The position numbers and the translations under genes were made by a program. Of a stretch of 64,000 nt of DNA, positions 1-64,000 are shown in pieces; within the stretch, counting starts at the first letter, position 1, and each line of letters opens with the position of its first letter. The notes below the pieces were generated by a model that worked only from the letters and a program-made list of their open reading frames with translations, made no database searches and had not been told where the DNA came from. The DNA comes from Acidobacteriota bacterium (GTDB lineage Bacteria; Acidobacteriota; Vicinamibacteria; Vicinamibacterales; CAVVIG01), in assembly GCA_020850715.1 (NCBI GenBank), contig JADZED010000027.1, forward strand, positions 1-64,000, in the 5' to 3' direction.

Positions 1-213
1 ACGCGAACGGTCGCCGTGCGATCGATCACCGCGCCGCAGCGTACTCAATTCACGCGACCGGTACAAGGTCTTCACCATTCACGAAAACATTCCGGAATAC
101 GTCGCCGGATCTGACAAAGTCGTACTAAGAGGCTGTTGCGGTCGCCCGTGAAGCGCGCTGTCCGCCGAGAGCACCGCCGGTTCTCTGGCCTTTCGAGAAG
201 AATGGAGGAACGT

Positions 214-792
214 ATGCGCTTGATGTTCAGTGTGCTCGCCGCGGCGCTCGCTGCCGCCGCTGCCGTTGCGCAGAGTCCGGCGCCGGTCGAACTGAAGGTT
301 GGCGACAGAGCGCCCGCCTTCAGTCTCCAGGGGACCGACGGCAAGGTGCACGCGCTCTCGGACTACGCCGGCAAGCGGGCGGTGGTCGTCGCCTGGTTCC
401 CCGCCGCCTTCACCAGCGGCTGCACGATCGAGTGCAAGTCGCTCGCCGAGCACGGCGATCTGATCCGCAAGTACGACGTGCAGTACTTCATGGCGAGCGT
501 CGACTCCGCCGAGAAGAACGCGGAGTTCGCCAAGGCCACCTCGGTGATGCTCAACGGCCAGCAGGTGATGAAGGCGGAGGCCGACTTCCCGCTGCTGAGC
601 GATTCGACCAAGGCGGTGGCGGCGGCCTACGGCGTGCTGAACGCGCGCGGCGTGGCGAACCGCTGGACCTTCTACATCGGCAAGGACGGCAGGATCCTGG
701 CGATCGACAAGGCGGTCAAGCCGGCGACCTCCGCCGAGGATCTCGCGGCGAAGCTGGGCGAGCTCGGGGTGGCCAAGGCGCCGACCGACTGA
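214..792 (+). CDS. Exported thiol peroxidase (BCP/PrxQ-like peroxiredoxin)
   Basis: A 192-residue peroxiredoxin that should reduce hydroperoxides with a thiol. The ATG at 214 is chosen over the track start because GGAGGAA sits 3 nt before it and translation then opens with a clean signal peptide (MRLMFSVLAAALAAAAAVAQS). The AhpC/TSA thioredoxin fold follows. The peroxidatic cysteine lies in PAAFTSGCTIEC, which fits PxxxTxxC, and a second Cys four residues on resembles the PrxQ resolving Cys. The signal peptide implies a periplasmic location. No redox partner gene is adjacent. Family is confident; the in vivo reductant is unknown. Confidence 0.88.
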   Translation: MRLMFSVLAAALAAAAAVAQSPAPVELKVGDRAPAFSLQGTDGKVHALSDYAGKRAVVVAWFPAAFTSGCTIECKSLAEHGDLIRKYDVQYFMASVDSAEKNAEFAKATSVMLNGQQVMKAEADFPLLSDSTKAVAAAYGVLNARGVANRWTFYIGKDGRILAIDKAVKPATSAEDLAAKLGELGVAKAPTD

Positions 793-839
793 TTCCCGGG
801 AGGCCGGGAGATCGAGATTGCCTCGCGGCGCGGACTCCT

Positions 840-1925
840 GTGAACACACCGTTTGCCATCGCGCCGCCGATCGAACCGATGCTCGCGAAGCCCGCGGCGC
901 ATCTGCCGGCCAGCGGCGCGTTTCTCTACGAACCGAAGTGGGACGGCTTCCGCGCGCTCGTGTACCGCAGCGGCGCCGACGTCTACATTCAGAGCCGCGA
1001 TCTGCGTCCGCTCGACCGCTACTTTCCCGAGCTCCATGAAGCTTTGCGGGCGCTGCCCGATCTCTCGGTCGTCGACGGCGAGATCGTCATCGCGACATCG
1101 CACGGTCTCGATTTCGATGCGCTCCAGCTCCGGTTGCACCCGGCGGCCTCGCGCGTCTCGAAGCTCGCGGCCGACACGCCGGCCTCGTTCGTCGCCTTCG
1201 ACCTGCTCGCCCTGGGCGGCCGCGACATCCGCGCGCGGCCGCAGGCTGAGCGGCGCGCGCGGCTGGAGGAGGCGCTGGCGGGCGCGACGGCGCCAATCCA
1301 TCTCACGCCGCTCACCCGCGATCCGGCGGTTGCCCGGGCGTGGCTCGCCGAGTTCGAAGGCGCGGGCCTCGACGGCGTCGTCGTGAAGCCGGCGGGCGCC
1401 CCGTATCAGCCCGGCAAGCGCGCGATGCTCAAGGTGAAGCACGCACGCACCGCCGACTGCGTCGTGGCCGGCTTCCGGTGGCACAAGGAGGGCAGGGGCC
1501 GGCTGGTCGGATCGCTGCTGCTCGGGCTCTACGACGGGAAGGAGCGCCTGCACCACGTGGGCGTCACCTCGTCGTTCACGATGGCGGCGCGCCGGTCGCT
1601 CGCGATCGAGCTGGAGGGGCTGCGCAAGGATGCGATGAAGGCGCATCCCTGGAAGGACTGGGCCGGCGCCGCAGGCAAGGCCGCGCGCATGCCGGGCGGC
1701 CGGAGCCGATGGAGCGCGGGCAAGGATCTCTCGTGGGAACCGCTGCGCATCGAGCGGGTGTGCGAGGTGAAGTACGATCACATGCAGGGCGACCGGTTCC
1801 GCCACGCCGCCACCTTCCTCCGCTGGCGCCCCGACAAGCCGCCGTCCGCCTGCCGCTACGATCAGCTCGAGATCACGACGTCTTTCGAGCTGTCGAAGGT
1901 CTTTGCCGCTGTACGCGCGCGCTGA
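840..1925 (+). CDS. ATP-dependent DNA ligase, LigC-like
   Basis: A 361-residue ATP-dependent ligase with only the adenylation and OB-fold domains. Motif I is KWDG (nucleotidyl Lys) near residue 30; a VDGEIV motif III and later VVKP and KVK motifs (IV/V) complete the active site. Length and order match mycobacterial LigC rather than LigD, since no polymerase or nuclease domain is fused and no ku gene is nearby. GTG at 840 is chosen because the upstream part of the track ORF is antisense-like low-complexity translation over the peroxiredoxin gene. No clear Shine-Dalgarno is seen. Probable role: gap or base-excision repair ligation. Confidence 0.85.
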   Translation: MNTPFAIAPPIEPMLAKPAAHLPASGAFLYEPKWDGFRALVYRSGADVYIQSRDLRPLDRYFPELHEALRALPDLSVVDGEIVIATSHGLDFDALQLRLHPAASRVSKLAADTPASFVAFDLLALGGRDIRARPQAERRARLEEALAGATAPIHLTPLTRDPAVARAWLAEFEGAGLDGVVVKPAGAPYQPGKRAMLKVKHARTADCVVAGFRWHKEGRGRLVGSLLLGLYDGKERLHHVGVTSSFTMAARRSLAIELEGLRKDAMKAHPWKDWAGAAGKAARMPGGRSRWSAGKDLSWEPLRIERVCEVKYDHMQGDRFRHAATFLRWRPDKPPSACRYDQLEITTSFELSKVFAAVRAR

Positions 1926-2062
1926 CCTTGTGTTATTCTTTACGCTCCATCAAAGTGTTGAGCTGTATCGGCTACGGGAATTCCCAGGTTCCCGGCAGCA
2001 CGGGCCGATGCTCGTAAGCATCCGCGAATGCGGCGGCGAAGCAGACGAATGGAGTGGCACTC

Positions 2063-3349
2063 ATGAGGAAGGGTTTGGCGGTCCTGGCCGCCGTCGTGTT
2101 CACGGCTGCGTGTTCCAAGAGCGCGCCGATGCGTCCATCCGAAGCTGCGGCGGGCGGCGCCGCCGCCGCGAGCGCCGATGCCCGGGCGAGCGTGACGATC
2201 ACCGCGCCGCAGCTCGTCTCGCCGGCGGCAGGGGCGCGGCTGGCGTTCGCGCAGCAGCCGCTCACGCTGACGATCAAGAATGCCGTGGCCACCAGCGCGC
2301 GCGCCCGGACGTACACGTTCCAGGTGGCGACCGACGGCGATTTCAAGAACATCGCCTACTCGAAGGAAGGGGTCGCCGAGGGCGAGAGCGGCCAGACGAG
2401 CCTGGTGATCGACAAGCTCGCCGGCGATCGCGATTACTTCTGGCGTGCGCTGGCGGTGAGCGGTTCGTCGGAAGGTCCGTTCGCGCCGGCGCGCCTGTTC
2501 AACGTCGGGCCGGAGGTCGTCCTCCAGGCACCCGTGCCGATCTCGCCCGCCGACGGCGGTCAGCTGGGTCAGGGTTCGCTCGTGACCGGCAACGCCTCGC
2601 GCACCGGTCCGGCCGGCCCCATCACCTATAAGTTCGAGGTCTCGTCGTCGAGCGGCTTCGGCAGCACGGTCTTCAGCAGGACGGTCGCGGAAGGCATCGG
2701 CCAGACCTCGGCGATCATGGACGTGAAGCTGACGACGGGCAACATCTATTACTGGCGCGTGCAGGCCATCGACGCGACCAACAACATCACCGGGCCGTTC
2801 TCCGTCACGCGGTCGTTCAAGTACGTGCCGTTCGACTTGAGCCAGGCCGTCATGGAGAATTCGCCGAAGGATTTCGCCGACTGGCCCGAGACCGCGAAGA
2901 TCACCAGCATCCAGTTCAACCGCTACTACTTCGCCGTCGACTTCGACAAGCGGGACGGTCCGGGCCGCTGGCCGGACATGACGCCGCCGGGCTGGAGCGG
3001 CGCGCTGCAGTACACGCTCGGCATGTGCGGCAACCTCGGCGGCACCTGGCATTGCGCCGCGATCGTCCAGTTCTGGCACGGGCGGACGCTCACCGACTCG
3101 GCCCCGCCGTCGTGGGTCCATGCGGAATGGTTCTACGGCCGATGGGGCGCCCTGAACGGCTGGCAGCCGCAGGACGGTGAGCTGGTCGGGCTGTTCGTCG
3201 GTTCGGGCAACCTGCGCGACGGCGGCGACCTGACCCGGGCCACCTGTCCGGCGGTCTGCGAACGCTCGAACGTCGCGCTCGTGCCCTGGTCGAATTACGG
3301 CGACGAGAGCTACGTGTATTCGCTCGGCCGGCTGCTGCTCGGCCGCTGA
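2063..3349 (+). CDS. Fibronectin-type repeat lipoprotein of unknown function
   Basis: A 428-residue lipoprotein: MRKGLAVLAAVVFTAACSKS ends in a lipobox with Cys near residue 17. Two repeats of about 90 residues follow (each with a YTF/YKFEV strand and a DYFWRA or YYWRVQA strand), typical of Fn3-like modules. The last roughly 180 residues form a separate unrecognised domain with four Cys (MCGNL, WHCAA, TCPAVC) and many aromatic residues. ATG at 2063 has GGAG 8 nt upstream and is preferred over GTG 2054. It stands alone, with a possible -10 (TATTCT) near 1940 giving a leader of over 100 nt. An extracytoplasmic binding role is a guess. Confidence 0.75.
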   Translation: MRKGLAVLAAVVFTAACSKSAPMRPSEAAAGGAAAASADARASVTITAPQLVSPAAGARLAFAQQPLTLTIKNAVATSARARTYTFQVATDGDFKNIAYSKEGVAEGESGQTSLVIDKLAGDRDYFWRALAVSGSSEGPFAPARLFNVGPEVVLQAPVPISPADGGQLGQGSLVTGNASRTGPAGPITYKFEVSSSSGFGSTVFSRTVAEGIGQTSAIMDVKLTTGNIYYWRVQAIDATNNITGPFSVTRSFKYVPFDLSQAVMENSPKDFADWPETAKITSIQFNRYYFAVDFDKRDGPGRWPDMTPPGWSGALQYTLGMCGNLGGTWHCAAIVQFWHGRTLTDSAPPSWVHAEWFYGRWGALNGWQPQDGELVGLFVGSGNLRDGGDLTRATCPAVCERSNVALVPWSNYGDESYVYSLGRLLLGR

Positions 3350-3370
3350 CGCTTTCAAACTGCAGTTCGA

Positions 3371-3397
3371 GCGGGGCGCCCGCGTCGGGCGCCCCGC
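3371..3397 (+). terminator. GC hairpin after the lipoprotein gene
   Basis: A perfect 11-bp inverted repeat, GCGGGGCGCCC-GCGTC-GGGCGCCCCGC, lies 22 nt after the stop codon. There is no T-run, so it is either a weak or Rho-assisted terminator or an mRNA 3' end stabiliser. Confidence 0.55.
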
Positions 3398-3441
3398 CTC
3401 CCGTCCAGGCCGCATGACGCCCGGGGTCACCCGCCGACTTG

Positions 3442-4799
<1,358 letters not shown>

Positions 4800-4864
4800 A
4801 CGGCTGATTGCAGATTGAGCATGCGCGGCAGGGCCGTTCGTGGTCGGGATCGGCCGGCGGCGCT

Positions 4865-5467
4865 CTACTCGACCGGACCGTCCGCCAGTCTCTCGTATTC
4901 AGCCGGCGTATCGATGTCGACGAACGCGCCGGCGTCGTCGACCTCCAGTTCGCCGGCCGGCGTCGCGTGCGCGCGCACGACCGGCCTGGCCCCTGCCGAT
5001 GGATCGGCCCGGCGCAGCGCGTCGAACAGCGAACGGTCGATGAGCACGGGGTGGCCGTGTCGGCCACCGCGGACCGGCCGCACGATTGGTGCATGCGTGC
5101 GACGGTAGCCGTCCAGGACCGCACGGATCGTCGCCGCCGACACCAAGGGCACGTCGACCAGCGTCAGCAGCATCGCGCCGACCCCAGGACGATCGATGAC
5201 GGCCAGACCGGCGAGCACGGACGACAACTGCCCTCGATCGTACTCAGGGTTCCTGACGAATCGGGCGGACAGCCGGGAGGCGTCGAACGTTTCAACGATC
5301 AGGTCGGCTTCGTGGCCGACGACCACGACCGTCTCTTCCACGCCCGCGATGGCTGCGGTCCCGACGATGCGAGACAGGAACGTGTCGCCCCCCGGCAGCG
5401 CCAGGGTCGCCTTCGGGCGCCCCATGCGGCTGGACCGGCCGGCCGCGAGCACGACGAGCGGGATCAC
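4865..5467 (-). CDS. mocA: MocA-like molybdenum-cofactor nucleotidyltransferase
   Basis: A 200-residue NTP-transferase of the MobA/MocA/IspD fold. LAAGRSSRMGRPK is the nucleotide-binding signature, and DVPLVSA holds the metal-binding Asp. MocA enzymes add CMP to molybdopterin; the generic family also includes other sugar-phosphate transferases, so substrate is inferred. moaE and moaD at 16 kb and fdhE at 10.5 kb make a molybdenum role plausible. GTG at 5467 lies 6 nt after TAGGAT and has no Shine-Dalgarno, suggesting a leaderless message. Divergent from the zinc-ribbon gene. Confidence 0.75.
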   Translation of the reverse strand: MIPLVVLAAGRSSRMGRPKATLALPGGDTFLSRIVGTAAIAGVEETVVVVGHEADLIVETFDASRLSARFVRNPEYDRGQLSSVLAGLAVIDRPGVGAMLLTLVDVPLVSAATIRAVLDGYRRTHAPIVRPVRGGRHGHPVLIDRSLFDALRRADPSAGARPVVRAHATPAGELEVDDAGAFVDIDTPAEYERLADGPVE

Positions 5468-5473
5468 CGCCCG

Positions 5474-5479
5474 ATCCTA
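5474..5479 (-). promoter_or_regulatory. -10 box TAGGAT, leaderless start of mocA
   Basis: TAGGAT lies exactly 6 nt before the GTG of the MocA-like gene, so transcription would begin at or next to the start codon. Confidence 0.5.
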
Positions 5480-5491
5480 GCTGTACTGCGC

Positions 5492-5497
5492 TAGAAT
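5492..5497 (+). promoter_or_regulatory. -10 box TAGAAT, leaderless start of zinc-ribbon gene
   Basis: TAGAAT is followed by 7 nt and the ATG at 5505, with no Shine-Dalgarno between. It is back to back with the mocA -10 box, 12 nt away. Confidence 0.5.
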
Positions 5498-5504
5498 CGC
5501 GGCA

Positions 5505-5723
5505 ATGGCCGATGTGGATCTGCAGATTCGATGTCAGCGTTGCGGCGCCCAGATGGAGCTCCGCGACCCCGGACCGGGCAGGCCATGGGCGCCGGACCAG
5601 TTCTGGGTGTGTCCGAAGTGCGGGCGCCATTTCTGGTCGACCTACCCCACGCCCGGCGGTACGGCGAAGGCGAAGCCGGCCGAGCCGGCCGCCGATGCGC
5701 CGCCGCGGGCGGGCGCCTCTTAG
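5505..5723 (+). CDS. Small zinc-ribbon protein
   Basis: A 72-residue hypothetical protein with one zinc ribbon: CQRCG near residue 10 and CPKCGRHFW near residue 37, giving CxxC-N24-CxxC. The C-terminal 22 residues are Ala/Pro-rich and probably disordered. No DNA-binding or enzymatic fold is visible. It precedes a cold-shock gene that has its own promoter. GC3-rich codon use and the ribbon spacing support a real gene. Function unknown. Confidence 0.65.
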   Translation: MADVDLQIRCQRCGAQMELRDPGPGRPWAPDQFWVCPKCGRHFWSTYPTPGGTAKAKPAEPAADAPPRAGAS

Positions 5724-5737
5724 TTCTTGCCTGTGCT

Positions 5738-5767
5738 TGACTTCCGCGCCAGAGTCTGCCTAGACTG
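5738..5767 (+). promoter_or_regulatory. Promoter of first cold-shock gene, TTGACT-N18-TAGACT
   Basis: TTGACT at 5738-5743 and TAGACT at 5762-5767 are separated by 18 bp, about 55 nt before the cold-shock ATG. The same -35 and spacing recur at 39478 and 43873. Confidence 0.65.
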
Positions 5768-5779
5768 CCCGCTTTGGCA

Positions 5780-5799
5780 GCTCAGCCAGCGCTGGGCTC
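5780..5799 (+). promoter_or_regulatory. 5' leader hairpin of first cold-shock gene
   Basis: AGCTCAGC-CAGC-GCTGGGCT forms an 8-bp stem (one G-T pair) just after the predicted transcription start and 22 nt before the ATG. It could be a temperature-sensitive or stabilising leader structure. Confidence 0.4.
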
Positions 5800-5821
5800 G
5801 GACTTCGGAGGGCTTTCGCGT

Positions 5822-6028
5822 ATGCCAACCGGGACTATCGCGCGACTCCTGATCGACAAGGGATTCGGGTTCATCCGCGACGAAAGCGGCATCGAGCACT
5901 TCTTTCACCGCAGCTCGGTTCGCGGCGCCGTGTTCGAGCTGTTGCGGGAAGGCCAGAGGGTCGAGTTCACGCCGGAAGATTCGCAGAAGGGTCCGCGCGC
6001 CGGCGACGTCCGCCTCATCGAAAGCTGA
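5822..6028 (+). CDS. Cold-shock-domain protein (CspA family)
   Basis: A 68-residue cold-shock domain. The RNA-binding motifs are GFGFIRD (RNP1) and IEHFFHRSSV (RNP2-like). The ATG at 5822 is chosen over the track start because CGGAGGG lies 9 nt upstream and the product starts MPTGTIARL, as the family does. Predicted RNA chaperone or single-stranded nucleic-acid binder in the cytoplasm. It has its own promoter and a structured leader. A paralogue on the opposite strand lies less than 1 kb away. Confidence 0.9.
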   Translation: MPTGTIARLLIDKGFGFIRDESGIEHFFHRSSVRGAVFELLREGQRVEFTPEDSQKGPRAGDVRLIES

Positions 6029-6049
6029 TCCAGCGGTGCGATCGCGCGC

Positions 6050-6766
6050 TCAGACGGCGGCGGCTGTCAGATGCGCGATCGCGCTCACCACGGCGCCGGT
6101 GTCTTCGAGCGTCTCGAACACCACGTCTGCGCCCGCCGCCCGCAGTTCGCGCGCGTCATGGCCGCCGGTGGCCACTGCAATGGCTCGTGCGCCGCTTGCG
6201 AAAGCGCACGCCACGTCCAGCGGGGTATCCCCGATCACAATCACCTGCGAAGCCGGCACGATGGGGCCGCCGCACGCCTGAACGCGTGCGAGCGCGGCCG
6301 GCAGCAGCAGATTGCGGTCGACATCCCGGTCGCCGAATGCGCCGCACGAGAAGAACCGCCACAAGTCGAAATGCTCCAGCTTGAGCCTGGCGCCCGCTTC
6401 CGTGTTGCCCGTCAGCAGCGCCAGGAAGACGTGCATTGCCGGCGCGAGACGCCTGAGCAGCGGCCGGACACCCGGCATGATCTTCCTGCGCGGGCCAGCC
6501 CGCCCGAGCTCGGCCTGAAGATGCGCCGGATACGCGCGGTGGAAGCGCGCGAGCGCGCCCGGCGACGCCGTCACCCCGTGGGCGTCGATGGCGCGCGCGA
6601 GCAGCCACGCATCGGTCCGTCCGTCCATCGGCACCCCGGCAAACGCGTTCGCGATCCCGAACACTTCCTCGAACGCCCCCGACATGGCGCGCCCGCCGGC
6701 GCCGCCGGTGAGCACAAGCGTACCGTCGATGTCGAAGAGAAGGATGGCGGCCGGACTGGGCGTCAG
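6050..6766 (-). CDS. HAD-family phosphatase with no standard start codon
   Basis: A Gph-like haloacid-dehalogenase hydrolase of about 238 residues. Motif I is FDIDGTLV, motif II LTGN and motif IV GDTPLD; phosphoglycolate phosphatase activity is possible but unproven. The open frame runs back through the upstream cold-shock gene, but between that gene and motif I the frame has no ATG, GTG or TTG. The best candidate is CTG at 6766, overlapping the cold-shock stop as CTGA, which would give a LTPSPAAILLFDIDG start by translational coupling. The start is therefore uncertain while the family is clear. Confidence 0.75.
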   Translation of the reverse strand: MTPSPAAILLFDIDGTLVLTGGAGGRAMSGAFEEVFGIANAFAGVPMDGRTDAWLLARAIDAHGVTASPGALARFHRAYPAHLQAELGRAGPRRKIMPGVRPLLRRLAPAMHVFLALLTGNTEAGARLKLEHFDLWRFFSCGAFGDRDVDRNLLLPAALARVQACGGPIVPASQVIVIGDTPLDVACAFASGARAIAVATGGHDARELRAAGADVVFETLEDTGAVVSAIAHLTAAAV

Positions 6767-6963
6767 GCGGCGCTGCGCACGTTGCCTGCCCGCGGTCCCT
6801 TCGCCGACGGTTCCTCGTCGAAGGACACGCGCTGCCCCTCGTTCAACTGATCGAAGCTGCCCTGCACGGCGCTCCGATGGAAGAACCACTCCTGGCCGTT
6901 GTCGTCGCGGATGAAGCCGAAACCCCGATCCCGAACGAGTCGCTTGATCGTGCCGCCTGGCAT
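6763..6963 (-). CDS. Second cold-shock-domain protein
   Basis: A 66-residue CspA-family protein with GFGFIRDDNG and WFFHRSAV nucleic-acid-binding motifs, similar to the one at 5822. ATG at 6963 is preferred to the longer track start because AAGGAG lies 7 nt upstream. Its stop codon overlaps the presumed CTG start of the HAD gene. It is preceded by a long hairpin and a palindrome, suggesting post-transcriptional or operator control. Confidence 0.9.
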   Translation of the reverse strand: MPGGTIKRLVRDRGFGFIRDDNGQEWFFHRSAVQGSFDQLNEGQRVSFDEEPSAKGPRAGNVRSAA

Positions 6964-6984
6964 TCGAGTCTCCTTGGGCACACG

Positions 6985-7028
6985 TGCGCCCGTGGAGCGG
7001 GCGGTTCAAATCCCGTTCCCACGGCCCG
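6985..7028 (-). promoter_or_regulatory. Long hairpin in the leader of the second cold-shock gene
   Basis: Arms CGCCCGTGGAGCGGG and CCCGTTCCCACGGCCCG pair over about 12-13 bp with one bulge and a 10-nt loop (CGGTTCAAAT on the plus strand). It ends about 22 nt before the cold-shock start codon and its Shine-Dalgarno sequence lies outside the stem. Likely a leader RNA structure. Confidence 0.5.
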
Positions 7029-7096
7029 AAGGGAATCCGGGCCGAATTGCCGACGCGTGCGCAGGCTCAGCGGTGCCCGGCATGCGAAAACAGATA

Positions 7097-7119
7097 CGGC
7101 TGTGTATCGATAGCAGCCG
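7097..7119. promoter_or_regulatory. Palindrome, possible operator
   Basis: CGGCTG-TG-TATCGATA-G-CAGCCG is a nested palindrome (6-bp arms around an 8-bp perfect palindrome) about 140 bp upstream of the second cold-shock gene. It could be an operator or part of its promoter region; no bound factor is known. Confidence 0.4.
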
Positions 7120-7159
7120 CACTCTGATGCCGATGGCGGGTACCACAGGCGCGTTCACG

Positions 7160-7876
7160 TCACCCGAGACGGTGCCGGAGCCACCCGAGTGGCCCTGCCG
7201 GCCGCAGCCGGCCCGTCGCCGCCTCGTGCGTGAGCACGCGATCGGCGATTGCGGCGGCAAACGCTCGATCGGCAGTCAGCGTCACGATGGCAATCCCGCG
7301 GCGGGCGGCCGTGGCGCGCAGCGTACCGCCCAGGCTGGCGGCGTCCGATCGCGCCATGCCGGCGCTGAGATGCTCGACCAGCAGGATCTCTGGCGCGAGC
7401 GCGAGCGCACGCGCCACGCGCACGCGCGCCCGCGCGATGGGGTCGAGCTCGCCGACCGCCCGATCCAGCAGCGCTTCCGGCAGGCCGGCCTCCCGCGCCA
7501 GCACGGTCGCGCGCGTGCGTACCTCGCCGGGCGGCGGCTCGATCTCGAGCGTGAACGGCATCGAGATGTTCTGAATCGGCGACAGCGAGTCGAGCAGCAC
7601 GGCGCGCTCGCTGACGATGCCGAAGCGGTCCGCGAAGGCGAGCCATGCGTCGCTGTCGGCGATCCCGGCGGTGGGCGTCCCGAACGCCGCCGCCGAACCG
7701 CTTTCCGGCAGCGTCGCGCCCGTGACGAGGTTCACGAAGATCTCCGACGCCCCGCGATCCAGCCCCAGGATGGCGACCGATTCGCCGCGGCCGACCGCCA
7801 GATGCTCGATGCGCAGCGGGCGGAGGGCGCCGTAGCTCCTGGAGATCCCGGTCAGATCGACGACGTCGCCGGTCAC
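7160..7876 (-). CDS. ABC-type ATPase-like protein with all catalytic motifs lost
   Basis: A 238-residue protein with the overall layout of an ABC nucleotide-binding domain but degenerate motifs. The Walker A position reads GLDRGASEI instead of GxxGxGKST, so the Lys is gone. The signature region is ELDPIARARVRVARAL instead of LSGGQ. Walker B is ILLVEH, with Asp to Glu and the catalytic Glu to His, and the H-loop His is missing (VTLTAD). The frame is open, with strong codon bias, so it is a maintained pseudo-ATPase rather than a decayed gene. It overlaps the upstream membrane-protein gene by 4 nt and is the last gene of the erpA operon. A regulatory or scaffolding role with the membrane protein is inferred. 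Confidence 0.7.
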   Translation of the reverse strand: MTGDVVDLTGISRSYGALRPLRIEHLAVGRGESVAILGLDRGASEIFVNLVTGATLPESGSAAAFGTPTAGIADSDAWLAFADRFGIVSERAVLLDSLSPIQNISMPFTLEIEPPPGEVRTRATVLAREAGLPEALLDRAVGELDPIARARVRVARALALAPEILLVEHLSAGMARSDAASLGGTLRATAARRGIAIVTLTADRAFAAAIADRVLTHEAATGRLRPAGPLGWLRHRLG

Positions 7877-8337
7877 GAACCGATGAGGCTGTTGACGTCG
7901 TCCACGATGCGGCCCGAGGCGCGGAGGGCGCCGGCCTCGACCTTGATCGCGGCGAGATTGCAGGCGATCGCGCCGTAGGCCACCATCGCGTGCACGATAG
8001 GCGGCAGCGCCCTGGTGTCGGCGCTGGCGCCGAGCAGCGCCGCGAGGATCGTGGCGGCAATCGCATAGGTTGCGATGGAGAACACCGGCTTGCGCGCGGC
8101 GGCCAGGCGCGCGTAGTGGTCGCCGGCCAGGTGATTCTCCTGCATGGCGTCCTTGATCGCCTTCCCCTTGCCGATGAAGTAGAACATCGTCATCGAGTGG
8201 GCGAGCAGGAGGATGAGCGTCGAGAAGAAGCCCCAGCCGATGTGGCGCGTGAGGTCGGCGCCCGCGAGGCCGAGGACGGCGGTCGCGATCAGACCAGCGG
8301 TGCCGAGACCGAGCGCGGTGAGCAGGGCTTGGGCCAC
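7873..8337 (-). CDS. Four-helix membrane protein of unknown function
   Basis: A 154-residue integral membrane protein. Hydrophobic segments lie near residues 3-25, 33-55, 88-107 and 117-135. The loop GKGKAIKDAMQENHLAGDHY after helix 2 is polar and charged. Histidines near helix ends (AHSMTMF, PIVHAMV) could bind a metal or heme, but this is speculation. GTG at 8337 is chosen because it lies 7 nt after the PHP gene stop; the longer track ORF reads into that gene. Its stop overlaps the pseudo-ABC start as ATGA, so the two are translationally coupled and may form a complex. Confidence 0.7.
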   Translation of the reverse strand: MAQALLTALGLGTAGLIATAVLGLAGADLTRHIGWGFFSTLILLLAHSMTMFYFIGKGKAIKDAMQENHLAGDHYARLAAARKPVFSIATYAIAATILAALLGASADTRALPPIVHAMVAYGAIACNLAAIKVEAGALRASGRIVDDVNSLIGS

Positions 8338-8344
8338 AGCAGCG

Positions 8345-9172
8345 TCAATTATGACGCATCCGCAGCCGCAGCGCGTCCCAGGCGTCGCGCGGCAGCGTCG
8401 CGGCGCCGGGCGCCGCGGCGCCGTGCGCGTTGTCGCCGTGGAAGTCCGAGCCGCCCGTGATGAGCAGTCCGGCGCGCGACGCCAGTTCCGCGTAGCGGGA
8501 CGCGGCCGCTGCGTCGTGCTCGCTGTGGTAGGCCTCGATCGCATCGATCCCCGCGTCGATGAGACCGGGCAGCCACTCGTCGTGGCGCAGCAGCCCCGGG
8601 TGCGCCAGCGACACCAGGCCGCCGGCGGCGTGCAGCCGTTCGGTCACCTCCGACGGCGACGCCGCGAGCCGCGGCACGTACGCGGGGCGGCCGCGCCCGA
8701 GCCACCGGCCGAAGGCCACGTCGATCGAGGCCGCGTACCCCGCCGCGACCATCGCCCGCGCGACCCACGGACGACCGGCCGACTTCGAGGCATCGTCGAT
8801 CGCGGGCTGCACCAGCGCGTCCGCATCGAGCGGCATCCCGAGCCCGGCGAGCCGCGCGACGATCGCGCGCACGCGATCGATGCGCCGCAGGCGCTGCTGG
8901 GCGAGGAAGTCGAGCAGGGGCGCCGAGTGCACGTCGATGAAGTAGCCGAGCACGTGGACATCGGCGTCGTCGCGCGCGGCGGTCACCTCGATGCCCGGCA
9001 CGAACTCGAGGCCGGCGGATCGGCAGGCCGCCGCGGCCGCGTCGGCGCCGGCGACGGTGTCGTGATCGGTGACGCCGAGCACCGTCACGCCCGCGCGGGC
9101 GGCGCAGGCCACCAGATCGGCGGGCGACAGGCGGCCGTCGGACGCGTGCGTATGGGTGTGGAGATCGATCAC
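8345..9172 (-). CDS. PHP-domain phosphoesterase (RNase AM/TrpH-like)
   Basis: A 275-residue PHP phosphoesterase. Metal ligands are in DLHTHTHASDG at the extreme N-terminus, VTDHDT, PGIEV, LAHPG and GSDFHG, the full set for a trinuclear centre. Length and motifs match the TrpH/YciV family, which includes the 5'-3' RNase AM and 3',5'-nucleotide bisphosphate phosphatases. GTG at 9172 overlaps the previous stop as GTGA, placing the motif right at the N-terminus as in the family. Manganese or iron use would fit the operon, which otherwise deals with iron. Confidence 0.85.
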   Translation of the reverse strand: MIDLHTHTHASDGRLSPADLVACAARAGVTVLGVTDHDTVAGADAAAAACRSAGLEFVPGIEVTAARDDADVHVLGYFIDVHSAPLLDFLAQQRLRRIDRVRAIVARLAGLGMPLDADALVQPAIDDASKSAGRPWVARAMVAAGYAASIDVAFGRWLGRGRPAYVPRLAASPSEVTERLHAAGGLVSLAHPGLLRHDEWLPGLIDAGIDAIEAYHSEHDAAAASRYAELASRAGLLITGGSDFHGDNAHGAAAPGAATLPRDAWDALRLRMRHN

Positions 9173-10104
9173 CGGTGCGGGCGCTTCTTCCGGCGTTCGC
9201 GCAGGGCGCGGTATTCCCGGATGAGCAGGTTCAGGTGGTCGCGCTCCTCGGCGGCGAATTCGAGGAAGATGCGCCGGCCCTCGGTTTCCTCGAACCGCTC
9301 GCCATACTTCTTGAAGAACTGGTGCGAACCGCGCTCGCACTTGATGCCGATGAGCAGCGCCCGCTCGGCGTCGACGCCGTGGCGCAGCTCCTCAGCCCCG
9401 GAAGAGAAGAGGCGATTGGCGGGCCCCTTGAAGAAGAGGAAGGTCGGCCGCGACTCCAGCTTCGGGTCTCCGGCGAGCAGCTCCGCGTAGCGCTGCTTGA
9501 GCGTCGCCAGGTGCTCCCCCTCTTCGAGGGCGAGCTGCTGGAACACGCGGCGCCCGCGCGCGTCGGAGGTGATCTTCGCCGCGCGCGTGTAGAACTCCAG
9601 GCCGCTCTGCTCGGTGGCGATCGCCATGCGGAGCGCGTCGCGCGCGAAGACGAGGCCGGTGGTGGATCCGTCGATCGGCGGCGTGCTCGTGCCGGTGCGG
9701 CAGGCCTCGCAGACGCCGACGATCTGCACGACCGTCTCCTTGGGCTGGAAGTTCCGGGCGCCCGCGATCTCCTGGAGCAGCCCTTCGACGTCCGAGCTCA
9801 GGAACTCCGACGACTGGTGGCAGGTGGTGCAGACCAGATGGAAGTGGCGCGGGTGCCGGTGCGCCGGCTCGTAGCGCGAGCGTCCCTCGCCGAAATCGAC
9901 CTTGCGCGCGATGCCGGCCTCGACCATCGACTGCAGCGACCGGTAGACCGTGGCGCGGCCGACGCGGCTGTCCTCGTGCCGGACCAGCGCGAACAGATCG
10001 TCGGCGCTCACGTGACCCTCCTGCCGGAGGAAGATCTGGAGGATGCGATCGCGCTTGCTGGATCGCTTCCCCCCGGCCGGTTTGAGCGTCGGGATCTCGG
10101 ACAC
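9169..10104 (-). CDS. Fur-family repressor fused to a ferritin-like diiron domain
   Basis: A 311-residue two-domain protein. Residues about 15-135 are a Fur/PerR winged-helix unit: RATVYRSL recognition helix, HPRHFHLVCTTC metal site, and a second CEAC pair that would hold structural zinc. Residues about 150-305 are a rubrerythrin/ferritin-like four-helix bundle with EQSGLEFY, EEGEH and a second-half ERGSH plus EERDH, supplying Glu and ExxH ligands for a diiron site. GTG at 10104 lies 28 nt after erpA; the ATG at 10179 is possible but overlaps erpA. A sensor that reads iron or peroxide through the diiron site and acts through Fur DNA binding is the obvious inference. The domains are clear; the function is not tested. 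Confidence 0.85.
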   Translation of the reverse strand: MSEIPTLKPAGGKRSSKRDRILQIFLRQEGHVSADDLFALVRHEDSRVGRATVYRSLQSMVEAGIARKVDFGEGRSRYEPAHRHPRHFHLVCTTCHQSSEFLSSDVEGLLQEIAGARNFQPKETVVQIVGVCEACRTGTSTPPIDGSTTGLVFARDALRMAIATEQSGLEFYTRAAKITSDARGRRVFQQLALEEGEHLATLKQRYAELLAGDPKLESRPTFLFFKGPANRLFSSGAEELRHGVDAERALLIGIKCERGSHQFFKKYGERFEETEGRRIFLEFAAEERDHLNLLIREYRALRERRKKRPHR

Positions 10105-10132
10105 GGCGCGGGTCGTCCGCGGATGTCGCGCG

Positions 10133-10462
10133 TCAGTCGACGGTGAAGGAGGAGCCGCAGCCGCAGGTCGACTTCGCATTCGGGTTCTTGATGGTGAAGC
10201 CGCCGCCGCTGATCGTATCCACGAAGTCCACTTCGGCGCCCATCAGATACCGGATGCTGATCGGATCCACGTACAGCCTGACGCCGTTGGTCTCGAACAC
10301 CTGATCGCCGGACCCCTGTCCGTTCTCCTCGATCATCAGTCCGTACTGAAAGCCCGAGCATCCGCCGCCCTGCACGAACACGCGCAGGCCGCTGCCCGCC
10401 TTGTTCTCTTCGCTCAACAGCTCGACGATCTTGCCCGCTGCAGTCTCGGATACGTTAATCAT
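10133..10462 (-). CDS. erpA: A-type iron-sulfur carrier (ErpA/IscA family)
   Basis: A 109-residue A-type carrier. The three conserved Cys are present: GGGCSGFQY and the C-terminal CGCGSSF. Such proteins deliver Fe-S clusters to apo-targets. In this window the class I fumarase and probably radical-SAM Mo-cofactor enzymes elsewhere would be clients. ATG at 10462 lies 6 nt after a perfect TATAAT, so the operon message is probably leaderless. It is the first gene of the five-gene unit ending at 7160. ErpA versus IscA cannot be settled from sequence alone. Confidence 0.92.
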   Translation of the reverse strand: MINVSETAAGKIVELLSEENKAGSGLRVFVQGGGCSGFQYGLMIEENGQGSGDQVFETNGVRLYVDPISIRYLMGAEVDFVDTISGGGFTIKNPNAKSTCGCGSSFTVD

Positions 10463-10468
10463 GTCAAC

Positions 10469-10474
10469 ATTATA
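10469..10474 (-). promoter_or_regulatory. -10 box TATAAT, leaderless start of erpA operon
   Basis: A consensus TATAAT is followed by 6 nt and the erpA ATG, with no room for a ribosome binding site. No good -35 hexamer is visible at 16-18 bp. Confidence 0.6.
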
Positions 10475-10480
10475 CAACCC

Positions 10481-11392
10481 ATGCCCCACGTCCCCGTCGC
10501 CGACCCCGGCGCCGCCGCCCTGGCGGCGCGCGCCGACGGCCGCTGGGCCGCCCTCGAGGCCGCCCGCCCCGATCTGGCCCCCGCGCTCGCGCTGCAGCGC
10601 CGGCTGCTGAGCATCGTGATCCGGCTGTCGTCGTCGATGACCCCCGCGCGGCTGCCCCGGCTGTCGCTGCCGCCGAGGTATGTCGCGGCGAAGCTCGCCC
10701 GCGGCGTGCCGGCGCTGGCCGGAGAGCCGATCCCGGTTCCGGGCGCCGCCCTCGCGCCTGCCCTCGACCTCCTCTGCCGGGAGCTCGCGGACGGCGGCGC
10801 CGGCGAGGCGGCCGCGCATATCGGTGAACACATCGCGTCAGGACGCCTCGACGCCGCGTCGCTGCTGACGGCGTCGGTCAACCGCGATCAGCAGGCCATT
10901 CGGGAGGGCGCGATCCGCCTCGGGCTCGCGCCGGATCTGGTCTGGCTGGTTGGCGAGCTCGCGGCCAGTCCGTTCGTCCACGCGCTGCAGCGCGCGATCC
11001 TGGCGGGCCGCGATCTGGCGGCTGCGCTCGATGCCTGGCGCCACGGCTGCTGCCCGGCGTGCGGCTCGTGGCCGGCGATGGCGGAGGTTGCCGCCGGATA
11101 TCGCACCCTGCGCTGCTCGTTCTGCGCCGCGGCGTGGGCGCTGGATACGTACGCCTGCATCTACTGCGGCGATGGCGGAGAGAGCTTCACGACCGCCGCG
11201 CCCGACGAGGCGCGCAAGGATCGGCGCCTGGAGCTGTGCCGGGCCTGCGGCAGCTATCTGAAGACCGCCGATGCCGACGGGCTCTCGCCGTTTCCGCTGC
11301 TGGCGATCGCCGATCTCGAGACGCTGGATCTCGACGTCGCGGCCATGGAACACGGTTACGCGCGGCCGGCGCTCAGGCTCTTTCCTCGTTAG
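10481..11392 (+). CDS. fdhE: Formate dehydrogenase accessory protein
   Basis: A 303-residue FdhE-like protein. The C-terminal half has four CxxC motifs (CPACG, CSFC, CIYCG, CRACG), which build the rubredoxin-like iron-binding folds of this family; the N-terminal half is helical. FdhE assists maturation of formate dehydrogenases. No formate dehydrogenase subunit is in the window. ATG at 10481 is divergent from erpA with 18 bp between the start codons, so both share one AT-rich box. Its stop overlaps the fumarase stop (convergent) by 4 nt, leaving no space for a terminator. Confidence 0.85.
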   Translation: MPHVPVADPGAAALAARADGRWAALEAARPDLAPALALQRRLLSIVIRLSSSMTPARLPRLSLPPRYVAAKLARGVPALAGEPIPVPGAALAPALDLLCRELADGGAGEAAAHIGEHIASGRLDAASLLTASVNRDQQAIREGAIRLGLAPDLVWLVGELAASPFVHALQRAILAGRDLAAALDAWRHGCCPACGSWPAMAEVAAGYRTLRCSFCAAAWALDTYACIYCGDGGESFTTAAPDEARKDRRLELCRACGSYLKTADADGLSPFPLLAIADLETLDLDVAAMEHGYARPALRLFPR

Positions 11393-12924
11393 CGGCCCGG
11401 CCCGGGCCCCATCGCCAGCGCGCCGAGATGCTCGCCCGATTCCTGCTCCACGTCCTGGTGCAGGCTGTTGCCGTGGGCGTCCATCGTCACGATCGCCGGG
11501 AAGTCCTCGACCGTCAGATGCCACATCGCTTCGGGCGTCCCGAGATCGAGCAGCGACACGCCGTCGACGCGCGCGATCGTCCGCGCGTAGAACTGGGCGG
11601 CGCCGCCGATCGCGTTCAGGTACACGGCGCCTTCGTCCTTCAGTGCGGCGAGGGTCTTCGCACCCATGCCGCCCTTGCCGATCACCGCGCGGATGCCGTA
11701 CCGCCTGATGATCTCGCCCTGGTACGGCTCCTCGCGGATGCTCGTCGTCGGGCCGGCCGCCGTGACGCGCCACCGGTCCCCTTCCTTCACCACCACGGGG
11801 CCGCAGTGATAGAGCGCCGAGCCGCGGAGATCCACCGGCGGATCGTGCTTCATCAGATGCGCGTGCACGGCGTCGCGGCCGGTGAACACGCGGCCCGACA
11901 CCAGCACGACGTCGCCCACCCGCAGCGAGCGGACCTGCGCCTCGCTCAGCGGCGTTCGCAACGCGACCTCGCGTCCCGTGCGCGCGAAGCCCGCCCGCTC
12001 CAGCATGGGGTGCGCGGGCCGCGCCGGATCGCGGTACAGCCAGCGATCGATCGCGCCGGTCGATCGATCGAGGACGATGCCGAGCCGGCGGAACGCCCAG
12101 CAGTCGTAGGCGACCGAGACGAAGAAGCTGGCGGGCAGGCGATTCAGCGCCCCGATCTTGCAGCCGATGAGCGTCACCCTGCCGCCGAATCCCATCGGGC
12201 CGATCGCCAGCGCGTTCACCTCCGCCATGATGGACGCTTCGAGCTCGGCGAGCCGCGGATCGGCGTTGACGTCGTCGAGCGTGCGGAACAGCTGCGCCTT
12301 TGCGTGCAGGTAGCCGGACGTGCGGTCGCCGCCGACGCAGACGCCCACGGCGCCCGGTGAACAGCCCTTGCCCTGCGCGTTCCACACCGCGTGCAGGACG
12401 CACTTCTTCACGCCCTCGAGATTGCGATCGGCGCGACCGAGGTGCGGGAGCTCGACCGGCACGGCGTACTGGGCGTTGGTGTTCTCGCAGCCGCCGCCCT
12501 TGAGGATGAGCCGGATCTCGATCTCGTCGCGCTCCCACTGCTCGAAGTGCACGATCGGCGTGCCGGGACCGAGATTGTCGCCGGAGTTCGCGCCGGTGAT
12601 CGAATCGACGGAATTCGGCCTGAGCTTGCCCCGCCGGGTCGCTTCGGCGACCGCCTCGCGAATCTGCTGCCGCATCCAGATCTGGTTGGCGCCGACCGGC
12701 ACGCGCAGCTCGAAGGTCGGCATCCCCGTGTCCTGGCAGATGGCCCCTTCGCCGTCGGCGGCCAGGTCGATGTTCTGCGCGATGATCGTGAGCGCCTGGG
12801 CCGCGCGCGTGCCGGACGGTTCGGCGCCGAACGCCGTCTTCATCGCGGCGCGGACATCCGGCGGCAGATCGGTGGAGGTGCGGACGATGAGTTGGAGGAC
12901 GCTCTCCTGGAACGACGGCAGCAT
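11389..12924 (-). CDS. Class I (Fe-S) fumarate hydratase
   Basis: A 511-residue iron-sulfur fumarase with the alpha and beta parts in one chain. Cluster Cys are in CQDTGMP, CENTN and GCSPGAVG; the KGGMGAKT and CGPVV blocks belong to the beta part. It interconverts fumarate and malate in the TCA cycle. ATG at 12924 is taken over the upstream track start because TATACT lies 6 nt before it (leaderless) and the product begins LPSFQESVLQL, as family members do. It is divergent from aspartase, which makes fumarate, so the pair forms an aspartate-to-malate module. Confidence 0.92.
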   Translation of the reverse strand: MLPSFQESVLQLIVRTSTDLPPDVRAAMKTAFGAEPSGTRAAQALTIIAQNIDLAADGEGAICQDTGMPTFELRVPVGANQIWMRQQIREAVAEATRRGKLRPNSVDSITGANSGDNLGPGTPIVHFEQWERDEIEIRLILKGGGCENTNAQYAVPVELPHLGRADRNLEGVKKCVLHAVWNAQGKGCSPGAVGVCVGGDRTSGYLHAKAQLFRTLDDVNADPRLAELEASIMAEVNALAIGPMGFGGRVTLIGCKIGALNRLPASFFVSVAYDCWAFRRLGIVLDRSTGAIDRWLYRDPARPAHPMLERAGFARTGREVALRTPLSEAQVRSLRVGDVVLVSGRVFTGRDAVHAHLMKHDPPVDLRGSALYHCGPVVVKEGDRWRVTAAGPTTSIREEPYQGEIIRRYGIRAVIGKGGMGAKTLAALKDEGAVYLNAIGGAAQFYARTIARVDGVSLLDLGTPEAMWHLTVEDFPAIVTMDAHGNSLHQDVEQESGEHLGALAMGPGPGR

Positions 12925-12930
12925 ACGGGA

Positions 12931-12938
12931 AGTATACT
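12931..12938. promoter_or_regulatory. Palindromic AGTATACT box shared by fumarase and aspartase
   Basis: AGTATACT is its own reverse complement. Read leftward it gives TATACT 6 nt before the fumarase ATG; read rightward it gives TATACT 23 nt before the aspartase GTG. One box can serve as the -10 for both divergent genes, so only one may be transcribed at a time. Confidence 0.55.
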
Positions 12939-12961
12939 GGTCGCCGAGGTCGTGAGCTGAC

Positions 12962-14395
12962 GTGAGCGCCCAGCGCCCGGCGCCCGCCGCCGAGTCCCGC
13001 ATCGAGCGCGATCCGCTCGGCGAGCTTGCCGTGCCCGTCGACGCCTACTACGGCATCCAGACCGCGCGCGCCGCCGCCAATTTCCCCGTGAGCGGGCTGC
13101 GTGCGCCCGCCGACCTCGTCACCGCGACCATCCTGGTCAAGAAGGCGGCCGCCGAAGCCAACGGCGCGCTCGCGCGGCTCGATCCGGAGATCGCGCGCGC
13201 CATCATCTCCGCCGCTGACGAGATCCTGTCGGGCGCACTTCGCGATCAGTTCATCGTCGACGTGTATCAGGCGGGCGCCGGCACGTCGCACAACATGAAC
13301 GCCAACGAGGTGCTGGCGAACCGCGCGGCGGAGGTGCTCGGCGAGCCGCGCGGCAGCTACCGGCGCGTCCACCCCAACGACCACGTCAACATGAGCCAGT
13401 CGACCAACGACGTCTACCCGACCGCGACGCGGCTCGCGTTGCTGCTCGGCGCCGGCCCGCTGGTCTCCTCGGCGCACGCGCTGGCCGGCGCGCTCGCCCT
13501 CAAGGCCGATGCCCTCGGCGCGATCCTGAAGACCGGCCGCACGCACCTGCAGGACGCGGTGCCGATCACCATGGGCCAGGAGATCGGCGGTTGGGCGGCC
13601 TGCATCCGCCGCGGCGCCGAGGATGTCGCCGATGCGTCGGAGCAGCTGCTGGAGCTGAACATCGGCGCCACCGCCGTCGGCACGGGCCTCAACGCCGGCG
13701 ACGAGTACCGCCGCCGCGTCGTTGCCAGCCTGGCGCGCGACACGAAGCTGGCCCTCAGGCCCGCGCCCAACCTGTTCCGCGTCACGCAGAGCATGGGGGA
13801 CGTGCTGGCGTACTCAGGGGCCATGCGCCGGCTCGCAGTGGAGCTCGGGAAGGTGGCCAGCGATCTGCGGCTCCTCAGCATGGGTCCGCGGGCCGGATTG
13901 TCGGAGCTCGTGCTGCCCGCCGTGCAGCCGGGTTCGTCGATCATGCCGGGGAAGGTGAACCCGTCGATCCCCGAGATGGTCAATCAGGTCTGCTTCCAGG
14001 TCATCGGGTGCGATACGACGGTGACGATGGCGTGCGAGGCGGGGCAGCTGGAGCTGAACGTGATGATGCCCGTCATCGCGTGGAACACGCTGCACGCGTC
14101 GACGATTCTCGGGGCCTCCATGAACATCCTGCGCGTCCGGTGCGTCGACGGGATGGCCGCCAACGAGGTGCGCGCCCGCGAACTGCTGGATCGGAGCACC
14201 GCGGCCGCGACCGCGCTGAGCCCGTACATCGGGTACGCGGCGACCGCGGAGATCGCCAAGGAGTCGGTGCGCACCGGGAGGCCGGTCCGCGAGATCGCGC
14301 TCCAGCGCGGCCTGCTGGATGCGGCGCGGCTCGACGCGATCCTGTCGGTGGAGGCGATGACGCGCGGCGGGATCGTCGGCGGGGACGAGCCATGA
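12962..14395 (+). CDS. aspA: Aspartate ammonia-lyase
   Basis: A 477-residue member of the aspartase/fumarase superfamily. The signature GSSIMPGKVNP is intact. QSTNDVYPTA favours aspartase over class II fumarase, which usually has QSSNDTFPTA; GTSHNMNANEV is also aspartase-like. Product: fumarate and ammonia from aspartate, feeding the adjacent fumarase. GTG at 12962 has a weak GAGGT 13 nt upstream. The stop overlaps the next gene's ATG. Substrate assignment is likely but not certain. Confidence 0.88.
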   Translation: MSAQRPAPAAESRIERDPLGELAVPVDAYYGIQTARAAANFPVSGLRAPADLVTATILVKKAAAEANGALARLDPEIARAIISAADEILSGALRDQFIVDVYQAGAGTSHNMNANEVLANRAAEVLGEPRGSYRRVHPNDHVNMSQSTNDVYPTATRLALLLGAGPLVSSAHALAGALALKADALGAILKTGRTHLQDAVPITMGQEIGGWAACIRRGAEDVADASEQLLELNIGATAVGTGLNAGDEYRRRVVASLARDTKLALRPAPNLFRVTQSMGDVLAYSGAMRRLAVELGKVASDLRLLSMGPRAGLSELVLPAVQPGSSIMPGKVNPSIPEMVNQVCFQVIGCDTTVTMACEAGQLELNVMMPVIAWNTLHASTILGASMNILRVRCVDGMAANEVRARELLDRSTAAATALSPYIGYAATAEIAKESVRTGRPVREIALQRGLLDAARLDAILSVEAMTRGGIVGGDEP

Positions 14396-15159
14396 GCCGG
14401 CGCGTCGTGCCGCTTGCGTTGGCCGGCGCCATCGGCGCCGGCGCGATCGCCGGCCGCATCGACGTCGTGCGGGCCACCGCTCCCGCCCCGGGTGCGACGA
14501 TGGGCGCGGCGCCGGCCATCAGACCTGCCCTTGTCGGGCCGGCCTCTGCCTGGGCCGCCCGGCAGGCCAAACCGAAGGGCCGTCTCTTCCCGCCGCAGGA
14601 TCTCGGCCTCATCCAGGCGCCCGATCGCGAGCTGTGGCAGAAGCCCGATCAGATCATGGACGCCCTGCACATCGCCGAAGGCTCCACCGTAGCCGATCTG
14701 GGAGCGGGCGGCGGCTGGTTCACCGTGCGGCTGGCGCGCCGCGTCGGACCCAATGGCCTCGTCTACGCCGAGGACATCCAGCCCGAGATGATCGAGGCGG
14801 TCGAGCGGCGCATGCAGGAGGAAGGCGTGCGCAACGTGCGCACCGTGCTCGGGACGCCGACCGACCCGCGCCTGCCGTCGGCGGTCGACGCCGTCCTGAT
14901 CGTGGACGTCTACCACGAGCTCGACGAGCCGGTCACCGTGCTGCGGAATGTCGCCCGCTCGCTCAAGCCGCAGGGGCGCATCGGCGTTGTCGGATACGAC
15001 GCCGGCGGCGGAGGTCCGGGACCCGCGCCCAACGAACGCGTCGATCCGCAGACGGTGATCGCCGATGCGACCCGGGCCGGTCTCGAGCTGACCTTGCGCG
15101 AGCCGGTGCCCCCGTTCCAGTTCCTGCTCGTCTTCGGCGTCAGGCGTGCGGACCGGTAA
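14392..15159 (+). CDS. Class I methyltransferase with a predicted signal peptide
   Basis: A 255-residue SAM-dependent methyltransferase. Motif I is VADLGAGGGWFT, followed by an acidic residue in YAEDIQPEM; VDVYHELDEP is a typical post-I/II block. The first 28 residues (RRVVPLALAGAIGAGAIAGRI) look like a signal peptide or anchor, followed by an Ala/Pro linker. ATG overlaps the aspartase stop (ATGA). Substrate unknown. An exported SAM enzyme is odd because the periplasm is not known to have SAM, so the N-terminus may instead be a membrane anchor with the domain inside. Confidence 0.75.
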   Translation: MSRRVVPLALAGAIGAGAIAGRIDVVRATAPAPGATMGAAPAIRPALVGPASAWAARQAKPKGRLFPPQDLGLIQAPDRELWQKPDQIMDALHIAEGSTVADLGAGGGWFTVRLARRVGPNGLVYAEDIQPEMIEAVERRMQEEGVRNVRTVLGTPTDPRLPSAVDAVLIVDVYHELDEPVTVLRNVARSLKPQGRIGVVGYDAGGGGPGPAPNERVDPQTVIADATRAGLELTLREPVPPFQFLLVFGVRRADR

Positions 15160-15952
15160 CGTCCCCGCGGCGCTGACCATCGCCGGCAGCGATCCGAGCG
15201 GCGGCGCCGGCCTGCAGGCCGATCTCGAGACCTTCGCCGCGCACGGCGTCCACGGCTGCAGCGCCGTCACCGCAGTGACCAGCCAGAACACGGTGGGCAT
15301 CACCGGCAGCGTCGTGCTCGGCGCCGACCTGGTCGGCGCCCAGATCGAAGCCATCGCCGCCGACATTCCGATCCGCGCGGTGAAGACCGGCATGCTCGGC
15401 GCCGCGGCGGTGGTCGAGGCGGTGGCGGCCGCCATCGGACAGCTCGATCTTCCGCAGGTCGTGGTGGATCCCGTCATGGTCTCCTCGAGCGGCACCCGGC
15501 TGCTCGACGCCGACGGCGTGCAGATGCTTCGCGCGGAGCTGCTGCCGCGGGCGCTCGTGGTCACGCCCAACGTCCCCGAGGCCGAGGTGCTGAGCGGCGT
15601 CGCGATCAGCTCGCCACGGGATGCGCAAGAGGCCGCGCGGCGGATCCAGGGCCTGGGGTGTTCGGCGGTGATCGTGACCGGAGGCCACGCGCCTGGCGAC
15701 GAGGTCGTCGATCTGCTGTTCGACGGGCGGACGTTCCACCAGTGCCGTACGCTGCGGATGGCGGCGCCGGGCGGCGTGCACGGCACCGGCTGCACGTTCG
15801 CAGCGGCGGTCGCGGCCAACCTCGCGCTCGGCTGTCCGCTCCTGGATGCGGCGGCGCGGGCGCAGGCGTACGTCGCCGGCGCGATTGCGCACGCCAGGGC
15901 CATCGGCCGCGGCGCCGCACTCCTCGATCATTTCTGGCGGACCTCCGGCTGA
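15146..15952 (+). CDS. thiD: Hydroxymethylpyrimidine (phosphate) kinase
   Basis: A 268-residue ribokinase-fold kinase of thiamine pyrimidine synthesis. TIAGSDPSGGAGLQAD near residue 12 and GVHGTGCTFAAA near 215 (anion hole and catalytic Asp region) are ThiD signatures; VDPVMVSSSG is also conserved. GTG at 15146 overlaps the methyltransferase by 14 nt, so they are probably cotranscribed. Thiamine salvage kinase (PdxK/ThiD) activity on pyridoxal cannot be excluded. No thiE or other thi gene is adjacent. Confidence 0.92.
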   Translation: MRTGNVPAALTIAGSDPSGGAGLQADLETFAAHGVHGCSAVTAVTSQNTVGITGSVVLGADLVGAQIEAIAADIPIRAVKTGMLGAAAVVEAVAAAIGQLDLPQVVVDPVMVSSSGTRLLDADGVQMLRAELLPRALVVTPNVPEAEVLSGVAISSPRDAQEAARRIQGLGCSAVIVTGGHAPGDEVVDLLFDGRTFHQCRTLRMAAPGGVHGTGCTFAAAVAANLALGCPLLDAAARAQAYVAGAIAHARAIGRGAALLDHFWRTSG

Positions 15953-16039
15953 GCGCCGGCGAGGCGCCGGCATGCACAAGGCCGCCCGGGCGCGGGCGAC
16001 GTTCAAGCGCCGCCTGCGCCCGGACCGCGAGAGGCGTCT

Positions 16040-16045
16040 TATACT
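16040..16045 (+). promoter_or_regulatory. -10 box TATACT, leaderless start of moaE
   Basis: TATACT is followed by 6 nt and GTG at 16052 (itself followed at once by ATG). No Shine-Dalgarno is present. Confidence 0.5.
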
Positions 16046-16051
16046 GGTTGG

Positions 16052-16537
16052 GTGATGAATCCCCCGCTGCTCGGCATCGGGCCGGCGCCGCTGGCGCTCG
16101 CGCCGCTGGTGCAGGCGATCGCCGCCGGCGCCCGCGATCAGGGCGCGGTGGTCTCGTTTCTGGGGCTGGTCCGCGATCACAACGTGGGACGACGGGTGCA
16201 GCACATCGTGTACGACGCCTATGAGCCGCTGGCGATCAAGGCGTTCGAACGGATTGCGGCCGAGATCGCCGGCCGATGGCCGGCCGCGCGCCTCGCGCTG
16301 CACCATCGAACCGGCCGGCTCGAGATCGGCGAAGCCAGCGTGGCGATCGTGGTGGCGACCGCGCACCGGGCCGAGGCCTATGCGGCGTGCCGCTATGCGA
16401 TCGAACGCGTGAAACAGATCGCTCCGGTATGGAAGCACGAGTACTTCGAGGGCGGCGACGTCTGGATCGAAGGCGCGACCGCCGATCCCGACGACCAGGC
16501 GGCGCGGGCCGACGCGGAGCGTGTGGCATGCGCGTGA
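16052..16537 (+). CDS. moaE: Molybdopterin synthase catalytic subunit
   Basis: A 161-residue MoaE. VVSFLGLVRDHNVGRRV, LEIGEASV and the WKHEYF block with the catalytic Lys are present. It transfers sulfur from MoaD thiocarboxylate to precursor Z in Mo-cofactor synthesis. The GTG at 16052 fits the leaderless spacing; the ATG at 16055 would be the alternative. It overlaps moaD by 10 nt, so the large and small subunits are coupled. The order moaE-moaD is reversed relative to E. coli. Confidence 0.93.
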   Translation: MMNPPLLGIGPAPLALAPLVQAIAAGARDQGAVVSFLGLVRDHNVGRRVQHIVYDAYEPLAIKAFERIAAEIAGRWPAARLALHHRTGRLEIGEASVAIVVATAHRAEAYAACRYAIERVKQIAPVWKHEYFEGGDVWIEGATADPDDQAARADAERVACA

Positions 16538-16773
16538 CGGTGCGGCTGTTCGCGCGGCTGCGGGACATCGCCGGCGCCGGCGAGCTGGAGCGGCCGATCG
16601 CGCCTGGCGCCACGATTGCCTCGGTCTGGCGCGATCTGGCGCGCGAGTACCCCGATTTCGCGCAGTACGAGCGGTCGATCTCGAGCGCGGTCAATCTCGA
16701 CTACGCGCGCATGGATCGCGCGATCGCCGACGGCGACGAGATCGCGTTCCTCCCCCCGGTATCGGGCGGATGA
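16528..16773 (+). CDS. moaD: Molybdopterin synthase sulfur carrier
   Basis: An 81-residue ubiquitin-like protein ending in LPPVSGG, the double-glycine tail that is thiocarboxylated. It begins [16 protein letters not shown], typical for MoaD. It overlaps the moaE end and partners MoaE. The track line that includes it starts far upstream; ATG 16528 is the family start. Followed 7 nt later by prfA. Confidence 0.92.
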
Positions 16774-16780
16774 TCACGTG

Positions 16781-17854
16781 ATGTTCGACAAGCTGGACGC
16801 GGAAGAACGCCGCTACGAGGAGCTGCTGCACCTGCTCGGCACGCCCGCCGTGCAGAACGATGCGGCGGAGTACCGGAAGCGCGCCAAGGCGCTCGCCGAC
16901 CTCGAACTGCTGGTCGAGCGCTACCGCGAGTACAAGACCGTCGCCGCCGATCTCGCGCAGGCGGAGGAGCTCGCCGGCGGCGGCGACGCCGACATGCGGG
17001 AGCTCGCCCGCGAGGAGATGAAGGCGCTCGGCGCCCGACGCGACGCGTTGATCGCCGAACTGAAGATCCTGCTGGTGCCCAAGGACCCGAACGACGCGAA
17101 GAACGTCGTGCTCGAGATCCGGGCCGGGACCGGCGGCGACGAGGCCGCGCTGTTCGCGGCCGAGCTGTTCCGCATGTACAACAAGTTCGCGGAGCGGCAG
17201 GGCTGGCGCGTGGACGTGATGTCGACGAGCGACACCGGCGTCGGCGGCATGAAGGAAGTGATCGCGACGATCGAAGGGCGGGGAGTCTACAGCCGACTGA
17301 AGTACGAGAGCGGCGTGCATCGCGTGCAGCGGGTCCCCGCCACCGAAGCCAGCGGCCGCATCCACACGTCGACCGCCACGGTGGCGGTGCTGCCAGAGGC
17401 CGAAGATGTCGACGTCCAGATCGATCCGAAGGATCTGCGGATCGACACGTTCTGTTCGAGCGGCCCGGGCGGCCAGAGCGTGAACACCACCTACTCGGCC
17501 GTGCGGATCACCCACCTGCCCACCAACACGGTCGTCTCGCAGCAGGACGAGAAGTCGCAGGTGAAGAATCGCGCCAAGGCGATGAAGGTGCTGCGCGCGC
17601 GGCTCTACGAGATGGAGCTGCGCAAGCAGCAGGATGCGATCGCCAGGGACCGCCGCAGCCAGGTCGGCACGGGCGAGCGCTCCGAGAAGATCCGCACCTA
17701 CAACTATCCCCAGAACCGCATCACCGATCATCGCGTCAACTTCACGACGCACCGGCTGGCCGAGGTGCTCAACGGCGACCTCGCCGAGCTGCTCGACAAC
17801 ACCAGCAGCTACTTCCAGTCGGAGAAGCTGAAGGACGCCACCGCCATCTCGTGA
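16781..17854 (+). CDS. prfA: Peptide chain release factor 1
   Basis: A 357-residue RF1. The GGQ loop is [20 protein letters not shown] and the stop-codon-reading tripeptide is PAT in RVPATEASG, which identifies RF1 (UAA/UAG) rather than RF2. ATG at 16781 gives the usual start MFDKLDA; a GTG immediately upstream is also possible. Its stop overlaps the GTG of prmC, whose product methylates the GGQ glutamine, a common pairing. Confidence 0.96.
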
Positions 17855-18702
17855 CCATCCAGGCGTGCGTCGCCGCCGCCAGCGGCCGCCTCCAACTGGC
17901 CGGTCTCTCGCCGGCCGAGGCGGACCTGTCGGCGCGCGTGCTGGCCGAGCACGTCCTCGGCTGGGAGACCGCGGCGCTCCTGTCGGCGGCGCACGACACG
18001 GCGCCCGACGGATTTCGCGATCGATACGAGCCACTCGTCGCGCGCCGGGCCGCGCGCGAGCCGCTGCCCTACATCACGGGATCGCGCGAATTCTGGGGCC
18101 TCGATTTCGAGGTCTCGCCGGCGGTCCTGATTCCCCGTCCCGAGTCCGAGCTGATTGTCGAAGCGTCGCTCGACGCGCTGCCGCCGGGCGGCCACGCGCA
18201 CATCGCCGACGCGTGCACCGGCAGCGGCATTCTCGCGGTGTCGCTGGCGCGCGAACGGCCGGGAGCTTCGGTGGTGGCGACCGACATCTCGGCCGAGGCC
18301 CTCGAGGTGGCCCGCCGGAACGCGGCGCGGCACCTCGTCGCCGGGCGCGTGGCGTTGGTCCGGGGCGATCTGCTCACGCCGGTGGCCGGGCCATTCGAGC
18401 TGATCGTCTGCAACCCGCCCTACGTCGCCGAGACCGCGCAGCCGGCGCTCCAGCCGGAAGTGCGCGATCACGAACCGGCGATCGCGATCTTCGGCGGCGC
18501 CGACGGCCTGCAACTGCTCGCGCGCATGATCCGGCAGGCGCCGTCGCGGCTGACGCCGGGGGGATTCCTGATCTTCGAGTTCGGATTCGGCCAGGACGTG
18601 CAGATCGAGGAGCTCATCGCGGCGAGCCCCGGCCTCGAGCTGGCCGGCTTCAGGCGCGATCTCCAGGGCATCGCGCGCACCTGCATTGCGCGCCGGACGT
18701 GA
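17851..18702 (+). CDS. prmC: Release-factor glutamine methyltransferase
   Basis: A 283-residue HemK/PrmC. The NPPY motif (VCNPPYVAE) binds the target glutamine; [15 protein letters not shown] is the SAM-binding motif I; the N-terminal helical bundle contains [13 protein letters not shown]. It modifies the GGQ glutamine of RF1/RF2. The GTGA overlap with prfA indicates translational coupling. Confidence 0.95.
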
Positions 18703-18736
18703 ACGATTCCGACGACCCGAGGGAGCACACGACACC

Positions 18737-19084
18737 ATGAACGATGCCTGCCTCTTCTGCAAGATCGTCGCACGCGCGATCCCGGCCTCGATCGTCTACG
18801 AAGACGAGCGCCTGCTCGCTTTCGACGACATCAACCCGCAGGCGCCGACGCACGTGCTCGTCGTCCCCAAGCGCCACATCGCGACGCTCAGCGATCTCGC
18901 GCCGGGCGACGACCCGATCGTCGGCGAGCTCGTCCGCCGCGCCGCCGCCATCGCCGCCGACCGCGGCATCGCCGCGGGTGGATTCCGCACCGTGTTCAAC
19001 ACGAACCGGGGTGCCGGACAGACGGTGTTCCACATCCATCTGCACCTGCTCGGCGGGCGGCCCATGCACTGGCCTCCCGGCTGA
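18737..19084 (+). CDS. HIT-family nucleotide hydrolase (HINT-like)
   Basis: A 115-residue histidine-triad protein. The HIT motif is HIHLHLLGGR; CLFCKIVARAIPASIVYED is the usual N-terminus. Such proteins hydrolyse AMP-linked phosphoramidates. ATG at 18737 has GAGGGAG 10 nt upstream. It lies 34 nt after prmC and is probably the last gene of the moaE-moaD-prfA-prmC unit. Confidence 0.93.
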   Translation: MNDACLFCKIVARAIPASIVYEDERLLAFDDINPQAPTHVLVVPKRHIATLSDLAPGDDPIVGELVRRAAAIAADRGIAAGGFRTVFNTNRGAGQTVFHIHLHLLGGRPMHWPPG

Positions 19085-19223
19085 CGCGCCGATGATTGTC
19101 CCGGTGACACGCCCTGCGGGAAGCCCGATGTTCAGGGCCGGTTTCGGGGTGGTTGTCGCCTCGTTCCAGTCAGGCGCTTCGATCTCGATCGCGGGTCTGG
19201 CGTGCGGTTTCAGCTTGAACAGG

Positions 19224-19961
19224 TCAGTCGGGGTGGCGTTCGGCCGGGGGCCGGGAATCGGCAGGCAGGGACAGGCAGCTCGCCGCGAGCAGGCCCGGCA
19301 GCTCGGCGAGCGAGCGAATCACCGGAACGCCGCAGTCGGGCGCCGGGAGGGCGCCGCGCCGCAGCAGCACCGCGCGCATCCCCGCGGCGAGCGCGCCCTC
19401 GACGTCCTGGCGCAGGTTGTCGCCCACCATGACCGCCGCCGCGGCTTCCACGCCGGCGAGCCTCAACGCGGCCCGGAAGATGTCGGGGTGCGGCTTCATC
19501 AGGCCGTACTCCGACGACGAAACAGCCGCGGCGATGAGGCCGTGCAGCTCGAAATGCGATTCGAACGACGCGAGGCACCGGTGCGAGTTCGAGATCAGCC
19601 CGATCCGGAAACCGGAGGCCGCCAGCGCGTGCATCACCTGCGGCACCTCTTCGTACAGCTCGAAGTGGCGGCACACCGCCCATTCGGCGTAGATCTCGCG
19701 CGCGCACGCGTCCACCTGTGCGCCGGTCCCGCCGATCCCCTCGATGACCCGGCGCGTATAGGCCACGAACAGCTCGGGATCGTATTCCTGGGTTCCGGGA
19801 TCCTCGAGCACCGGCGCGGCCTCGGCCACGGCGCAGTCGAACCGCGCCGGGTCGACACTCATGCCGTGGCGCGCGCAGGCCGCCTCGTAGCCCTCCGCCC
19901 GGAACATCGGCCCGGGACGAATCAGCGTGAAATCGACATCGAAGAAGACCGCCCGGGTCAC
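19224..19961 (-). CDS. HAD-superfamily hydrolase
   Basis: A 245-residue HAD phosphatase. Motif I VFFDVDFTLI, motif II ISNSH, motif III KPHPDIF and motif IV VGDNLRQDVEGA are all present, with a helical cap between I and II. Substrate unknown; the subgroup resembles YjjG/REG-2-like nucleotidases. GTG at 19961 overlaps the second M16 gene stop (GTGA), so it is coupled to the peptidase pair. Confidence 0.85.
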   Translation of the reverse strand: MTRAVFFDVDFTLIRPGPMFRAEGYEAACARHGMSVDPARFDCAVAEAAPVLEDPGTQEYDPELFVAYTRRVIEGIGGTGAQVDACAREIYAEWAVCRHFELYEEVPQVMHALAASGFRIGLISNSHRCLASFESHFELHGLIAAAVSSSEYGLMKPHPDIFRAALRLAGVEAAAAVMVGDNLRQDVEGALAAGMRAVLLRRGALPAPDCGVPVIRSLAELPGLLAASCLSLPADSRPPAERHPD

Positions 19962-21220
19962 GCGCCCTCGTATGGACCTGCCACCACGATCGTGGCGCGG
20001 TCGGGATCGACCAGCCGGCGGGCGGCGGCGTTTGCCGCGTCGACCGTCACCGCGCGCAGCAGGCCGGGCAGCCGGACGTCGTAGTCCTCGCCGAGGCCGA
20101 AGAGCTCGGACGTCTGCAGGAAGCCGGCGATCGCAGCATTGGTCTCGAGCGCGCGCGGAATCGAGCCGATCAGGTAGGTGCGCGACGCCTCCACCTCGCG
20201 CGGGGTCAGCCCCTCCCCGCGGACGTGCGACAGCTCTTCGTCGATGGACGCCACGGCGCGCTCCACGTTGGCGGGGCTCACGCCGGCGCGAATCGTCAGC
20301 GGGCCCTCGGCGACATTCGCGTCGAGCGCGCTGGAGACGTAGTAGGCCATGCCCTGCCGCTCCCGGATGCTGTCGCCCAGCCTGCCGCCGAGCGCATATT
20401 GTCCGAGCGCGTGATTCATCAGCCAGCAGGCGTAATAGTCGGGGTCGCTCCGCCGGATGGCGGTGAAGCCGTAGGCGATGTCGGCCTGAGCCTTGTTCAT
20501 CATCGGCACGACGATCCGCCGGCGTCCCGAGACGGGCGGCGGCGAAGGCACCGCGAGGGGCGGCGCCGCCGGCCTGCGCCACCCGCCGAACGCGCGCGCC
20601 GCGGCCTCCCGCGCCCGGCCGGTCTCGATGTCGCCCACGACGACGGCAGTCAGCGCCGACGGGGTGAACCGCTCGGCGTAGAGCCGGGCGAGCCGATCGC
20701 GCGTGAATCCCTCGACCAGCGCCACCGAGCCCTTCGTCCTGCGGCCGTAGGGGTGCGGCGGCGGATAGAGCAGGGCCATCAGCGCCTCGGTCGCCCGCAC
20801 GGCCGGGTTGTCCTCGTCCTGGCGAATGGCGGTGACGACTTCGCCTTTGCGCGTCGCCATCTCGGCATCCGGCAGCGACGGCGACGTCACGACGTCGGCA
20901 AGCAGGTCGAGGACGGGATCGAAGTCATCGGCCAGGCAGGTGCACACGAGCGAGAACAGGTGCCGCGTCACGCCGATGGCGAGCGTGACACCGCGGCCGT
21001 CGAGCGCCTCGGCGATCGCCCCGGCCGACCGCGCCGCGGTGCCGCGATCGATCACGCGCGACAGGAGCCACGTCATCCCCTCGCCGCCTGCCGGATCGGC
21101 GGCCGACCCTGCGCGTATCGCGAGGTTGATGGCCACCGCCGGCGTCGCCGTCGTCTGCTTCGCGAGCAGGACGACGCCGTTGTCGAGTCTCGTCCTGGCC
21201 GGCGCGAGGGCGGTCGCCAT
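19958..21220 (-). CDS. M16 peptidase-like protein lacking the zinc motif
   Basis: A 420-residue M16-family protein. Where active members have HxxEH it reads GMTWLLSRVIDRGT, so zinc cannot be bound there; the C-terminal M16 fold with the R/Y residues (GQYALGGRLGDSIRERQGMAYYV) is retained. In heterodimeric M16B pairs the inactive subunit supplies those substrate-binding residues. ATG at 21220 overlaps the stop of the active subunit by one base, so the two are made together. Confidence 0.85.
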   Translation of the reverse strand: MATALAPARTRLDNGVVLLAKQTTATPAVAINLAIRAGSAADPAGGEGMTWLLSRVIDRGTAARSAGAIAEALDGRGVTLAIGVTRHLFSLVCTCLADDFDPVLDLLADVVTSPSLPDAEMATRKGEVVTAIRQDEDNPAVRATEALMALLYPPPHPYGRRTKGSVALVEGFTRDRLARLYAERFTPSALTAVVVGDIETGRAREAAARAFGGWRRPAAPPLAVPSPPPVSGRRRIVVPMMNKAQADIAYGFTAIRRSDPDYYACWLMNHALGQYALGGRLGDSIRERQGMAYYVSSALDANVAEGPLTIRAGVSPANVERAVASIDEELSHVRGEGLTPREVEASRTYLIGSIPRALETNAAIAGFLQTSELFGLGEDYDVRLPGLLRAVTVDAANAAARRLVDPDRATIVVAGPYEGA

Positions 21221-22560
21221 CAGGCTCGGAAGGCGGCGGCGGCCGGCCGCGCGATCGGGCCGGGCCTCGCCGCGTCCGGCCCGCCGGGCGCCAGCGGATC
21301 GAACCAGCCGATGGTCCGGTTGGCAGCGGTGAGCATCGCCTGCGCCGCGGCGCCGATGTCGTGAAGGGTGACCGTGCCGATGCGCGCCGGGGCGTCGGCG
21401 ATGACGCGCGCCTCGGCGATGGTCTCGAAATAACCGAGCTGGTGCGCGATGTTGGTCACGCTGTCGCTCTCGAACACCAGGCGCGCCCGAAGCTGTGTCT
21501 TCGCTTTCGCCAGCTCCGCATCCGTGATGAGGCCGCGCCGAACGCGCTCGAGCTCGTCGAGGGCGGCCGCTTCGACATCCGCGAGCGGTACGCCCGCCGT
21601 GGCGGTCGCCGACACCACGTAGAGAAACGGCTCGGCGGTCGGCAGCAGCGCGCCGGAGATCGACGAGGCGAGGCCGCGCTCGACGAGCGCGCGGTAGAGC
21701 CGCGCGCTGCGCTGCGGCGGCGGCACGCGAAAGCTGCTCCAGAGGTTCAGCCCCTTGGCGCCCGTCAGCACGGCGTCGAGCAGCAGGAGCGGGTAGAACT
21801 GCGGGTCGGTCACCGCCGGTGCGTGGTAGCCGATCTTGAGGTAGCCCGTCGTGCCGTCGCGGCGGAGCGTCACGCGCCGCTCGCCCGTCTGCTCCGGCTC
21901 GATGGTCGCGCGGCGCGGCGCCGCCGCGGTCGAGGCGGGAATCGGGCGGAAGCGCCGGTCGACCAGCCGCAGCGCCTCGTCGGCCTCCACGTCGCCGACG
22001 ACGACCAGCGTGGCGCGGTTGGGCACGTAGTGCGCGCGGTAGTAGCCGTAGAGGTCGTCGCGCGTCATCGTCTGCAGGTCCGACAGCCAGCCGATCGTCG
22101 GATTGCGGTATGGATGCGCCTTGAACGCGGTCGCGGTCAGCTCCTGATCGAGCAGCTGATCGGGATCGTTCTCGCCGCCCTGCAGCTCGGAGATGATGAC
22201 GGTGCGCTCCGACTCGCAGTCGTCGGGATGGTAGAGGCCGTTCGCCATGCGTTCGGCTTCGATGAAGAGCATCCGATCGAGCGCATCGCGCGAGGCGGTC
22301 TCGAGGTACGCGGTCTGATCGATCCAGGTGTAGCCGTTCCAGGTGCCGCCGAACTGCTCGATGATCCCCTTGACCTCGTCGCGCGGAATGTTCCGCGTGC
22401 CCTTGAAGTTCATGTGCTCGCACCAGTGCGAGATGCCGGTCAGGCCGGGTCCCTCGTCCTTCGAGCCGACCTTGTACCAGCACCACACCGAGACGAGCGG
22501 CGCGGTGTGCTCCTCCTGCACCAGCACCTTCAAGCCGTTGTCGAGCGTCGTGGCGCGCAT
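21220..22560 (-). CDS. M16 zinc peptidase, catalytic subunit
   Basis: A 446-residue M16 peptidase with the zinc motif HWCEH near residue 45 and a downstream ERTVIISELQGGEND block holding the third ligand Glu. No signal peptide is seen: it begins RATTLDNGLKVLV, so a cytoplasmic location is likely unless the upstream is misread. The 1600-residue track ORF is mostly antisense to ileS; the true start is ATG 22560, 7 nt after TATAAT. First gene of the M16-M16-HAD unit. Confidence 0.9.
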   Translation of the reverse strand: MRATTLDNGLKVLVQEEHTAPLVSVWCWYKVGSKDEGPGLTGISHWCEHMNFKGTRNIPRDEVKGIIEQFGGTWNGYTWIDQTAYLETASRDALDRMLFIEAERMANGLYHPDDCESERTVIISELQGGENDPDQLLDQELTATAFKAHPYRNPTIGWLSDLQTMTRDDLYGYYRAHYVPNRATLVVVGDVEADEALRLVDRRFRPIPASTAAAPRRATIEPEQTGERRVTLRRDGTTGYLKIGYHAPAVTDPQFYPLLLLDAVLTGAKGLNLWSSFRVPPPQRSARLYRALVERGLASSISGALLPTAEPFLYVVSATATAGVPLADVEAAALDELERVRRGLITDAELAKAKTQLRARLVFESDSVTNIAHQLGYFETIAEARVIADAPARIGTVTLHDIGAAAQAMLTAANRTIGWFDPLAPGGPDAARPGPIARPAAAAFRA

Positions 22561-22567
22561 CGGGATC

Positions 22568-22573
22568 ATTATA
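22568..22573 (-). promoter_or_regulatory. -10 box TATAAT, leaderless start of M16 operon
   Basis: TATAAT is followed by GATCCCG and the ATG at 22560. The same bases read rightward give TATAGA/TAGAAT, a possible -10 for ileS. Confidence 0.55.
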
Positions 22574-22590
22574 GAATCGTGGGATACCCC

Positions 22591-25473
22591 ATGCCCGAGT
22601 GGAAAGACACCGTCAACCTGCCGCGGACCGACTTCCCGATGAAGGCCAATCTGCCCGCGGCCGAGCCGCTCGCGCTCGCCCGGTGGACGGCGATGGACCT
22701 CTACGGAAGGATCCGCCAGCGCCGGCGCGGCGCGCCGCGATTCGTGCTGCACGACGGACCGCCGTACGCCAACGGCAACATCCACATGGGGACCGCCCTC
22801 AACAAGATCCTCAAGGAATTCGTCGTGAAGTCGCGCTCGATGGCCGGCTTCGACGCGCCGTACGTCGTCGGCTACGACTGCCACGGCCTGCCGATCGAGT
22901 TGCAGGTGGATCGCGAGCTCGGCGCGAGGAAGCGCGGCATGTCGGTGGCCGAATTCTGCCGGGCCTGCCGCGCCTACGCCGAGCGGTTCGTCGGCACGAT
23001 GAGCGCGCAGTTCCAGCGGCTCGGCATTCTCGGCACCTGGGACGAGCCGTACCTGACGATGAACTTCAAGTACCAGGCGGCGATCGTCCGGGCATTCGGC
23101 CGCTTCGTCGATCGGGGGCTCGTCTACAAGGGCAAGAAGCCGGTCCACTGGTGCATTCACTGCCGCACGGCCCTGGCGGAAGCCGAAGTCGAGTACGAGG
23201 ATCACACCTCGCCGTCGATCTACGTCGAGTTTCCCCTCTCGCACGAGAGCGCCCCCGACCTGGCGGCGCGCGTGCCCGCGCTGGCGGGCCGCCCCGTCTC
23301 GGTGCTGATCTGGACGACGACGCCCTGGACGATTCCGTCGAACCTGGCGATCGCGTTCCATCCCGACTTCGACTACGCGGCGTACGACGTCGACGGCCGC
23401 GCAATCATCGTAGCCGAGGCGCTGGCCCCGGCGGTCGCCGGGGCGACCGGGCGGAGCTTCGGATCGCCGGTTGCGAGGATGAAGGGCGCCGAGCTCGAGC
23501 GCCTGCGCTTCCAGCATCCGCTCTACGCGCGGCCGTCGCTCGCGGTGCTCGCGCACTACGTGACGCTCGACGCAGGCACCGGCGCCGTTCACACCGCGCC
23601 CGGTCATGGCGCCGACGACTTCAACACCGGCACGACGTACGGCCTCGAGATCTACGCGCCGGTGGACCCGGGCGGGCACTTCTTCGAATCGGTCGAGCTG
23701 TTCGGCGGCCAGCGCGTGTTCGACGCCAACCCCAACGTGGAGGCGGCGCTGGCGGCGCGCGGCCGGCTGTGGCACCGGCAGCCCGTGCGGCACCAGTATC
23801 CGCACTGCTGGCGCTGCCACAACCCGGTGATCTTCCTGGCGACGAGCCAGTGGTTCATCGGGCTGGATCAAAGGCAGGAGCTGGAGGCCGGCGGCTCGGG
23901 AGCCGAGCCGCGGGGATCGGGGCTGGGCGGCAGGACGCTGCGTGAAGCCGCGCTCGAGGCGATCGACCATGACGTGCGCTGGATCCCCTCGTGGGGCCGC
24001 GATCGGATGCGCAACATGGTGGCCGGGCGGCCCGACTGGTGCATCTCGCGGCAGCGCGTCTGGGGCGTGCCGATTCCGGCCGTCGACTGCGTCGCCTGCG
24101 GCGCCGCGCTGATCACGCCGGCGCTCGTCGAGCGGGCCGCCGCCGTCTTCGAGCGTTACGGCGCCGACGCGTGGTACGAGCGGCCCGCCGGGGACTTCGT
24201 CCCTGATGGGCTGGCCTGCCCGTCGTGCGGCGGCACCGCGCTCGAGCGCGAGACGAACATCCTCGACGTCTGGTTCGACTCGGGCTCGAGCCACGAGGCG
24301 GTGCTCTCGGTCCGGCCCGAGCTCACGTGGCCGGCCGACATCTACCTCGAGGGCAGCGATCAGCACCGGGGCTGGTTCCAGAGCTCGCTGCTCGTCGGCC
24401 TCGGCACCCGCGGCCGCCCGCCGTTCCGCCAGGTGCTCACGCACGGCTTCATCGTCGCCGAGGACGGCCGCAAGATGTCGAAGTCGCTCGGCAACTCGAT
24501 CGAGCCGCAGGAGATCATCCAGCAGAGCGGCGCCGACATCCTCCGCCTCTGGGTGTCGATGAGCGACTACACGCAGGAGGTCCGCCTCGGCCGCGAGATC
24601 CTCTCCCGCGTCACCGAGGCGTATCGGAAGATCCGCAACACCATGCGGTATCTGGTCGCGAACCTGTACGATTTCGATCCCTCCGCCGATTGCGTGCCGC
24701 CTGCGCAGATCGAGGAGATCGATCGCTACGTGCTCGCCCGCTACGCCGGGGTGGGACGCCGCATCCTCGACGCGTACGACGCGTACGAGTACGGCGCGAT
24801 CTTCAATGCGCTGAATTCCTTCGCCACCGTGGATCTGAGCGCCGTCTACAACGACGTGTCGAAGGATCGGCTCTATACCTTCGCCGCGCGCTCCGCGGGC
24901 CGGCGCTCGGCGCAGACGGCGATGTTCATCATGGCCGACGGGCTCACGCGGCTGATGGCGCCAATCCTGTCGTTCACCGCCGACGAGCTCTGGCAGCACC
25001 TCCCGGGAGCGCGGCGCCCCGAGCAGCCCGCCGGCCGCGACGAGTCGGTCCACATCGCGCTGTTCCCGGCGCGCGAGGCGCTGCAGGCGCTGGACGACGC
25101 CGAGCTGACCGCGCGATGGGATCGCCTCATCGCCATTCGCGAGCAGGTGCTGGCCGAGATCGAGCCGCTGCGGAAGGACAAGCGGATCGGCAGTTCGCTG
25201 CAGGCGCGCGTCGTGCTCGCGGCGAGCCAGCCGGACCTGGCGCTGCTCGAGCGCCACGCGCGCGATCTGCCGATGCTCTTCATCGTGTCGGAGGTGGAGG
25301 TCGGGCCGGCGGCGCACGGCGAGGGCGGCCCCATGCGCGTCACGATCGAGCGCGCCGGCGGCGTCAGGTGCGAACGCTGCTGGCGGTACGTGCCGGCGGT
25401 ATCGAGCGAGCCGGCGTTCACCGGGGTGTGCAGTCGCTGCCAGGACGCGCTGGCGGAGATGGTCAACCCGTAG
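22591..25473 (+). CDS. ileS: Isoleucyl-tRNA synthetase
   Basis: A 960-residue class I synthetase. HIGH is NGNIHMGTALNKIL, KMSKS is present as RKMSKSLGNS, the editing domain has LIWTTTPWTIPSN, and the C-terminal zinc finger is CERCWRYV...CSRCQ. Around residues 430-445, after FIGLDQ, there is an in-frame Gly/Ser-rich insert (EAGGSGAEPRGSGLGG) not expected from the family. ATG 22591 gives MPEWKDTVNLP; no Shine-Dalgarno is seen and the leader would be short. Heads the ileS-lspA-lgt-rluD unit. Confidence 0.96.
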   Translation: MPEWKDTVNLPRTDFPMKANLPAAEPLALARWTAMDLYGRIRQRRRGAPRFVLHDGPPYANGNIHMGTALNKILKEFVVKSRSMAGFDAPYVVGYDCHGLPIELQVDRELGARKRGMSVAEFCRACRAYAERFVGTMSAQFQRLGILGTWDEPYLTMNFKYQAAIVRAFGRFVDRGLVYKGKKPVHWCIHCRTALAEAEVEYEDHTSPSIYVEFPLSHESAPDLAARVPALAGRPVSVLIWTTTPWTIPSNLAIAFHPDFDYAAYDVDGRAIIVAEALAPAVAGATGRSFGSPVARMKGAELERLRFQHPLYARPSLAVLAHYVTLDAGTGAVHTAPGHGADDFNTGTTYGLEIYAPVDPGGHFFESVELFGGQRVFDANPNVEAALAARGRLWHRQPVRHQYPHCWRCHNPVIFLATSQWFIGLDQRQELEAGGSGAEPRGSGLGGRTLREAALEAIDHDVRWIPSWGRDRMRNMVAGRPDWCISRQRVWGVPIPAVDCVACGAALITPALVERAAAVFERYGADAWYERPAGDFVPDGLACPSCGGTALERETNILDVWFDSGSSHEAVLSVRPELTWPADIYLEGSDQHRGWFQSSLLVGLGTRGRPPFRQVLTHGFIVAEDGRKMSKSLGNSIEPQEIIQQSGADILRLWVSMSDYTQEVRLGREILSRVTEAYRKIRNTMRYLVANLYDFDPSADCVPPAQIEEIDRYVLARYAGVGRRILDAYDAYEYGAIFNALNSFATVDLSAVYNDVSKDRLYTFAARSAGRRSAQTAMFIMADGLTRLMAPILSFTADELWQHLPGARRPEQPAGRDESVHIALFPAREALQALDDAELTARWDRLIAIREQVLAEIEPLRKDKRIGSSLQARVVLAASQPDLALLERHARDLPMLFIVSEVEVGPAAHGEGGPMRVTIERAGGVRCERCWRYVPAVSSEPAFTGVCSRCQDALAEMVNP

Positions 25474-25476
25474 ACC

Positions 25477-26007
25477 ATGGCGCCGACGCCCGACGCCGGC
25501 CCTCCCGACCCGCCGCGGCCGGCGCGCCGCCTCGAGCTGTGGCTGCCGCTCGCGATCGTGATCGCGGACCAGGCGACCAAGGCGATGGTTCGCGCGTCGC
25601 TCGCGCTGCACGAAAGCGTCGCGATCATCCCGGGGCTGCTCGACTTCACGCTCGTCCGCAACGAGGGCGCCGCATTCGGCATCCTGAACGCCGCCGACTT
25701 TCCGTTCAAGACGATGGCAATCGCGATCGTCGCCACCGCCGCGCTCGTCGGGGTGGGGCTGTACGCCGCCAGCCTCGCGCATCATCAGCTCGCCGCGCGG
25801 ACCGGTCTCGCGCTCATCCTGGGCGGCGCTGCCGGGAACCTGCTCGACCGTATCACGGTCGGATCGGTGGTCGACTTCGTCGACGTCTACTGGGGGTCGT
25901 GGCACTTCTGGGCGTTCAACGTCGCCGACGCGGCGATTACGATTGGCGTGGCTGTTATGATCATCGATATGCTCGGTACGGGGACGCATGCATCCGATTC
26001 TGCTTGA
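25477..26007 (+). CDS. lspA: Prolipoprotein signal peptidase
   Basis: A 176-residue type II signal peptidase. The catalytic aspartates are in GNLLDRI and FNVADAAITIG; four membrane helices are evident. It removes signal peptides from lipidated prolipoproteins in the inner membrane. It follows ileS by 3 nt, the classical order, and overlaps lgt by 20 nt. Confidence 0.95.
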   Translation: MAPTPDAGPPDPPRPARRLELWLPLAIVIADQATKAMVRASLALHESVAIIPGLLDFTLVRNEGAAFGILNAADFPFKTMAIAIVATAALVGVGLYAASLAHHQLAARTGLALILGGAAGNLLDRITVGSVVDFVDVYWGSWHFWAFNVADAAITIGVAVMIIDMLGTGTHASDSA

Positions 26008-26788
26008 GCTGGGACCGCTCACCGTCTACACCTACGGGCTGCTGCTCGCTGCGGCGTACCTGCTGGGCCTGAAGCTCGCGATGGTGCGCGCGGGACATCG
26101 CAGGCTCGATGAGGCCCGTGTCCTCGACCTGGGCATCTACATCATCATCAGCGCGCTCGTCGGCGCGAAGCTCCTGCTCGTCGTCACCAACTACCATGCC
26201 TTCTTCGGTGATCCGCGCGAGCTGCTGACGCTTGCCCGGTCGGGCGGGGTCTTCTATGGCGGCCTCATCCTCGCGGTCGTCGTGGCGGTCTGGTACATCC
26301 AGCGCGTCGGCCTGCCGCTGTGGACGACCTGCGATGTCTTCGCGCCGGGCATCGCGCTCGGACACGTCATCGGCCGCTTCGGCTGCCTGTTCGCCGGCTG
26401 CTGCTACGGCAAACCGACCAGCGTGCCGTGGGCGATCACGTTCACCGACCCGGCGGCCGCACAGAACGTCGGCACGCCGCTCGGCGTGCCGCTGCACCCG
26501 ACGCAGCTGTACGAAGCAGGGGCGGAGCTCGCGATCCTCATGGTGCTGCTCGCCACCGAGAAGAAGGGCCGCCCGTTCGCCGGCCGCACGTTCTGGCTGT
26601 ACATGTTTCTCTATGCCGTGTCGCGATTCGTCATCGAGTTCTACCGCGGGGACGTGCGCGGCAGCATCGGCATCTTCTCGACTTCGCAGTTCATCTCCGT
26701 CATCCTGGCGCCGCTCGCCATCGGCATGCTGGTCTATCTGGCGCGCTCGGTGGCGCCTGAGCCGCGCCGGGTGCGCAAGGTCGCTTGA
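25988..26788 (+). CDS. lgt: Prolipoprotein diacylglyceryl transferase
   Basis: A 266-residue polytopic Lgt that lipidates the lipobox Cys before LspA acts. The signature GRFGCLFAGCCYG and a C-terminal SRFVIEFYRGD block are present. The H103-equivalent segment reads GGVFYGGLI, with Tyr where E. coli has His; this appears in other phyla as I recall. lgt starts inside lspA, so the two maturation enzymes are coupled. Confidence 0.94.
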   Translation: MHPILLELGPLTVYTYGLLLAAAYLLGLKLAMVRAGHRRLDEARVLDLGIYIIISALVGAKLLLVVTNYHAFFGDPRELLTLARSGGVFYGGLILAVVVAVWYIQRVGLPLWTTCDVFAPGIALGHVIGRFGCLFAGCCYGKPTSVPWAITFTDPAAAQNVGTPLGVPLHPTQLYEAGAELAILMVLLATEKKGRPFAGRTFWLYMFLYAVSRFVIEFYRGDVRGSIGIFSTSQFISVILAPLAIGMLVYLARSVAPEPRRVRKVA

Positions 26789-27726
26789 CCCGGACCGCCT
26801 TCCGGGTTCCCGAAGAGAGCGCCGGCACGCGTCTGGATCAGTTCGTCGTCTCGGTGCTGGCGAACCATTCGCGCTCCCAGGTACAGCGGCTCATCAGGGA
26901 GAGCCGGATTCAGGTCGACGGACGCGGAGGAAGAGCGAATCAGCCGGTCAGGTCCGGCCAGCACGTCGAGGTCGACCTCCCCGACCCAATCGAACCGGCG
27001 CCGCAGCCCGAGGCGCTTCCCCTCCGCGTCCTCTACGAGGACCGCGACCTCATCGTCGTCGACAAGCCCGCCGGCATGGTCGTGCACCCCGCGGCCGGCC
27101 ATGCCCATGGCACGCTGGTCAACGCGCTCCTGCACCACGTGAAGGACCTCAGCGGCATCGGCGGCGAGAAGCGCCCCGGAATCGTGCACCGGCTCGACCG
27201 CGGCACGTCGGGGGTGATGGTCGTCGCGAAGCACGATGCCGCGCACGAGGCGCTCGCCCGCCAGTTCCGCGACCGGGAAGTCGAGAAGGAATACCTGGCG
27301 CTCGTGTGGGGGCACCTGCAGGCGCACCGGCGCATCGACACGCCGATCGGCCGCGATCCCGCGAACCGGAAGAAGATGTCGGCGCGCGCGCGCCGGAGCC
27401 GGACCGCGGTCACGCGGATCGTCCGCGCCGAGGCGCTGCGCGCCCTCACCCTGGTGCGTGTCGCCATCCATACCGGACGAACGCATCAGATCCGCGTGCA
27501 CCTGAGCGCGATCGGACATCCGATCGTCGGCGATGCCCTGTACGGCGGCGTGCGGCGGCGCGTGCCCGGCGATCTGCGCGCGGTGACGCGCCTGGACCGG
27601 CCGTTCCTCCATGCTGCGCATCTGGCGTTCGCCCATCCCGGAGACGGGCGCCGGCTGGAGCTCTTCAGCGAACTGCCCGAAGATCTCCAGCGGGTCCTGG
27701 ACGAACTGCGCGGGATGCCGGCCTGA
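26785..27726 (+). CDS. rluD: 23S rRNA pseudouridine synthase, RluD-like
   Basis: A 313-residue RluA-family enzyme. An N-terminal S4 domain (GTRLDQFVVSVL) is followed by the catalytic motif HRLDRGTSGVMVVAK with the active Asp. Presence of the S4 domain and length favour RluD. The start is TTG at 26785, overlapping the lgt stop (TTGA); the product then begins TRTAFRVPEESAGTRLD. Confidence 0.92.
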   Translation: MTRTAFRVPEESAGTRLDQFVVSVLANHSRSQVQRLIRESRIQVDGRGGRANQPVRSGQHVEVDLPDPIEPAPQPEALPLRVLYEDRDLIVVDKPAGMVVHPAAGHAHGTLVNALLHHVKDLSGIGGEKRPGIVHRLDRGTSGVMVVAKHDAAHEALARQFRDREVEKEYLALVWGHLQAHRRIDTPIGRDPANRKKMSARARRSRTAVTRIVRAEALRALTLVRVAIHTGRTHQIRVHLSAIGHPIVGDALYGGVRRRVPGDLRAVTRLDRPFLHAAHLAFAHPGDGRRLELFSELPEDLQRVLDELRGMPA

Positions 27727-27768
27727 TCGGCCGCCGCCCGGATGGCGGCAGTCCGCCGCCGCGCCCGG

Positions 27769-27774
27769 TAGAAT
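27769..27774 (+). promoter_or_regulatory. Possible -10 box TAGAAT for the NUDIX gene
   Basis: TAGAAT occurs in the 154-nt gap before the NUDIX gene and would give a leader of about 100 nt. No clear -35 is seen. The remaining leader is GC-rich without an obvious ORF. Confidence 0.35.
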
Positions 27775-27880
27775 CGGAACGTCTGCGCTGCAGCCGCCCG
27801 CAGATGGCCGATCCGCGGCGGCACGGCGATCGCCAGGCCGACCGTCGTCGCGCCGGCTTCAGATCGCCGAGCGAGGTGCC

Positions 27881-28384
27881 ATGCCAATCGTCTATCGAAG
27901 CCGCGTGTTCGACATCGAAGTCGATCTCGTCACGTTGATGAACGACCGCGAGCACGAGGTGGCCACCGTCCGGCACGCCCCGTCGGTCGTGCTGCTCCCG
28001 GTCCAGGAGGACGGCCGCCTGATTCTCGTACGGCAGTACCGCCACAGCGCCGGCCGCGAACTCTGGGAACTGCCGGCCGGCAGCATCGAGCCCGGCGAGT
28101 CTCCCGAAGCGGCGGCCGCGCGCGAGTGCGAAGAGGAAATCGCGCTGCGCCCCGGTCGCATCGAGCGGCTCGGCGCCTTCTACCCGGCCCCCGGATACTG
28201 CGACGAGCGACTGATGTTCTTCCGGGTCTCCGACCTCGAGCAGCCGCCGGCGGAGTCGCCGCATCACCCGGATGAAGACGAGGAGATCTACGCACAGGCC
28301 TTCACGATCGACGCTGCACGGGGGATGGTGGCCCGCGGCGAAATCGTCGACTTGAAGACCGCGTACGGCCTGACGCTGCTGTGA
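27881..28384 (+). CDS. NUDIX hydrolase, ADP-ribose pyrophosphatase-like
   Basis: A 167-residue NUDIX protein. The box is GSIEPGESPEAAAARECEEE, complete except that the late Gly is Ala. The N-terminal strand VFDIEVDLV and downstream PGYCDERLMFF resemble ADP-ribose pyrophosphatases (NudF type). ATG 27881 has GAGGT 5 nt upstream. Convergent with the DUF5916 gene, 94 nt away. Confidence 0.9.
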   Translation: MPIVYRSRVFDIEVDLVTLMNDREHEVATVRHAPSVVLLPVQEDGRLILVRQYRHSAGRELWELPAGSIEPGESPEAAAARECEEEIALRPGRIERLGAFYPAPGYCDERLMFFRVSDLEQPPAESPHHPDEDEEIYAQAFTIDAARGMVARGEIVDLKTAYGLTLL

Positions 28385-28478
28385 CACGCCCTGGCCGCGA
28401 CGCGCCGGCCGCGTCGAAGCGGCGCCCCGGCCCGAGGCTGCGTGGCGGCCTCGCGCGGCAATCGCGGCCGGACCAGGA

Positions 28479-30770
28479 TCAGCGGCGGATCTGGTACGCC
28501 ACCTTCACGAAGAACCCGTCCGCCGTGCGCCTGAGATCGCCGAGCGAACCGGCGCGATCGGGTGCCAGCGCGGCGCCGTAGCCGATGTAGGCGGCCGTGC
28601 CGGGTGTCGGTTCGAAAGAGGCCAGGCAGTCGACGCGCAGGCCGTTGGATTGCTGCGCCGGCCGCGGGACGCCGCCGACGTAGATGGGCAAGGTCGAATC
28701 CCTCGCCAGCAGCGCCTCCCGGCGCTCCGATCGATACTCGGCAACGATCCGGAAGAACAGCGTCCGCTGGGGCTGATACTCGATCTTCAGGCGCGGGATC
28801 GTCGTGCTCGCGTAGGGCGAGCCGTCGCGCTGCCGCGCGATGCGCGAAACGGTCGCTGACACCTCTGCGCGCATCGATGATGCCGGCCTGAACGCCAGCG
28901 CCGTCGACAGCCGCGTCTCGCGGCCGGCCGAGGCCTCGGCGAAGATCGGCACCTCGCCGCGGGCAAGATCGACCGAGCCCGTGAACATCTGGAATGCCGG
29001 CGTGTCGACGCTCACCGAGGCGGCAAACAGCCCCTCGAGACTCGCCGGGGGGAGAAACGGCTCCAGCACGCCCTGCCGCTGAATCTCGTAATCCTGGTAG
29101 TCCGCCGGATCGAGACGGTAGTACTGCCAGCCTGCATCGGCGTTGACGCTCCAGCCGCCGCGCAGGCGCGTCTGCACCACGAAGGAATCCTCGCCCTCGA
29201 TCGGACGCCTCTCGAGGAACTCGCCGTAGTTCCAGGTCCGGCTCGGATTGAAACGGACATTGAGCTGCTCAACCAGCGCACCGCGCGGCGCGTCGTAGGT
29301 CAGCCGCTGCCAATAGCGCGCCTGGACGAAGTTGCGCCGCGGGACGAAGCCGGCACGCGACTCGAACTGCTCGCCCACGCCGTTCACTTCGTAGTGGAAG
29401 CCCCAGACGCGGCCGGTCCGATCGTAGATGACGTTCCAGATGGGCGAGGTGGTCTCGAGGCCGCGCGTCCCGCTCCACGATCGCCCGAGCTGCACCTGTG
29501 CGTAGTAGAGCCGCCGGAAGACGAGCCGCACGTCGCCCGCGAGCACGCGGTTGGAGGTTCCATCCGATACTTCGTCGGTGTAGGTGAGCCCGGCGAGCGA
29601 GCTGCGGCCGAAATCGCGGCGAAGCCTCGTGATGTTGAACAGCGCGTCGCCGGCAGCCTTCTCGTCGAGGGCCGTCAGGTGCGCGATGCTGAAGCCGCCG
29701 ACCTTGCCGGTGAGCTTTCCGCCGGCGGCCGGGTTCACGATCTGGCGCGTGTACACGAGGCGGTTCGGCGTCGAGAACAGCTCAATCCCCTCGAGGAAGA
29801 AGGGCCGTTTCTCGGGAAAGGAGAGCGCGAACCGTTCGTTGACCGTCACCACGCCGGCGTCCGATTCCACCTGGCTGAAATCGGGATTCACGGTCGCGTC
29901 GATCGAGAGGTTCGTGAACCCCAGGCGGCCGTTCACGCCGCCGCTCCCGGTCAGCGCCCCGCGCTCGAAGGCGCCCGACTGCAGGCGCGCGCCGCCGCGG
30001 GCACCGGTCGCGAACGGCTGAATCTCGGTCACGAGGCCTCGCCGCAAGTCGTGAATGCCGTCGAGCATTCCCGCCTGCGCGAGGAAGCTGGCCCCCGGGC
30101 GCACTTCGGCCCACGTATCCTCGTGGCCCGTCCGCTGCACCTTCCGGCTGACGTTGAACCCCCAGCGCTGCGGACCATTGCCTGGATAGCGCAGGCTCTT
30201 GAACGGGATGCGCACCTCCACCGTGTAACCCAGTTCGGTCAGTCGGCCGGCCGAATCGAAGCGATAGTCGGGGCTGCGATCGAGCGATCCGCCAGAGCCC
30301 CCGCCACCTCCCACGCCCCCGCCGCCGCCCTCGCTCTGCACGCCATCCTGCTGCGCCCCGAGCGGATTGACGGTGAACACGAATGCGCGCCGCCGATCGT
30401 TGAACGTATCGAGGTAGAACGAGACGGTGTCCTCCTGATCGAGACCGTCGCGGCGCGCCATGCTCGCGCGAATCGATGCGGCCTGGCTGTCGCGGGCGAC
30501 GACGCCGAGGTGCAGCGCCTCGGGTGAATACCAGATCAGGACCTCGGAGCGCTCCGTTGCCGGCCCGCCGCCGTTGGCGTCGATCGGAATGCGCTGCCTG
30601 AAATCGGTCAGCCTGGCCGCCTGCGACCACGCGGGCTCGTCCAGACGGCCGTCGATCTCGACGGTCGCTTCGATCCGCGGCGCAGTCGCAGAGGGGGCTT
30701 CCGCGCCCGCTCCTCCGGAGGGCGCCACGGCCGCCTGGATCACCAGGGTCAGGAGGAACGGGATGATCAT
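28479..30770 (-). CDS. DUF5916 outer-membrane barrel protein with CBM9-like domain
   Basis: A 763-residue secreted protein. After a signal peptide ([15 protein letters not shown]) comes a carbohydrate-binding family 9/DOMON-like domain (IDGRLDEPAW...) to about residue 220, interrupted by a Gly-rich linker, then a DUF5916 region with alternating strands typical of an outer-membrane beta-barrel. RPFFLEG is the family hallmark. Function is unknown in the family. ATG 30770 overlaps the HDAC-like stop (ATGA), so it is coupled to a cytoplasmic deacetylase-like gene, an unexpected partner. Confidence 0.88.
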   Translation of the reverse strand: MIIPFLLTLVIQAAVAPSGGAGAEAPSATAPRIEATVEIDGRLDEPAWSQAARLTDFRQRIPIDANGGGPATERSEVLIWYSPEALHLGVVARDSQAASIRASMARRDGLDQEDTVSFYLDTFNDRRRAFVFTVNPLGAQQDGVQSEGGGGGVGGGGGSGGSLDRSPDYRFDSAGRLTELGYTVEVRIPFKSLRYPGNGPQRWGFNVSRKVQRTGHEDTWAEVRPGASFLAQAGMLDGIHDLRRGLVTEIQPFATGARGGARLQSGAFERGALTGSGGVNGRLGFTNLSIDATVNPDFSQVESDAGVVTVNERFALSFPEKRPFFLEGIELFSTPNRLVYTRQIVNPAAGGKLTGKVGGFSIAHLTALDEKAAGDALFNITRLRRDFGRSSLAGLTYTDEVSDGTSNRVLAGDVRLVFRRLYYAQVQLGRSWSGTRGLETTSPIWNVIYDRTGRVWGFHYEVNGVGEQFESRAGFVPRRNFVQARYWQRLTYDAPRGALVEQLNVRFNPSRTWNYGEFLERRPIEGEDSFVVQTRLRGGWSVNADAGWQYYRLDPADYQDYEIQRQGVLEPFLPPASLEGLFAASVSVDTPAFQMFTGSVDLARGEVPIFAEASAGRETRLSTALAFRPASSMRAEVSATVSRIARQRDGSPYASTTIPRLKIEYQPQRTLFFRIVAEYRSERREALLARDSTLPIYVGGVPRPAQQSNGLRVDCLASFEPTPGTAAYIGYGAALAPDRAGSLGDLRRTADGFFVKVAYQIRR

Positions 30771-31723
30771 CCGGCGGATTGTACTTCCACGGCCTCTTCG
30801 ACCGTCGCCGCGTGGATTGCGATCGTGTCGTCCACATGGCGGGCGTATCCGCCGGCGAGCACGACGACCAGCGGAATGCCGGCGAGGCGGATGCTGCGCA
30901 TTACCATCCGATCGCGTGTGCGCAGGCCGGCCATCGTCAGCCGCAGGCCGCCGAGCTGATCGTCCTCGTAGGGATCGGCGCCGGCCAGATAGAACACGCA
31001 GCGAGGACGGTGGGCGACGACGGCCGGGAGCGCCGCGTCGAGCCTGGCGAGATAGGTGGCGTCGTGTGTACCGTCGGCGAGTCCGATGTCGAGGGAGCCG
31101 CGCGGCTTGAACATCGGGTAGTTGTGCTGCTGGTGCATCGAGAAGGTGAAGACCTCGGGATCCGACTCGAAGATGAATGCCGTGCCGTTGCCGTGATGCA
31201 CGTCGAGGTCGATGATCCCGATCCGCGCGAGCCCGCGCGACTGCAGGACGCGGGCGGCGACGGCGACGTCGTTGAACGGGCAGAATCCTTCGCCGTGGCC
31301 CGGATAGGCATGATGCAGCCCGCCGCCGAGATGGCAGGCGATCCCCGATCCCGGCCCCCATCCCGATCCCGATTCCCGGCTCCGTGTTCCGGACGCCTCC
31401 GGGCCGCACGCGAGCAGGGCGGCCTCGATGGTGCCGCCGACCATGAGCCGGAACCCCTCGACCATCTCCTCGGACCAGGGCAGCTCGAGCCGCGCGATCT
31501 CGTCGGGGGTCATCGCGCCGGTTCGCAGCGCGTGAAGATACTCGCGGGCATGAACGCGCGCGAGATCCTCCCACGCCGCCGGCTGCGGCTCGACGAGGTC
31601 GCCGGGGGCGAGCACGCCGGTCTCCAGGAGACGGTCGCGAACCAGGTGATATTTCGCGGTGGGAAACACGTGCCGCCCGATATCGATGTGATACCGGGCG
31701 GCATGGATGGTGGCAACGCCCAC
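30767..31723 (-). CDS. Histone deacetylase-like amidohydrolase
   Basis: A 318-residue arginase/deacetylase-fold zinc enzyme. Ligands and catalytic residues are in [17 protein letters not shown] and [13 protein letters not shown] closes the active site. It may deacetylate proteins, polyamines or acetoin-related substrates. Between residues about 105 and 125 a Ser/Gly/Arg stretch ([15 protein letters not shown]) interrupts a helix-rich region and is encoded by GATCCCG-type simple repeats. GTG 31723 follows lon by 15 nt. Confidence 0.9.
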
Positions 31724-31738
31724 GTCCGCGCGCCGGCG

Positions 31739-34192
31739 CTACGGGCGCGCGGACGGCCGCGGCGCCAACTTGGATTCCTTCGGCGCTTTCGCGGGCAGCA
31801 CGTCGCTCGAGATGGGCGTCAGCGCGAGCGCCAGCACCTCGTCTATCGTCGAGACGAGATGGATCGTCATGCCCTCCTTCAGCTCGGGGGTGAGATCCTC
31901 GTTCACGTTCTTCGCGTTCTGCCGCGGCACGATCACCTCGCGGATGCCGTGGCGCCGCGCCGCCAGCACCTTCTCCTTGACGCCGCCGATCGGCAGGACG
32001 CGGCCCGACAGCGTGATCTCGCCCGTCATGGCGAGATCGCCGCGCACGGGACGGCCGGTCAGTTCCGAGGCCATCGCGGTGGCGATGGTCACGCCCGCCG
32101 ACGGACCGTCCTTGGGAATGGCGCCCGACGGCACGTGGACGTGCATCTCGGCCTTCGCGAAGAAGTCGGGATCGATGGCGTATTCCTTCGCGTGGGCGCG
32201 CAGCCACGACAGCGCCGCGCGCGCCGATTCCTTCATCACCTCCCCGAGCTGTCCGGTCAGCGTCAGCGAGCCGCCGCCGGCCATCCGCGACGCCTCGATG
32301 AACAGCACCTCGCCCCCCGCCGCCGTCCAGGCCAGACCGATTGCCACGCCAGGATCCTTCGTCCGCTCCTCCATCTCCTCGTCGAGGAATCGGGGCGCCC
32401 CGAGCATCTCGACGACGAGCTCTGGCGTGACGACGATCGGCGTCTCGTCGCCCTCGGCGCGCCGGCGCGCCGCCTTGCGACAGATCGCGCCGATCTCGCG
32501 CTCGAGGTTGCGCACGCCCGCTTCGCGCGTGTAGCCGCGGATCATCTGCCGCAGCGCGGCGGGCGTGAACTGCAGGTAGTCGGCCCCCAGGCCGTGGTTC
32601 TTCACCTGCCGATCCACCAGGTGGTCGATCGCGATCCGCAGCTTCTCCTCTTCGGTATAGCCCGCGATCTCGAGCACTTCCATGCGATCGCGCAGCGCCG
32701 GCGGGATCGGATCGAGGACGTTCGCCGTGGTGATGAAGAGCACCTCCGACAGATCGAACGGCACGTCCAGATAATGATCGCGGAACGAATTGTTCTGTTC
32801 CGGGTCGAGCACCTCGAGCAGCGCCGAAGACGGATCCCCGCGGAAATCCGAACCGAGCTTGTCGATCTCGTCGAGGACGAACACCGGGTTCTTCGATTCC
32901 GCGCGGCGGAGCCCCTGGATGATCTGGCCGGGCAGCGCGCCGATGTAGGTGCGCCGGTGCCCGCGGATCTCCGCCTCGTCGCGCATGCCGCCGAGCGATA
33001 CCCGCACCAGCTTGCGCCCGATCGCGGTGGCGACCGATCGCGCGAGCGACGTCTTGCCCACGCCGGGCGGCCCCACGAAACAGAGGATGGGCCCCCTCAC
33101 GTCGGGATTCAGCTTCCGGACGGCGAGGTATTCGAGAATCCGGTCCTTCGCGCGCTCCAGGCCCGAGTGATCGGCGTCGAGCACCCCCTTGGTCTTCGGC
33201 AGGTCGATCACTTCTTCGGTCCGCCGGCTCCACGGGAGCGCGATCAGCCAGTCCAGATAGGTCCGCGACACGGTGTACTCGGCGGCCGCCACCGGCATCT
33301 TCGAGAGCCGATCGAGCTCCCGCAGCGCCTCCTTCTTCACCGCCTCGGGCATCCCCGCGGCCTCGATCTTCTCGCCAAGCTCCTCGATCTCCTTCGTCTG
33401 CTCGTCGCCCTCGCCGAGCTCCTTCTGGATCGCCTTCATCTGCTCGCGCAGGAAGTACTCGCGCTGGTTCCTGCCGACCTCAGACTGCACCTGCGACTGG
33501 ATCTTCGAGCCGAGTTCGAGCACCTCCAGCTCCTTGATCAGGATCCGGTTGAGGCTGTCCATCCGCGTCCGGATGTCGAGCGTCTCGAGCACTTCCTGTT
33601 TGACGGCGCTGCTGATGGTGGACAGCGACGAGGCGATGAAGTCCGCCAGACGGCCCGGCTCGACGATGTTGGAAGCGAGCGTCTGGAGATCGTCGGAGAG
33701 CAGCGGCGACAGCGAGACCACCTGCTGAAAGTTCGTCTTGATGTTGCGGGCGAGCGCGTCGATCTCCAGCCGATCGGCGTCGTTGGACTCCTCGGTCGCC
33801 GTGCTCACCCGGGCGCGCAGGTACGGATGCGACGAAACCAGCTCCTCGAGACGCAGGCGCGCCAGCCCCTGGACGATCAGCCGCAGGCTGCCGTCGGGCA
33901 GCTTGAACATCTTGTGGATGTGAGTGGCCGTGCCGACCGCGTAGAGGTCGGCCTGCCCAGGCTCTTCGATGGCGGCGTCCCGCTGCGTGAAGACCGCGAT
34001 CAGCTTGCCGTTCGCGATCGCATCGTCGATGAGCCGCACCGAGCTCTCGCGCGCCACGGCGAGCGGCATGAACGAATTGGGGAAGAGCACCGTGTCGCGA
34101 AGCGGAAGGATCGGCAGCTCGGCCGGGATCGACGGCGGCCGATCGCCGTTGGCGGGGCCGTCGGTCGCGAGGCTCTCGAGTGGATCGCTCAT
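31739..34192 (-). CDS. lon: ATP-dependent Lon protease
   Basis: An 817-residue LonA. The N-terminal LON domain opens [13 protein letters not shown]; the AAA+ module has [17 protein letters not shown] and a TTAN sensor; the protease domain has the catalytic Ser in DGPSAGVT and Lys in GVKEKVLAA. It degrades misfolded and regulatory proteins. ATG 34192 has AAAGGA upstream. It is followed by HDAC-like and DUF5916 genes in one direction; dksA lies upstream on the same strand, separated by two hairpins. Confidence 0.96.
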
Positions 34193-34221
34193 GGCGGGAG
34201 TCCTTTTGTGTGATGTCGTCC

Positions 34222-34255
34222 GGTGTTCCGGGCTCCTGGCGAGCCCGGGAACACC
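34222..34255 (-). terminator. Long hairpin between dksA-like gene and lon
   Basis: GGTGTTCCGGGCTC-CTGGC-GAGCCCGGGAACACC pairs over 14 bp with one bulge. It lies 30 nt before the lon start on the minus strand and lacks a T-run, so it may be a Rho-dependent or processing site or part of the lon leader. Confidence 0.5.
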
Positions 34256-34312
34256 AGGCGATCGGCGGCCACCTGGCCGGATGGCACCCGGGAGGACTGC
34301 CAGTGGGGAGGT

Positions 34313-34335
34313 GGGCTCCGCCGCCGGCGGAGCCC
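34313..34335 (-). terminator. GC hairpin just after the dksA-like gene
   Basis: GGGCTCCGCC-GCC-GGCGGAGCCC is a perfect 10-bp stem 19 nt after the stop codon. No T-run follows, so termination strength is uncertain. Confidence 0.5.
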
Positions 34336-34354
34336 CGACGCCAGGGACGCCTGC

Positions 34355-34813
34355 TTACATGTCGAGGAAGAGCGACGAGGCCCCGCGGCGCTGCGACATC
34401 TGCCGCTGCCGCTGTTCGGCGGCCTCGCGGGCCTCCTCGCAGTCCTTGCAGCGGACCGCGAAGGGCAGCGCGCGAAGGCGCTTCTCGGCGATCTCCGCGC
34501 CGCACTCGTAGCAGTTGCCGTAGTTCCCCTGTTCGAGGCGATCGAGCGCATCGTTGATCTTGTGGAGCGTCTCCGACTTCATCTGGATCAACGCGAACTC
34601 GATGTCTTCCTGGATGTCGGCTTCCGAACTCTCCACCGCGTCGAGCACCTCGTTGAGCTTGCCGCCCCAGGTGCCTTCCTCGCGCACGCCCCTCATCTTG
34701 CCCTGCACTTCCGCCTGCAGTTCACGCCGCCGGTCTTCGAGCATCTGCTTCAATTCTCGATAGCGGGAGGTCGTCGTCGCGCCCCCGCTGCTGGTCTTTT
34801 CCGTTCCCTTCAT
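34355..34813 (-). CDS. DksA/TraR-type zinc-finger protein
   Basis: A 152-residue DksA-like protein. A long coiled-coil (residues about 15-85) is followed by a C4 zinc finger CYECG...CKDC. Such proteins insert into the RNA polymerase secondary channel and, with ppGpp, reset transcription; a Rel/SpoT gene lies at 37-39 kb. ATG 34813 has GGAG 7 nt upstream. A TTGATC-N17-TATATT promoter is about 200 nt upstream. Confidence 0.9.
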   Translation of the reverse strand: MKGTEKTSSGGATTTSRYRELKQMLEDRRRELQAEVQGKMRGVREEGTWGGKLNEVLDAVESSEADIQEDIEFALIQMKSETLHKINDALDRLEQGNYGNCYECGAEIAEKRLRALPFAVRCKDCEEAREAAEQRQRQMSQRRGASSLFLDM

Positions 34814-35206
34814 GACGCCGCTCCTTCCCACCTCCCCCGACGGTCGGGGGACTCCGCCGAATGTTGCCAGCGGGCCTGCAAATCTCAGGCCAGCGCTAAT
34901 TCTCAGTCAGAACTCACCCGACCACGCCTGCCGATGGTGAATCATGCGTGGCCCGGGAAGATTCCGGCAATCGATACGTCCGCTCTCCGCGCGCACCCCG
35001 AGAGAAGCTGTGCGAACAAGGGCCATGAAATATAGCGACTTACGGCCCGGCGATCAAGAAAATCGACCAATCGTTCAAAAATTCGGTTTCAGGTTAGACG
35101 CCGCAGCTGCGTCTTCGGTTCGGACTCCGCCCAGTCCGGTGTGTCACCGGCGGTGGACGGCTGGCGTGTCGCAGAAACCGCTGGGGTGTGCCGCCTTCGC
35201 GACGGC
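34814..35206. other. 393-nt intergenic region, AT-rich centre
   Basis: No convincing gene. The minus-strand dksA promoter lies here; the segment 35020-35100 is clearly more AT-rich than its surroundings. Near the orphan-gene side are two small hairpins, GGACT-CCGCCC-AGTCC and CCGGTG-TGT-CACCGG (about 35122-35150), which could end the orphan's transcript. A 39-codon minus-strand ORF just after the -10 is not convincing. Confidence 0.5.
35029..35057 (-). promoter_or_regulatory. Promoter of dksA-like gene, TTGATC-N17-TATATT
   Basis: On the minus strand TTGATC (35057-35052) and TATATT (35034-35029) are 17 bp apart, pointing at the dksA-like gene with a leader of about 200 nt. Confidence 0.55.
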
Positions 35207-35788
35207 TTACTGGAGGCGCGTCGTCGATCGGAGGAGAGAAAGATTGGGCACCACGCCCAGCTCGACCAGCCGCTGCCCGCTCCGGGCGCTGCCGGTTTCG
35301 AGCCACTTCTCGTAGAGCCGGAGCAGATCCGCGTTGGTCGCGCAGGACGTCCGTTCGCTGACTTCGCCGAGCACGTCGATGAAGCCGCCGAAATTGTCGG
35401 CCAGCTCGGCAAAGACCGGCGCCAGCGCGTCGGCCCCGTCGCGGCTCAGCGCGAGGTAGGCGTAGCCGCCAATCGCGGCGTAGTAGCCGACATCGACGAG
35501 CCGCCGCCTGAACGATCCGGAGAAGAAGCCGGAGACGAACAGCGACAGATCGCCGATCGCCCTGAGGCTGCGTCGCTGCCGCAGCCCGCACTCGTCCATC
35601 GCGCGCGCGAGCTTCAAGGCGAGCGGCTCGTCGTCGCCGGCGCGGCGGGCCACGAAGCTGGTCAGGAGTTGTACGACATAGAACGCGGTGAGTTCGCCGG
35701 CGGCCATCCGCTGATGCGCAAGCGCGCCGTCGACCAGGTCCTTGAAGTACTCGACGGCGGATGATTCGCGGCGCACCGTGTCACGCAT
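35207..35788 (-). CDS. Conserved-looking hypothetical helical protein
   Basis: A 193-residue, mostly helical protein with no motif I recognise. It has a hydrophobic segment in the middle (LSLFVSGFFSG, VDVGYYAAIGGYAYLAL) and a charged N-terminus. No signal peptide. Codon use matches neighbours, and the product looks like a real globular or membrane-associated protein. It is divergent from the zinc-ribbon gene at 35919, with 130 bp between. Function unknown. Confidence 0.65.
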   Translation of the reverse strand: MRDTVRRESSAVEYFKDLVDGALAHQRMAAGELTAFYVVQLLTSFVARRAGDDEPLALKLARAMDECGLRQRRSLRAIGDLSLFVSGFFSGSFRRRLVDVGYYAAIGGYAYLALSRDGADALAPVFAELADNFGGFIDVLGEVSERTSCATNADLLRLYEKWLETGSARSGQRLVELGVVPNLSLLRSTTRLQ

Positions 35789-35906
35789 GGGATCGACTCA
35801 CCGGCCGCCGGCTCGCTGGCAGACGGGACGGCCTCCACGGCAGCCGCACGCGCGCGGCGCTGCAAGGCGCGTTCCGATGAGTTCCTGGTGGTTTCAAGGG
35901 AGATTA

Positions 35907-35912
35907 TACAAT
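35907..35912 (+). promoter_or_regulatory. -10 box TACAAT, leaderless start of zinc-ribbon orphan
   Basis: TACAAT is followed by 6 nt and GTG at 35919, where the conserved Cys-rich N-terminus begins (VSCPLCG). This strongly supports the GTG over the upstream start in the track. Confidence 0.55.
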
Positions 35913-35918
35913 ATCGGC

Positions 35919-36566
35919 GTGTCGTGTCCTCTCTGCGGCGAGCGCCGCGCGCGCCGACAATGCCCGGCGATCGGCAGGCGGATTTGTCCGGTGTGCTGCG
36001 GGACCAGGCGATTGACGGAGATCCGCTGTCCGCCCGACTGTGCCTACCTCGCGGCGGCGCGCGAGCATCCGGCGGCCGCCGTCGTGCGGCGGCAACAACG
36101 CGACATCGGGCGGCTCGCCGCCTCCATGCGCGATCTCAATCGGCGGCAGTCGGCGCTGTTTGCCGCCATCGCGACGTTTCTCGCGCGGTACGAGGCGCCC
36201 GAACTGCAGGCGCCGATCGACGCCGACGTCGAGGAGGCGGCGACCGCACTGGCGGCGACGTTCGAGACTTCGCTGCGGGGGGTCATCTACGAGCATCAGC
36301 CCGCGTCGCCTGTCGCGCGACGGCTCGCAGCGGCAATGATGCCGGCGATCCGGGGCGCGGCCGGGCCGCACGGCGGCGGCACCGCCTTCGAACGAGACGC
36401 TGGCGTCGTGCTGCGGCGGCTCGCGGAGGCGTCGAGCGCCACGCGCGCTTCGGCGTCCGAGCCGCCCGACGCCTTCATCGGGCTGATCAGGCGCATCGCC
36501 GGCGGCCTTCCCGACGAAACGGAAGATCTGGAAGACTCGCCGGCGCCGCGCTTGATAGTGCCGTGA
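35919..36566 (+). CDS. Zinc-ribbon protein of unknown function
   Basis: A 215-residue protein beginning SCPLCGERRARRQCPAIG. The first 45 residues hold at least seven Cys (CPLCG, QCP, CPVCCGTRR, CPPDC), enough for two zinc sites, followed by a YLAAAREHP motif. The remainder is helical with Arg/Ala-rich stretches. I recall similar CPVCCGT...CP.DC proteins in acidobacteria and deltaproteobacteria without known function. A nucleic-acid role is possible. Its end overlaps the rpmB promoter region. Confidence 0.7.
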   Translation: MSCPLCGERRARRQCPAIGRRICPVCCGTRRLTEIRCPPDCAYLAAAREHPAAAVVRRQQRDIGRLAASMRDLNRRQSALFAAIATFLARYEAPELQAPIDADVEEAATALAATFETSLRGVIYEHQPASPVARRLAAAMMPAIRGAAGPHGGGTAFERDAGVVLRRLAEASSATRASASEPPDAFIGLIRRIAGGLPDETEDLEDSPAPRLIVP

Positions 36567-36580
36567 CAGCCCGGTATACT
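36552..36580 (+). promoter_or_regulatory. Promoter of rpmB, TTGATA-N17-TATACT
   Basis: TTGATA at 36552-36557 and TATACT at 36575-36580 are spaced 17 bp, giving a leader of about 50 nt before rpmB. Confidence 0.65.
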
Positions 36581-36636
36581 CGGGGTTTGGGCGATCTGAA
36601 GCACGACGGGTCTGGCGGTCTGGTCAGGGGCATCTC

Positions 36637-36828
36637 ATGGCGAAGCGTTGCGATATCTGTCACCGTGGGCCGGTCGTGGGCCGGCAGCACAGCCACGCCA
36701 ACAACGTGAGCCCGCGCCGGTTCGAGCCGAACCTGCAGCGGGTGCGCGCGATGATCGACGGCGGCGTGCGCCGCATCCGCGTGTGCACGCGCTGTCTGCG
36801 ATCGGGCAAGGTGTCGAAGGCCGCCTGA
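36637..36828 (+). CDS. rpmB: Ribosomal protein L28
   Basis: A 63-residue L28. It opens AKRCDICHRGPVVGRQHSHANNV, the standard L28 start with a Cys pair, and ends VCTRCLRSGKV, supplying the second pair of a zinc-binding (C+) form. It is alone with its own promoter, followed by ridA. Confidence 0.96.
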   Translation: MAKRCDICHRGPVVGRQHSHANNVSPRRFEPNLQRVRAMIDGGVRRIRVCTRCLRSGKVSKAA

Positions 36829-36850
36829 CGCGCCTGGACGGTTCCGCGCC

Positions 36851-37231
36851 ATGAAGCAGGTCGTCGCCAGCCGCGAGGCGCCCGCCGCCATCGGTCCCTA
36901 TTCACCGGCCCTCCGCGCCGGCGGGCTGCTGTTCGTCTCGGGCCAGATCCCGCTCGATCCCGCCACCGGCCGCCTGGCCGGCGGCGACATCGCAGCGCAG
37001 GCGCACCGGGCGCTCGACAACCTCGGCGCGCTGCTGGCGGCGGCCGGGCTGACGTTCGCCGACGTCGTGCGCACGACGATCTTCCTCGCCGACCTCGCCG
37101 ACTTCTCCGCGGTGAACGCGGTCTACGGCACCTACTTCGCCGAGCCGTTCCCCGCACGCGCCACCGTCGAGGTGAGCGGGCTGCCCATGGACGCCCGCAT
37201 CGAAATCGACGCGATCGCGGCGTTCGGATGA
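36851..37231 (+). CDS. ridA: RidA-family enamine/imine deaminase
   Basis: A 126-residue RidA/YjgF protein. Signature blocks IGPYSPA, FVSGQIPLDP and the C-terminal PFPARATVEVSGLPMDARIEIDAIA with the catalytic Arg are present. It hydrolyses reactive enamines produced by PLP enzymes. Follows rpmB by 22 nt and ends at a long hairpin shared with the convergent rel gene. Confidence 0.94.
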   Translation: MKQVVASREAPAAIGPYSPALRAGGLLFVSGQIPLDPATGRLAGGDIAAQAHRALDNLGALLAAAGLTFADVVRTTIFLADLADFSAVNAVYGTYFAEPFPARATVEVSGLPMDARIEIDAIAAFG

Positions 37232-37269
37232 GCGGGAAGGGCAGGTCCTGTCCGTCCTGCCCTTCCCGC
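37232..37269. terminator. Bidirectional hairpin between ridA and rel
   Basis: GCGGGAAGGGCAGG and CCTGCCCTTCCCGC form a perfect 14-bp stem with a 10-nt loop, filling the gap between two convergent stop codons. It can act in both directions. Confidence 0.7.
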
Positions 37270-39441
37270 CTATGACGTCCGCGCGCGCTCCACGCCCAGC
37301 ACGCCGTCCACGCCGCGCACGGCTTTCAGCACCTTCTCCAGGTGCTTCAAGTCGCTGATCTCCACCGTCACGTCGATCCGCGCGCGTGCGCCGTCGTCGG
37401 TGTGCGCCTCCATGTTCCGGATGTTCGTGTTGATGCCGGCGATCTTGGCGCTGACCGCCGCCAGCAGCCCCTTCCGATCCTCGACCTCCATCGTGAGCTT
37501 CACCGTGTAGCGCGCGGCGCCGTCGGCCGCAGGCGCCTTGTCCCACTCGACGTCGATCCGGCGTTCGGGATCGTACAGGAGATTGACGACGTTCGGGCAG
37601 GTCGCGGAGTGAACCGACACGCCTTTCCCGCGCGTGATGTAGCCGACGATCTTCTCGCCGCGAATCGGGCTGCAGCAGCGCGCGCGGAAGACCATCAGGT
37701 CGTCGAATCCCTTGACCTTGATCTTGTCCTCGCTGCCGCTGCCGAACACGCGCCGCATCGCGGCGGTCACGATGCCGTCCGGCGCCTTCTCCTGGAGGCG
37801 CTCGGGGGGCACCAGCCGGGCCAGCAGCGTCTTGGCGGCGACCTTGCCGTAGCCGATGGCGGCAAACAGGTCTTCGGCGCGCTGCGCGCCGAAGTCGACG
37901 AGCAGCCTCGCGAACGCGTCGCCTTCGAGCAGCGTCTTCACATTGAGATCGTACCGGCGCGCATCCTTCTCGAACAGCTTGCGCCCCAGCTCGATCGACC
38001 GGCTCTTTTCCTCCGTGTGAATGAGGTGCTTGATCTTGCTGCGCGCGCGCGAGGTCGCGACGTGGTTCAGCCAGTCGCGGCTCGGCTTGTGGCCGGCGGT
38101 CGTCACGATCTCCACGATGTCGCCGTTCTTCAGCCGGTAACGCAGCGGCACCATCTTGCCGTTGACCCGCGCGCCGACGCACTGGTGGCCGACATCGGTG
38201 TGGATCGCGTAGGCGAAATCGATCGGCGTCGCGCCGCGGGGCAGCGCCTTCACCAGCCCCTTCGGCGTGAACGTGTAGACCTCCTCGGGGTACAGCTCCA
38301 CCTTGAGGCTCTGGATGAATTCCCGCGGATCGCGCACCTCCTGCTGCGCCTCGAGAAGCTGCCGCATCCACTGGAAGTAGCGATCGTCGCGCTGATCGCC
38401 GGTGCGCCCTTCCTTGTATTTCCAGTGCGCCGCGATGCCCTCTTCGGCCATCCGGTGCATCTCGATCGTGCGGATCTGCACCTCGAACGGCATCCCGTGC
38501 GCGCTGATCACCGAGGTGTGCAGCGACTGGTAGCCGTTGGGGCGCGGCATCGCGATGAAGTCCTTGATGCGGCCGGGCACCGGCGACCAGGTCTGGTGGA
38601 TGATGCCGAGCGCCGCGTAGCAGTCCTTCACGCTCTGGGTGATGATGCGCAGCGCGAGGAAGTCGTAGACCTGATCGAGATCGATGTGCTGCGTGCGCAG
38701 CTTCTGGGCGATGCTCCACAACCGCTTGATGCGGCCGTCGACCTCGATCACCGGCACCTGCGCTTCGGCCAGCTTGGCGGCGATCGTCTGCTTCAGTTCC
38801 TCGATCAGTCCCTCGGTCTTCCGGCGCTTCGCGTCGACGCGGATCCGCAGCTCCTCGTACGCCTGCGGTTCGAGATACTTGAAGCAGAGCTCCTCGAGCT
38901 CGTTCTTCACCTTGCTCATGCCGAGCCGGTTGGCGATCGGCGCGTAGATGTCGCGGGTCTCCTGCGCGATCTTCACGCGGCGCTCGTCGGGCAGGTGGCT
39001 CAGCGTGCGCATGTTGTGCAGCCGGTCGGCGAGCTTGACGAGGATGACGCGGATGTCGTCGACCATCGCCAGCAGCATCTTGCGGAAGTTCTCCGCCTGG
39101 CGCTCCTCGCTCGACGCAAACGGGATGGCGCTGATCTTGGTGACCCCCTCGACGACGTGGGCGACCTCCGGGCCAAACAGCGCCTGGATGCGCTCGATCG
39201 TGGTCAGGGTGTCTTCGACGACGTCGTGCAGGAGCCCGGCGGCAATCGCCACGGCGTCCAGCTTCATGTCGGCCAGGAAGTCGGCGACCGCCAGCGGATG
39301 GATGAGGTACGGCTCGCCCGAATGGCGGACCTGCCCCCGGTGCTCGAAGGCCGAGAACACATAGGCCCGCCGGAGCAGCTCGACATCGGCGTCGGGGCTG
39401 TAAGCCCTCACTTTTTCAAGCAGATCCTCGAAGCGAATCAT
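37270..39441 (-). CDS. Bifunctional (p)ppGpp synthetase/hydrolase
   Basis: A 723-residue Rel/SpoT. The HD hydrolase domain (about 25-180) has HRGQVRHSGEPYLIHP and LLHDVVEDT, so hydrolysis is likely intact. The synthetase domain, about 230-350, has KDFIAMPRPNGYQSLHT. TGS (VYTFTPKGLVKALPRG) and a C-terminal ACT domain (IDVTVEISDLKHL) follow. Probably the main stringent-response enzyme; DksA-like protein at 34.4 kb would be its partner. ATG 39441 gives MIRFEDLLEK. Confidence 0.95.
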   Translation of the reverse strand: MIRFEDLLEKVRAYSPDADVELLRRAYVFSAFEHRGQVRHSGEPYLIHPLAVADFLADMKLDAVAIAAGLLHDVVEDTLTTIERIQALFGPEVAHVVEGVTKISAIPFASSEERQAENFRKMLLAMVDDIRVILVKLADRLHNMRTLSHLPDERRVKIAQETRDIYAPIANRLGMSKVKNELEELCFKYLEPQAYEELRIRVDAKRRKTEGLIEELKQTIAAKLAEAQVPVIEVDGRIKRLWSIAQKLRTQHIDLDQVYDFLALRIITQSVKDCYAALGIIHQTWSPVPGRIKDFIAMPRPNGYQSLHTSVISAHGMPFEVQIRTIEMHRMAEEGIAAHWKYKEGRTGDQRDDRYFQWMRQLLEAQQEVRDPREFIQSLKVELYPEEVYTFTPKGLVKALPRGATPIDFAYAIHTDVGHQCVGARVNGKMVPLRYRLKNGDIVEIVTTAGHKPSRDWLNHVATSRARSKIKHLIHTEEKSRSIELGRKLFEKDARRYDLNVKTLLEGDAFARLLVDFGAQRAEDLFAAIGYGKVAAKTLLARLVPPERLQEKAPDGIVTAAMRRVFGSGSEDKIKVKGFDDLMVFRARCCSPIRGEKIVGYITRGKGVSVHSATCPNVVNLLYDPERRIDVEWDKAPAADGAARYTVKLTMEVEDRKGLLAAVSAKIAGINTNIRNMEAHTDDGARARIDVTVEISDLKHLEKVLKAVRGVDGVLGVERARTS

Positions 39442-39477
39442 GGAAACCGGTGTCTAAAGGAATACCGGGCGATTGCC

Positions 39478-39507
39478 TTGACTTGTGTTTTCTGGCTTCA
39501 CTATACT
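39478..39507 (+). promoter_or_regulatory. Promoter of TPR lipoprotein, TTGACT-N18-TATACT
   Basis: TTGACT at 39478-39483 and TATACT at 39502-39507, spacing 18 bp. A leader of 50-80 nt precedes the start codon. Confidence 0.75.
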
Positions 39508-39590
39508 GGCCCGGTTTCGGCCACGGCAATTTTCCTCGCCCTGTAGAAGGATATCGAGTCATGCGGAATCACGGCCATAAAGGGGGCTCC

Positions 39591-40562
39591 ATGCGTGCTT
39601 TGTCGGGGGCGTCGCGCACTCTCGCGATGCTGGCCCTGGTCAGCGTCGCGGCGGCAGGCTGCGGCCAGTGGGGTCAATTGAAGGCGCAGAAAGTCTTCAA
39701 GGATGCCAACAGCGCCTACCAGAAGCAGGACTACAAGAAGGCGGCTGGGCTGTACGAGGAGGTCGTGGCCAACGACCCCGAAAAAGGCCTCGCCTACTTC
39801 TTCCTGGGCAACAGCTACGACAACCAGTACAAGATTACCAGCGAGCGCATCCCGGAGAACGATGCCCTGCTCGAGAAGGCCGTCGTGGCGTACCAGACCT
39901 GCGCCGACAAGACCCTCAATTCGGCCGATCCCAACGACCAGATCTACGGCCGTCGCGCCCTCGAGTACCTGGCGCTCGCCTATGGCACCGACAAGCTGAA
40001 CGATCCGGCGAAGGCCGAACCGGTCATGATCCAGCTCATCCAGCTCGATCCCGCCGAGCCGGCCAACTACATCGCCCTCGCGCGGCTCTACGAAGAGGCG
40101 GGCGTGTACGACGAGGCGGAGAAGGTGCTGCTCATGGCCAAGGCCGCGAAACCCGACGATCCGGCGATCTACTCGGTGCTGGCCAACTACTACAACCGCC
40201 AGGGCGATTTCGAGCACACCATCCAGGCGCTCGAAGAGGGTGCGGCCAAGGAGCCGAGCAACCCGGTCGGGCCGTTCACCATCGCGACTTACTACTGGGA
40301 TAACGCGCAGAGCAACTTCCGCCTGTCGTCCGAGCAGAAGATGGAGAACGTGCAGAAGGGGCTCTCGTCCATCGACAAGGCGATCTCGCTGCGTCCCGAG
40401 TACATGGAAGCCCTCGTCTACAAGGGCCTCCTGCTGCGGACGCAGGCCAACCTCGAGAAGGATCCGGACAAGCAGCAGGCTCTTCTCAAGGAAGCCGAGA
40501 CCCTCCACGACCAGGCCGAAGAAATCCGCCGCCGCAAGGCGACCGGCGCCGGGACCGAATAG
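39591..40562 (+). CDS. TPR-repeat lipoprotein
   Basis: A 323-residue lipoprotein. The signal peptide RALSGASRTLAMLALVSVAAAGCG has a lipobox at AAGC. Four or more tetratricopeptide-like repeats follow (KDANSAYQKQDYKKAAGLYEE and AEKVLLMAKAAKPDD units), then a charged C-terminus. ATG 39591 has AAAGGGGG just upstream; the in-frame ATG at 39561 has AAGGA and cannot be excluded. Strong promoter and strong terminator suggest high expression, probably a structural outer-membrane or assembly protein. Confidence 0.85.
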   Translation: MRALSGASRTLAMLALVSVAAAGCGQWGQLKAQKVFKDANSAYQKQDYKKAAGLYEEVVANDPEKGLAYFFLGNSYDNQYKITSERIPENDALLEKAVVAYQTCADKTLNSADPNDQIYGRRALEYLALAYGTDKLNDPAKAEPVMIQLIQLDPAEPANYIALARLYEEAGVYDEAEKVLLMAKAAKPDDPAIYSVLANYYNRQGDFEHTIQALEEGAAKEPSNPVGPFTIATYYWDNAQSNFRLSSEQKMENVQKGLSSIDKAISLRPEYMEALVYKGLLLRTQANLEKDPDKQQALLKEAETLHDQAEEIRRRKATGAGTE

Positions 40563-40589
40563 CCGGACGCGCGAAGCTCAACAGGGCCG

Positions 40590-40628
40590 AAAGAGCCGCC
40601 GGGTGCAAGCCCGGCGGCTCTTTCTTTT
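40590..40628 (+). terminator. Rho-independent terminator of the TPR gene
   Basis: AAAGAGCCGCCGGG-TGCAAG-CCCGGCGGCTCTTT is a perfect 14-bp stem followed by CTTTTTC. The best canonical terminator in the window together with that at 53.66 kb. Confidence 0.9.
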
Positions 40629-41271
40629 TCCGCGGGAAACGGGACGGTCTGCACGGCCTCATCAGCCAGCCGTCAGTCGTCAGCCGTCGTCGCCAGGCAT
40701 CCAGCCCCACGCGTTACCGCAGGCGGCGGTTCTTGACGCGTTCGGCGCCACGAGGGGCGCCGAGGGGAGGCGCGTTGCCCACCGCCCGGGTATCCCGAGC
40801 GCTCGATGGCTGCGTGAGGGGGGACACCCACGCGTCGGAGGAGTCTGGGCACGCCGGCGATCCCTGCCGGCGGACAGGGCCATGCGGCGCGGCGGCACGG
40901 GCCTGTGGTCGTACGTGCAAGCCTGGCGGGCTGCGCCGCGTCCTTCACACTGGGAAGCGTCTGACCGGAACGGCCAGGGCCGAAGGCGCGACTCCACGCC
41001 GGCGCCGTCCATCAGGGCGTCTGTCAGCGGCAACATTTCGCCGACTCGTTGCGAGGAGGCACGACCGATCGAGGCAACGCCGGCGGCGCGCCTGCCATCG
41101 AGGCCAATCGCGGGCTCGCGGACGCCGGGACGGCCTGCCGCAGGGAGAGTGCGCCGCGGGCAGGACAACCCGCTCGAATGGGCGTGTACGGCTGTTCGGG
41201 AACCAGCTGGCCTCGGCGGCGTCTTCACCGGGGCAGCCGACGGGGGAGATCGGCGACCAAAGACGAGAACG

Positions 41272-41305
41272 GGCCGTCCCGCGGCGGTGCGGAACGGCCC
41301 TTCGA
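41272..41305 (-). terminator. Hairpin after the last exbD gene
   Basis: Arms ACGGGCCGT and ACGGCCC(TT) pair around a GC-rich loop about 25 nt after the exbD stop on the minus strand. The stem is 8-9 bp and the T-run is weak. Confidence 0.5.
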
Positions 41306-41330
41306 TCTGTCGCGTCGTGCCGGCGCGGAT

Positions 41331-41789
41331 CTAGCTGGCACCCGCGGCGCGGCGCATCCCTTCGGTCACGATGCCGACCTTTTCGACGCCGGCGCCCTTC
41401 GCCGCGTCGATGACGGCGATGATGTCCGAGTACTTCAGCGAGCCGTCGCCGACGATGAACATCGTCTTGTCCTTGCGCTCTTCGAAGATGCGGCGGAGGC
41501 GCGACTCGAGGTCGTTGAGCAGGATGTCCTGCTTGTTGACGGCGATCCGCTTGTCGGCGGTGTATTCCAGCACGATCTGGTTGACGTCGGTGGCCGTGTC
41601 GGCGCCCGACTTGGTCTCCGCCGGGATGTTGATGTCGACGCCCTTCTGCGTGAGCGGCAGGGCCGACATGAAGATGACGAGCAGCACGAGCAGCACGTCG
41701 ATCATCGGCGTGACGTTCATGTCCGCCGTGGCGTGCGGAATCTCCGCCTTGTAGACGGCGTCCGCGCCGAGGTGTTTGTGCGCTGACAT
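41331..41789 (-). CDS. exbD: ExbD/TolR biopolymer transport protein (second copy)
   Basis: A 152-residue ExbD-family protein with one N-terminal membrane helix (MIDVLLVLLVIFMSALPL), preceded by MNVTPMIDV which carries the proton-translocating Asp, and a periplasmic domain. Starts at the base where the previous exbD ends (ATG/TAA-type overlap of one base). Two different exbD genes in a row suggest a hetero-oligomeric motor. Confidence 0.92.
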   Translation of the reverse strand: MSAHKHLGADAVYKAEIPHATADMNVTPMIDVLLVLLVIFMSALPLTQKGVDINIPAETKSGADTATDVNQIVLEYTADKRIAVNKQDILLNDLESRLRRIFEERKDKTMFIVGDGSLKYSDIIAVIDAAKGAGVEKVGIVTEGMRRAAGAS

Positions 41790-42229
41790 TACTGGCCTCC
41801 CGCCGGCGCGTTCGGAGCCTTCTTCGGGTCCGTGATCAGGCCGATGTCCTCGACCCCGGCCTTGCGCAGCTGATCCATCGCGGCCATCACCGCGCTGTAG
41901 TCGACCTCTTCGTCGGCCTTGATCAGCACGATCTTCTCGGTGCGCTGCTCGAGGATCTCCTTCACGCGGTCGGCCATGTCCTCTTCGAGCACCGACTTCG
42001 CGTTGACGTACAGCGTCTTGTCCTTCGCGACGGCGATGACCGTCTGCTCGGAGGTCTCCGGCTTGTCGAGGGTGTTGGCGGCAACCGGCAGTGTGAGCGC
42101 GACGCCCTGCTGCAGCATGGGAGCGATGAGCATCATGATGATGAGCAGCACCAGCATCACGTCGACGAGGGGCGTCACGTTGATGTCGGATTTGACCCCG
42201 CCTTTGGCGCCGCCAAGGTCCATACCCAT
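41789..42229 (-). CDS. exbD: ExbD/TolR biopolymer transport protein (first copy)
   Basis: A 146-residue ExbD-family protein with NVTPLVDVMLVLLIIMMLIAP as the membrane segment, including the conserved Asp. It differs clearly from the next copy and so is not a recent duplication. A large hairpin separates it from exbB upstream. Confidence 0.92.
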   Translation of the reverse strand: MGMDLGGAKGGVKSDINVTPLVDVMLVLLIIMMLIAPMLQQGVALTLPVAANTLDKPETSEQTVIAVAKDKTLYVNAKSVLEEDMADRVKEILEQRTEKIVLIKADEEVDYSAVMAAMDQLRKAGVEDIGLITDPKKAPNAPAGGQ

Positions 42230-42256
42230 AACGAAATACTCCTAGTAAAGCGTTCG

Positions 42257-42330
42257 GGGTTCAGCGTGCAGGGCTCAGGGTGCGGTGCAGCGAACCAGCG
42301 CCGCACACGGCACTCTGAGCCCTGGAACCC
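42257..42330 (-). repeat. Large intercistronic inverted repeat between exbB and exbD
   Basis: Three nested paired blocks: GGGTTC/GAACCC, AGGGCTCAG/CTGAGCCCT and GTGCGG/CCGCAC, about 21 bp in total. The bases GTTCAGGGCTCAGGG resemble simple-repeat palindromes seen in other genomes. It occupies nearly the whole exbB-exbD gap and could be an mRNA processing element or a mobile palindromic repeat. Confidence 0.6.
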
Positions 42331-42337
42331 GATTCTC

Positions 42338-43009
42338 TTAGGCCGTCTTCTTGATGAAGAAGTCGACCAGCTCCGACGACGAGTTGTCCATCTCGACGTT
42401 GAAGTACTCGACGCGGCCGGTGAGGAAGTTGTAGAACCACACCGCCGGAATGGCGACGACGAGGCCGAGCGCGGTCTCGACGAGTGCTTCCGAGATGCCG
42501 ACCGAGACGGCGCCGATGCCGGCCGAACCGCTCGCGCCGATGCCCTGGAACGCGTTGATGACGCCGACGACGGTGCCGAGCAGTCCGACAAACGGCGCCG
42601 TGGAGCCGATGGTGGCCAGCGCGGGCACGCCCTTCTTCAGGTCGTTGGCGGTGAGCGCCGACGCGCGCTGAATCGAGCGGCGCACCGTGTCCATCAGGTC
42701 CTCGCGCGACAGCCCGCCGCCGCTCTCCATCTGGAACTGGTATTCCTGGAGGCCGGCGCCGACCACCTTGGCCAGGTGGCTGTAGCGGTAGTTCTTCGAC
42801 GAGGCGAGGGCGATCGCTTCCTTCAGGCGGCCTTCCTTGAGGTGCTTGGCCACCTGGGGTGCAAACAGCTTCGACTGGCTACGCGCCTGAACGAAGGTGA
42901 AGATGCGCTCGACCGCGACGCCGAACGACCACATTGACATGATGAAGAGAACCACGGCCACGCCCTTGGCCACCGCTCCCATCGTTCCCCACATTTCGAT
43001 TAGATCCAC
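42338..43009 (-). CDS. exbB: ExbB/TolQ proton channel protein
   Basis: A 223-residue MotA/TolQ/ExbB channel protein with three membrane helices; the family block GVPALATIGSTAPFVGLLGTVVGVINAF is clear. It forms the proton channel with ExbD and powers TonB. Follows tonB by 64 nt. Confidence 0.94.
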   Translation of the reverse strand: MDLIEMWGTMGAVAKGVAVVLFIMSMWSFGVAVERIFTFVQARSQSKLFAPQVAKHLKEGRLKEAIALASSKNYRYSHLAKVVGAGLQEYQFQMESGGGLSREDLMDTVRRSIQRASALTANDLKKGVPALATIGSTAPFVGLLGTVVGVINAFQGIGASGSAGIGAVSVGISEALVETALGLVVAIPAVWFYNFLTGRVEYFNVEMDNSSSELVDFFIKKTA

Positions 43010-43073
43010 GGTCCATCCTCCATCTCAGACAAGAGTTGCGAAAATTCGACGTCAGCGTTGAGCGAAAGGCGAT

Positions 43074-43775
43074 CTACCGGAGCGTGAAGTTCACCGTCAC
43101 CGTCATGATGACCGGCACCGGCACGCCGTTGAGCAGCGTCGGCGTGTACTGCCATTGCCGCACGGCATCGAGCGCCGCCTGGTCGAGCAGCGGGATCGAG
43201 CGGAGGACCTTGGCGTTCTGCACCCGCCCGTCGGGGCCGATCGTCGCCTCGATGATCACCACGCCCTGCACGCGGGCCGACTGGGCGATCTGCGGGTAGA
43301 CCGGGTCGACGTTGCGGACGCGCTGCGGCGCCTTGATCTGTCCGCCCACGCGTACCGGCGCCGCCGGCGGCGGCGGTGGCGGCGGCGGCGGCGCCTCGAG
43401 CAGGCCGCCGACGACGCCGGCCTGCACGCCGCCGATGATGCCGCCCTCGATCCCCTCGTTCCGGACGATCTGCGCCTCGGGCTTGATCTCGGCGGGCGCT
43501 TCGATCGGCGCGGCCGACGGGTTCGACGTCGGCTGCGGCGGCGGCGGCGTGTTCGCCGGCGGCGGCGGCGGTGGTGGCGGAGGCGGCGGCGGCGGCGGCG
43601 CCGCCACGAAGGCCATCATGCCCGGCGGCGTTGGCAGAACATCCGTCGCCATCAGGGGGATGATGACCACTGCCCCGATGATCACCACGTGAATGAGGAT
43701 CGAGAGTGGCAGCGTGTACCACTTCTTGGCGCCTAACTTGAGCGACGGATCTTCAGCGAATAGGTCACGCGGCAC
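43074..43775 (-). CDS. tonB: TonB energy-transducing protein
   Basis: A 233-residue TonB-family protein. One membrane helix (residues about 20-42), then Pro runs (14 Pro near residue 60, 9 Pro near 132) spanning the periplasm, then a C-terminal TonB domain ending VDPVYPQIAQSARVQG...QWQYTPTLLNGVPV. It relays the proton-motive force of ExbB/ExbD to outer-membrane receptors. The Pro runs are encoded by GCC/GGC trinucleotide repeats. First gene of tonB-exbB-exbD-exbD. Confidence 0.93.
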   Translation of the reverse strand: MPRDLFAEDPSLKLGAKKWYTLPLSILIHVVIIGAVVIIPLMATDVLPTPPGMMAFVAAPPPPPPPPPPPPPPANTPPPPQPTSNPSAAPIEAPAEIKPEAQIVRNEGIEGGIIGGVQAGVVGGLLEAPPPPPPPPPAAPVRVGGQIKAPQRVRNVDPVYPQIAQSARVQGVVIIEATIGPDGRVQNAKVLRSIPLLDQAALDAVRQWQYTPTLLNGVPVPVIMTVTVNFTLR

Positions 43776-43848
43776 GGAACGCCCCTCCTCGGATCTGTCT
43801 GGGAATCTCAGCCGGCTCGACGATAACTACAGCCCGGCAAAGACGGCG

Positions 43849-43878
43849 ATTATAGTCAGGTCAAATTCTGAGAGTCAA
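43849..43878 (-). promoter_or_regulatory. Promoter of tonB operon, TTGACT-N18-TATAAT
   Basis: On the minus strand TTGACT (43878-43873) and TATAAT (43854-43849) with 18 bp between; the -35 overlaps the end of hppA. The strongest promoter match in the window. Confidence 0.75.
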
Positions 43879-46520
43879 CGAAAGTTTCTCTCGGGATTAG
43901 ACACCGGAAATCCCGAAATGGACAGCGGCGCGGCATCCCGGCGCCGGTCCCGCACCGCCTCGTCCGCTGCCACCCCGTCGGCGCCGCCCGACCGCCCCCC
44001 CCGGCCGTTGGCGTCCGCGCCGGCGCGTCCGGACGGCCCCGCCGGGCTCAGTCCCGCCGCCGATTTCCCGCGGATCCGCATGCCGTAGAACGATCGCCAC
44101 ACGAACACCAGCGAAAGAGCGAAAAACGCCGCCGCCAGCGAGCGGGTCAGCCACGGCCCGGTGTCGGCCGTCAGCGTCACCGCGAGCTCGACCGCCAGCA
44201 GCCCGAACAGCGTGGTGAACTTGATCACCGGGTTCAGCGCGACCGACGACGTGTCCTTGAACGGGTCGCCCACTGTATCACCAACGACCGTCGCCGCGTG
44301 CAGCGGCGTCCCCTTGGTCTGCAGCTCCACTTCCACGATCTTCTTGGCGTTGTCCCACGCGCCCCCCGCGTTGGCCATGAAGATCGCCTGGTACAGCCCG
44401 AAGAGCGCGATCGAAATCAGGTAGCCGATGAAGAAGTACGGCTCGTAGAAGGCGAACGCCAGCGTCGCGAAGAACACGACGAGGAAGATGTTGAGCATGC
44501 CCTTCTGCGCGTACTGCGTGCAGATCTCCACGACGCGCTTGCTGTCGGCCACCGAGGCCCGCTCGACCCCGTCGAGCCGGATGTTCGCCTTGATGAACTG
44601 CACCGCGCGATAGGCGCCGGTCGTGACCGCCTGCACCGATGCGCCGCTGAACCAGAAGATCACCGCGCCGCCCGTGATCAATCCGAGCAGGAACGGCGGG
44701 TGCAGGATCGACAGCATCTCCGTGTTGCGCGTCAGCCCGTCGGTGAGCAGCACGATGATCGAGAAGATCATCGTCGTCGCACCGACCACCGCCGTGCCGA
44801 TGAGCACCGGCTTGGCCGTCGCCTTGAACGTGTTGCCGGCGCCGTCGTTCTCCTCCAGCAGGTGCTTCGCCCGCTCGAAGTCGACGTCGAGGCCGAACTC
44901 GCGGCGCAGCTCTTCGCGGATGCCCGGCCGCTGTTCGATGACCGAGAGCTCGAACACCGACTGCGCGTTGTCGGTCACCGGGCCGTAGGAGTCGACCGCG
45001 ATCGTCACCGGCCCCATGCCGAGGAACCCGAACGCGACCAGGCCGAAGGCGAACACCGCCGGCGCCTGCATGAGCGTGCCGAGGCCGGCGAGGCTCACCC
45101 AGTAGGCGATCGACATGAGCCCGACGATCACCAGACCGAGCCAGTACGCGCTGAAGTTGCCGGCGACCAGCCCCGACAGGATGTTGAGCGAGGCGCCCCC
45201 TTCCCGGGCCGAGGTGACGATCTCGCGGACGTGGCGCGACTCGGTCGAGGTGAACACCTTCACCAGCTCGGGAATGATCGCGCCGGCCAGCGTGCCGCAC
45301 GTGATCACCGTCGAGAGCTTCCACCAGAGCGTGCCGTCGCCCAGGCCGGGCACCAGCACCCACGACACGGCATAGGTGATCGCGACCGAGACCGCCGAGG
45401 TGAGCCAGACCAGCGTCGTCAGCGGCGCCTCGAAGTTCATCGCGCCGGCGTGCTGGTACCTCCCGCGCGCGATCCGGTCGTTGACGAAGTAGGAGACGCC
45501 GCTCGCCACGATCATCATGATCCGCATGGCGAAGATCCAGACGAGCAGCTGCACCTGCACGCGCGGATCGGCGACCGCCACCAGGATGAACGAGATCAGC
45601 GCCACGCCGGTGACGCCGTAGGTCTCGAAGCCGTCGGCGCTCGGGCCGACCGAATCGCCGGCGTTGTCCCCGGTGCAGTCGGCGATCACGCCAGGGTTCC
45701 GCGCGTCGTCTTCCTTGATGTTGAAGACGATCTTCATCAGGTCCGACCCGATGTCGGCGATCTTCGTGAAGATGCCGCCGGCAATGCGCAGCGCCGCGGC
45801 GCCGAGCGATTCGCCGATCGCGAACCCGATGAAACAGGCGCCGGCGTAGTCGGCCGGGATGAAGAGCAGGATGCACAGCATCAGCAGCAGCTCGATGCTG
45901 ATGAGCAGCATGCCGATGCTCATGCCCGCCTTGAGCGGAATCGCGTAGATGGGAAACGGCCGGCCGCCCAGGCTCGCGAACGCCGTGCGCGAGTTGGCGA
46001 ACGTGTTCACGCGGATGCCGAACCACGCCACGCTGTAGCTGCCGGCGATGCCCACCAGGCTGAACAGCAGGATGACGACCACCTTCACGGGCGCGAACCG
46101 CTGCAGGACGCCGAAATAGAACACCATGATCACGCCGATGAAGAGCTCGAGCAGCAGGATGAACTTCCCCTGCGTGATCAGGTAGGTCTTGCACGTCTCG
46201 TAGATCAGCTCCGAGACCTCGAGCATCGACGCGTGCACCGGCAGCTTCCTGGTCTGCGCGAAGACGAGCACGCCGAACAGCAGGCCCAGTCCGCTGACCA
46301 CCAGGCCGCCCATCAGCAGCGTCCGCCCGTCGACGCCGTTGAAGTCGACCGCCGACAGATCGGGCAGCACGAGGCTCGCTTCGCCGCCGCCGCGCTCCCC
46401 CACCGCCGCGGCCGCGCCCGCAGGCGCCTGCGCCCTCGCGCCGGGCGCGGCGATCAGGAACGTGAAGAAGACGAAGGCCGCCAGCAGCGCGCGGCGAATC
46501 ACGGTGTGCGTCACACGCAT
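43875..46520 (-). CDS. hppA: Membrane-bound proton-pumping pyrophosphatase
   Basis: An 881-residue membrane pyrophosphatase. Active-site blocks ADIGSDLMK, EDDARNPGVIADCTGDNAGDS and FKDTSSVALNPVIKF are present, with about 16 helices. GNTFKATAKP has Lys where K-independent H+-pumps do and Ala in K-dependent enzymes, so a K-independent proton pump is inferred. A signal-like N-terminus and a roughly 60-residue low-complexity Gly/Ala/Arg tail extend it beyond the usual 650-800 residues. ATG 46520 has GAGG next to it. Confidence 0.9.
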   Translation of the reverse strand: MRVTHTVIRRALLAAFVFFTFLIAAPGARAQAPAGAAAAVGERGGGEASLVLPDLSAVDFNGVDGRTLLMGGLVVSGLGLLFGVLVFAQTRKLPVHASMLEVSELIYETCKTYLITQGKFILLLELFIGVIMVFYFGVLQRFAPVKVVVILLFSLVGIAGSYSVAWFGIRVNTFANSRTAFASLGGRPFPIYAIPLKAGMSIGMLLISIELLLMLCILLFIPADYAGACFIGFAIGESLGAAALRIAGGIFTKIADIGSDLMKIVFNIKEDDARNPGVIADCTGDNAGDSVGPSADGFETYGVTGVALISFILVAVADPRVQVQLLVWIFAMRIMMIVASGVSYFVNDRIARGRYQHAGAMNFEAPLTTLVWLTSAVSVAITYAVSWVLVPGLGDGTLWWKLSTVITCGTLAGAIIPELVKVFTSTESRHVREIVTSAREGGASLNILSGLVAGNFSAYWLGLVIVGLMSIAYWVSLAGLGTLMQAPAVFAFGLVAFGFLGMGPVTIAVDSYGPVTDNAQSVFELSVIEQRPGIREELRREFGLDVDFERAKHLLEENDGAGNTFKATAKPVLIGTAVVGATTMIFSIIVLLTDGLTRNTEMLSILHPPFLLGLITGGAVIFWFSGASVQAVTTGAYRAVQFIKANIRLDGVERASVADSKRVVEICTQYAQKGMLNIFLVVFFATLAFAFYEPYFFIGYLISIALFGLYQAIFMANAGGAWDNAKKIVEVELQTKGTPLHAATVVGDTVGDPFKDTSSVALNPVIKFTTLFGLLAVELAVTLTADTGPWLTRSLAAAFFALSLVFVWRSFYGMRIRGKSAAGLSPAGPSGRAGADANGRGGRSGGADGVAADEAVRDRRRDAAPLSISGFPVSNPERNFR

Positions 46521-46535
46521 CCTCGAGGGTTACTG

Positions 46536-46541
46536 ATTCTA
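46536..46541 (-). promoter_or_regulatory. -10 box TAGAAT before hppA
   Basis: TAGAAT lies 15 nt before the hppA ATG on the minus strand, with GAGG in between, so hppA may be transcribed separately with a leader of about 8 nt. Confidence 0.4.
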
Positions 46542-46543
46542 CG

Positions 46544-47164
46544 TTACATTCCGCGCCGGCCGGCAGCCGGCGGCGCCGCCGCGCTCGAGATCCGGCGGGG
46601 CAGCGCCATCCCGCCGGTCAGGAAGATGCGGATGCCTTCTTCCACCGAGATGTCGGGAAACGACGCGCGGCCCCGCTCGAAGATCTGGATGTCGCCGAGA
46701 TACAGGTGGTTGGTCGGCACGTAGACCGCGACCAGCGGCTCCGGCCCCCGGCCCCGGTCGACCGAGAACTCCTTGGTCAGGAACCCCAGCACCAGCCCGC
46801 CGTCGGCCCCCTCGATCAGGACCACGCGCTTGAAGCCCGATTCGTTGTCGGGCGAGAAGGCCGCGATCAACTGCCGGACCGGCGCGTACACCGAACGGAA
46901 CAGCGGCACCCGCAGCAGGTACTGTTCGCCGGTCGACACGATCCGCCGCCCGATCACGTTGCGCGCGAACGCGCCGACGATGAGCAGCACGATCATCGTC
47001 GACAGCACGCCGAGGCCCGGGATGTGCCGCCCGAGCATCCGGTCGTAGATCGGCGTCGCCAGGCCGTCGACGGCGTTGAAGAGCCAGACCAGCGCCAGCA
47101 CGGTGATGACCAGCGGCACGATGGCGAAGAAGCCGGTGATGAAGCTGCGGCGCAGCCACTGCAT
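46544..47164 (-). CDS. DUF502 membrane protein
   Basis: A 206-residue DUF502-family protein with two N-terminal membrane helices (TGFFAIVPLVITVLALVW and LSTMIVLLIVGAF) and a soluble C-terminal part. VYVPTNHLYLGDIQIF is typical of the family. Function unknown in general; often near cell-envelope genes. ATG 47164 is 7 nt after the uppP stop; GTG 47167 is an alternative. Confidence 0.88.
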   Translation of the reverse strand: MQWLRRSFITGFFAIVPLVITVLALVWLFNAVDGLATPIYDRMLGRHIPGLGVLSTMIVLLIVGAFARNVIGRRIVSTGEQYLLRVPLFRSVYAPVRQLIAAFSPDNESGFKRVVLIEGADGGLVLGFLTKEFSVDRGRGPEPLVAVYVPTNHLYLGDIQIFERGRASFPDISVEEGIRIFLTGGMALPRRISSAAAPPAAGRRGM

Positions 47165-47171
47165 CACGCGT

Positions 47172-47975
47172 TCATCTCCATCCCGAGTACATCGCCACGA
47201 TCAGCGCCAGGCCCGCCGCGATCCGGTACCAGGCAAACGGCGCGAACCCCGAACGGCGCAGGATCGCCACAAACGGCCTGACCACGACCAGCGCCGTCAG
47301 GAAGGCCGCGACGAAGCCGATCGCGATCTCGCCCCCGCGCCCGGCCGACAGGTAGGAGCGGGCCTCCAGGAAGTCGTGGGCGAAGGCCGCGCACATCGTG
47401 GGCATCGCGAGGAAGAACGAGAACTCCGCCGCCGCGGGCCGGCTCAGGCCGAGCGCGAGCCCGCCCACCATCGTCGCACCCGAGCGCGACACGCCCGGAA
47501 CCAGCGCGAGCGTCTGGCACACGCCAATCCCCCCGGCTTTCCCGAGCGGCACGTCGTCGACGCTGTCGATCGACGCCGGCTGCACCGAGCGATCGGCCGC
47601 GAGCATCACGACGCCTCCCGCGATGAACGAGATCGCGATCACGAGCGGACTGTAGTAGAGCACCTGCTTGACGTAGCCGGCGAACATCGCCCCGGCGACC
47701 AGCGCGGGCAGCGTGGCGGCCCCGAGCATGACGGCGAACCGCCGCGCCTCGGGGCTGGACGGGAGTCCCGCGGCGACCGCAACGAGCTTCGCGCGATACA
47801 GCCACATCACCGCCAGCACCGATCCGAGCTGGATCATGACGATGAAGACGCCGCCGGGGTCGTCGTAGCCCAGGAGCCTGGCGCCGATGATGAGATGCGC
47901 CGTCGAGGACACCGGCAGGAATTCCGTCAGACCCTGCAGGACCCCGAGAAGCGCGGCTTGGACGTGAGTCGGCAT
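47172..47975 (-). CDS. uppP: Undecaprenyl-diphosphatase
   Basis: A 267-residue BacA/UppP. Active-site motifs are GLTEFLPVSSTAHL and PGVSRSGATM; about eight helices. It dephosphorylates undecaprenyl diphosphate to recycle the cell-wall lipid carrier. Position after secDF and before DUF502 puts it in an envelope operon with tgt at the head. Confidence 0.95.
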   Translation of the reverse strand: MPTHVQAALLGVLQGLTEFLPVSSTAHLIIGARLLGYDDPGGVFIVMIQLGSVLAVMWLYRAKLVAVAAGLPSSPEARRFAVMLGAATLPALVAGAMFAGYVKQVLYYSPLVIAISFIAGGVVMLAADRSVQPASIDSVDDVPLGKAGGIGVCQTLALVPGVSRSGATMVGGLALGLSRPAAAEFSFFLAMPTMCAAFAHDFLEARSYLSAGRGGEIAIGFVAAFLTALVVVRPFVAILRRSGFAPFAWYRIAAGLALIVAMYSGWR

Positions 47976-48029
47976 GTGCGCGCGTGCAGGGGCCGGACGC
48001 GGTCCGCCCGGGCGGCGCCGGCGGCGTCC

Positions 48030-49034
48030 CTACGACGCTCTTGCCTTCCGGGCCGGCTTCGCGCGCCGCGTCGGCTGCTGCGGCGCCGGGGGCGCGGAGG
48101 CCGCCCCCGGCGCGTGGCTCGCCGCGCGGACCGGCCCGGAGCCGCGCCAGAAGCTGACGGTCGCCGCCGCGATGAACACGCTCGAGTAGGTGCCCGTGAT
48201 GATGCCCACGATCATCGTGAACGCGAAGCCGTGCAGCACCTCGCCGCCGAAGAAGAACAGCGCGAGCGCCGTCAGCAGCGTCGTGCCGGAGGTGATGACC
48301 GTCCGGCCGAGCGTCTGGTTGACCGCCACGTTGATCACGTGGTTCAGCGAGTCGCGCCGCATCGACCGCAGGTTCTCGCGCACGCGATCGAAGATCACGA
48401 TCGTGTCGTTCATCGAGTAGCCGGTCATCGTGAGAATGGCGGCAATCACGTTCAGCGAGATGTCGTACCGGAAGAAGGCGAGGAACGACAGCGTGATGAG
48501 CAGATCGTGAATCGTCGCGACCACGGCGCCGACGCCGAAGCTCAGCTGATAGCGGAACGCCAGGTAGCCGAGAATGCCGATGAGCGACAGCACGGTCGCC
48601 CAGATCGCCTTCGATCGCAGCTCCTGGCCGACCGAGGGCCCCACGATCTCGGTGCCGACGATCGAGAAGGTCCCGATGCTCGCCTGCTTCAGCGCCGTCT
48701 CGATTGCCTGCCGTGTCGCCGTGAGCCCCTCGCCCGACTCCTGCCCCACCGTCGGCACGCGCACCATCGTCTGATGCTGCGACGGCTCGCCGTAGGCCTG
48801 CACCTGGATGTCGCCGCCGCCCGGCATCGATTCGAGGGCGGTGCGCACGGTCTGGTCGGAGGTCGGCTGCTCGAACTGCAGCACGACCACCGTGCCGCCG
48901 GCGAACTCGACGCCGCGCGGGATGCCCTTGGTGGCGATGGTGAAGACGCCGGCGAGGATGATGATCCACGACACGACGATCGCGTGCACGCGCCAGCGGA
49001 GGAAGTCGTAGTCGGGATTCTTGAAGATGTGCAT
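48030..49034 (-). CDS. secF: Protein translocase subunit SecF
   Basis: A 334-residue SecF with six helices. GVEFAGGTVVVLQF in the periplasmic part and GYSMNDTIVIFDRVREN are family blocks. Partner of SecD in proton-driven completion of Sec export. The C-terminal 40 residues are Ala/Pro/Arg-rich and specific to this protein. 3 nt after secD. Confidence 0.95.
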   Translation of the reverse strand: MHIFKNPDYDFLRWRVHAIVVSWIIILAGVFTIATKGIPRGVEFAGGTVVVLQFEQPTSDQTVRTALESMPGGGDIQVQAYGEPSQHQTMVRVPTVGQESGEGLTATRQAIETALKQASIGTFSIVGTEIVGPSVGQELRSKAIWATVLSLIGILGYLAFRYQLSFGVGAVVATIHDLLITLSFLAFFRYDISLNVIAAILTMTGYSMNDTIVIFDRVRENLRSMRRDSLNHVINVAVNQTLGRTVITSGTTLLTALALFFFGGEVLHGFAFTMIVGIITGTYSSVFIAAATVSFWRGSGPVRAASHAPGAASAPPAPQQPTRRAKPARKARAS

Positions 49035-49037
49035 GGC

Positions 49038-50636
49038 TCAGATTGAGAGGGTCGCGACCTGGCGCCGACGGCTCAGCTCGAGCTCGAAGAAGGTCTTCGA
49101 GACGAAGATCGAGGTGAACAGGTTCGACGCCAGACCGAAGAACAGCGTGACGGCAAAACCGCGGATCGGCCCCGTGCCGAACTGGAACAGGAACGCCGCC
49201 GAGATGAGCGCCGCCACGTGGGTGTCCACGAGCGTCCAGAAGACGCGCCCGAAGCCGGCGTTGATCGACGCGCGGACGCCGTGCTGCGCCTCCAGCTCCT
49301 CCTTGATCCGCTCGAAGATCAGCACGTTGGAGTCGACGCCGATGCCCATCGTCAGCACGAACCCGGCAATGCCGGGCAGCGTCATCACGGCGCCGATGTA
49401 GGCCATCATGCCGAGCAGGATCACGAGGTTGAAGAGCAGCGCGATGACGGCGTTGACGCCCGCCAGCCGGTAATAGAGCACCATGAAGAAGGCGACCGCG
49501 AGCAGGCCGGCAATCGAGGCCTCCACGCCGGAACGGATCGAATCGGCGCCCAGGCTCGGCCCGATCGTCTTCTCCTCGAGATAGGTGAGCCCCGCCTTGA
49601 GCGAGCCGGACCGCAGGATCAGCGCCAGGTTCTGCGTCTCCTCCTGCGTGAAGCTGCCCGTGATGCGGCCGTCGGTGGTGATTCGACCGTCGATCCGCGG
49701 CGCCGATTGCACCCGCCCGTCGAGGATGATCGCGAGCATGCGGCCGATGTTCGCGCCCGTCGCGTTGCCGAACCGCCGCCCGGCGTCCGGAGTCAGCGTG
49801 AAGGCGACCGCCGGCAGGTTGTTCTCGTCGAGCGTCGGCCGCGCGTTGCGCAGATCGGTGCCGGTGACGACCGCCGCCTTCCGCACCAGGTAGTACGACG
49901 TGGAGGTATCGCCCGGCGCACCCGACGAGCCGGGTACGATCTCCATGCCCGGCGGCACCTGCCCGTTGGTCATCAGCGCCTCCGGCGTCGACGCCGGCCC
50001 CTGCTCGACCAGCTTCAGCTCCAGCAGCCCGGTCGACTGGATGATGCCCTTCGCGCGCTCGACGTCGGTCACGCCGGGCAGCTGCACGAGGATCTGATCG
50101 CCGCCGGCGCCCTGCTGCGAAATGCTCGGCTCGGTCACGCCGAGCTCGTTCACGCGCCGTTCGATGGTCTCCCGCGCCTGGACGACCGCCTCTTCGCGCA
50201 GCCGCTGCTGGACGGCCGGCCGCATCGTGAACGTGTAGGTGCCGTTCACGCCGTTCCCGCGCTCGAAGTCGGTCTGGACTTCCGCCGCGGCGGCACGGAA
50301 CTCGGCGTCCTTGTCGGAGGGCACGCCTTCGACGCGGAACTCGGAGATCGAGGTCGTGTTCATGCTGCCGACCGCGATCTTGCGCGTCTCCAGATCGGCG
50401 CGGAGCCGCTCCATCTCCTGCTCGGTCTGCAGGCGCAGCGCATCATCGGTCTGGACCCGCAGGACGAGGTGCACCCCGCCCTTCAAGTCGAGGCCGAGCT
50501 TCAACTGCTTGGCGGCGAGGACGCCGGGCACCGGCAGCCCGTAGCGCGCCGCGAGGATGGGATACACGCCGACCGCGCCGAAGAGCACGAGCACGGCGAA
50601 TACGGTCGTCAGCTTCCAGCGAAGATTGCTTTTCAT
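49038..50636 (-). CDS. secD: Protein translocase subunit SecD
   Basis: A 532-residue SecD. LGLDLKGGVHLVL, the periplasmic P1 domain, and the membrane block GIGVDSNVLIFERIKEE are present. It acts with SecF and YajC at the Sec channel. Confidence 0.96.
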   Translation of the reverse strand: MKSNLRWKLTTVFAVLVLFGAVGVYPILAARYGLPVPGVLAAKQLKLGLDLKGGVHLVLRVQTDDALRLQTEQEMERLRADLETRKIAVGSMNTTSISEFRVEGVPSDKDAEFRAAAAEVQTDFERGNGVNGTYTFTMRPAVQQRLREEAVVQARETIERRVNELGVTEPSISQQGAGGDQILVQLPGVTDVERAKGIIQSTGLLELKLVEQGPASTPEALMTNGQVPPGMEIVPGSSGAPGDTSTSYYLVRKAAVVTGTDLRNARPTLDENNLPAVAFTLTPDAGRRFGNATGANIGRMLAIILDGRVQSAPRIDGRITTDGRITGSFTQEETQNLALILRSGSLKAGLTYLEEKTIGPSLGADSIRSGVEASIAGLLAVAFFMVLYYRLAGVNAVIALLFNLVILLGMMAYIGAVMTLPGIAGFVLTMGIGVDSNVLIFERIKEELEAQHGVRASINAGFGRVFWTLVDTHVAALISAAFLFQFGTGPIRGFAVTLFFGLASNLFTSIFVSKTFFELELSRRRQVATLSI

Positions 50637-50660
50637 GGCTCCGTAGGTCTGCCCGTCCCG

Positions 50661-53291
<2,631 letters not shown>

Positions 53292-53325
53292 TCGCCGGCG
53301 CGCCGCGCAAGATGAAATTTTTGAC

Positions 53326-53358
53326 TTTTCAGGTATGTTTGTGCTTGACACCTGAAAA
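53326..53358. promoter_or_regulatory. Inverted repeat overlapping the small-RNA promoter
   Basis: TTTTCAGGT and ACCTGAAAA form a perfect 9-bp inverted repeat, spaced 15 bp; the right arm begins at the last base of the -35 TTGACA. It may be an operator or the ddl terminator stem, whose right side ends AAAAA rather than T-rich. Confidence 0.55.
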
Positions 53359-53374
53359 ATCTCGACCATAATCT
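53345..53374 (+). promoter_or_regulatory. Strong promoter of the small-RNA/micro-ORF locus
   Basis: A consensus TTGACA (53345-53350) with TAATCT (53369-53374) at 18 bp, or CATAAT at 16 bp. Transcription would start near 53381. Confidence 0.75.
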
Positions 53375-53591
53375 ACATCTGGTATGAGGATGGTGCTGTC
53401 AGCCCATCCCTAGTGAGGTCGACCCGGGCTGTTTCGATCGCGGCGACCCCACCCTTCCGATACGTCGGAAGGTGCCTCCGAAGCGAAGAGCGCCGGACAT
53501 CGGGTGCGCGTGCCAGGCGGCAGCCACTAGAGCGATGGCCGTGAGCGCTCGTCGCACTCGAAGCCCAACGCGAAGGGGGGGATCACAGACA

Positions 53592-53642
53592 ATGGCGAAG
53601 AAAGCCAAGGGCGGGAAGAAGAAGGCCGGCAAGAAGCGCTAA
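53592..53642 (+). CDS. 16-residue Lys/Gly-rich peptide
   Basis: A 16-residue ORF, MAKKAKGGKKKAGKKR, nine Lys/one Arg, too short for the ORF track. A GGGGGG stretch lies about 11-16 nt upstream as a possible ribosome binding site, and a Rho-independent terminator starts 18 nt after the stop. The promoter-leader-ORF-terminator arrangement suggests expression. It resembles a tail of histone-like or ribosomal basic proteins and could bind nucleic acid; this is inference. Not excluded: a chance ORF inside an RNA gene. Confidence 0.5.
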   Translation: MAKKAKGGKKKAGKKR

Positions 53643-53658
53643 GCCGACCTCGCCCGTC

Positions 53659-53688
53659 AAAAAAGGGGGCGGCCGTCGCCCCCTTTTT
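53659..53688. terminator. Bidirectional Rho-independent terminator
   Basis: AAAAAA-GGGGGCG-GCCGT-CGCCCCC-TTTTT: 7-bp GC stem with A-run before and T-run after, so it works for the small RNA on the plus strand and for the HEAT-cyclophilin gene converging from the right. Confidence 0.9.
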
Positions 53689-53693
53689 CACTT

Positions 53694-55859
53694 TCAGCGA
53701 GACCCGCCCGCCACGGCCGCCTGCTGGCCGTCCCAGATCCGCACCTCGCGGATCACGTCCCACTGTTCGATCCGATCCACCACGTCCATCCCGGCGACCA
53801 CGCGGCCAAACAGGGTGTACTTCGCGTCGAGGTGCGGTTGCGGCGAGTGCGTGATGAAGAACTGGCTGCCTCCGCTGTCGGGCCACGGGTCGAGCGCCAT
53901 GCCGACCGCGCCGCGCAGATAGGGCAGTTCGTTGAGCTCGTCGCGAATCGTGTAGCCCGGCCCGCCCTCGCCGTCACCGCGCGGATCGCCGTCCTGGATC
54001 ACGAAGTCCGGCACGACGCGATGGATGCTGAGGCCGTTGAAGAAGCCGGCCCTGGCGAGGCTCACGAAGTTCTCGACGGTCAGCGGCGCGTCGTTCATCG
54101 CCAGTTCGATCTGAATCGTGCCGCGATCGGTGTCGATGTACGCCTGTGTCGACAGCTGCGGGTTGGTGATGCGCGAGGCCGCGTAGGTTCCCGGCGGCAG
54201 CCTCGTCGGGGCCGGTCGGATCCGGGCGTCCACGGCCGCAGCATCCGGCGGGTCGAGCGACGTCAGGAGCATCGCGGCCCGCCGGCGGAGCGCCCAGTCC
54301 TTGTCGGCCAGCGCGCGCGTGAGCACCGGCCGCGCCGCCTCGGCGCCGTAGTTCGCGATCGCTCCGAGCGCCGCCGCGCGCGCGGTGCCGATCGCGTCGC
54401 GCGTACCGAACTCGTAGGCCGCGGCGAGCGCCTGCGCACCGTCCCCGGGCTTCAACTCGCCGAGCGCCGTCGCCGCCGCGCCGCGGACGACCGGATCGTC
54501 GGCGCTCAGGTGCTCGAGCAGGATCGCGGGCGCGTCGGGCAGCTTCAGAGCGGCAATCGCGGCAAGGACCGACGGGATCACGCGCTGATCGCGATCCTGC
54601 AGCATCGCCATGAGACGGGGGGCGCCGGTGCCCCCCGGCAGACGGCCCAGCACGGTCGCCAGCGCCGCGCGGACGCTCCAGTGGGTGTCGGGATCGAGCC
54701 CCGACAGTATCGTCGGGAAGTTCGCCGGATCGAGCCGCGCGGCCGCGGCAAGGGCCGCCGCCCGCATCGCGGGACTCGGATCGGCGAGGCGATCGAGCAC
54801 CGGATCGATGGCCTGTTCCGACCCGGCCATGTTTCCAATCGCAGTCATCGCCTCGAGGCGGACGTGCGGATCGGCGCGCGGATCGTCGAGGATCGCAATC
54901 AGCGGATCGGCGGCCGCGGCGTCGCCGATGCGGCCGAGGGCACGGACCGCCTCGACCGCCACCATCAGATCGGGGCTGGACAGCAGCGGCAGCAGCGCGG
55001 GCAGCGCGGCGGGATCCTTCAGCGCCCCCAGCCCCTTCGCCGCAAACGCCTGCGTGTAGGGATGCGGCTCCCGGCTGAGCGTCATCAGCGCGGCGAATCC
55101 GCGCGCGTCCTCGATTCTCTGAATCGCGTACGCCACCGGCCACCCTCGGACGCGCGGCTGCCCGGCCTCGTCGAGCACCGCGCCGGCCAGCGCGTCCCAT
55201 GCCTTCAGCCGCACGAGCGCGTACGCGCCGAGCCGGAACGCAGCGGCCGGCGTGTCGCGGCGCGCGTCGTCGGCCTCGGCAGGCGGTGAAGCGAGCGCGC
55301 CCGACTGCACGATCCCGCTCATCAGCGCCCCGATCGGGCCGCTCGCGGCCGGGTCGCCGACGAGGCCGAGCGCCTCGGCCGCGCTCGCCTGCACGACCGG
55401 CGCGGAATCGGCCAGCGCGCCGATCAACGCGGGCACGGCGCTCCGGTCGCCGATCAGGCCCAGCGCGAACGCCGCCATCTGGCGCACCTCGGGATCGGCA
55501 TCGTGCAGGGTCGTCTCGAGCGGGCCGATCCCTTCACTCAAGCCGACGCGGCCGATCGCGAGGGCGGCGCGGCGGCGGACGCGCGCTTCGGCGTCGGCCA
55601 TCAGCCGCAGCAGATCGGGCCGCGCCGCGGCAGCCGCCTCGGCGTCCCGCCGTTCCCGTCGGTTCCGCGGCTCGGTGGCCGGGACCGGCAGCGGCTCGCG
55701 CAGCATGCGCGCGTCTTCCAGGCCGAGGATCGATGCCATCTTCTGCTCGAAGGTCGCGGAGCCGGCCACCCGCGCGGAGGTCGCACAGCCGGCGCACGCC
55801 GCGGCGGCCAGCAGCGGAACGATCCAGCTTCGAACCATCGCGCGCACCTCGAGCCTCAC
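53694..55859 (-). CDS. HEAT-repeat lipoprotein fused to cyclophilin
   Basis: A 721-residue protein. Signal sequence VRSWIVPLLAAAACAGC suggests a lipoprotein. Residues about 60-530 contain ten or more HEAT/PBS-lyase-type helical repeats (AVPALIGALADS, RALADKDWALRRRAA). Residues about 560-710 are a cyclophilin peptidyl-prolyl isomerase: FFNGLSIHRVVPDFVIQDGDP, GSQFFITHSPQPHLD and YTLFGRVVAGMDVVD. Predicted periplasmic folding factor using HEAT repeats to grip clients. GTG 55859 lies 6 nt after TATCAT. Confidence 0.88.
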   Translation of the reverse strand: MRLEVRAMVRSWIVPLLAAAACAGCATSARVAGSATFEQKMASILGLEDARMLREPLPVPATEPRNRRERRDAEAAAAARPDLLRLMADAEARVRRRAALAIGRVGLSEGIGPLETTLHDADPEVRQMAAFALGLIGDRSAVPALIGALADSAPVVQASAAEALGLVGDPAASGPIGALMSGIVQSGALASPPAEADDARRDTPAAAFRLGAYALVRLKAWDALAGAVLDEAGQPRVRGWPVAYAIQRIEDARGFAALMTLSREPHPYTQAFAAKGLGALKDPAALPALLPLLSSPDLMVAVEAVRALGRIGDAAAADPLIAILDDPRADPHVRLEAMTAIGNMAGSEQAIDPVLDRLADPSPAMRAAALAAAARLDPANFPTILSGLDPDTHWSVRAALATVLGRLPGGTGAPRLMAMLQDRDQRVIPSVLAAIAALKLPDAPAILLEHLSADDPVVRGAAATALGELKPGDGAQALAAAYEFGTRDAIGTARAAALGAIANYGAEAARPVLTRALADKDWALRRRAAMLLTSLDPPDAAAVDARIRPAPTRLPPGTYAASRITNPQLSTQAYIDTDRGTIQIELAMNDAPLTVENFVSLARAGFFNGLSIHRVVPDFVIQDGDPRGDGEGGPGYTIRDELNELPYLRGAVGMALDPWPDSGGSQFFITHSPQPHLDAKYTLFGRVVAGMDVVDRIEQWDVIREVRIWDGQQAAVAGGSR

Positions 55860-55865
55860 GGCGCG

Positions 55866-55875
55866 ATGATATCAT
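55866..55875. promoter_or_regulatory. Palindromic ATGATATCAT box between HEAT-PPIase and kinase genes
   Basis: ATGATATCAT reads the same on both strands. Leftward TATCAT is 6 nt from the GTG of the HEAT-cyclophilin gene; rightward TATCAT is 10 nt from the kinase GTG. Confidence 0.5.
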
Positions 55876-55885
55876 TCGGTCCGCT

Positions 55886-56530
55886 GTGGCGTTCCGCTAC
55901 ATCGCCGTGGAAGGTCCGATCGGCGCTGGCAAGACCGCGCTCGCCGGACGGCTCGCCGCACGCCTCGACGCGGCGACGGTGCTCGAGGAGGCGGAGAATC
56001 CGTTCCTCGCCGACTTCTACGCCGATCGTCCGGGTGCGGCGCTGCAGGCTCAGCTCTTCTGCCTGCTCGGGCGCCATCGCCAGCAGACCGAGCTCCGGCA
56101 GGCCGACCTCTTCACGCACGCGACGATCTGCGACTACCTGTTCGAGAAGGACAAGATCTTCGCGTACCTGAATCTCGACGACAACGAGCTGTTCATCTAC
56201 CAGCGGCTCTACGATCTGCTCGCGCGCGACATCCCGCTTCCCGATCTCGCCATCTACCTGCAGACGCCGACCGACGTGCTGCTCCGGCGCGTGCACAGCC
56301 GGCGGCTGGACGCCGAGTCGGTCGCGCTCCAGCCCGACGACGACTATCTTCGCGAGCTGAACGAGGCGTACCATCACTTCTTCTTCCACTACACCGCGAC
56401 GCCGCTCCTGGTGGTCGAGACCTCGCAGTTCGATTCTGACGCCAGCGACGAAGCGCTCGAGGAGCTGATCAGACAGATCCGCGGCATGACCACCGGCACG
56501 CGCTACTACGTTCCCCGCACGCGCGCCTGA
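55886..56530 (+). CDS. Deoxynucleoside kinase (dAK/dGK type)
   Basis: A 214-residue P-loop deoxynucleoside kinase. EGPIGAGKTALA is the Walker motif; CDYLFEKDKIFA and LLRRVHSRRLDAES (lid) match bacterial deoxyadenosine/deoxyguanosine kinases. GTG 55886 gives MAFRYIAVEG. It salvages deoxynucleosides to monophosphates. No Shine-Dalgarno is seen. Confidence 0.9.
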   Translation: MAFRYIAVEGPIGAGKTALAGRLAARLDAATVLEEAENPFLADFYADRPGAALQAQLFCLLGRHRQQTELRQADLFTHATICDYLFEKDKIFAYLNLDDNELFIYQRLYDLLARDIPLPDLAIYLQTPTDVLLRRVHSRRLDAESVALQPDDDYLRELNEAYHHFFFHYTATPLLVVETSQFDSDASDEALEELIRQIRGMTTGTRYYVPRTRA

Positions 56531-56589
56531 CCTCCGCGGCGCCTCTGACCTTCGCAGCTCTCCTCAATTCTGCAGTTCTGCAATTCTGA

Positions 56590-56595
56590 TATTCT
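56590..56595 (+). promoter_or_regulatory. -10 box TATTCT, leaderless start of accD
   Basis: TATTCT is followed by GCCCGTC and the accD ATG at 56603. An AT-richer stretch with repeated TTCTG-like words precedes it. Confidence 0.5.
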
Positions 56596-56602
56596 GCCCG
56601 TC

Positions 56603-57496
56603 ATGGTCTGGTCCAAGCGGACCCGCAAACCGATCGTCTCCACGCGCGAGAAGGCCAGCCGCGTGCCCGAGGGGCTCTGGGTCAAGTGCCCGGGCTGCTC
56701 GAAAGCGATCTACAGCAAGGACCTCGCGGCGAACCTGAGCGTCTGCCCGACGTGCGCGCATCACTTCCGGATCTCGGCCACCGAGCGCCTGCGGATGCTG
56801 TTCGACGAAGGCCGGTGGACCGAGCACGATCGCGGCCTCGCCTCCACCGATCCGCTCGAGTTCGCCGACACCAAACCCTACAAGGCGCGGCTCGCGGCCG
56901 GCGCCGCGGCCACAGGAGGGAAGGATGCCGTTCTCGTCGCGACCGGCCTGATCGAGGGCCTGCGGACGGTCGTCGCGGCGATGGAGTACGCCTTCATCGG
57001 CGGGAGCATGGGCGTCGTCGTGGGCGAGAAGATCACGCGCGCGATCGAGCGGGCGATCGAGGAGCGCTGTCCGGTCGTGATCGTCTGCTGCTCGGGCGGC
57101 GCGCGCATGATGGAGGGCGTGCTGTCGCTGATGCAGATGGCGAAGATCAGCGGCGCGCTCGGGCGGCTGGACCGCGCCCGGCTGCCCTACCTCGCCGTGC
57201 TCACCGATCCGACGACCGGCGGCGTCACGGCGAGCTTCGCGATGCTGGGCGACCTGAACATCGCCGAGCCGCGCGCACAGATCGGTTTCGCCGGCCCCCG
57301 CGTGATCGAGCAGACCATCCGTCAGAAACTGCCCGACGGCTTCCAGCGCAGCGAGTTCCTGCTCGACAACGGCATGATTGATCTGGTGGTCGATCGCCGC
57401 GAGCTGAAGCCGACGCTCGCGCGCGCCCTGCGTTTCATGGGCGCCTCCGCGCGCCTGCCCGAACCGGCCGCTCCCGACCATGAACCCGTCCCGTAG
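56603..57496 (+). CDS. accD: Acetyl-CoA carboxylase carboxyltransferase beta
   Basis: A 297-residue AccD. The zinc finger CPGCSKAI...CPTCAHHF and carboxyltransferase blocks (GGSMGVVVGEKI, GGARMMEGVLSLMQMAK, DPTTGGVTASFA) are intact. Makes malonyl-CoA with AccA. Its last 17 nt overlap folC, the common accD-folC arrangement. Confidence 0.96.
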   Translation: MVWSKRTRKPIVSTREKASRVPEGLWVKCPGCSKAIYSKDLAANLSVCPTCAHHFRISATERLRMLFDEGRWTEHDRGLASTDPLEFADTKPYKARLAAGAAATGGKDAVLVATGLIEGLRTVVAAMEYAFIGGSMGVVVGEKITRAIERAIEERCPVVIVCCSGGARMMEGVLSLMQMAKISGALGRLDRARLPYLAVLTDPTTGGVTASFAMLGDLNIAEPRAQIGFAGPRVIEQTIRQKLPDGFQRSEFLLDNGMIDLVVDRRELKPTLARALRFMGASARLPEPAAPDHEPVP

Positions 57497-58730
57497 GCCG
57501 GCCCCCCTCGAGTGGCTGGCCGGGCTCGAGCTCGTCGGCATCAAGTTCGGCCTCGAGAACATCTCGACGCTGGTCGCCTGCCTGGGCCACCCGCAGCTCG
57601 CCAGCCGCACGATCCATGTCGCAGGGACCAACGGCAAGGGGTCGGTGACCGCGATGGTGGAGGCGGCCCTGCGCGCCGCCGGCTATCGGGCGGCGCGCTA
57701 CACGTCGCCGCATCTGGTCTCGCTGAACGAGCGGTTCGTCGTCGACGGACGGCCGGTCTCCGATACGGCTCTGGCGGAGGCCGTCGCCGACGTCCGGCTC
57801 GCCGTCGAACGTCTGCGCGCGTCGGGTGCGCTCCAGGTCGATCCGACGTTCTTCGAGGCGACCACCGCGGTCGCCTTCGAGCTGTTCCGGCGGGCGCACG
57901 TCGAGATCGCGGTCATCGAGGTCGGCCTCGGCGGCCGCCTCGATGCGACCAACGTCGTCGCGCCGGCGGCCACCGCCATCACCTCGATCGGGTTCGATCA
58001 CCAGCAGTATCTGGGAACGACCCTCCGGCAGATCGCGCTCGAAAAGGGCGGCATCATCAAGCCGGAGGTGCCGCTGGTCGTCGGCGAACTGCCGCCGGAC
58101 GCGCTGGCGGCCGTCGCCGGTCTCGCCGCCGCGAAAGGGGCGCCGCTGATTCAGGCGAGCGTGGACGGGCTGGCGCGCGCCGGGATCACGACCCTGGCGC
58201 TGCGCGGTGCGCACCAGCGCCAGAATGCCGCCGTCGCCGCAACGCTGCTCGAGACGCTGGATCGGCTGGGCGTCGCCGTCCCCGTCGAGGCCGTGCGAAC
58301 CGGGCTGGCCACGGCGCAGTGGCCCGGTCGCCTCGACCTGCGGCGCTTCGGCGACGGGCGCGAGGCGCTGCTCGACGCCGCGCACAATCCCGACGGCGCC
58401 GTCGCGCTCGCGGCCTACGTGTCGGAGACCTGGCCGGACAAGCCGCCGCTGGTCTTCGCCGCGATGCGGGACAAGGACGTGCGCGCCATGTTCGCCGCGC
58501 TGCTGCCGGAGGTCGGACCGCTCGTCCTCACCACCACGTCGAACGTGCGATCGGCGGATCCGGCGACGCTGGCGGCGGCCGCGCGCGCGATCGATCCCGG
58601 GCGGTCGATCGCGATCGAGCCGTCCCCGCGCGCGGCGCTCGATCGGGCGTGGCGGCTCGGCCGCCGCATCGTCGTCGCAGGGTCGATCTTCCTGCTCGGC
58701 GACCTGCTCGAGGACCTCGGAGGGTCGTGA
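57480..58730 (+). CDS. folC: Folylpolyglutamate/dihydrofolate synthase
   Basis: A 416-residue Mur-ligase-fold enzyme. VAGTNGKGSVTAMVEAAL is the P-loop; YTSPHLVSLNERF, EVGLGGRLDATNV and DAAHNPDGA follow. It adds glutamates to folate. ATG 57480 lies inside the accD end. Confidence 0.95.
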   Translation: MNPSRRPAPLEWLAGLELVGIKFGLENISTLVACLGHPQLASRTIHVAGTNGKGSVTAMVEAALRAAGYRAARYTSPHLVSLNERFVVDGRPVSDTALAEAVADVRLAVERLRASGALQVDPTFFEATTAVAFELFRRAHVEIAVIEVGLGGRLDATNVVAPAATAITSIGFDHQQYLGTTLRQIALEKGGIIKPEVPLVVGELPPDALAAVAGLAAAKGAPLIQASVDGLARAGITTLALRGAHQRQNAAVAATLLETLDRLGVAVPVEAVRTGLATAQWPGRLDLRRFGDGREALLDAAHNPDGAVALAAYVSETWPDKPPLVFAAMRDKDVRAMFAALLPEVGPLVLTTTSNVRSADPATLAAAARAIDPGRSIAIEPSPRAALDRAWRLGRRIVVAGSIFLLGDLLEDLGGS

Positions 58731-58752
58731 TACCCTTCGAGAGCGCCTCGCG

Positions 58753-61095
58753 ATGGGCTCACTGTTCAGGTCGATTCTCGTGTCGTTCGCGGTCGTCGTG
58801 TCGCTGGCGTCTGCGGCGGCCGCGCAGCCGGCGGCCGATCCGACGGTCGCCGAATCGACCAGCGCCGACCGGCACGAGGTGCTGAACGGGAAGGATCACC
58901 ATTTTCTCGGACGCGTGAAGCTCGAGCGCGGCGATGTCTCAATCTTCGCCGACGAAGCCTGGTTCCACGCCGACACGAGCCGCTTCATCGCCTCCGGCAA
59001 CGTCGTCTTCTCGCAGGGGTCGAACCGCATCTCCGCCGACCGCGCCGAGTTCGACACCAAGAGCGGGCTCGGCACCTTCGTCAACGCGTATGGCACGGCG
59101 AGCGTGAAGCCGCCGGTGCAGCCGCTGCGGCCCGGCGCGATCGCGCCGCCGCCAATCGGCAGCCGGGAAGCGGAGGTCTATTTCTTCGGCGACACCGTCG
59201 AGAAGATCGGACCGAAGAAGTACCGGATCACCAACGGCGGCTTCACGACCTGTGTCCAGCCGACGCCGCGCTGGGATCTGCAGGCGGGCACCGTGGTGCT
59301 GAACATCGATCACTACACGCTGCTGCGCAACGCGGTGTTCCGCGTCAAGGGGGTGCCGATGTTCTACGCCCCGCTGATCGCCTACCCCACCAAGAAGGAG
59401 GACCGCGCGACCGGGTTCCTGATTCCCGCCTACGGCTCGTCGACGCTGCGCGGCCAGCAGATCCACAACGCGTTCTTCTGGGCGATCGACCGCAGCCAGG
59501 ACGCGACGATCATGCACGAGTGGTACTCGAAGACCGGGCAGGGCGTGTCGGGCGAGTACCGCTACAACTTCGGCGGCGGCTCCGACGGCGCGCTGTCGAC
59601 CCACTACCGCCGCGAGCGCGAGACCCGCTACGTGGTCAACGGCGCGACCTCCGTGCTGGCCGCCAGCCGGACGTACGAGCTCCGCGGGTCGGCGAACCAG
59701 ATGCTGCCCGGACGCCTGCGCGCCAGGGGGCGGATCGACTATTTCTCGGACCTGCAGCGATCGCAGAGCTACAACACCGACATCTACAACGCGTCGCGCA
59801 ACCAGCGGAGCTACGGCGGCAACCTGGTCGGTGCGTGGGGCACCTATACGCTGAACGGGACCTTCGACCACAACGAGTACTTCTACGGGACGACGACCTC
59901 CGGGGTGACCGGCGGCGCGCCGCGCATCGCGGTGACGCGCAACGAGCGGCCGCTGCTCGGATCGCATCTCTATCTTTCGGTGGCCGGCGAGTACGCGCGC
60001 ATCCTCTATCAGACCAGGGGCGAGAGCGGCGGCGCGCAGCGGGTCGTCGTCGACAAGGGGCTCACCCGGCTCGACCTCAACCCGCAGATCCGCGTCCCGT
60101 TCAGGCGCTGGCAATGGTTCACGGTGAACTCGACGCTCGCCTGGCGCGACACCTACTACACGCGGAGCCAGACGGCTGCCACCGAGACCGCCACGCCGGC
60201 GCTCGTCGACGAGGGGGTGAACCGGCGCTACTTCACGGCCGCCTCGCAGGTGATCGGCCCGGTGTTCAACCGGATCTGGGATACGCCGCAGAACGGCTAC
60301 GCCGAGAAGTTCAAGCACACCATCGAGCCCAGCCTGATGATTCAGCGCACCTCCTCCATCGACAGCTACGATCGGATCGTCCAGCTGGAGGGGGTCGACT
60401 TCATCGTCGGCGACGTGACCCAGCTCAACTACGGGCTGACCAACCGGTTCTTCGCGAAGCGCCGGAACGGGACGCGCGCGGCGGCCGCGCGCGAGTTCCT
60501 GGATGTCACCCTGTCGCAGAGCTACTACACCGACGCGCGGGCGTCCCAGTTCGACCCGCGCTATGCCACCAGCTTCTCCGGCGCGCCGCCGAGCCACTAC
60601 TCGCCGATCTCGCTGACGGTGCGCGCCGTCCCGACCGACAACGCCAACGCCACCATGCGCGCGGAATTCGACAGTCGGTACCATTCGCTGCGGACTGTGG
60701 CGGCGAACGCCGCCCTCGCCGTTCCGGGCCTCCTCCAGGCCAGCGTCGGCTGGAGCAAGCGCTTCTTCATCCCGCAGATCGCGCAGTTCAACGACGCGCG
60801 ATTCCTGGACCATGCGCTCAACGCCTCGGCCGCGCTGCACACGCGCGACAACAAGTACGGCGGCGCCTACAGCTTCAACTACGACGTGCTCCATGCCGCG
60901 ATGCTGCAGCAGCGGATGTCGGGCTACTACAACGCCCAGTGCTGCGGCCTCGCGTTCGAGTACCAGACCTACAACTTCGGCGCGGCCAGCACGTTCCCCG
61001 TCGCCTCCGATCATCGCTTCTTCCTGTCGTTCACGCTCGCCGGGCTCGGCAACTTCTCGCCGTTCAACGGCGCGATGAACGGCGTCCCGCGCTGA
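58753..61095 (+). CDS. lptD: LPS-assembly outer-membrane protein
   Basis: A 780-residue LptD. Signal peptide (GSLFRSILVSFAVVVSLASAAAA), an OstA-like N-terminal jellyroll (residues about 40-160), then a long beta-barrel. One Cys lies in TTCVQPTPRWDLQAG and a Cys pair in NAQCCGLAFEYQTY, enough for the inter-domain disulfides of LptD. It inserts LPS into the outer membrane, so the organism should make LPS. ATG 58753 starts 22 nt after folC. Confidence 0.92.
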   Translation: MGSLFRSILVSFAVVVSLASAAAAQPAADPTVAESTSADRHEVLNGKDHHFLGRVKLERGDVSIFADEAWFHADTSRFIASGNVVFSQGSNRISADRAEFDTKSGLGTFVNAYGTASVKPPVQPLRPGAIAPPPIGSREAEVYFFGDTVEKIGPKKYRITNGGFTTCVQPTPRWDLQAGTVVLNIDHYTLLRNAVFRVKGVPMFYAPLIAYPTKKEDRATGFLIPAYGSSTLRGQQIHNAFFWAIDRSQDATIMHEWYSKTGQGVSGEYRYNFGGGSDGALSTHYRRERETRYVVNGATSVLAASRTYELRGSANQMLPGRLRARGRIDYFSDLQRSQSYNTDIYNASRNQRSYGGNLVGAWGTYTLNGTFDHNEYFYGTTTSGVTGGAPRIAVTRNERPLLGSHLYLSVAGEYARILYQTRGESGGAQRVVVDKGLTRLDLNPQIRVPFRRWQWFTVNSTLAWRDTYYTRSQTAATETATPALVDEGVNRRYFTAASQVIGPVFNRIWDTPQNGYAEKFKHTIEPSLMIQRTSSIDSYDRIVQLEGVDFIVGDVTQLNYGLTNRFFAKRRNGTRAAAAREFLDVTLSQSYYTDARASQFDPRYATSFSGAPPSHYSPISLTVRAVPTDNANATMRAEFDSRYHSLRTVAANAALAVPGLLQASVGWSKRFFIPQIAQFNDARFLDHALNASAALHTRDNKYGGAYSFNYDVLHAAMLQQRMSGYYNAQCCGLAFEYQTYNFGAASTFPVASDHRFFLSFTLAGLGNFSPFNGAMNGVPR

Positions 61096-61099
61096 CCTC

Positions 61100-62032
61100 A
61101 TGGCGGACGTCACGCTCGTCACCGGCGCGGCCGGTTTCGCCGGCAGCCACCTGCTCGATCTGCTGAGGGACGGCCCGGGCGAGGTCGTCGCCTGGCATCG
61201 TCCCGGCGGCGCGCCGGCCTCGGTGGGCGGCGTCCAATGGGAGGCGATCGATCTGCTGGACGCCAGCGCCGTGCGGGATGCGATCGCCCGCCGCCGGCCG
61301 ACGGCCGTCTATCACTGCGCCGGCGCGGCGCACGTGGGACGCTCGTGGGACAACACGGCGTTCACCTTCGCGATCAACGTCCGCGGGACGCATCACCTGC
61401 TCGATGCGCTCGAACGGGCCGGGGTGACGGCGCGCGTGCTGATACCCGGCTCCGCACTGATCTACGCGCCCGCCGACCGCGCGCTCGTCGAGACCGACCC
61501 GCTGAAGCCGGCGAGTCCGTACGGGCTGAGCAAGCTTGCGCAGGAGATGCTCGGCTGGCGCGCCGGCCGCCGCATCCGCACCCTCATCGCGCGCGCCTTC
61601 AACCACTTCGGTCCGCGGCAGGATCCGATGTTCGTCGCATCCGGCTTCGCGCGGCGGATCGCCGACATCGAACGGGGATTCTGGGCGCCGGAGATCTCGG
61701 TGGGCAACCTCGAGGCCCGCCGCGACCTCACCGACGTGCGCGACACCGTGCGCGCCTACCGGCTGATCCTGGAGCGCGGCGAACCCGGCCGCCCCTACAA
61801 CGTCTGCACCGGGCGCGCCGTCGCGATTCGCGATCTGCTCGACATGCTCATCGCGCGGGCCAGGGTGCCGCTGACCGTCATCGTGGATCCGAAGCGCTAC
61901 CGCCCCAACGACGCGCCGCTGCTGCTCGGCGATCCGGCCCGCCTGCGCGACGATCTCGGCTGGTCGCCGCGGATCCCGATCGAACAGACCCTCGACGATC
62001 TGCTCGCGTACTGGCGGGCGCGCCCGGCCTGA
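61100..62032 (+). CDS. NAD-dependent epimerase/dehydratase, GDP-mannose pathway-like
   Basis: A 310-residue extended SDR. The nucleotide motif is TGAAGFAGSHLLD; the catalytic YxxxK is SPYGLSKLAQE. FNHFGPRQ, GNLEARRDLTDVRDTV and YNVCTGRAVAIRDLL resemble GDP-mannose 4,6-dehydratase and GDP-6-deoxy-lyxo-hexulose reductase (Rmd). Probably makes a nucleotide-sugar for LPS or a polysaccharide; it follows lptD by 4 nt. Confidence 0.88.
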   Translation: MADVTLVTGAAGFAGSHLLDLLRDGPGEVVAWHRPGGAPASVGGVQWEAIDLLDASAVRDAIARRRPTAVYHCAGAAHVGRSWDNTAFTFAINVRGTHHLLDALERAGVTARVLIPGSALIYAPADRALVETDPLKPASPYGLSKLAQEMLGWRAGRRIRTLIARAFNHFGPRQDPMFVASGFARRIADIERGFWAPEISVGNLEARRDLTDVRDTVRAYRLILERGEPGRPYNVCTGRAVAIRDLLDMLIARARVPLTVIVDPKRYRPNDAPLLLGDPARLRDDLGWSPRIPIEQTLDDLLAYWRARPA

Positions 62033-62159
62033 GCGGTCCGGCGCCGGGGATCCCGCCCCGCGCCGACCGGCGCGAACGACGCGAACGACGACGGACCCGG
62101 CACATCCGGCCGGATCCGCCTCGCCCGACGCCGCGAGGGCAGACCTCGCGCCTCGCTCC

Positions 62160-64000
62160 TCACGCCACCTCGCGGGCCACGGCGTCCGACATACGCGGCG
62201 ACGCAGCCTCCGTCGTGAGGACGCCATCGGTCGCCGCGACGACGAAGTGCGAGCCGTCCTTCCAGTGCGCGCTGATCGGGAGCTTCACATGCTCGTCGAT
62301 GAAGCGCTTCAGGAACCGCGCGCCGAACGCGATGCTGTAGCCCTTTTCGACGATCAGATCGAGCGCCTCGTCGGACACCTGCATCGTCTTGGCCGCGCGC
62401 GCCAGGGCCGCGCGGACCTGTTCGAGATAGTGCAGCGCGATCTCCCGTACTTCCTGGCGGGCCAGCGGCGCGAACAGCACCACTTCGTCGACACGGTTGC
62501 GGAACTCCGGCGAGAAACGCCGTTCGAGCTCGCGCAACACCTCGCCGCGCACCTGGTCGATCCCGATGCTGCGGTGCAGGAACCCGAGCGGGTTGGTGAG
62601 CTTCCGGAAGTGCTCGGCGCCGAGATTCGACGTCATGATGATCACGGCGTCGCTGAGGTAGACCCGCTTGCCGCGGCCGTCGGTCAGCCACCCCTCGTCG
62701 AACGCCTGCAGGAAGAGGTTCAGCGTGTTCGGGCTGGCCTTTTCCACTTCGTCCAGGAGGACCACCGCGTAGGGATTGTCCCGCAGCTGGTTGGTCAGCA
62801 CGCCGCCGCGCTCGCTGCCGACGATGCCCCGCGGCATGCCAATCAGCTTGTCGACCGACACCGAGCCGTCCTGGTACTCGGACATGTCGATGCGAATCAT
62901 CTTCTTCTCGTCGCCGAACAGGAACTCGGCGACGGCCTTCGCCAGCTCCGTCTTGCCGACGCCGGTCGGACCGAGGAACAACAGCACGCCGTCGGGCCGG
63001 TCGAAGCCGTCCTTCAACGGCCCTTTGTTGAGGACGAGACGCCGCGCGACGGCACGCACCGCTTCGTGCTGTCCGACCAGCCGCCGTGAGAGCCGCGTCT
63101 CGATGTCCTTGAAGCGGTCGGTGACGTCGCGGAAGACCATGTCCTCGGGAATCTGCGCCGCGTGCGAGATCACCGCGACGACATCGCCGGTCCGCACGTC
63201 CCAGCGCCGATCGATCTCGGCCCGCACGGCGGCCGTGTCCAGCCAGCCGATGACCTTGTCCGGCAGATGGAGGTGGCGCATGTAGCGCGGCGACAGCTCC
63301 AGCGCGGCCTCGACCGCCTCGTCGAGAATGCGGACCGAATAGTTGCGCTCGAGCCGCGGCCGCAGCCGGTAGAGAATCTGGCGGGTCTCCTCGAGGCTCG
63401 GCTCGTTCACCGTGACGCAGCGGAAGCGGCGCGCCAGCGCCTCGTCCTCCTGGATGAATTCCTTGTACTCGGTGAGCGTCGTCGCGGCAATCATCCGGAT
63501 CTCGCCCCGTGCGAGCACCGACTTGAAGATGTTGGCCGCGTCCGACGGCGCGCCGAGCGCGGAGCCGGCGCCGACCATCGTGTGCGCCTCGTCGACGAAC
63601 AGAATGAGGTTCGGCCGCTCCTTCAGCTCGCGGATGACGTTCTGGATCCGATCCTCGAACATGCCGCGGAGCATCGTGCCGGCGACCATGGCGTTCATCT
63701 GCAGGTTCACGACCTGGCAGTCGCGGAGGCGCACGGGCACGCTCTCCGGCTCGAATTCGATGCGGCGCGCGAGCCCCTCCGCGATCGCGGTCTTGCCGAC
63801 GCCCGGCTCGCCGATGAGCATCACCGAGTTGGCGCGCTCCCGGTGGCACAGGATCTCCAGCACCTGCTGGATCTCGGGATCGCGCCCGAAAACCGGCGGC
63901 AGCTTGTCCTGGCGCCCGAGCAGATTCAGGTTCGTGGCGAAGTGCTTCAGGAACGGGGGCAGCTCGAACCGCTTCTTCAGCCGCTCCTCCCGCTGCTCGA
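62160..64000 (-). CDS. ClpA/ClpC-type AAA+ unfoldase, 5' end cut by window edge
   Basis: The C-terminal 612 residues or so of a Hsp100 protein. The frame is open to base 64000 and begins upstream of the window, so the ATG/GTG at 63863 in the track is not the true start. Two AAA+ modules: GEPGVGKTAIAEGLA with LFVDEAHTM, and GPTGVGKTELAKAVA with LLDEVEKA. The linker between them is short, so the ClpB-type coiled-coil M domain is missing. Near the second module PLGFLHRS could be a ClpP-docking loop. ClpA/ClpC family or a specialised relative; the N-domain is out of view. Confidence 0.85.
   Translation of the reverse strand, partial: EQREERLKKRFELPPFLKHFATNLNLLGRQDKLPPVFGRDPEIQQVLEILCHRERANSVMLIGEPGVGKTAIAEGLARRIEFEPESVPVRLRDCQVVNLQMNAMVAGTMLRGMFEDRIQNVIRELKERPNLILFVDEAHTMVGAGSALGAPSDAANIFKSVLARGEIRMIAATTLTEYKEFIQEDEALARRFRCVTVNEPSLEETRQILYRLRPRLERNYSVRILDEAVEAALELSPRYMRHLHLPDKVIGWLDTAAVRAEIDRRWDVRTGDVVAVISHAAQIPEDMVFRDVTDRFKDIETRLSRRLVGQHEAVRAVARRLVLNKGPLKDGFDRPDGVLLFLGPTGVGKTELAKAVAEFLFGDEKKMIRIDMSEYQDGSVSVDKLIGMPRGIVGSERGGVLTNQLRDNPYAVVLLDEVEKASPNTLNLFLQAFDEGWLTDGRGKRVYLSDAVIIMTSNLGAEHFRKLTNPLGFLHRSIGIDQVRGEVLRELERRFSPEFRNRVDEVVLFAPLARQEVREIALHYLEQVRAALARAAKTMQVSDEALDLIVEKGYSIAFGARFLKRFIDEHVKLPISAHWKDGSHFVVAATDGVLTTEAASPRMSDAVAREVA

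Follow-up and report, generated by a model that had tools for sequence, protein, structure and literature searches.

The window, by which we mean the whole stretch of 64,000 nucleotides that was analysed, carries on its minus strand an operon in which an erpA/iscA-type Fe-S carrier gene is followed by a gene joining a Fur-type regulator to a ferritin-like domain (hereafter the fusion) and then by a PHP-domain gene. The positions of the genes, and of the domains and sites in the fusion protein, are collected in Table 1.

Table 1. Genes, domains and sites of the erpA-fur/ferritin-PHP operon in the window
Feature	Position	Strand	Basis and remarks
Predicted -10 box TATAAT of the operon	10469..10474	-	Six bases before the erpA ATG
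erpA/iscA-type Fe-S carrier gene	10133..10462	-	Pfam Fe-S_biosyn, E 6e-19; 28 nt upstream of the fusion
fur-ferritin fusion gene	9169..10104	-	311 aa, GTG start, TGA stop; open frame and Pfam domains
FUR domain, residues 11-127	9724..10074	-	Pfam PF01475, E 2e-25
Recognition helix, residues 50-63 (RATVYRSLQSMVEA), Fur-type Arg55	9916..9957	-	Modelled as a helix (50-63)
Fur regulatory metal site H31, E79, H87, H89, E100	9805..10014	-	Invariant in 104 orthologs and in diverged fusions
Structural Zn site C92, C95, C132, C135	9700..9831	-	Invariant in 104 orthologs and in all diverged fusions
Linker, residues 138-151	9652..9693	-	Variable, 14 aa; 1/14 columns invariant
Ferritin-like four-helix domain, residues 152-303	9196..9651	-	Pfam Rubrerythrin; model; PDB matches
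Diiron ligands E165 / E195-x-x-H198 / E257 / E287-x-x-H290	9235..9612	-	Invariant in 104 orthologs
PHP-domain gene	8345..9172	-	Pfam PHP, E 4e-11; downstream of the fusion

We found that the frame of the fusion is open from the GTG at 10104 to the TGA at 9169-9171, which bears out the original prediction that a Fur-type and a ferritin-like part are encoded in a single uninterrupted frame. The Pfam search that it had suggested returned both FUR and, from residue 156 onward, Rubrerythrin (E 4e-10), each above the curated cut-off. The other elements that it had named were identified as well, namely a recognition helix, which carries RATVYR, the His/Glu residues and both CxxC pairs of the Fur metal sites, and two ExxH motifs, E195-x-x-H198 and E287-x-x-H290, to which E165 and E257 are added as further Glu ligands. 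NCBIfam gave Fur-family matches together with weak ferritin-domain matches, and a PDB sequence search with the fusion found Fur structures and the COG1633-like protein 2fzf. Tyr172 lies seven residues past E165 and is conserved in the 104 orthologs, while C256 is the only Cys beyond the Fur part. The original prediction had further been staked on a four-helix bundle in a predicted structure. The full-length monomer model (pLDDT 80, pTM 0.66) showed a confident bundle of helices 146-178, 182-212, 246-268 and 275-307 and a poorly placed Fur part. Because a fold search with this model listed only Fur domains, at low TM-scores, the C-terminal part was modelled alone; a confident four-helix bundle was again predicted, with a mean pLDDT of 88 and a pTM of 0.83. 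The top PDB matches of this model in Foldseek were ferritin-like (2fzf, a Dps-like protein, 2oh3 and Mn catalase; E 0.003 at best, probability 1.00, TM about 0.6-0.7), and a profile search of the domain concurred, with 2fzf and 1vjx.

The best matches of the C-terminal domain by both sequence and fold are thus COG1633/rubrerythrin-like proteins (PDB 2fzf, 2oh3), which share its E / ExxH / E / ExxH set. However, these proteins stand alone, and the fusion gave no match to a rubredoxin-like FeCys4 domain in Pfam or NCBIfam, so that it is not a classical rubrerythrin. MbfA combines a ferritin-like domain with a VIT1 iron exporter and is under the control of Irr. It is likewise an iron-homeostasis protein with a fused ferritin-like domain, and it gave a weak NCBIfam match. 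Nevertheless, MbfA is a membrane transporter, whereas the partner domain here is the regulator itself without a membrane part, and no VIT1-type exporter domain was found in the fusion by Pfam or NCBIfam. The ferroxidase centre of E. coli Bfr consists of E18, E51, H54, E94, E127 and H130, together with Tyr25 (PMC7762939 for most of them). The fusion has the same symmetrical ligand pattern, with Tyr172 matching Tyr25. Unlike bacterioferritin, the fusion gives no sign of cage formation and is tethered to a DNA-binding protein; given the tethered Fur dimer, a cage of the bacterioferritin or Dps type is unlikely. In FBXL5/BRUTUS and in bacterial hemerythrin-domain sensors, iron or oxygen is sensed by a four-helix diiron domain that is linked to an effector (PMC12022348, PMC9388753). 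These proteins have a hemerythrin fold and a ubiquitin ligase or signalling output, and their likeness to the fusion would be one of analogy only.

The N-terminal part belongs to the Fur family by its FUR domain (Pfam, and PDB matches by sequence and fold), its regulatory His/Glu ligands and its Zn cysteines. Fur of E. coli, B. cereus and M. gryphiswaldense shares with it the FUR fold as judged from sequence, the regulatory metal residues, the Zn CxxC pairs, the Arg of the recognition helix, a Glu at the position of the PerR Asp and a 7-1-7 palindromic box before uptake genes. The fusion differs from these proteins in its C-terminal ferritin-like diiron domain of ~150 aa and in its candidate box, TGAGACTNAGTCTCA as compared with TGATAATNATTATCA of classic Fur. 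It also departs from E. coli Fur at the accessory, third metal site, formed by H87, D89 and H125 in the E. coli protein. The corresponding residues in the order are R86, F88 and mostly S/T124, and in the diverged fusions described below these positions are largely His.

Fur and PerR are distinguished by two residues, Asn61 and Asp104 in B. subtilis PerR versus Arg and Glu in Fur, and Fur turns peroxide-sensitive once the discriminator Glu is changed to Asp (PMC8638851). We considered whether the fusion senses peroxide as PerR does, by oxidation of the Fur metal site itself, since it is a member of the Fur family and its HFH motif recalls the HxH of PerR. We regard this as most improbable: the PerR hallmarks Asp104 and Asn61 are replaced by Glu100 and Arg55, both invariant in the 104 orthologs, and the candidate box stands before genes of iron uptake and storage. 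Because of the Arg/Glu discriminators and this candidate operator, the sequence points instead to an iron-responsive Fur with a built-in diiron domain, which the protein very probably is, and not to a peroxide-sensing PerR. Redox sensing by the fusion, if any, must come from the diiron domain.

We then surveyed the distribution of the fusion. The original prediction had allowed that the fusion might be an assembly artefact, in which case close relatives should lack it. This does not hold. Of 60 whole genomes of the order, which record titles place in Vicinamibacterales (Acidobacteriota), 58 have the fusion; it is unbroken in these, except in G034, where it is split between two contig ends, and the two genomes without it are G036 and G049. 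Moreover, a scan of public genomes for close relatives returned at least 80 fusion loci, nearly all titled Acidobacteria, Terriglobia or Vicinamibacterales, and the few titled otherwise (Acidimicrobiia or Bifidobacterium, for example) probably come from mislabelled bins. An assembly artefact was rejected on these two counts, and what had been predicted, a Fur-type regulator joined to a ferritin-like domain with an intact set of diiron ligands and kept across the order, is supported. A plasmid search found no record spanning most of the fusion. A Pfam FUR search of the window's genome returned the fusion alone (the genome is 93.6% complete, so that a second copy may have been missed), as did a Rubrerythrin family search, and by the same FUR search most relatives in the order have one FUR protein each.

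Outside the order, diverged full-length fusions of 32-41% identity were identified among 396 Acidobacteriota genomes, in families f22, f25, f35, f42, f54, f59, f62, f67, f69 and f91; most of the other matches in the phylum were stand-alone Fur proteins, ~150-190 aa long. In the four genomes that belong to the class but not to the order, Fur occurs only as a stand-alone protein. In a tree of the Fur part, the fusions of the order form one clade (support 100/99) and most other fusions a second clade (85/83), with f59, f22 and f91 left unplaced. Fused ferritin domains scored 129-255 bits against a profile that includes fused members and is therefore biased towards them, versus at most 92 bits for stand-alone relatives in the phylum. 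It is plausible that the fusion arose once, followed by losses or transfers.

Alignment of the 104 orthologs showed that all metal ligands listed in Table 1 (H31, E79, H87, H89, E100, C92, C95, C132 and C135 in the Fur part; E165, E195, H198, E257, E287 and H290 in the ferritin part) are invariant, as are R50, A51, T52, Y54 and R55 of the recognition helix. Pairwise identities average 76.1% over the Fur part and 76.2% over the ferritin part, and 34/131 columns of the FUR part, 48/152 of the ferritin part and 1/14 of the linker are invariant. Since identity is equal in both halves, the ferritin part is as constrained as the DNA-binding part. The six bacterioferritin-type ligands and the conserved Tyr172 would suit ferroxidase chemistry, and the variable linker would suit loose tethering. 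Both features fit a diiron domain that is merely attached as a ferroxidase/peroxidase or an iron buffer beside the Fur site, protecting the Fur metal site from oxidation or dampening swings in iron, with no allosteric signal to the DNA-binding part. However, the two domains have stayed joined across the order and in several other families, so that the single chain seems to matter, and we hold such an arrangement to be less likely than coupling, though it is the main rival reading.

The full diiron set is also kept in the diverged fusions of f22, f25, f35, f54, f59, f62, f67, f69 and f91. In f42, at least one diiron ligand is lost in five of the six members read, and the Fur sites are all kept, which indicates that the Fur part does not depend on the centre in every family. 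The loss is piecemeal, with E165, E195, H198, E257 or E287 replaced in L145-L149 and the Fur ligands intact; in L143, the sixth member, the diiron set is complete. Ferritin-like bundles commonly dimerise, and f42 retains the core that defines the fold while losing ligands, as would be expected of a bundle that serves in structure or oligomerisation and has no metal role. Such a role is improbable in our view, given that the six ligands are invariant in the 104 orthologs and are retained in every further family read except f42.

The surroundings of the fusion were compared across the order. erpA lies directly upstream in 103/103 loci and the PHP gene directly downstream in 89/103; in the window the GTG start of the PHP gene overlaps the stop of the fusion by 4 nt (GTGA), and the two are translationally coupled. 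Among the 7-mer cores found ahead of erpA in relatives, TATAAT is the most frequent, and the position of TATAAT in the window suggests that the operon transcript would be leaderless. A TATAAT six bases ahead of the erpA ATG was also seen in some relatives. We looked for an autoregulatory box in the erpA promoter and found none. A dyad, TATACCAA-N8-TTGGTATA, present upstream of erpA in about ten relatives (at loci L002, L005, L007, L009, L011 and L016-L018), was discounted, since it reads as a pair of divergent extended -10 promoters that overlap. The constant neighbourhood of erpA raised the question of whether the fusion serves Fe-S assembly as an iron donor or gauge, its diiron site supplying the ErpA carrier with iron, and regulation being secondary. 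In the diverged fusions of other families, however, erpA is not adjacent (some f42 loci have it 2.5-6 kb away), and the operator data below fit an ordinary Fur regulon; we give a donor function very little credence.

A candidate operator was found in the palindrome TGAGA-N5-TCTCA, first seen upstream of feoA in six genomes. The candidate box has the consensus TGAGACTNAGTCTCA, and a copy from an FTR1 promoter reads TGAGACTGAGTCTCA. Summed over the 60 genomes of the order, TGAGA-N5-TCTCA gave 115 matches versus 13 for the control, a reversed and equally palindromic sequence. Among 27 FTR1 genes, which were found by Pfam independently of the box, 24 have it within 230 nt upstream with at most one core mismatch, compared with 0 for the reversed control and 0.7% for shuffles. 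The box was also identified upstream of feoA, a ferritin gene and TonB-receptor genes in genomes of the order, and a few of the listed sites lie inside ORFs or ahead of unrelated genes. G036 and G049, the genomes without the fusion, have no TGAGA-N5-TCTCA, and the same is true of some fusion-bearing genomes. In most genomes with box-bearing FTR1 genes, the fusion is the only FUR protein by our tally, and we infer that it binds the candidate box. A DtxR-family protein, found in nearly all genomes examined and usually once per genome, could in principle bind the box as well. In G022, which has no FUR protein besides the fusion, three tandem TGAGA-N5-TCTCA boxes with 23-24 nt spacing lie upstream of a ferritin gene (L225:1501-1562).

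A Fur-type box ahead of iron uptake and storage genes was thus seen in relatives and not in the window's own genome. The latter has no exact TGAGA-N5-TCTCA, and its near-matches are no commoner than those of the control; one of them, TGAGACTCGATATCA, nevertheless precedes a TonB receptor of the same architecture. Neither FTR1 nor FeoB was found in this genome. Elsewhere, the box also precedes stand-alone fur genes, in G086 and G052, which fits the expectation for a Fur-family box. TGAGACTNAGTCTCA was further observed across the phylum in genomes with stand-alone Fur (for example G086:C43:268289, G141 and G098), including upstream of a fur gene. Because of these positions, the candidate looks like an Acidobacteriota Fur box, and TGAGACTNAGTCTCA is probably a phylum-level Fur box, which the fusion would have inherited. 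The classic Fur box TGATAATNATTATCA was rejected as the operator of the fusion, as E. coli-type boxes are rare, with about one weak match per genome. The sole match in the window's genome adjoins prephenate-dehydratase-like and dCTP-deaminase-like ORFs, both named by eye. Second, stand-alone FUR genes in some relatives (G013:C309:3341, G018:C2:9033 and G027:C51:4724) have near-canonical E. coli-type Fur boxes ahead of them, unlike the presumed regulon of the fusion.

Based on the above results, we lean towards viewing the fusion as the order's global iron regulator, a Fur that binds the candidate box and is tuned by its diiron site. In this model, a Fur-type, iron-responsive dimer would bind TGAGACTNAGTCTCA boxes and repress iron uptake through FTR1, FeoAB and TonB receptors, and it would also act on the ferritin gene. 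The bacterioferritin-type diiron site in the C-terminal bundle, which by its ligands presumably binds iron, would report iron and oxidant status and adjust the Fur part, so that one protein would read two sites of different affinity and chemistry. We favour a global regulator because no FUR protein other than the fusion was found in the window's genome or in most relatives, the ligands of the fusion are invariant and its halves equally conserved, an Fe-S carrier gene stands in the operon at all 103 loci, and the box is found at FTR1, feoA, ferritin and TonB-receptor genes. Against it stand the loss of diiron ligands in f42, the window's genome with neither an exact box nor FTR1 or FeoB, the DtxR-family protein as a rival binder and the poorly placed Fur part in the model. 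As for the tuning, we infer that the state of the diiron site alters DNA binding by the Fur part. The more specific proposal that the ferritin-like site reads iron together with O2 or peroxide, and allosterically sets the DNA binding of an otherwise peroxide-insensitive Fur, is put forward tentatively, as a possibility to which we give somewhat less than even weight.

The fusion was not described in the literature searched, which comprised open-licence papers, and the architecture may already be recorded in domain databases. Each of the two domains, Fur and ferritin-like, is well known by itself; what is new here is the candidate box and the genes that it precedes. Iron and oxidants are usually sensed by several regulators, among which the task is divided: Fur, PerR, OxyR and Irr. 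In these soil bacteria, an entire order that is abundant and little studied, the main and often only Fur bears a diiron domain in which every ligand is kept. The candidate box yields a predicted Fur regulon for Vicinamibacterales, and both this candidate operator and its targets are open to ordinary binding assays. The fusion also makes it possible to ask, in a natural system, whether a transcription factor can use a diiron centre as its sensor, for which f42 is a ready negative control. If the coupling between the two domains is real, a single protein would integrate iron and oxidative status as the global iron control of the order.
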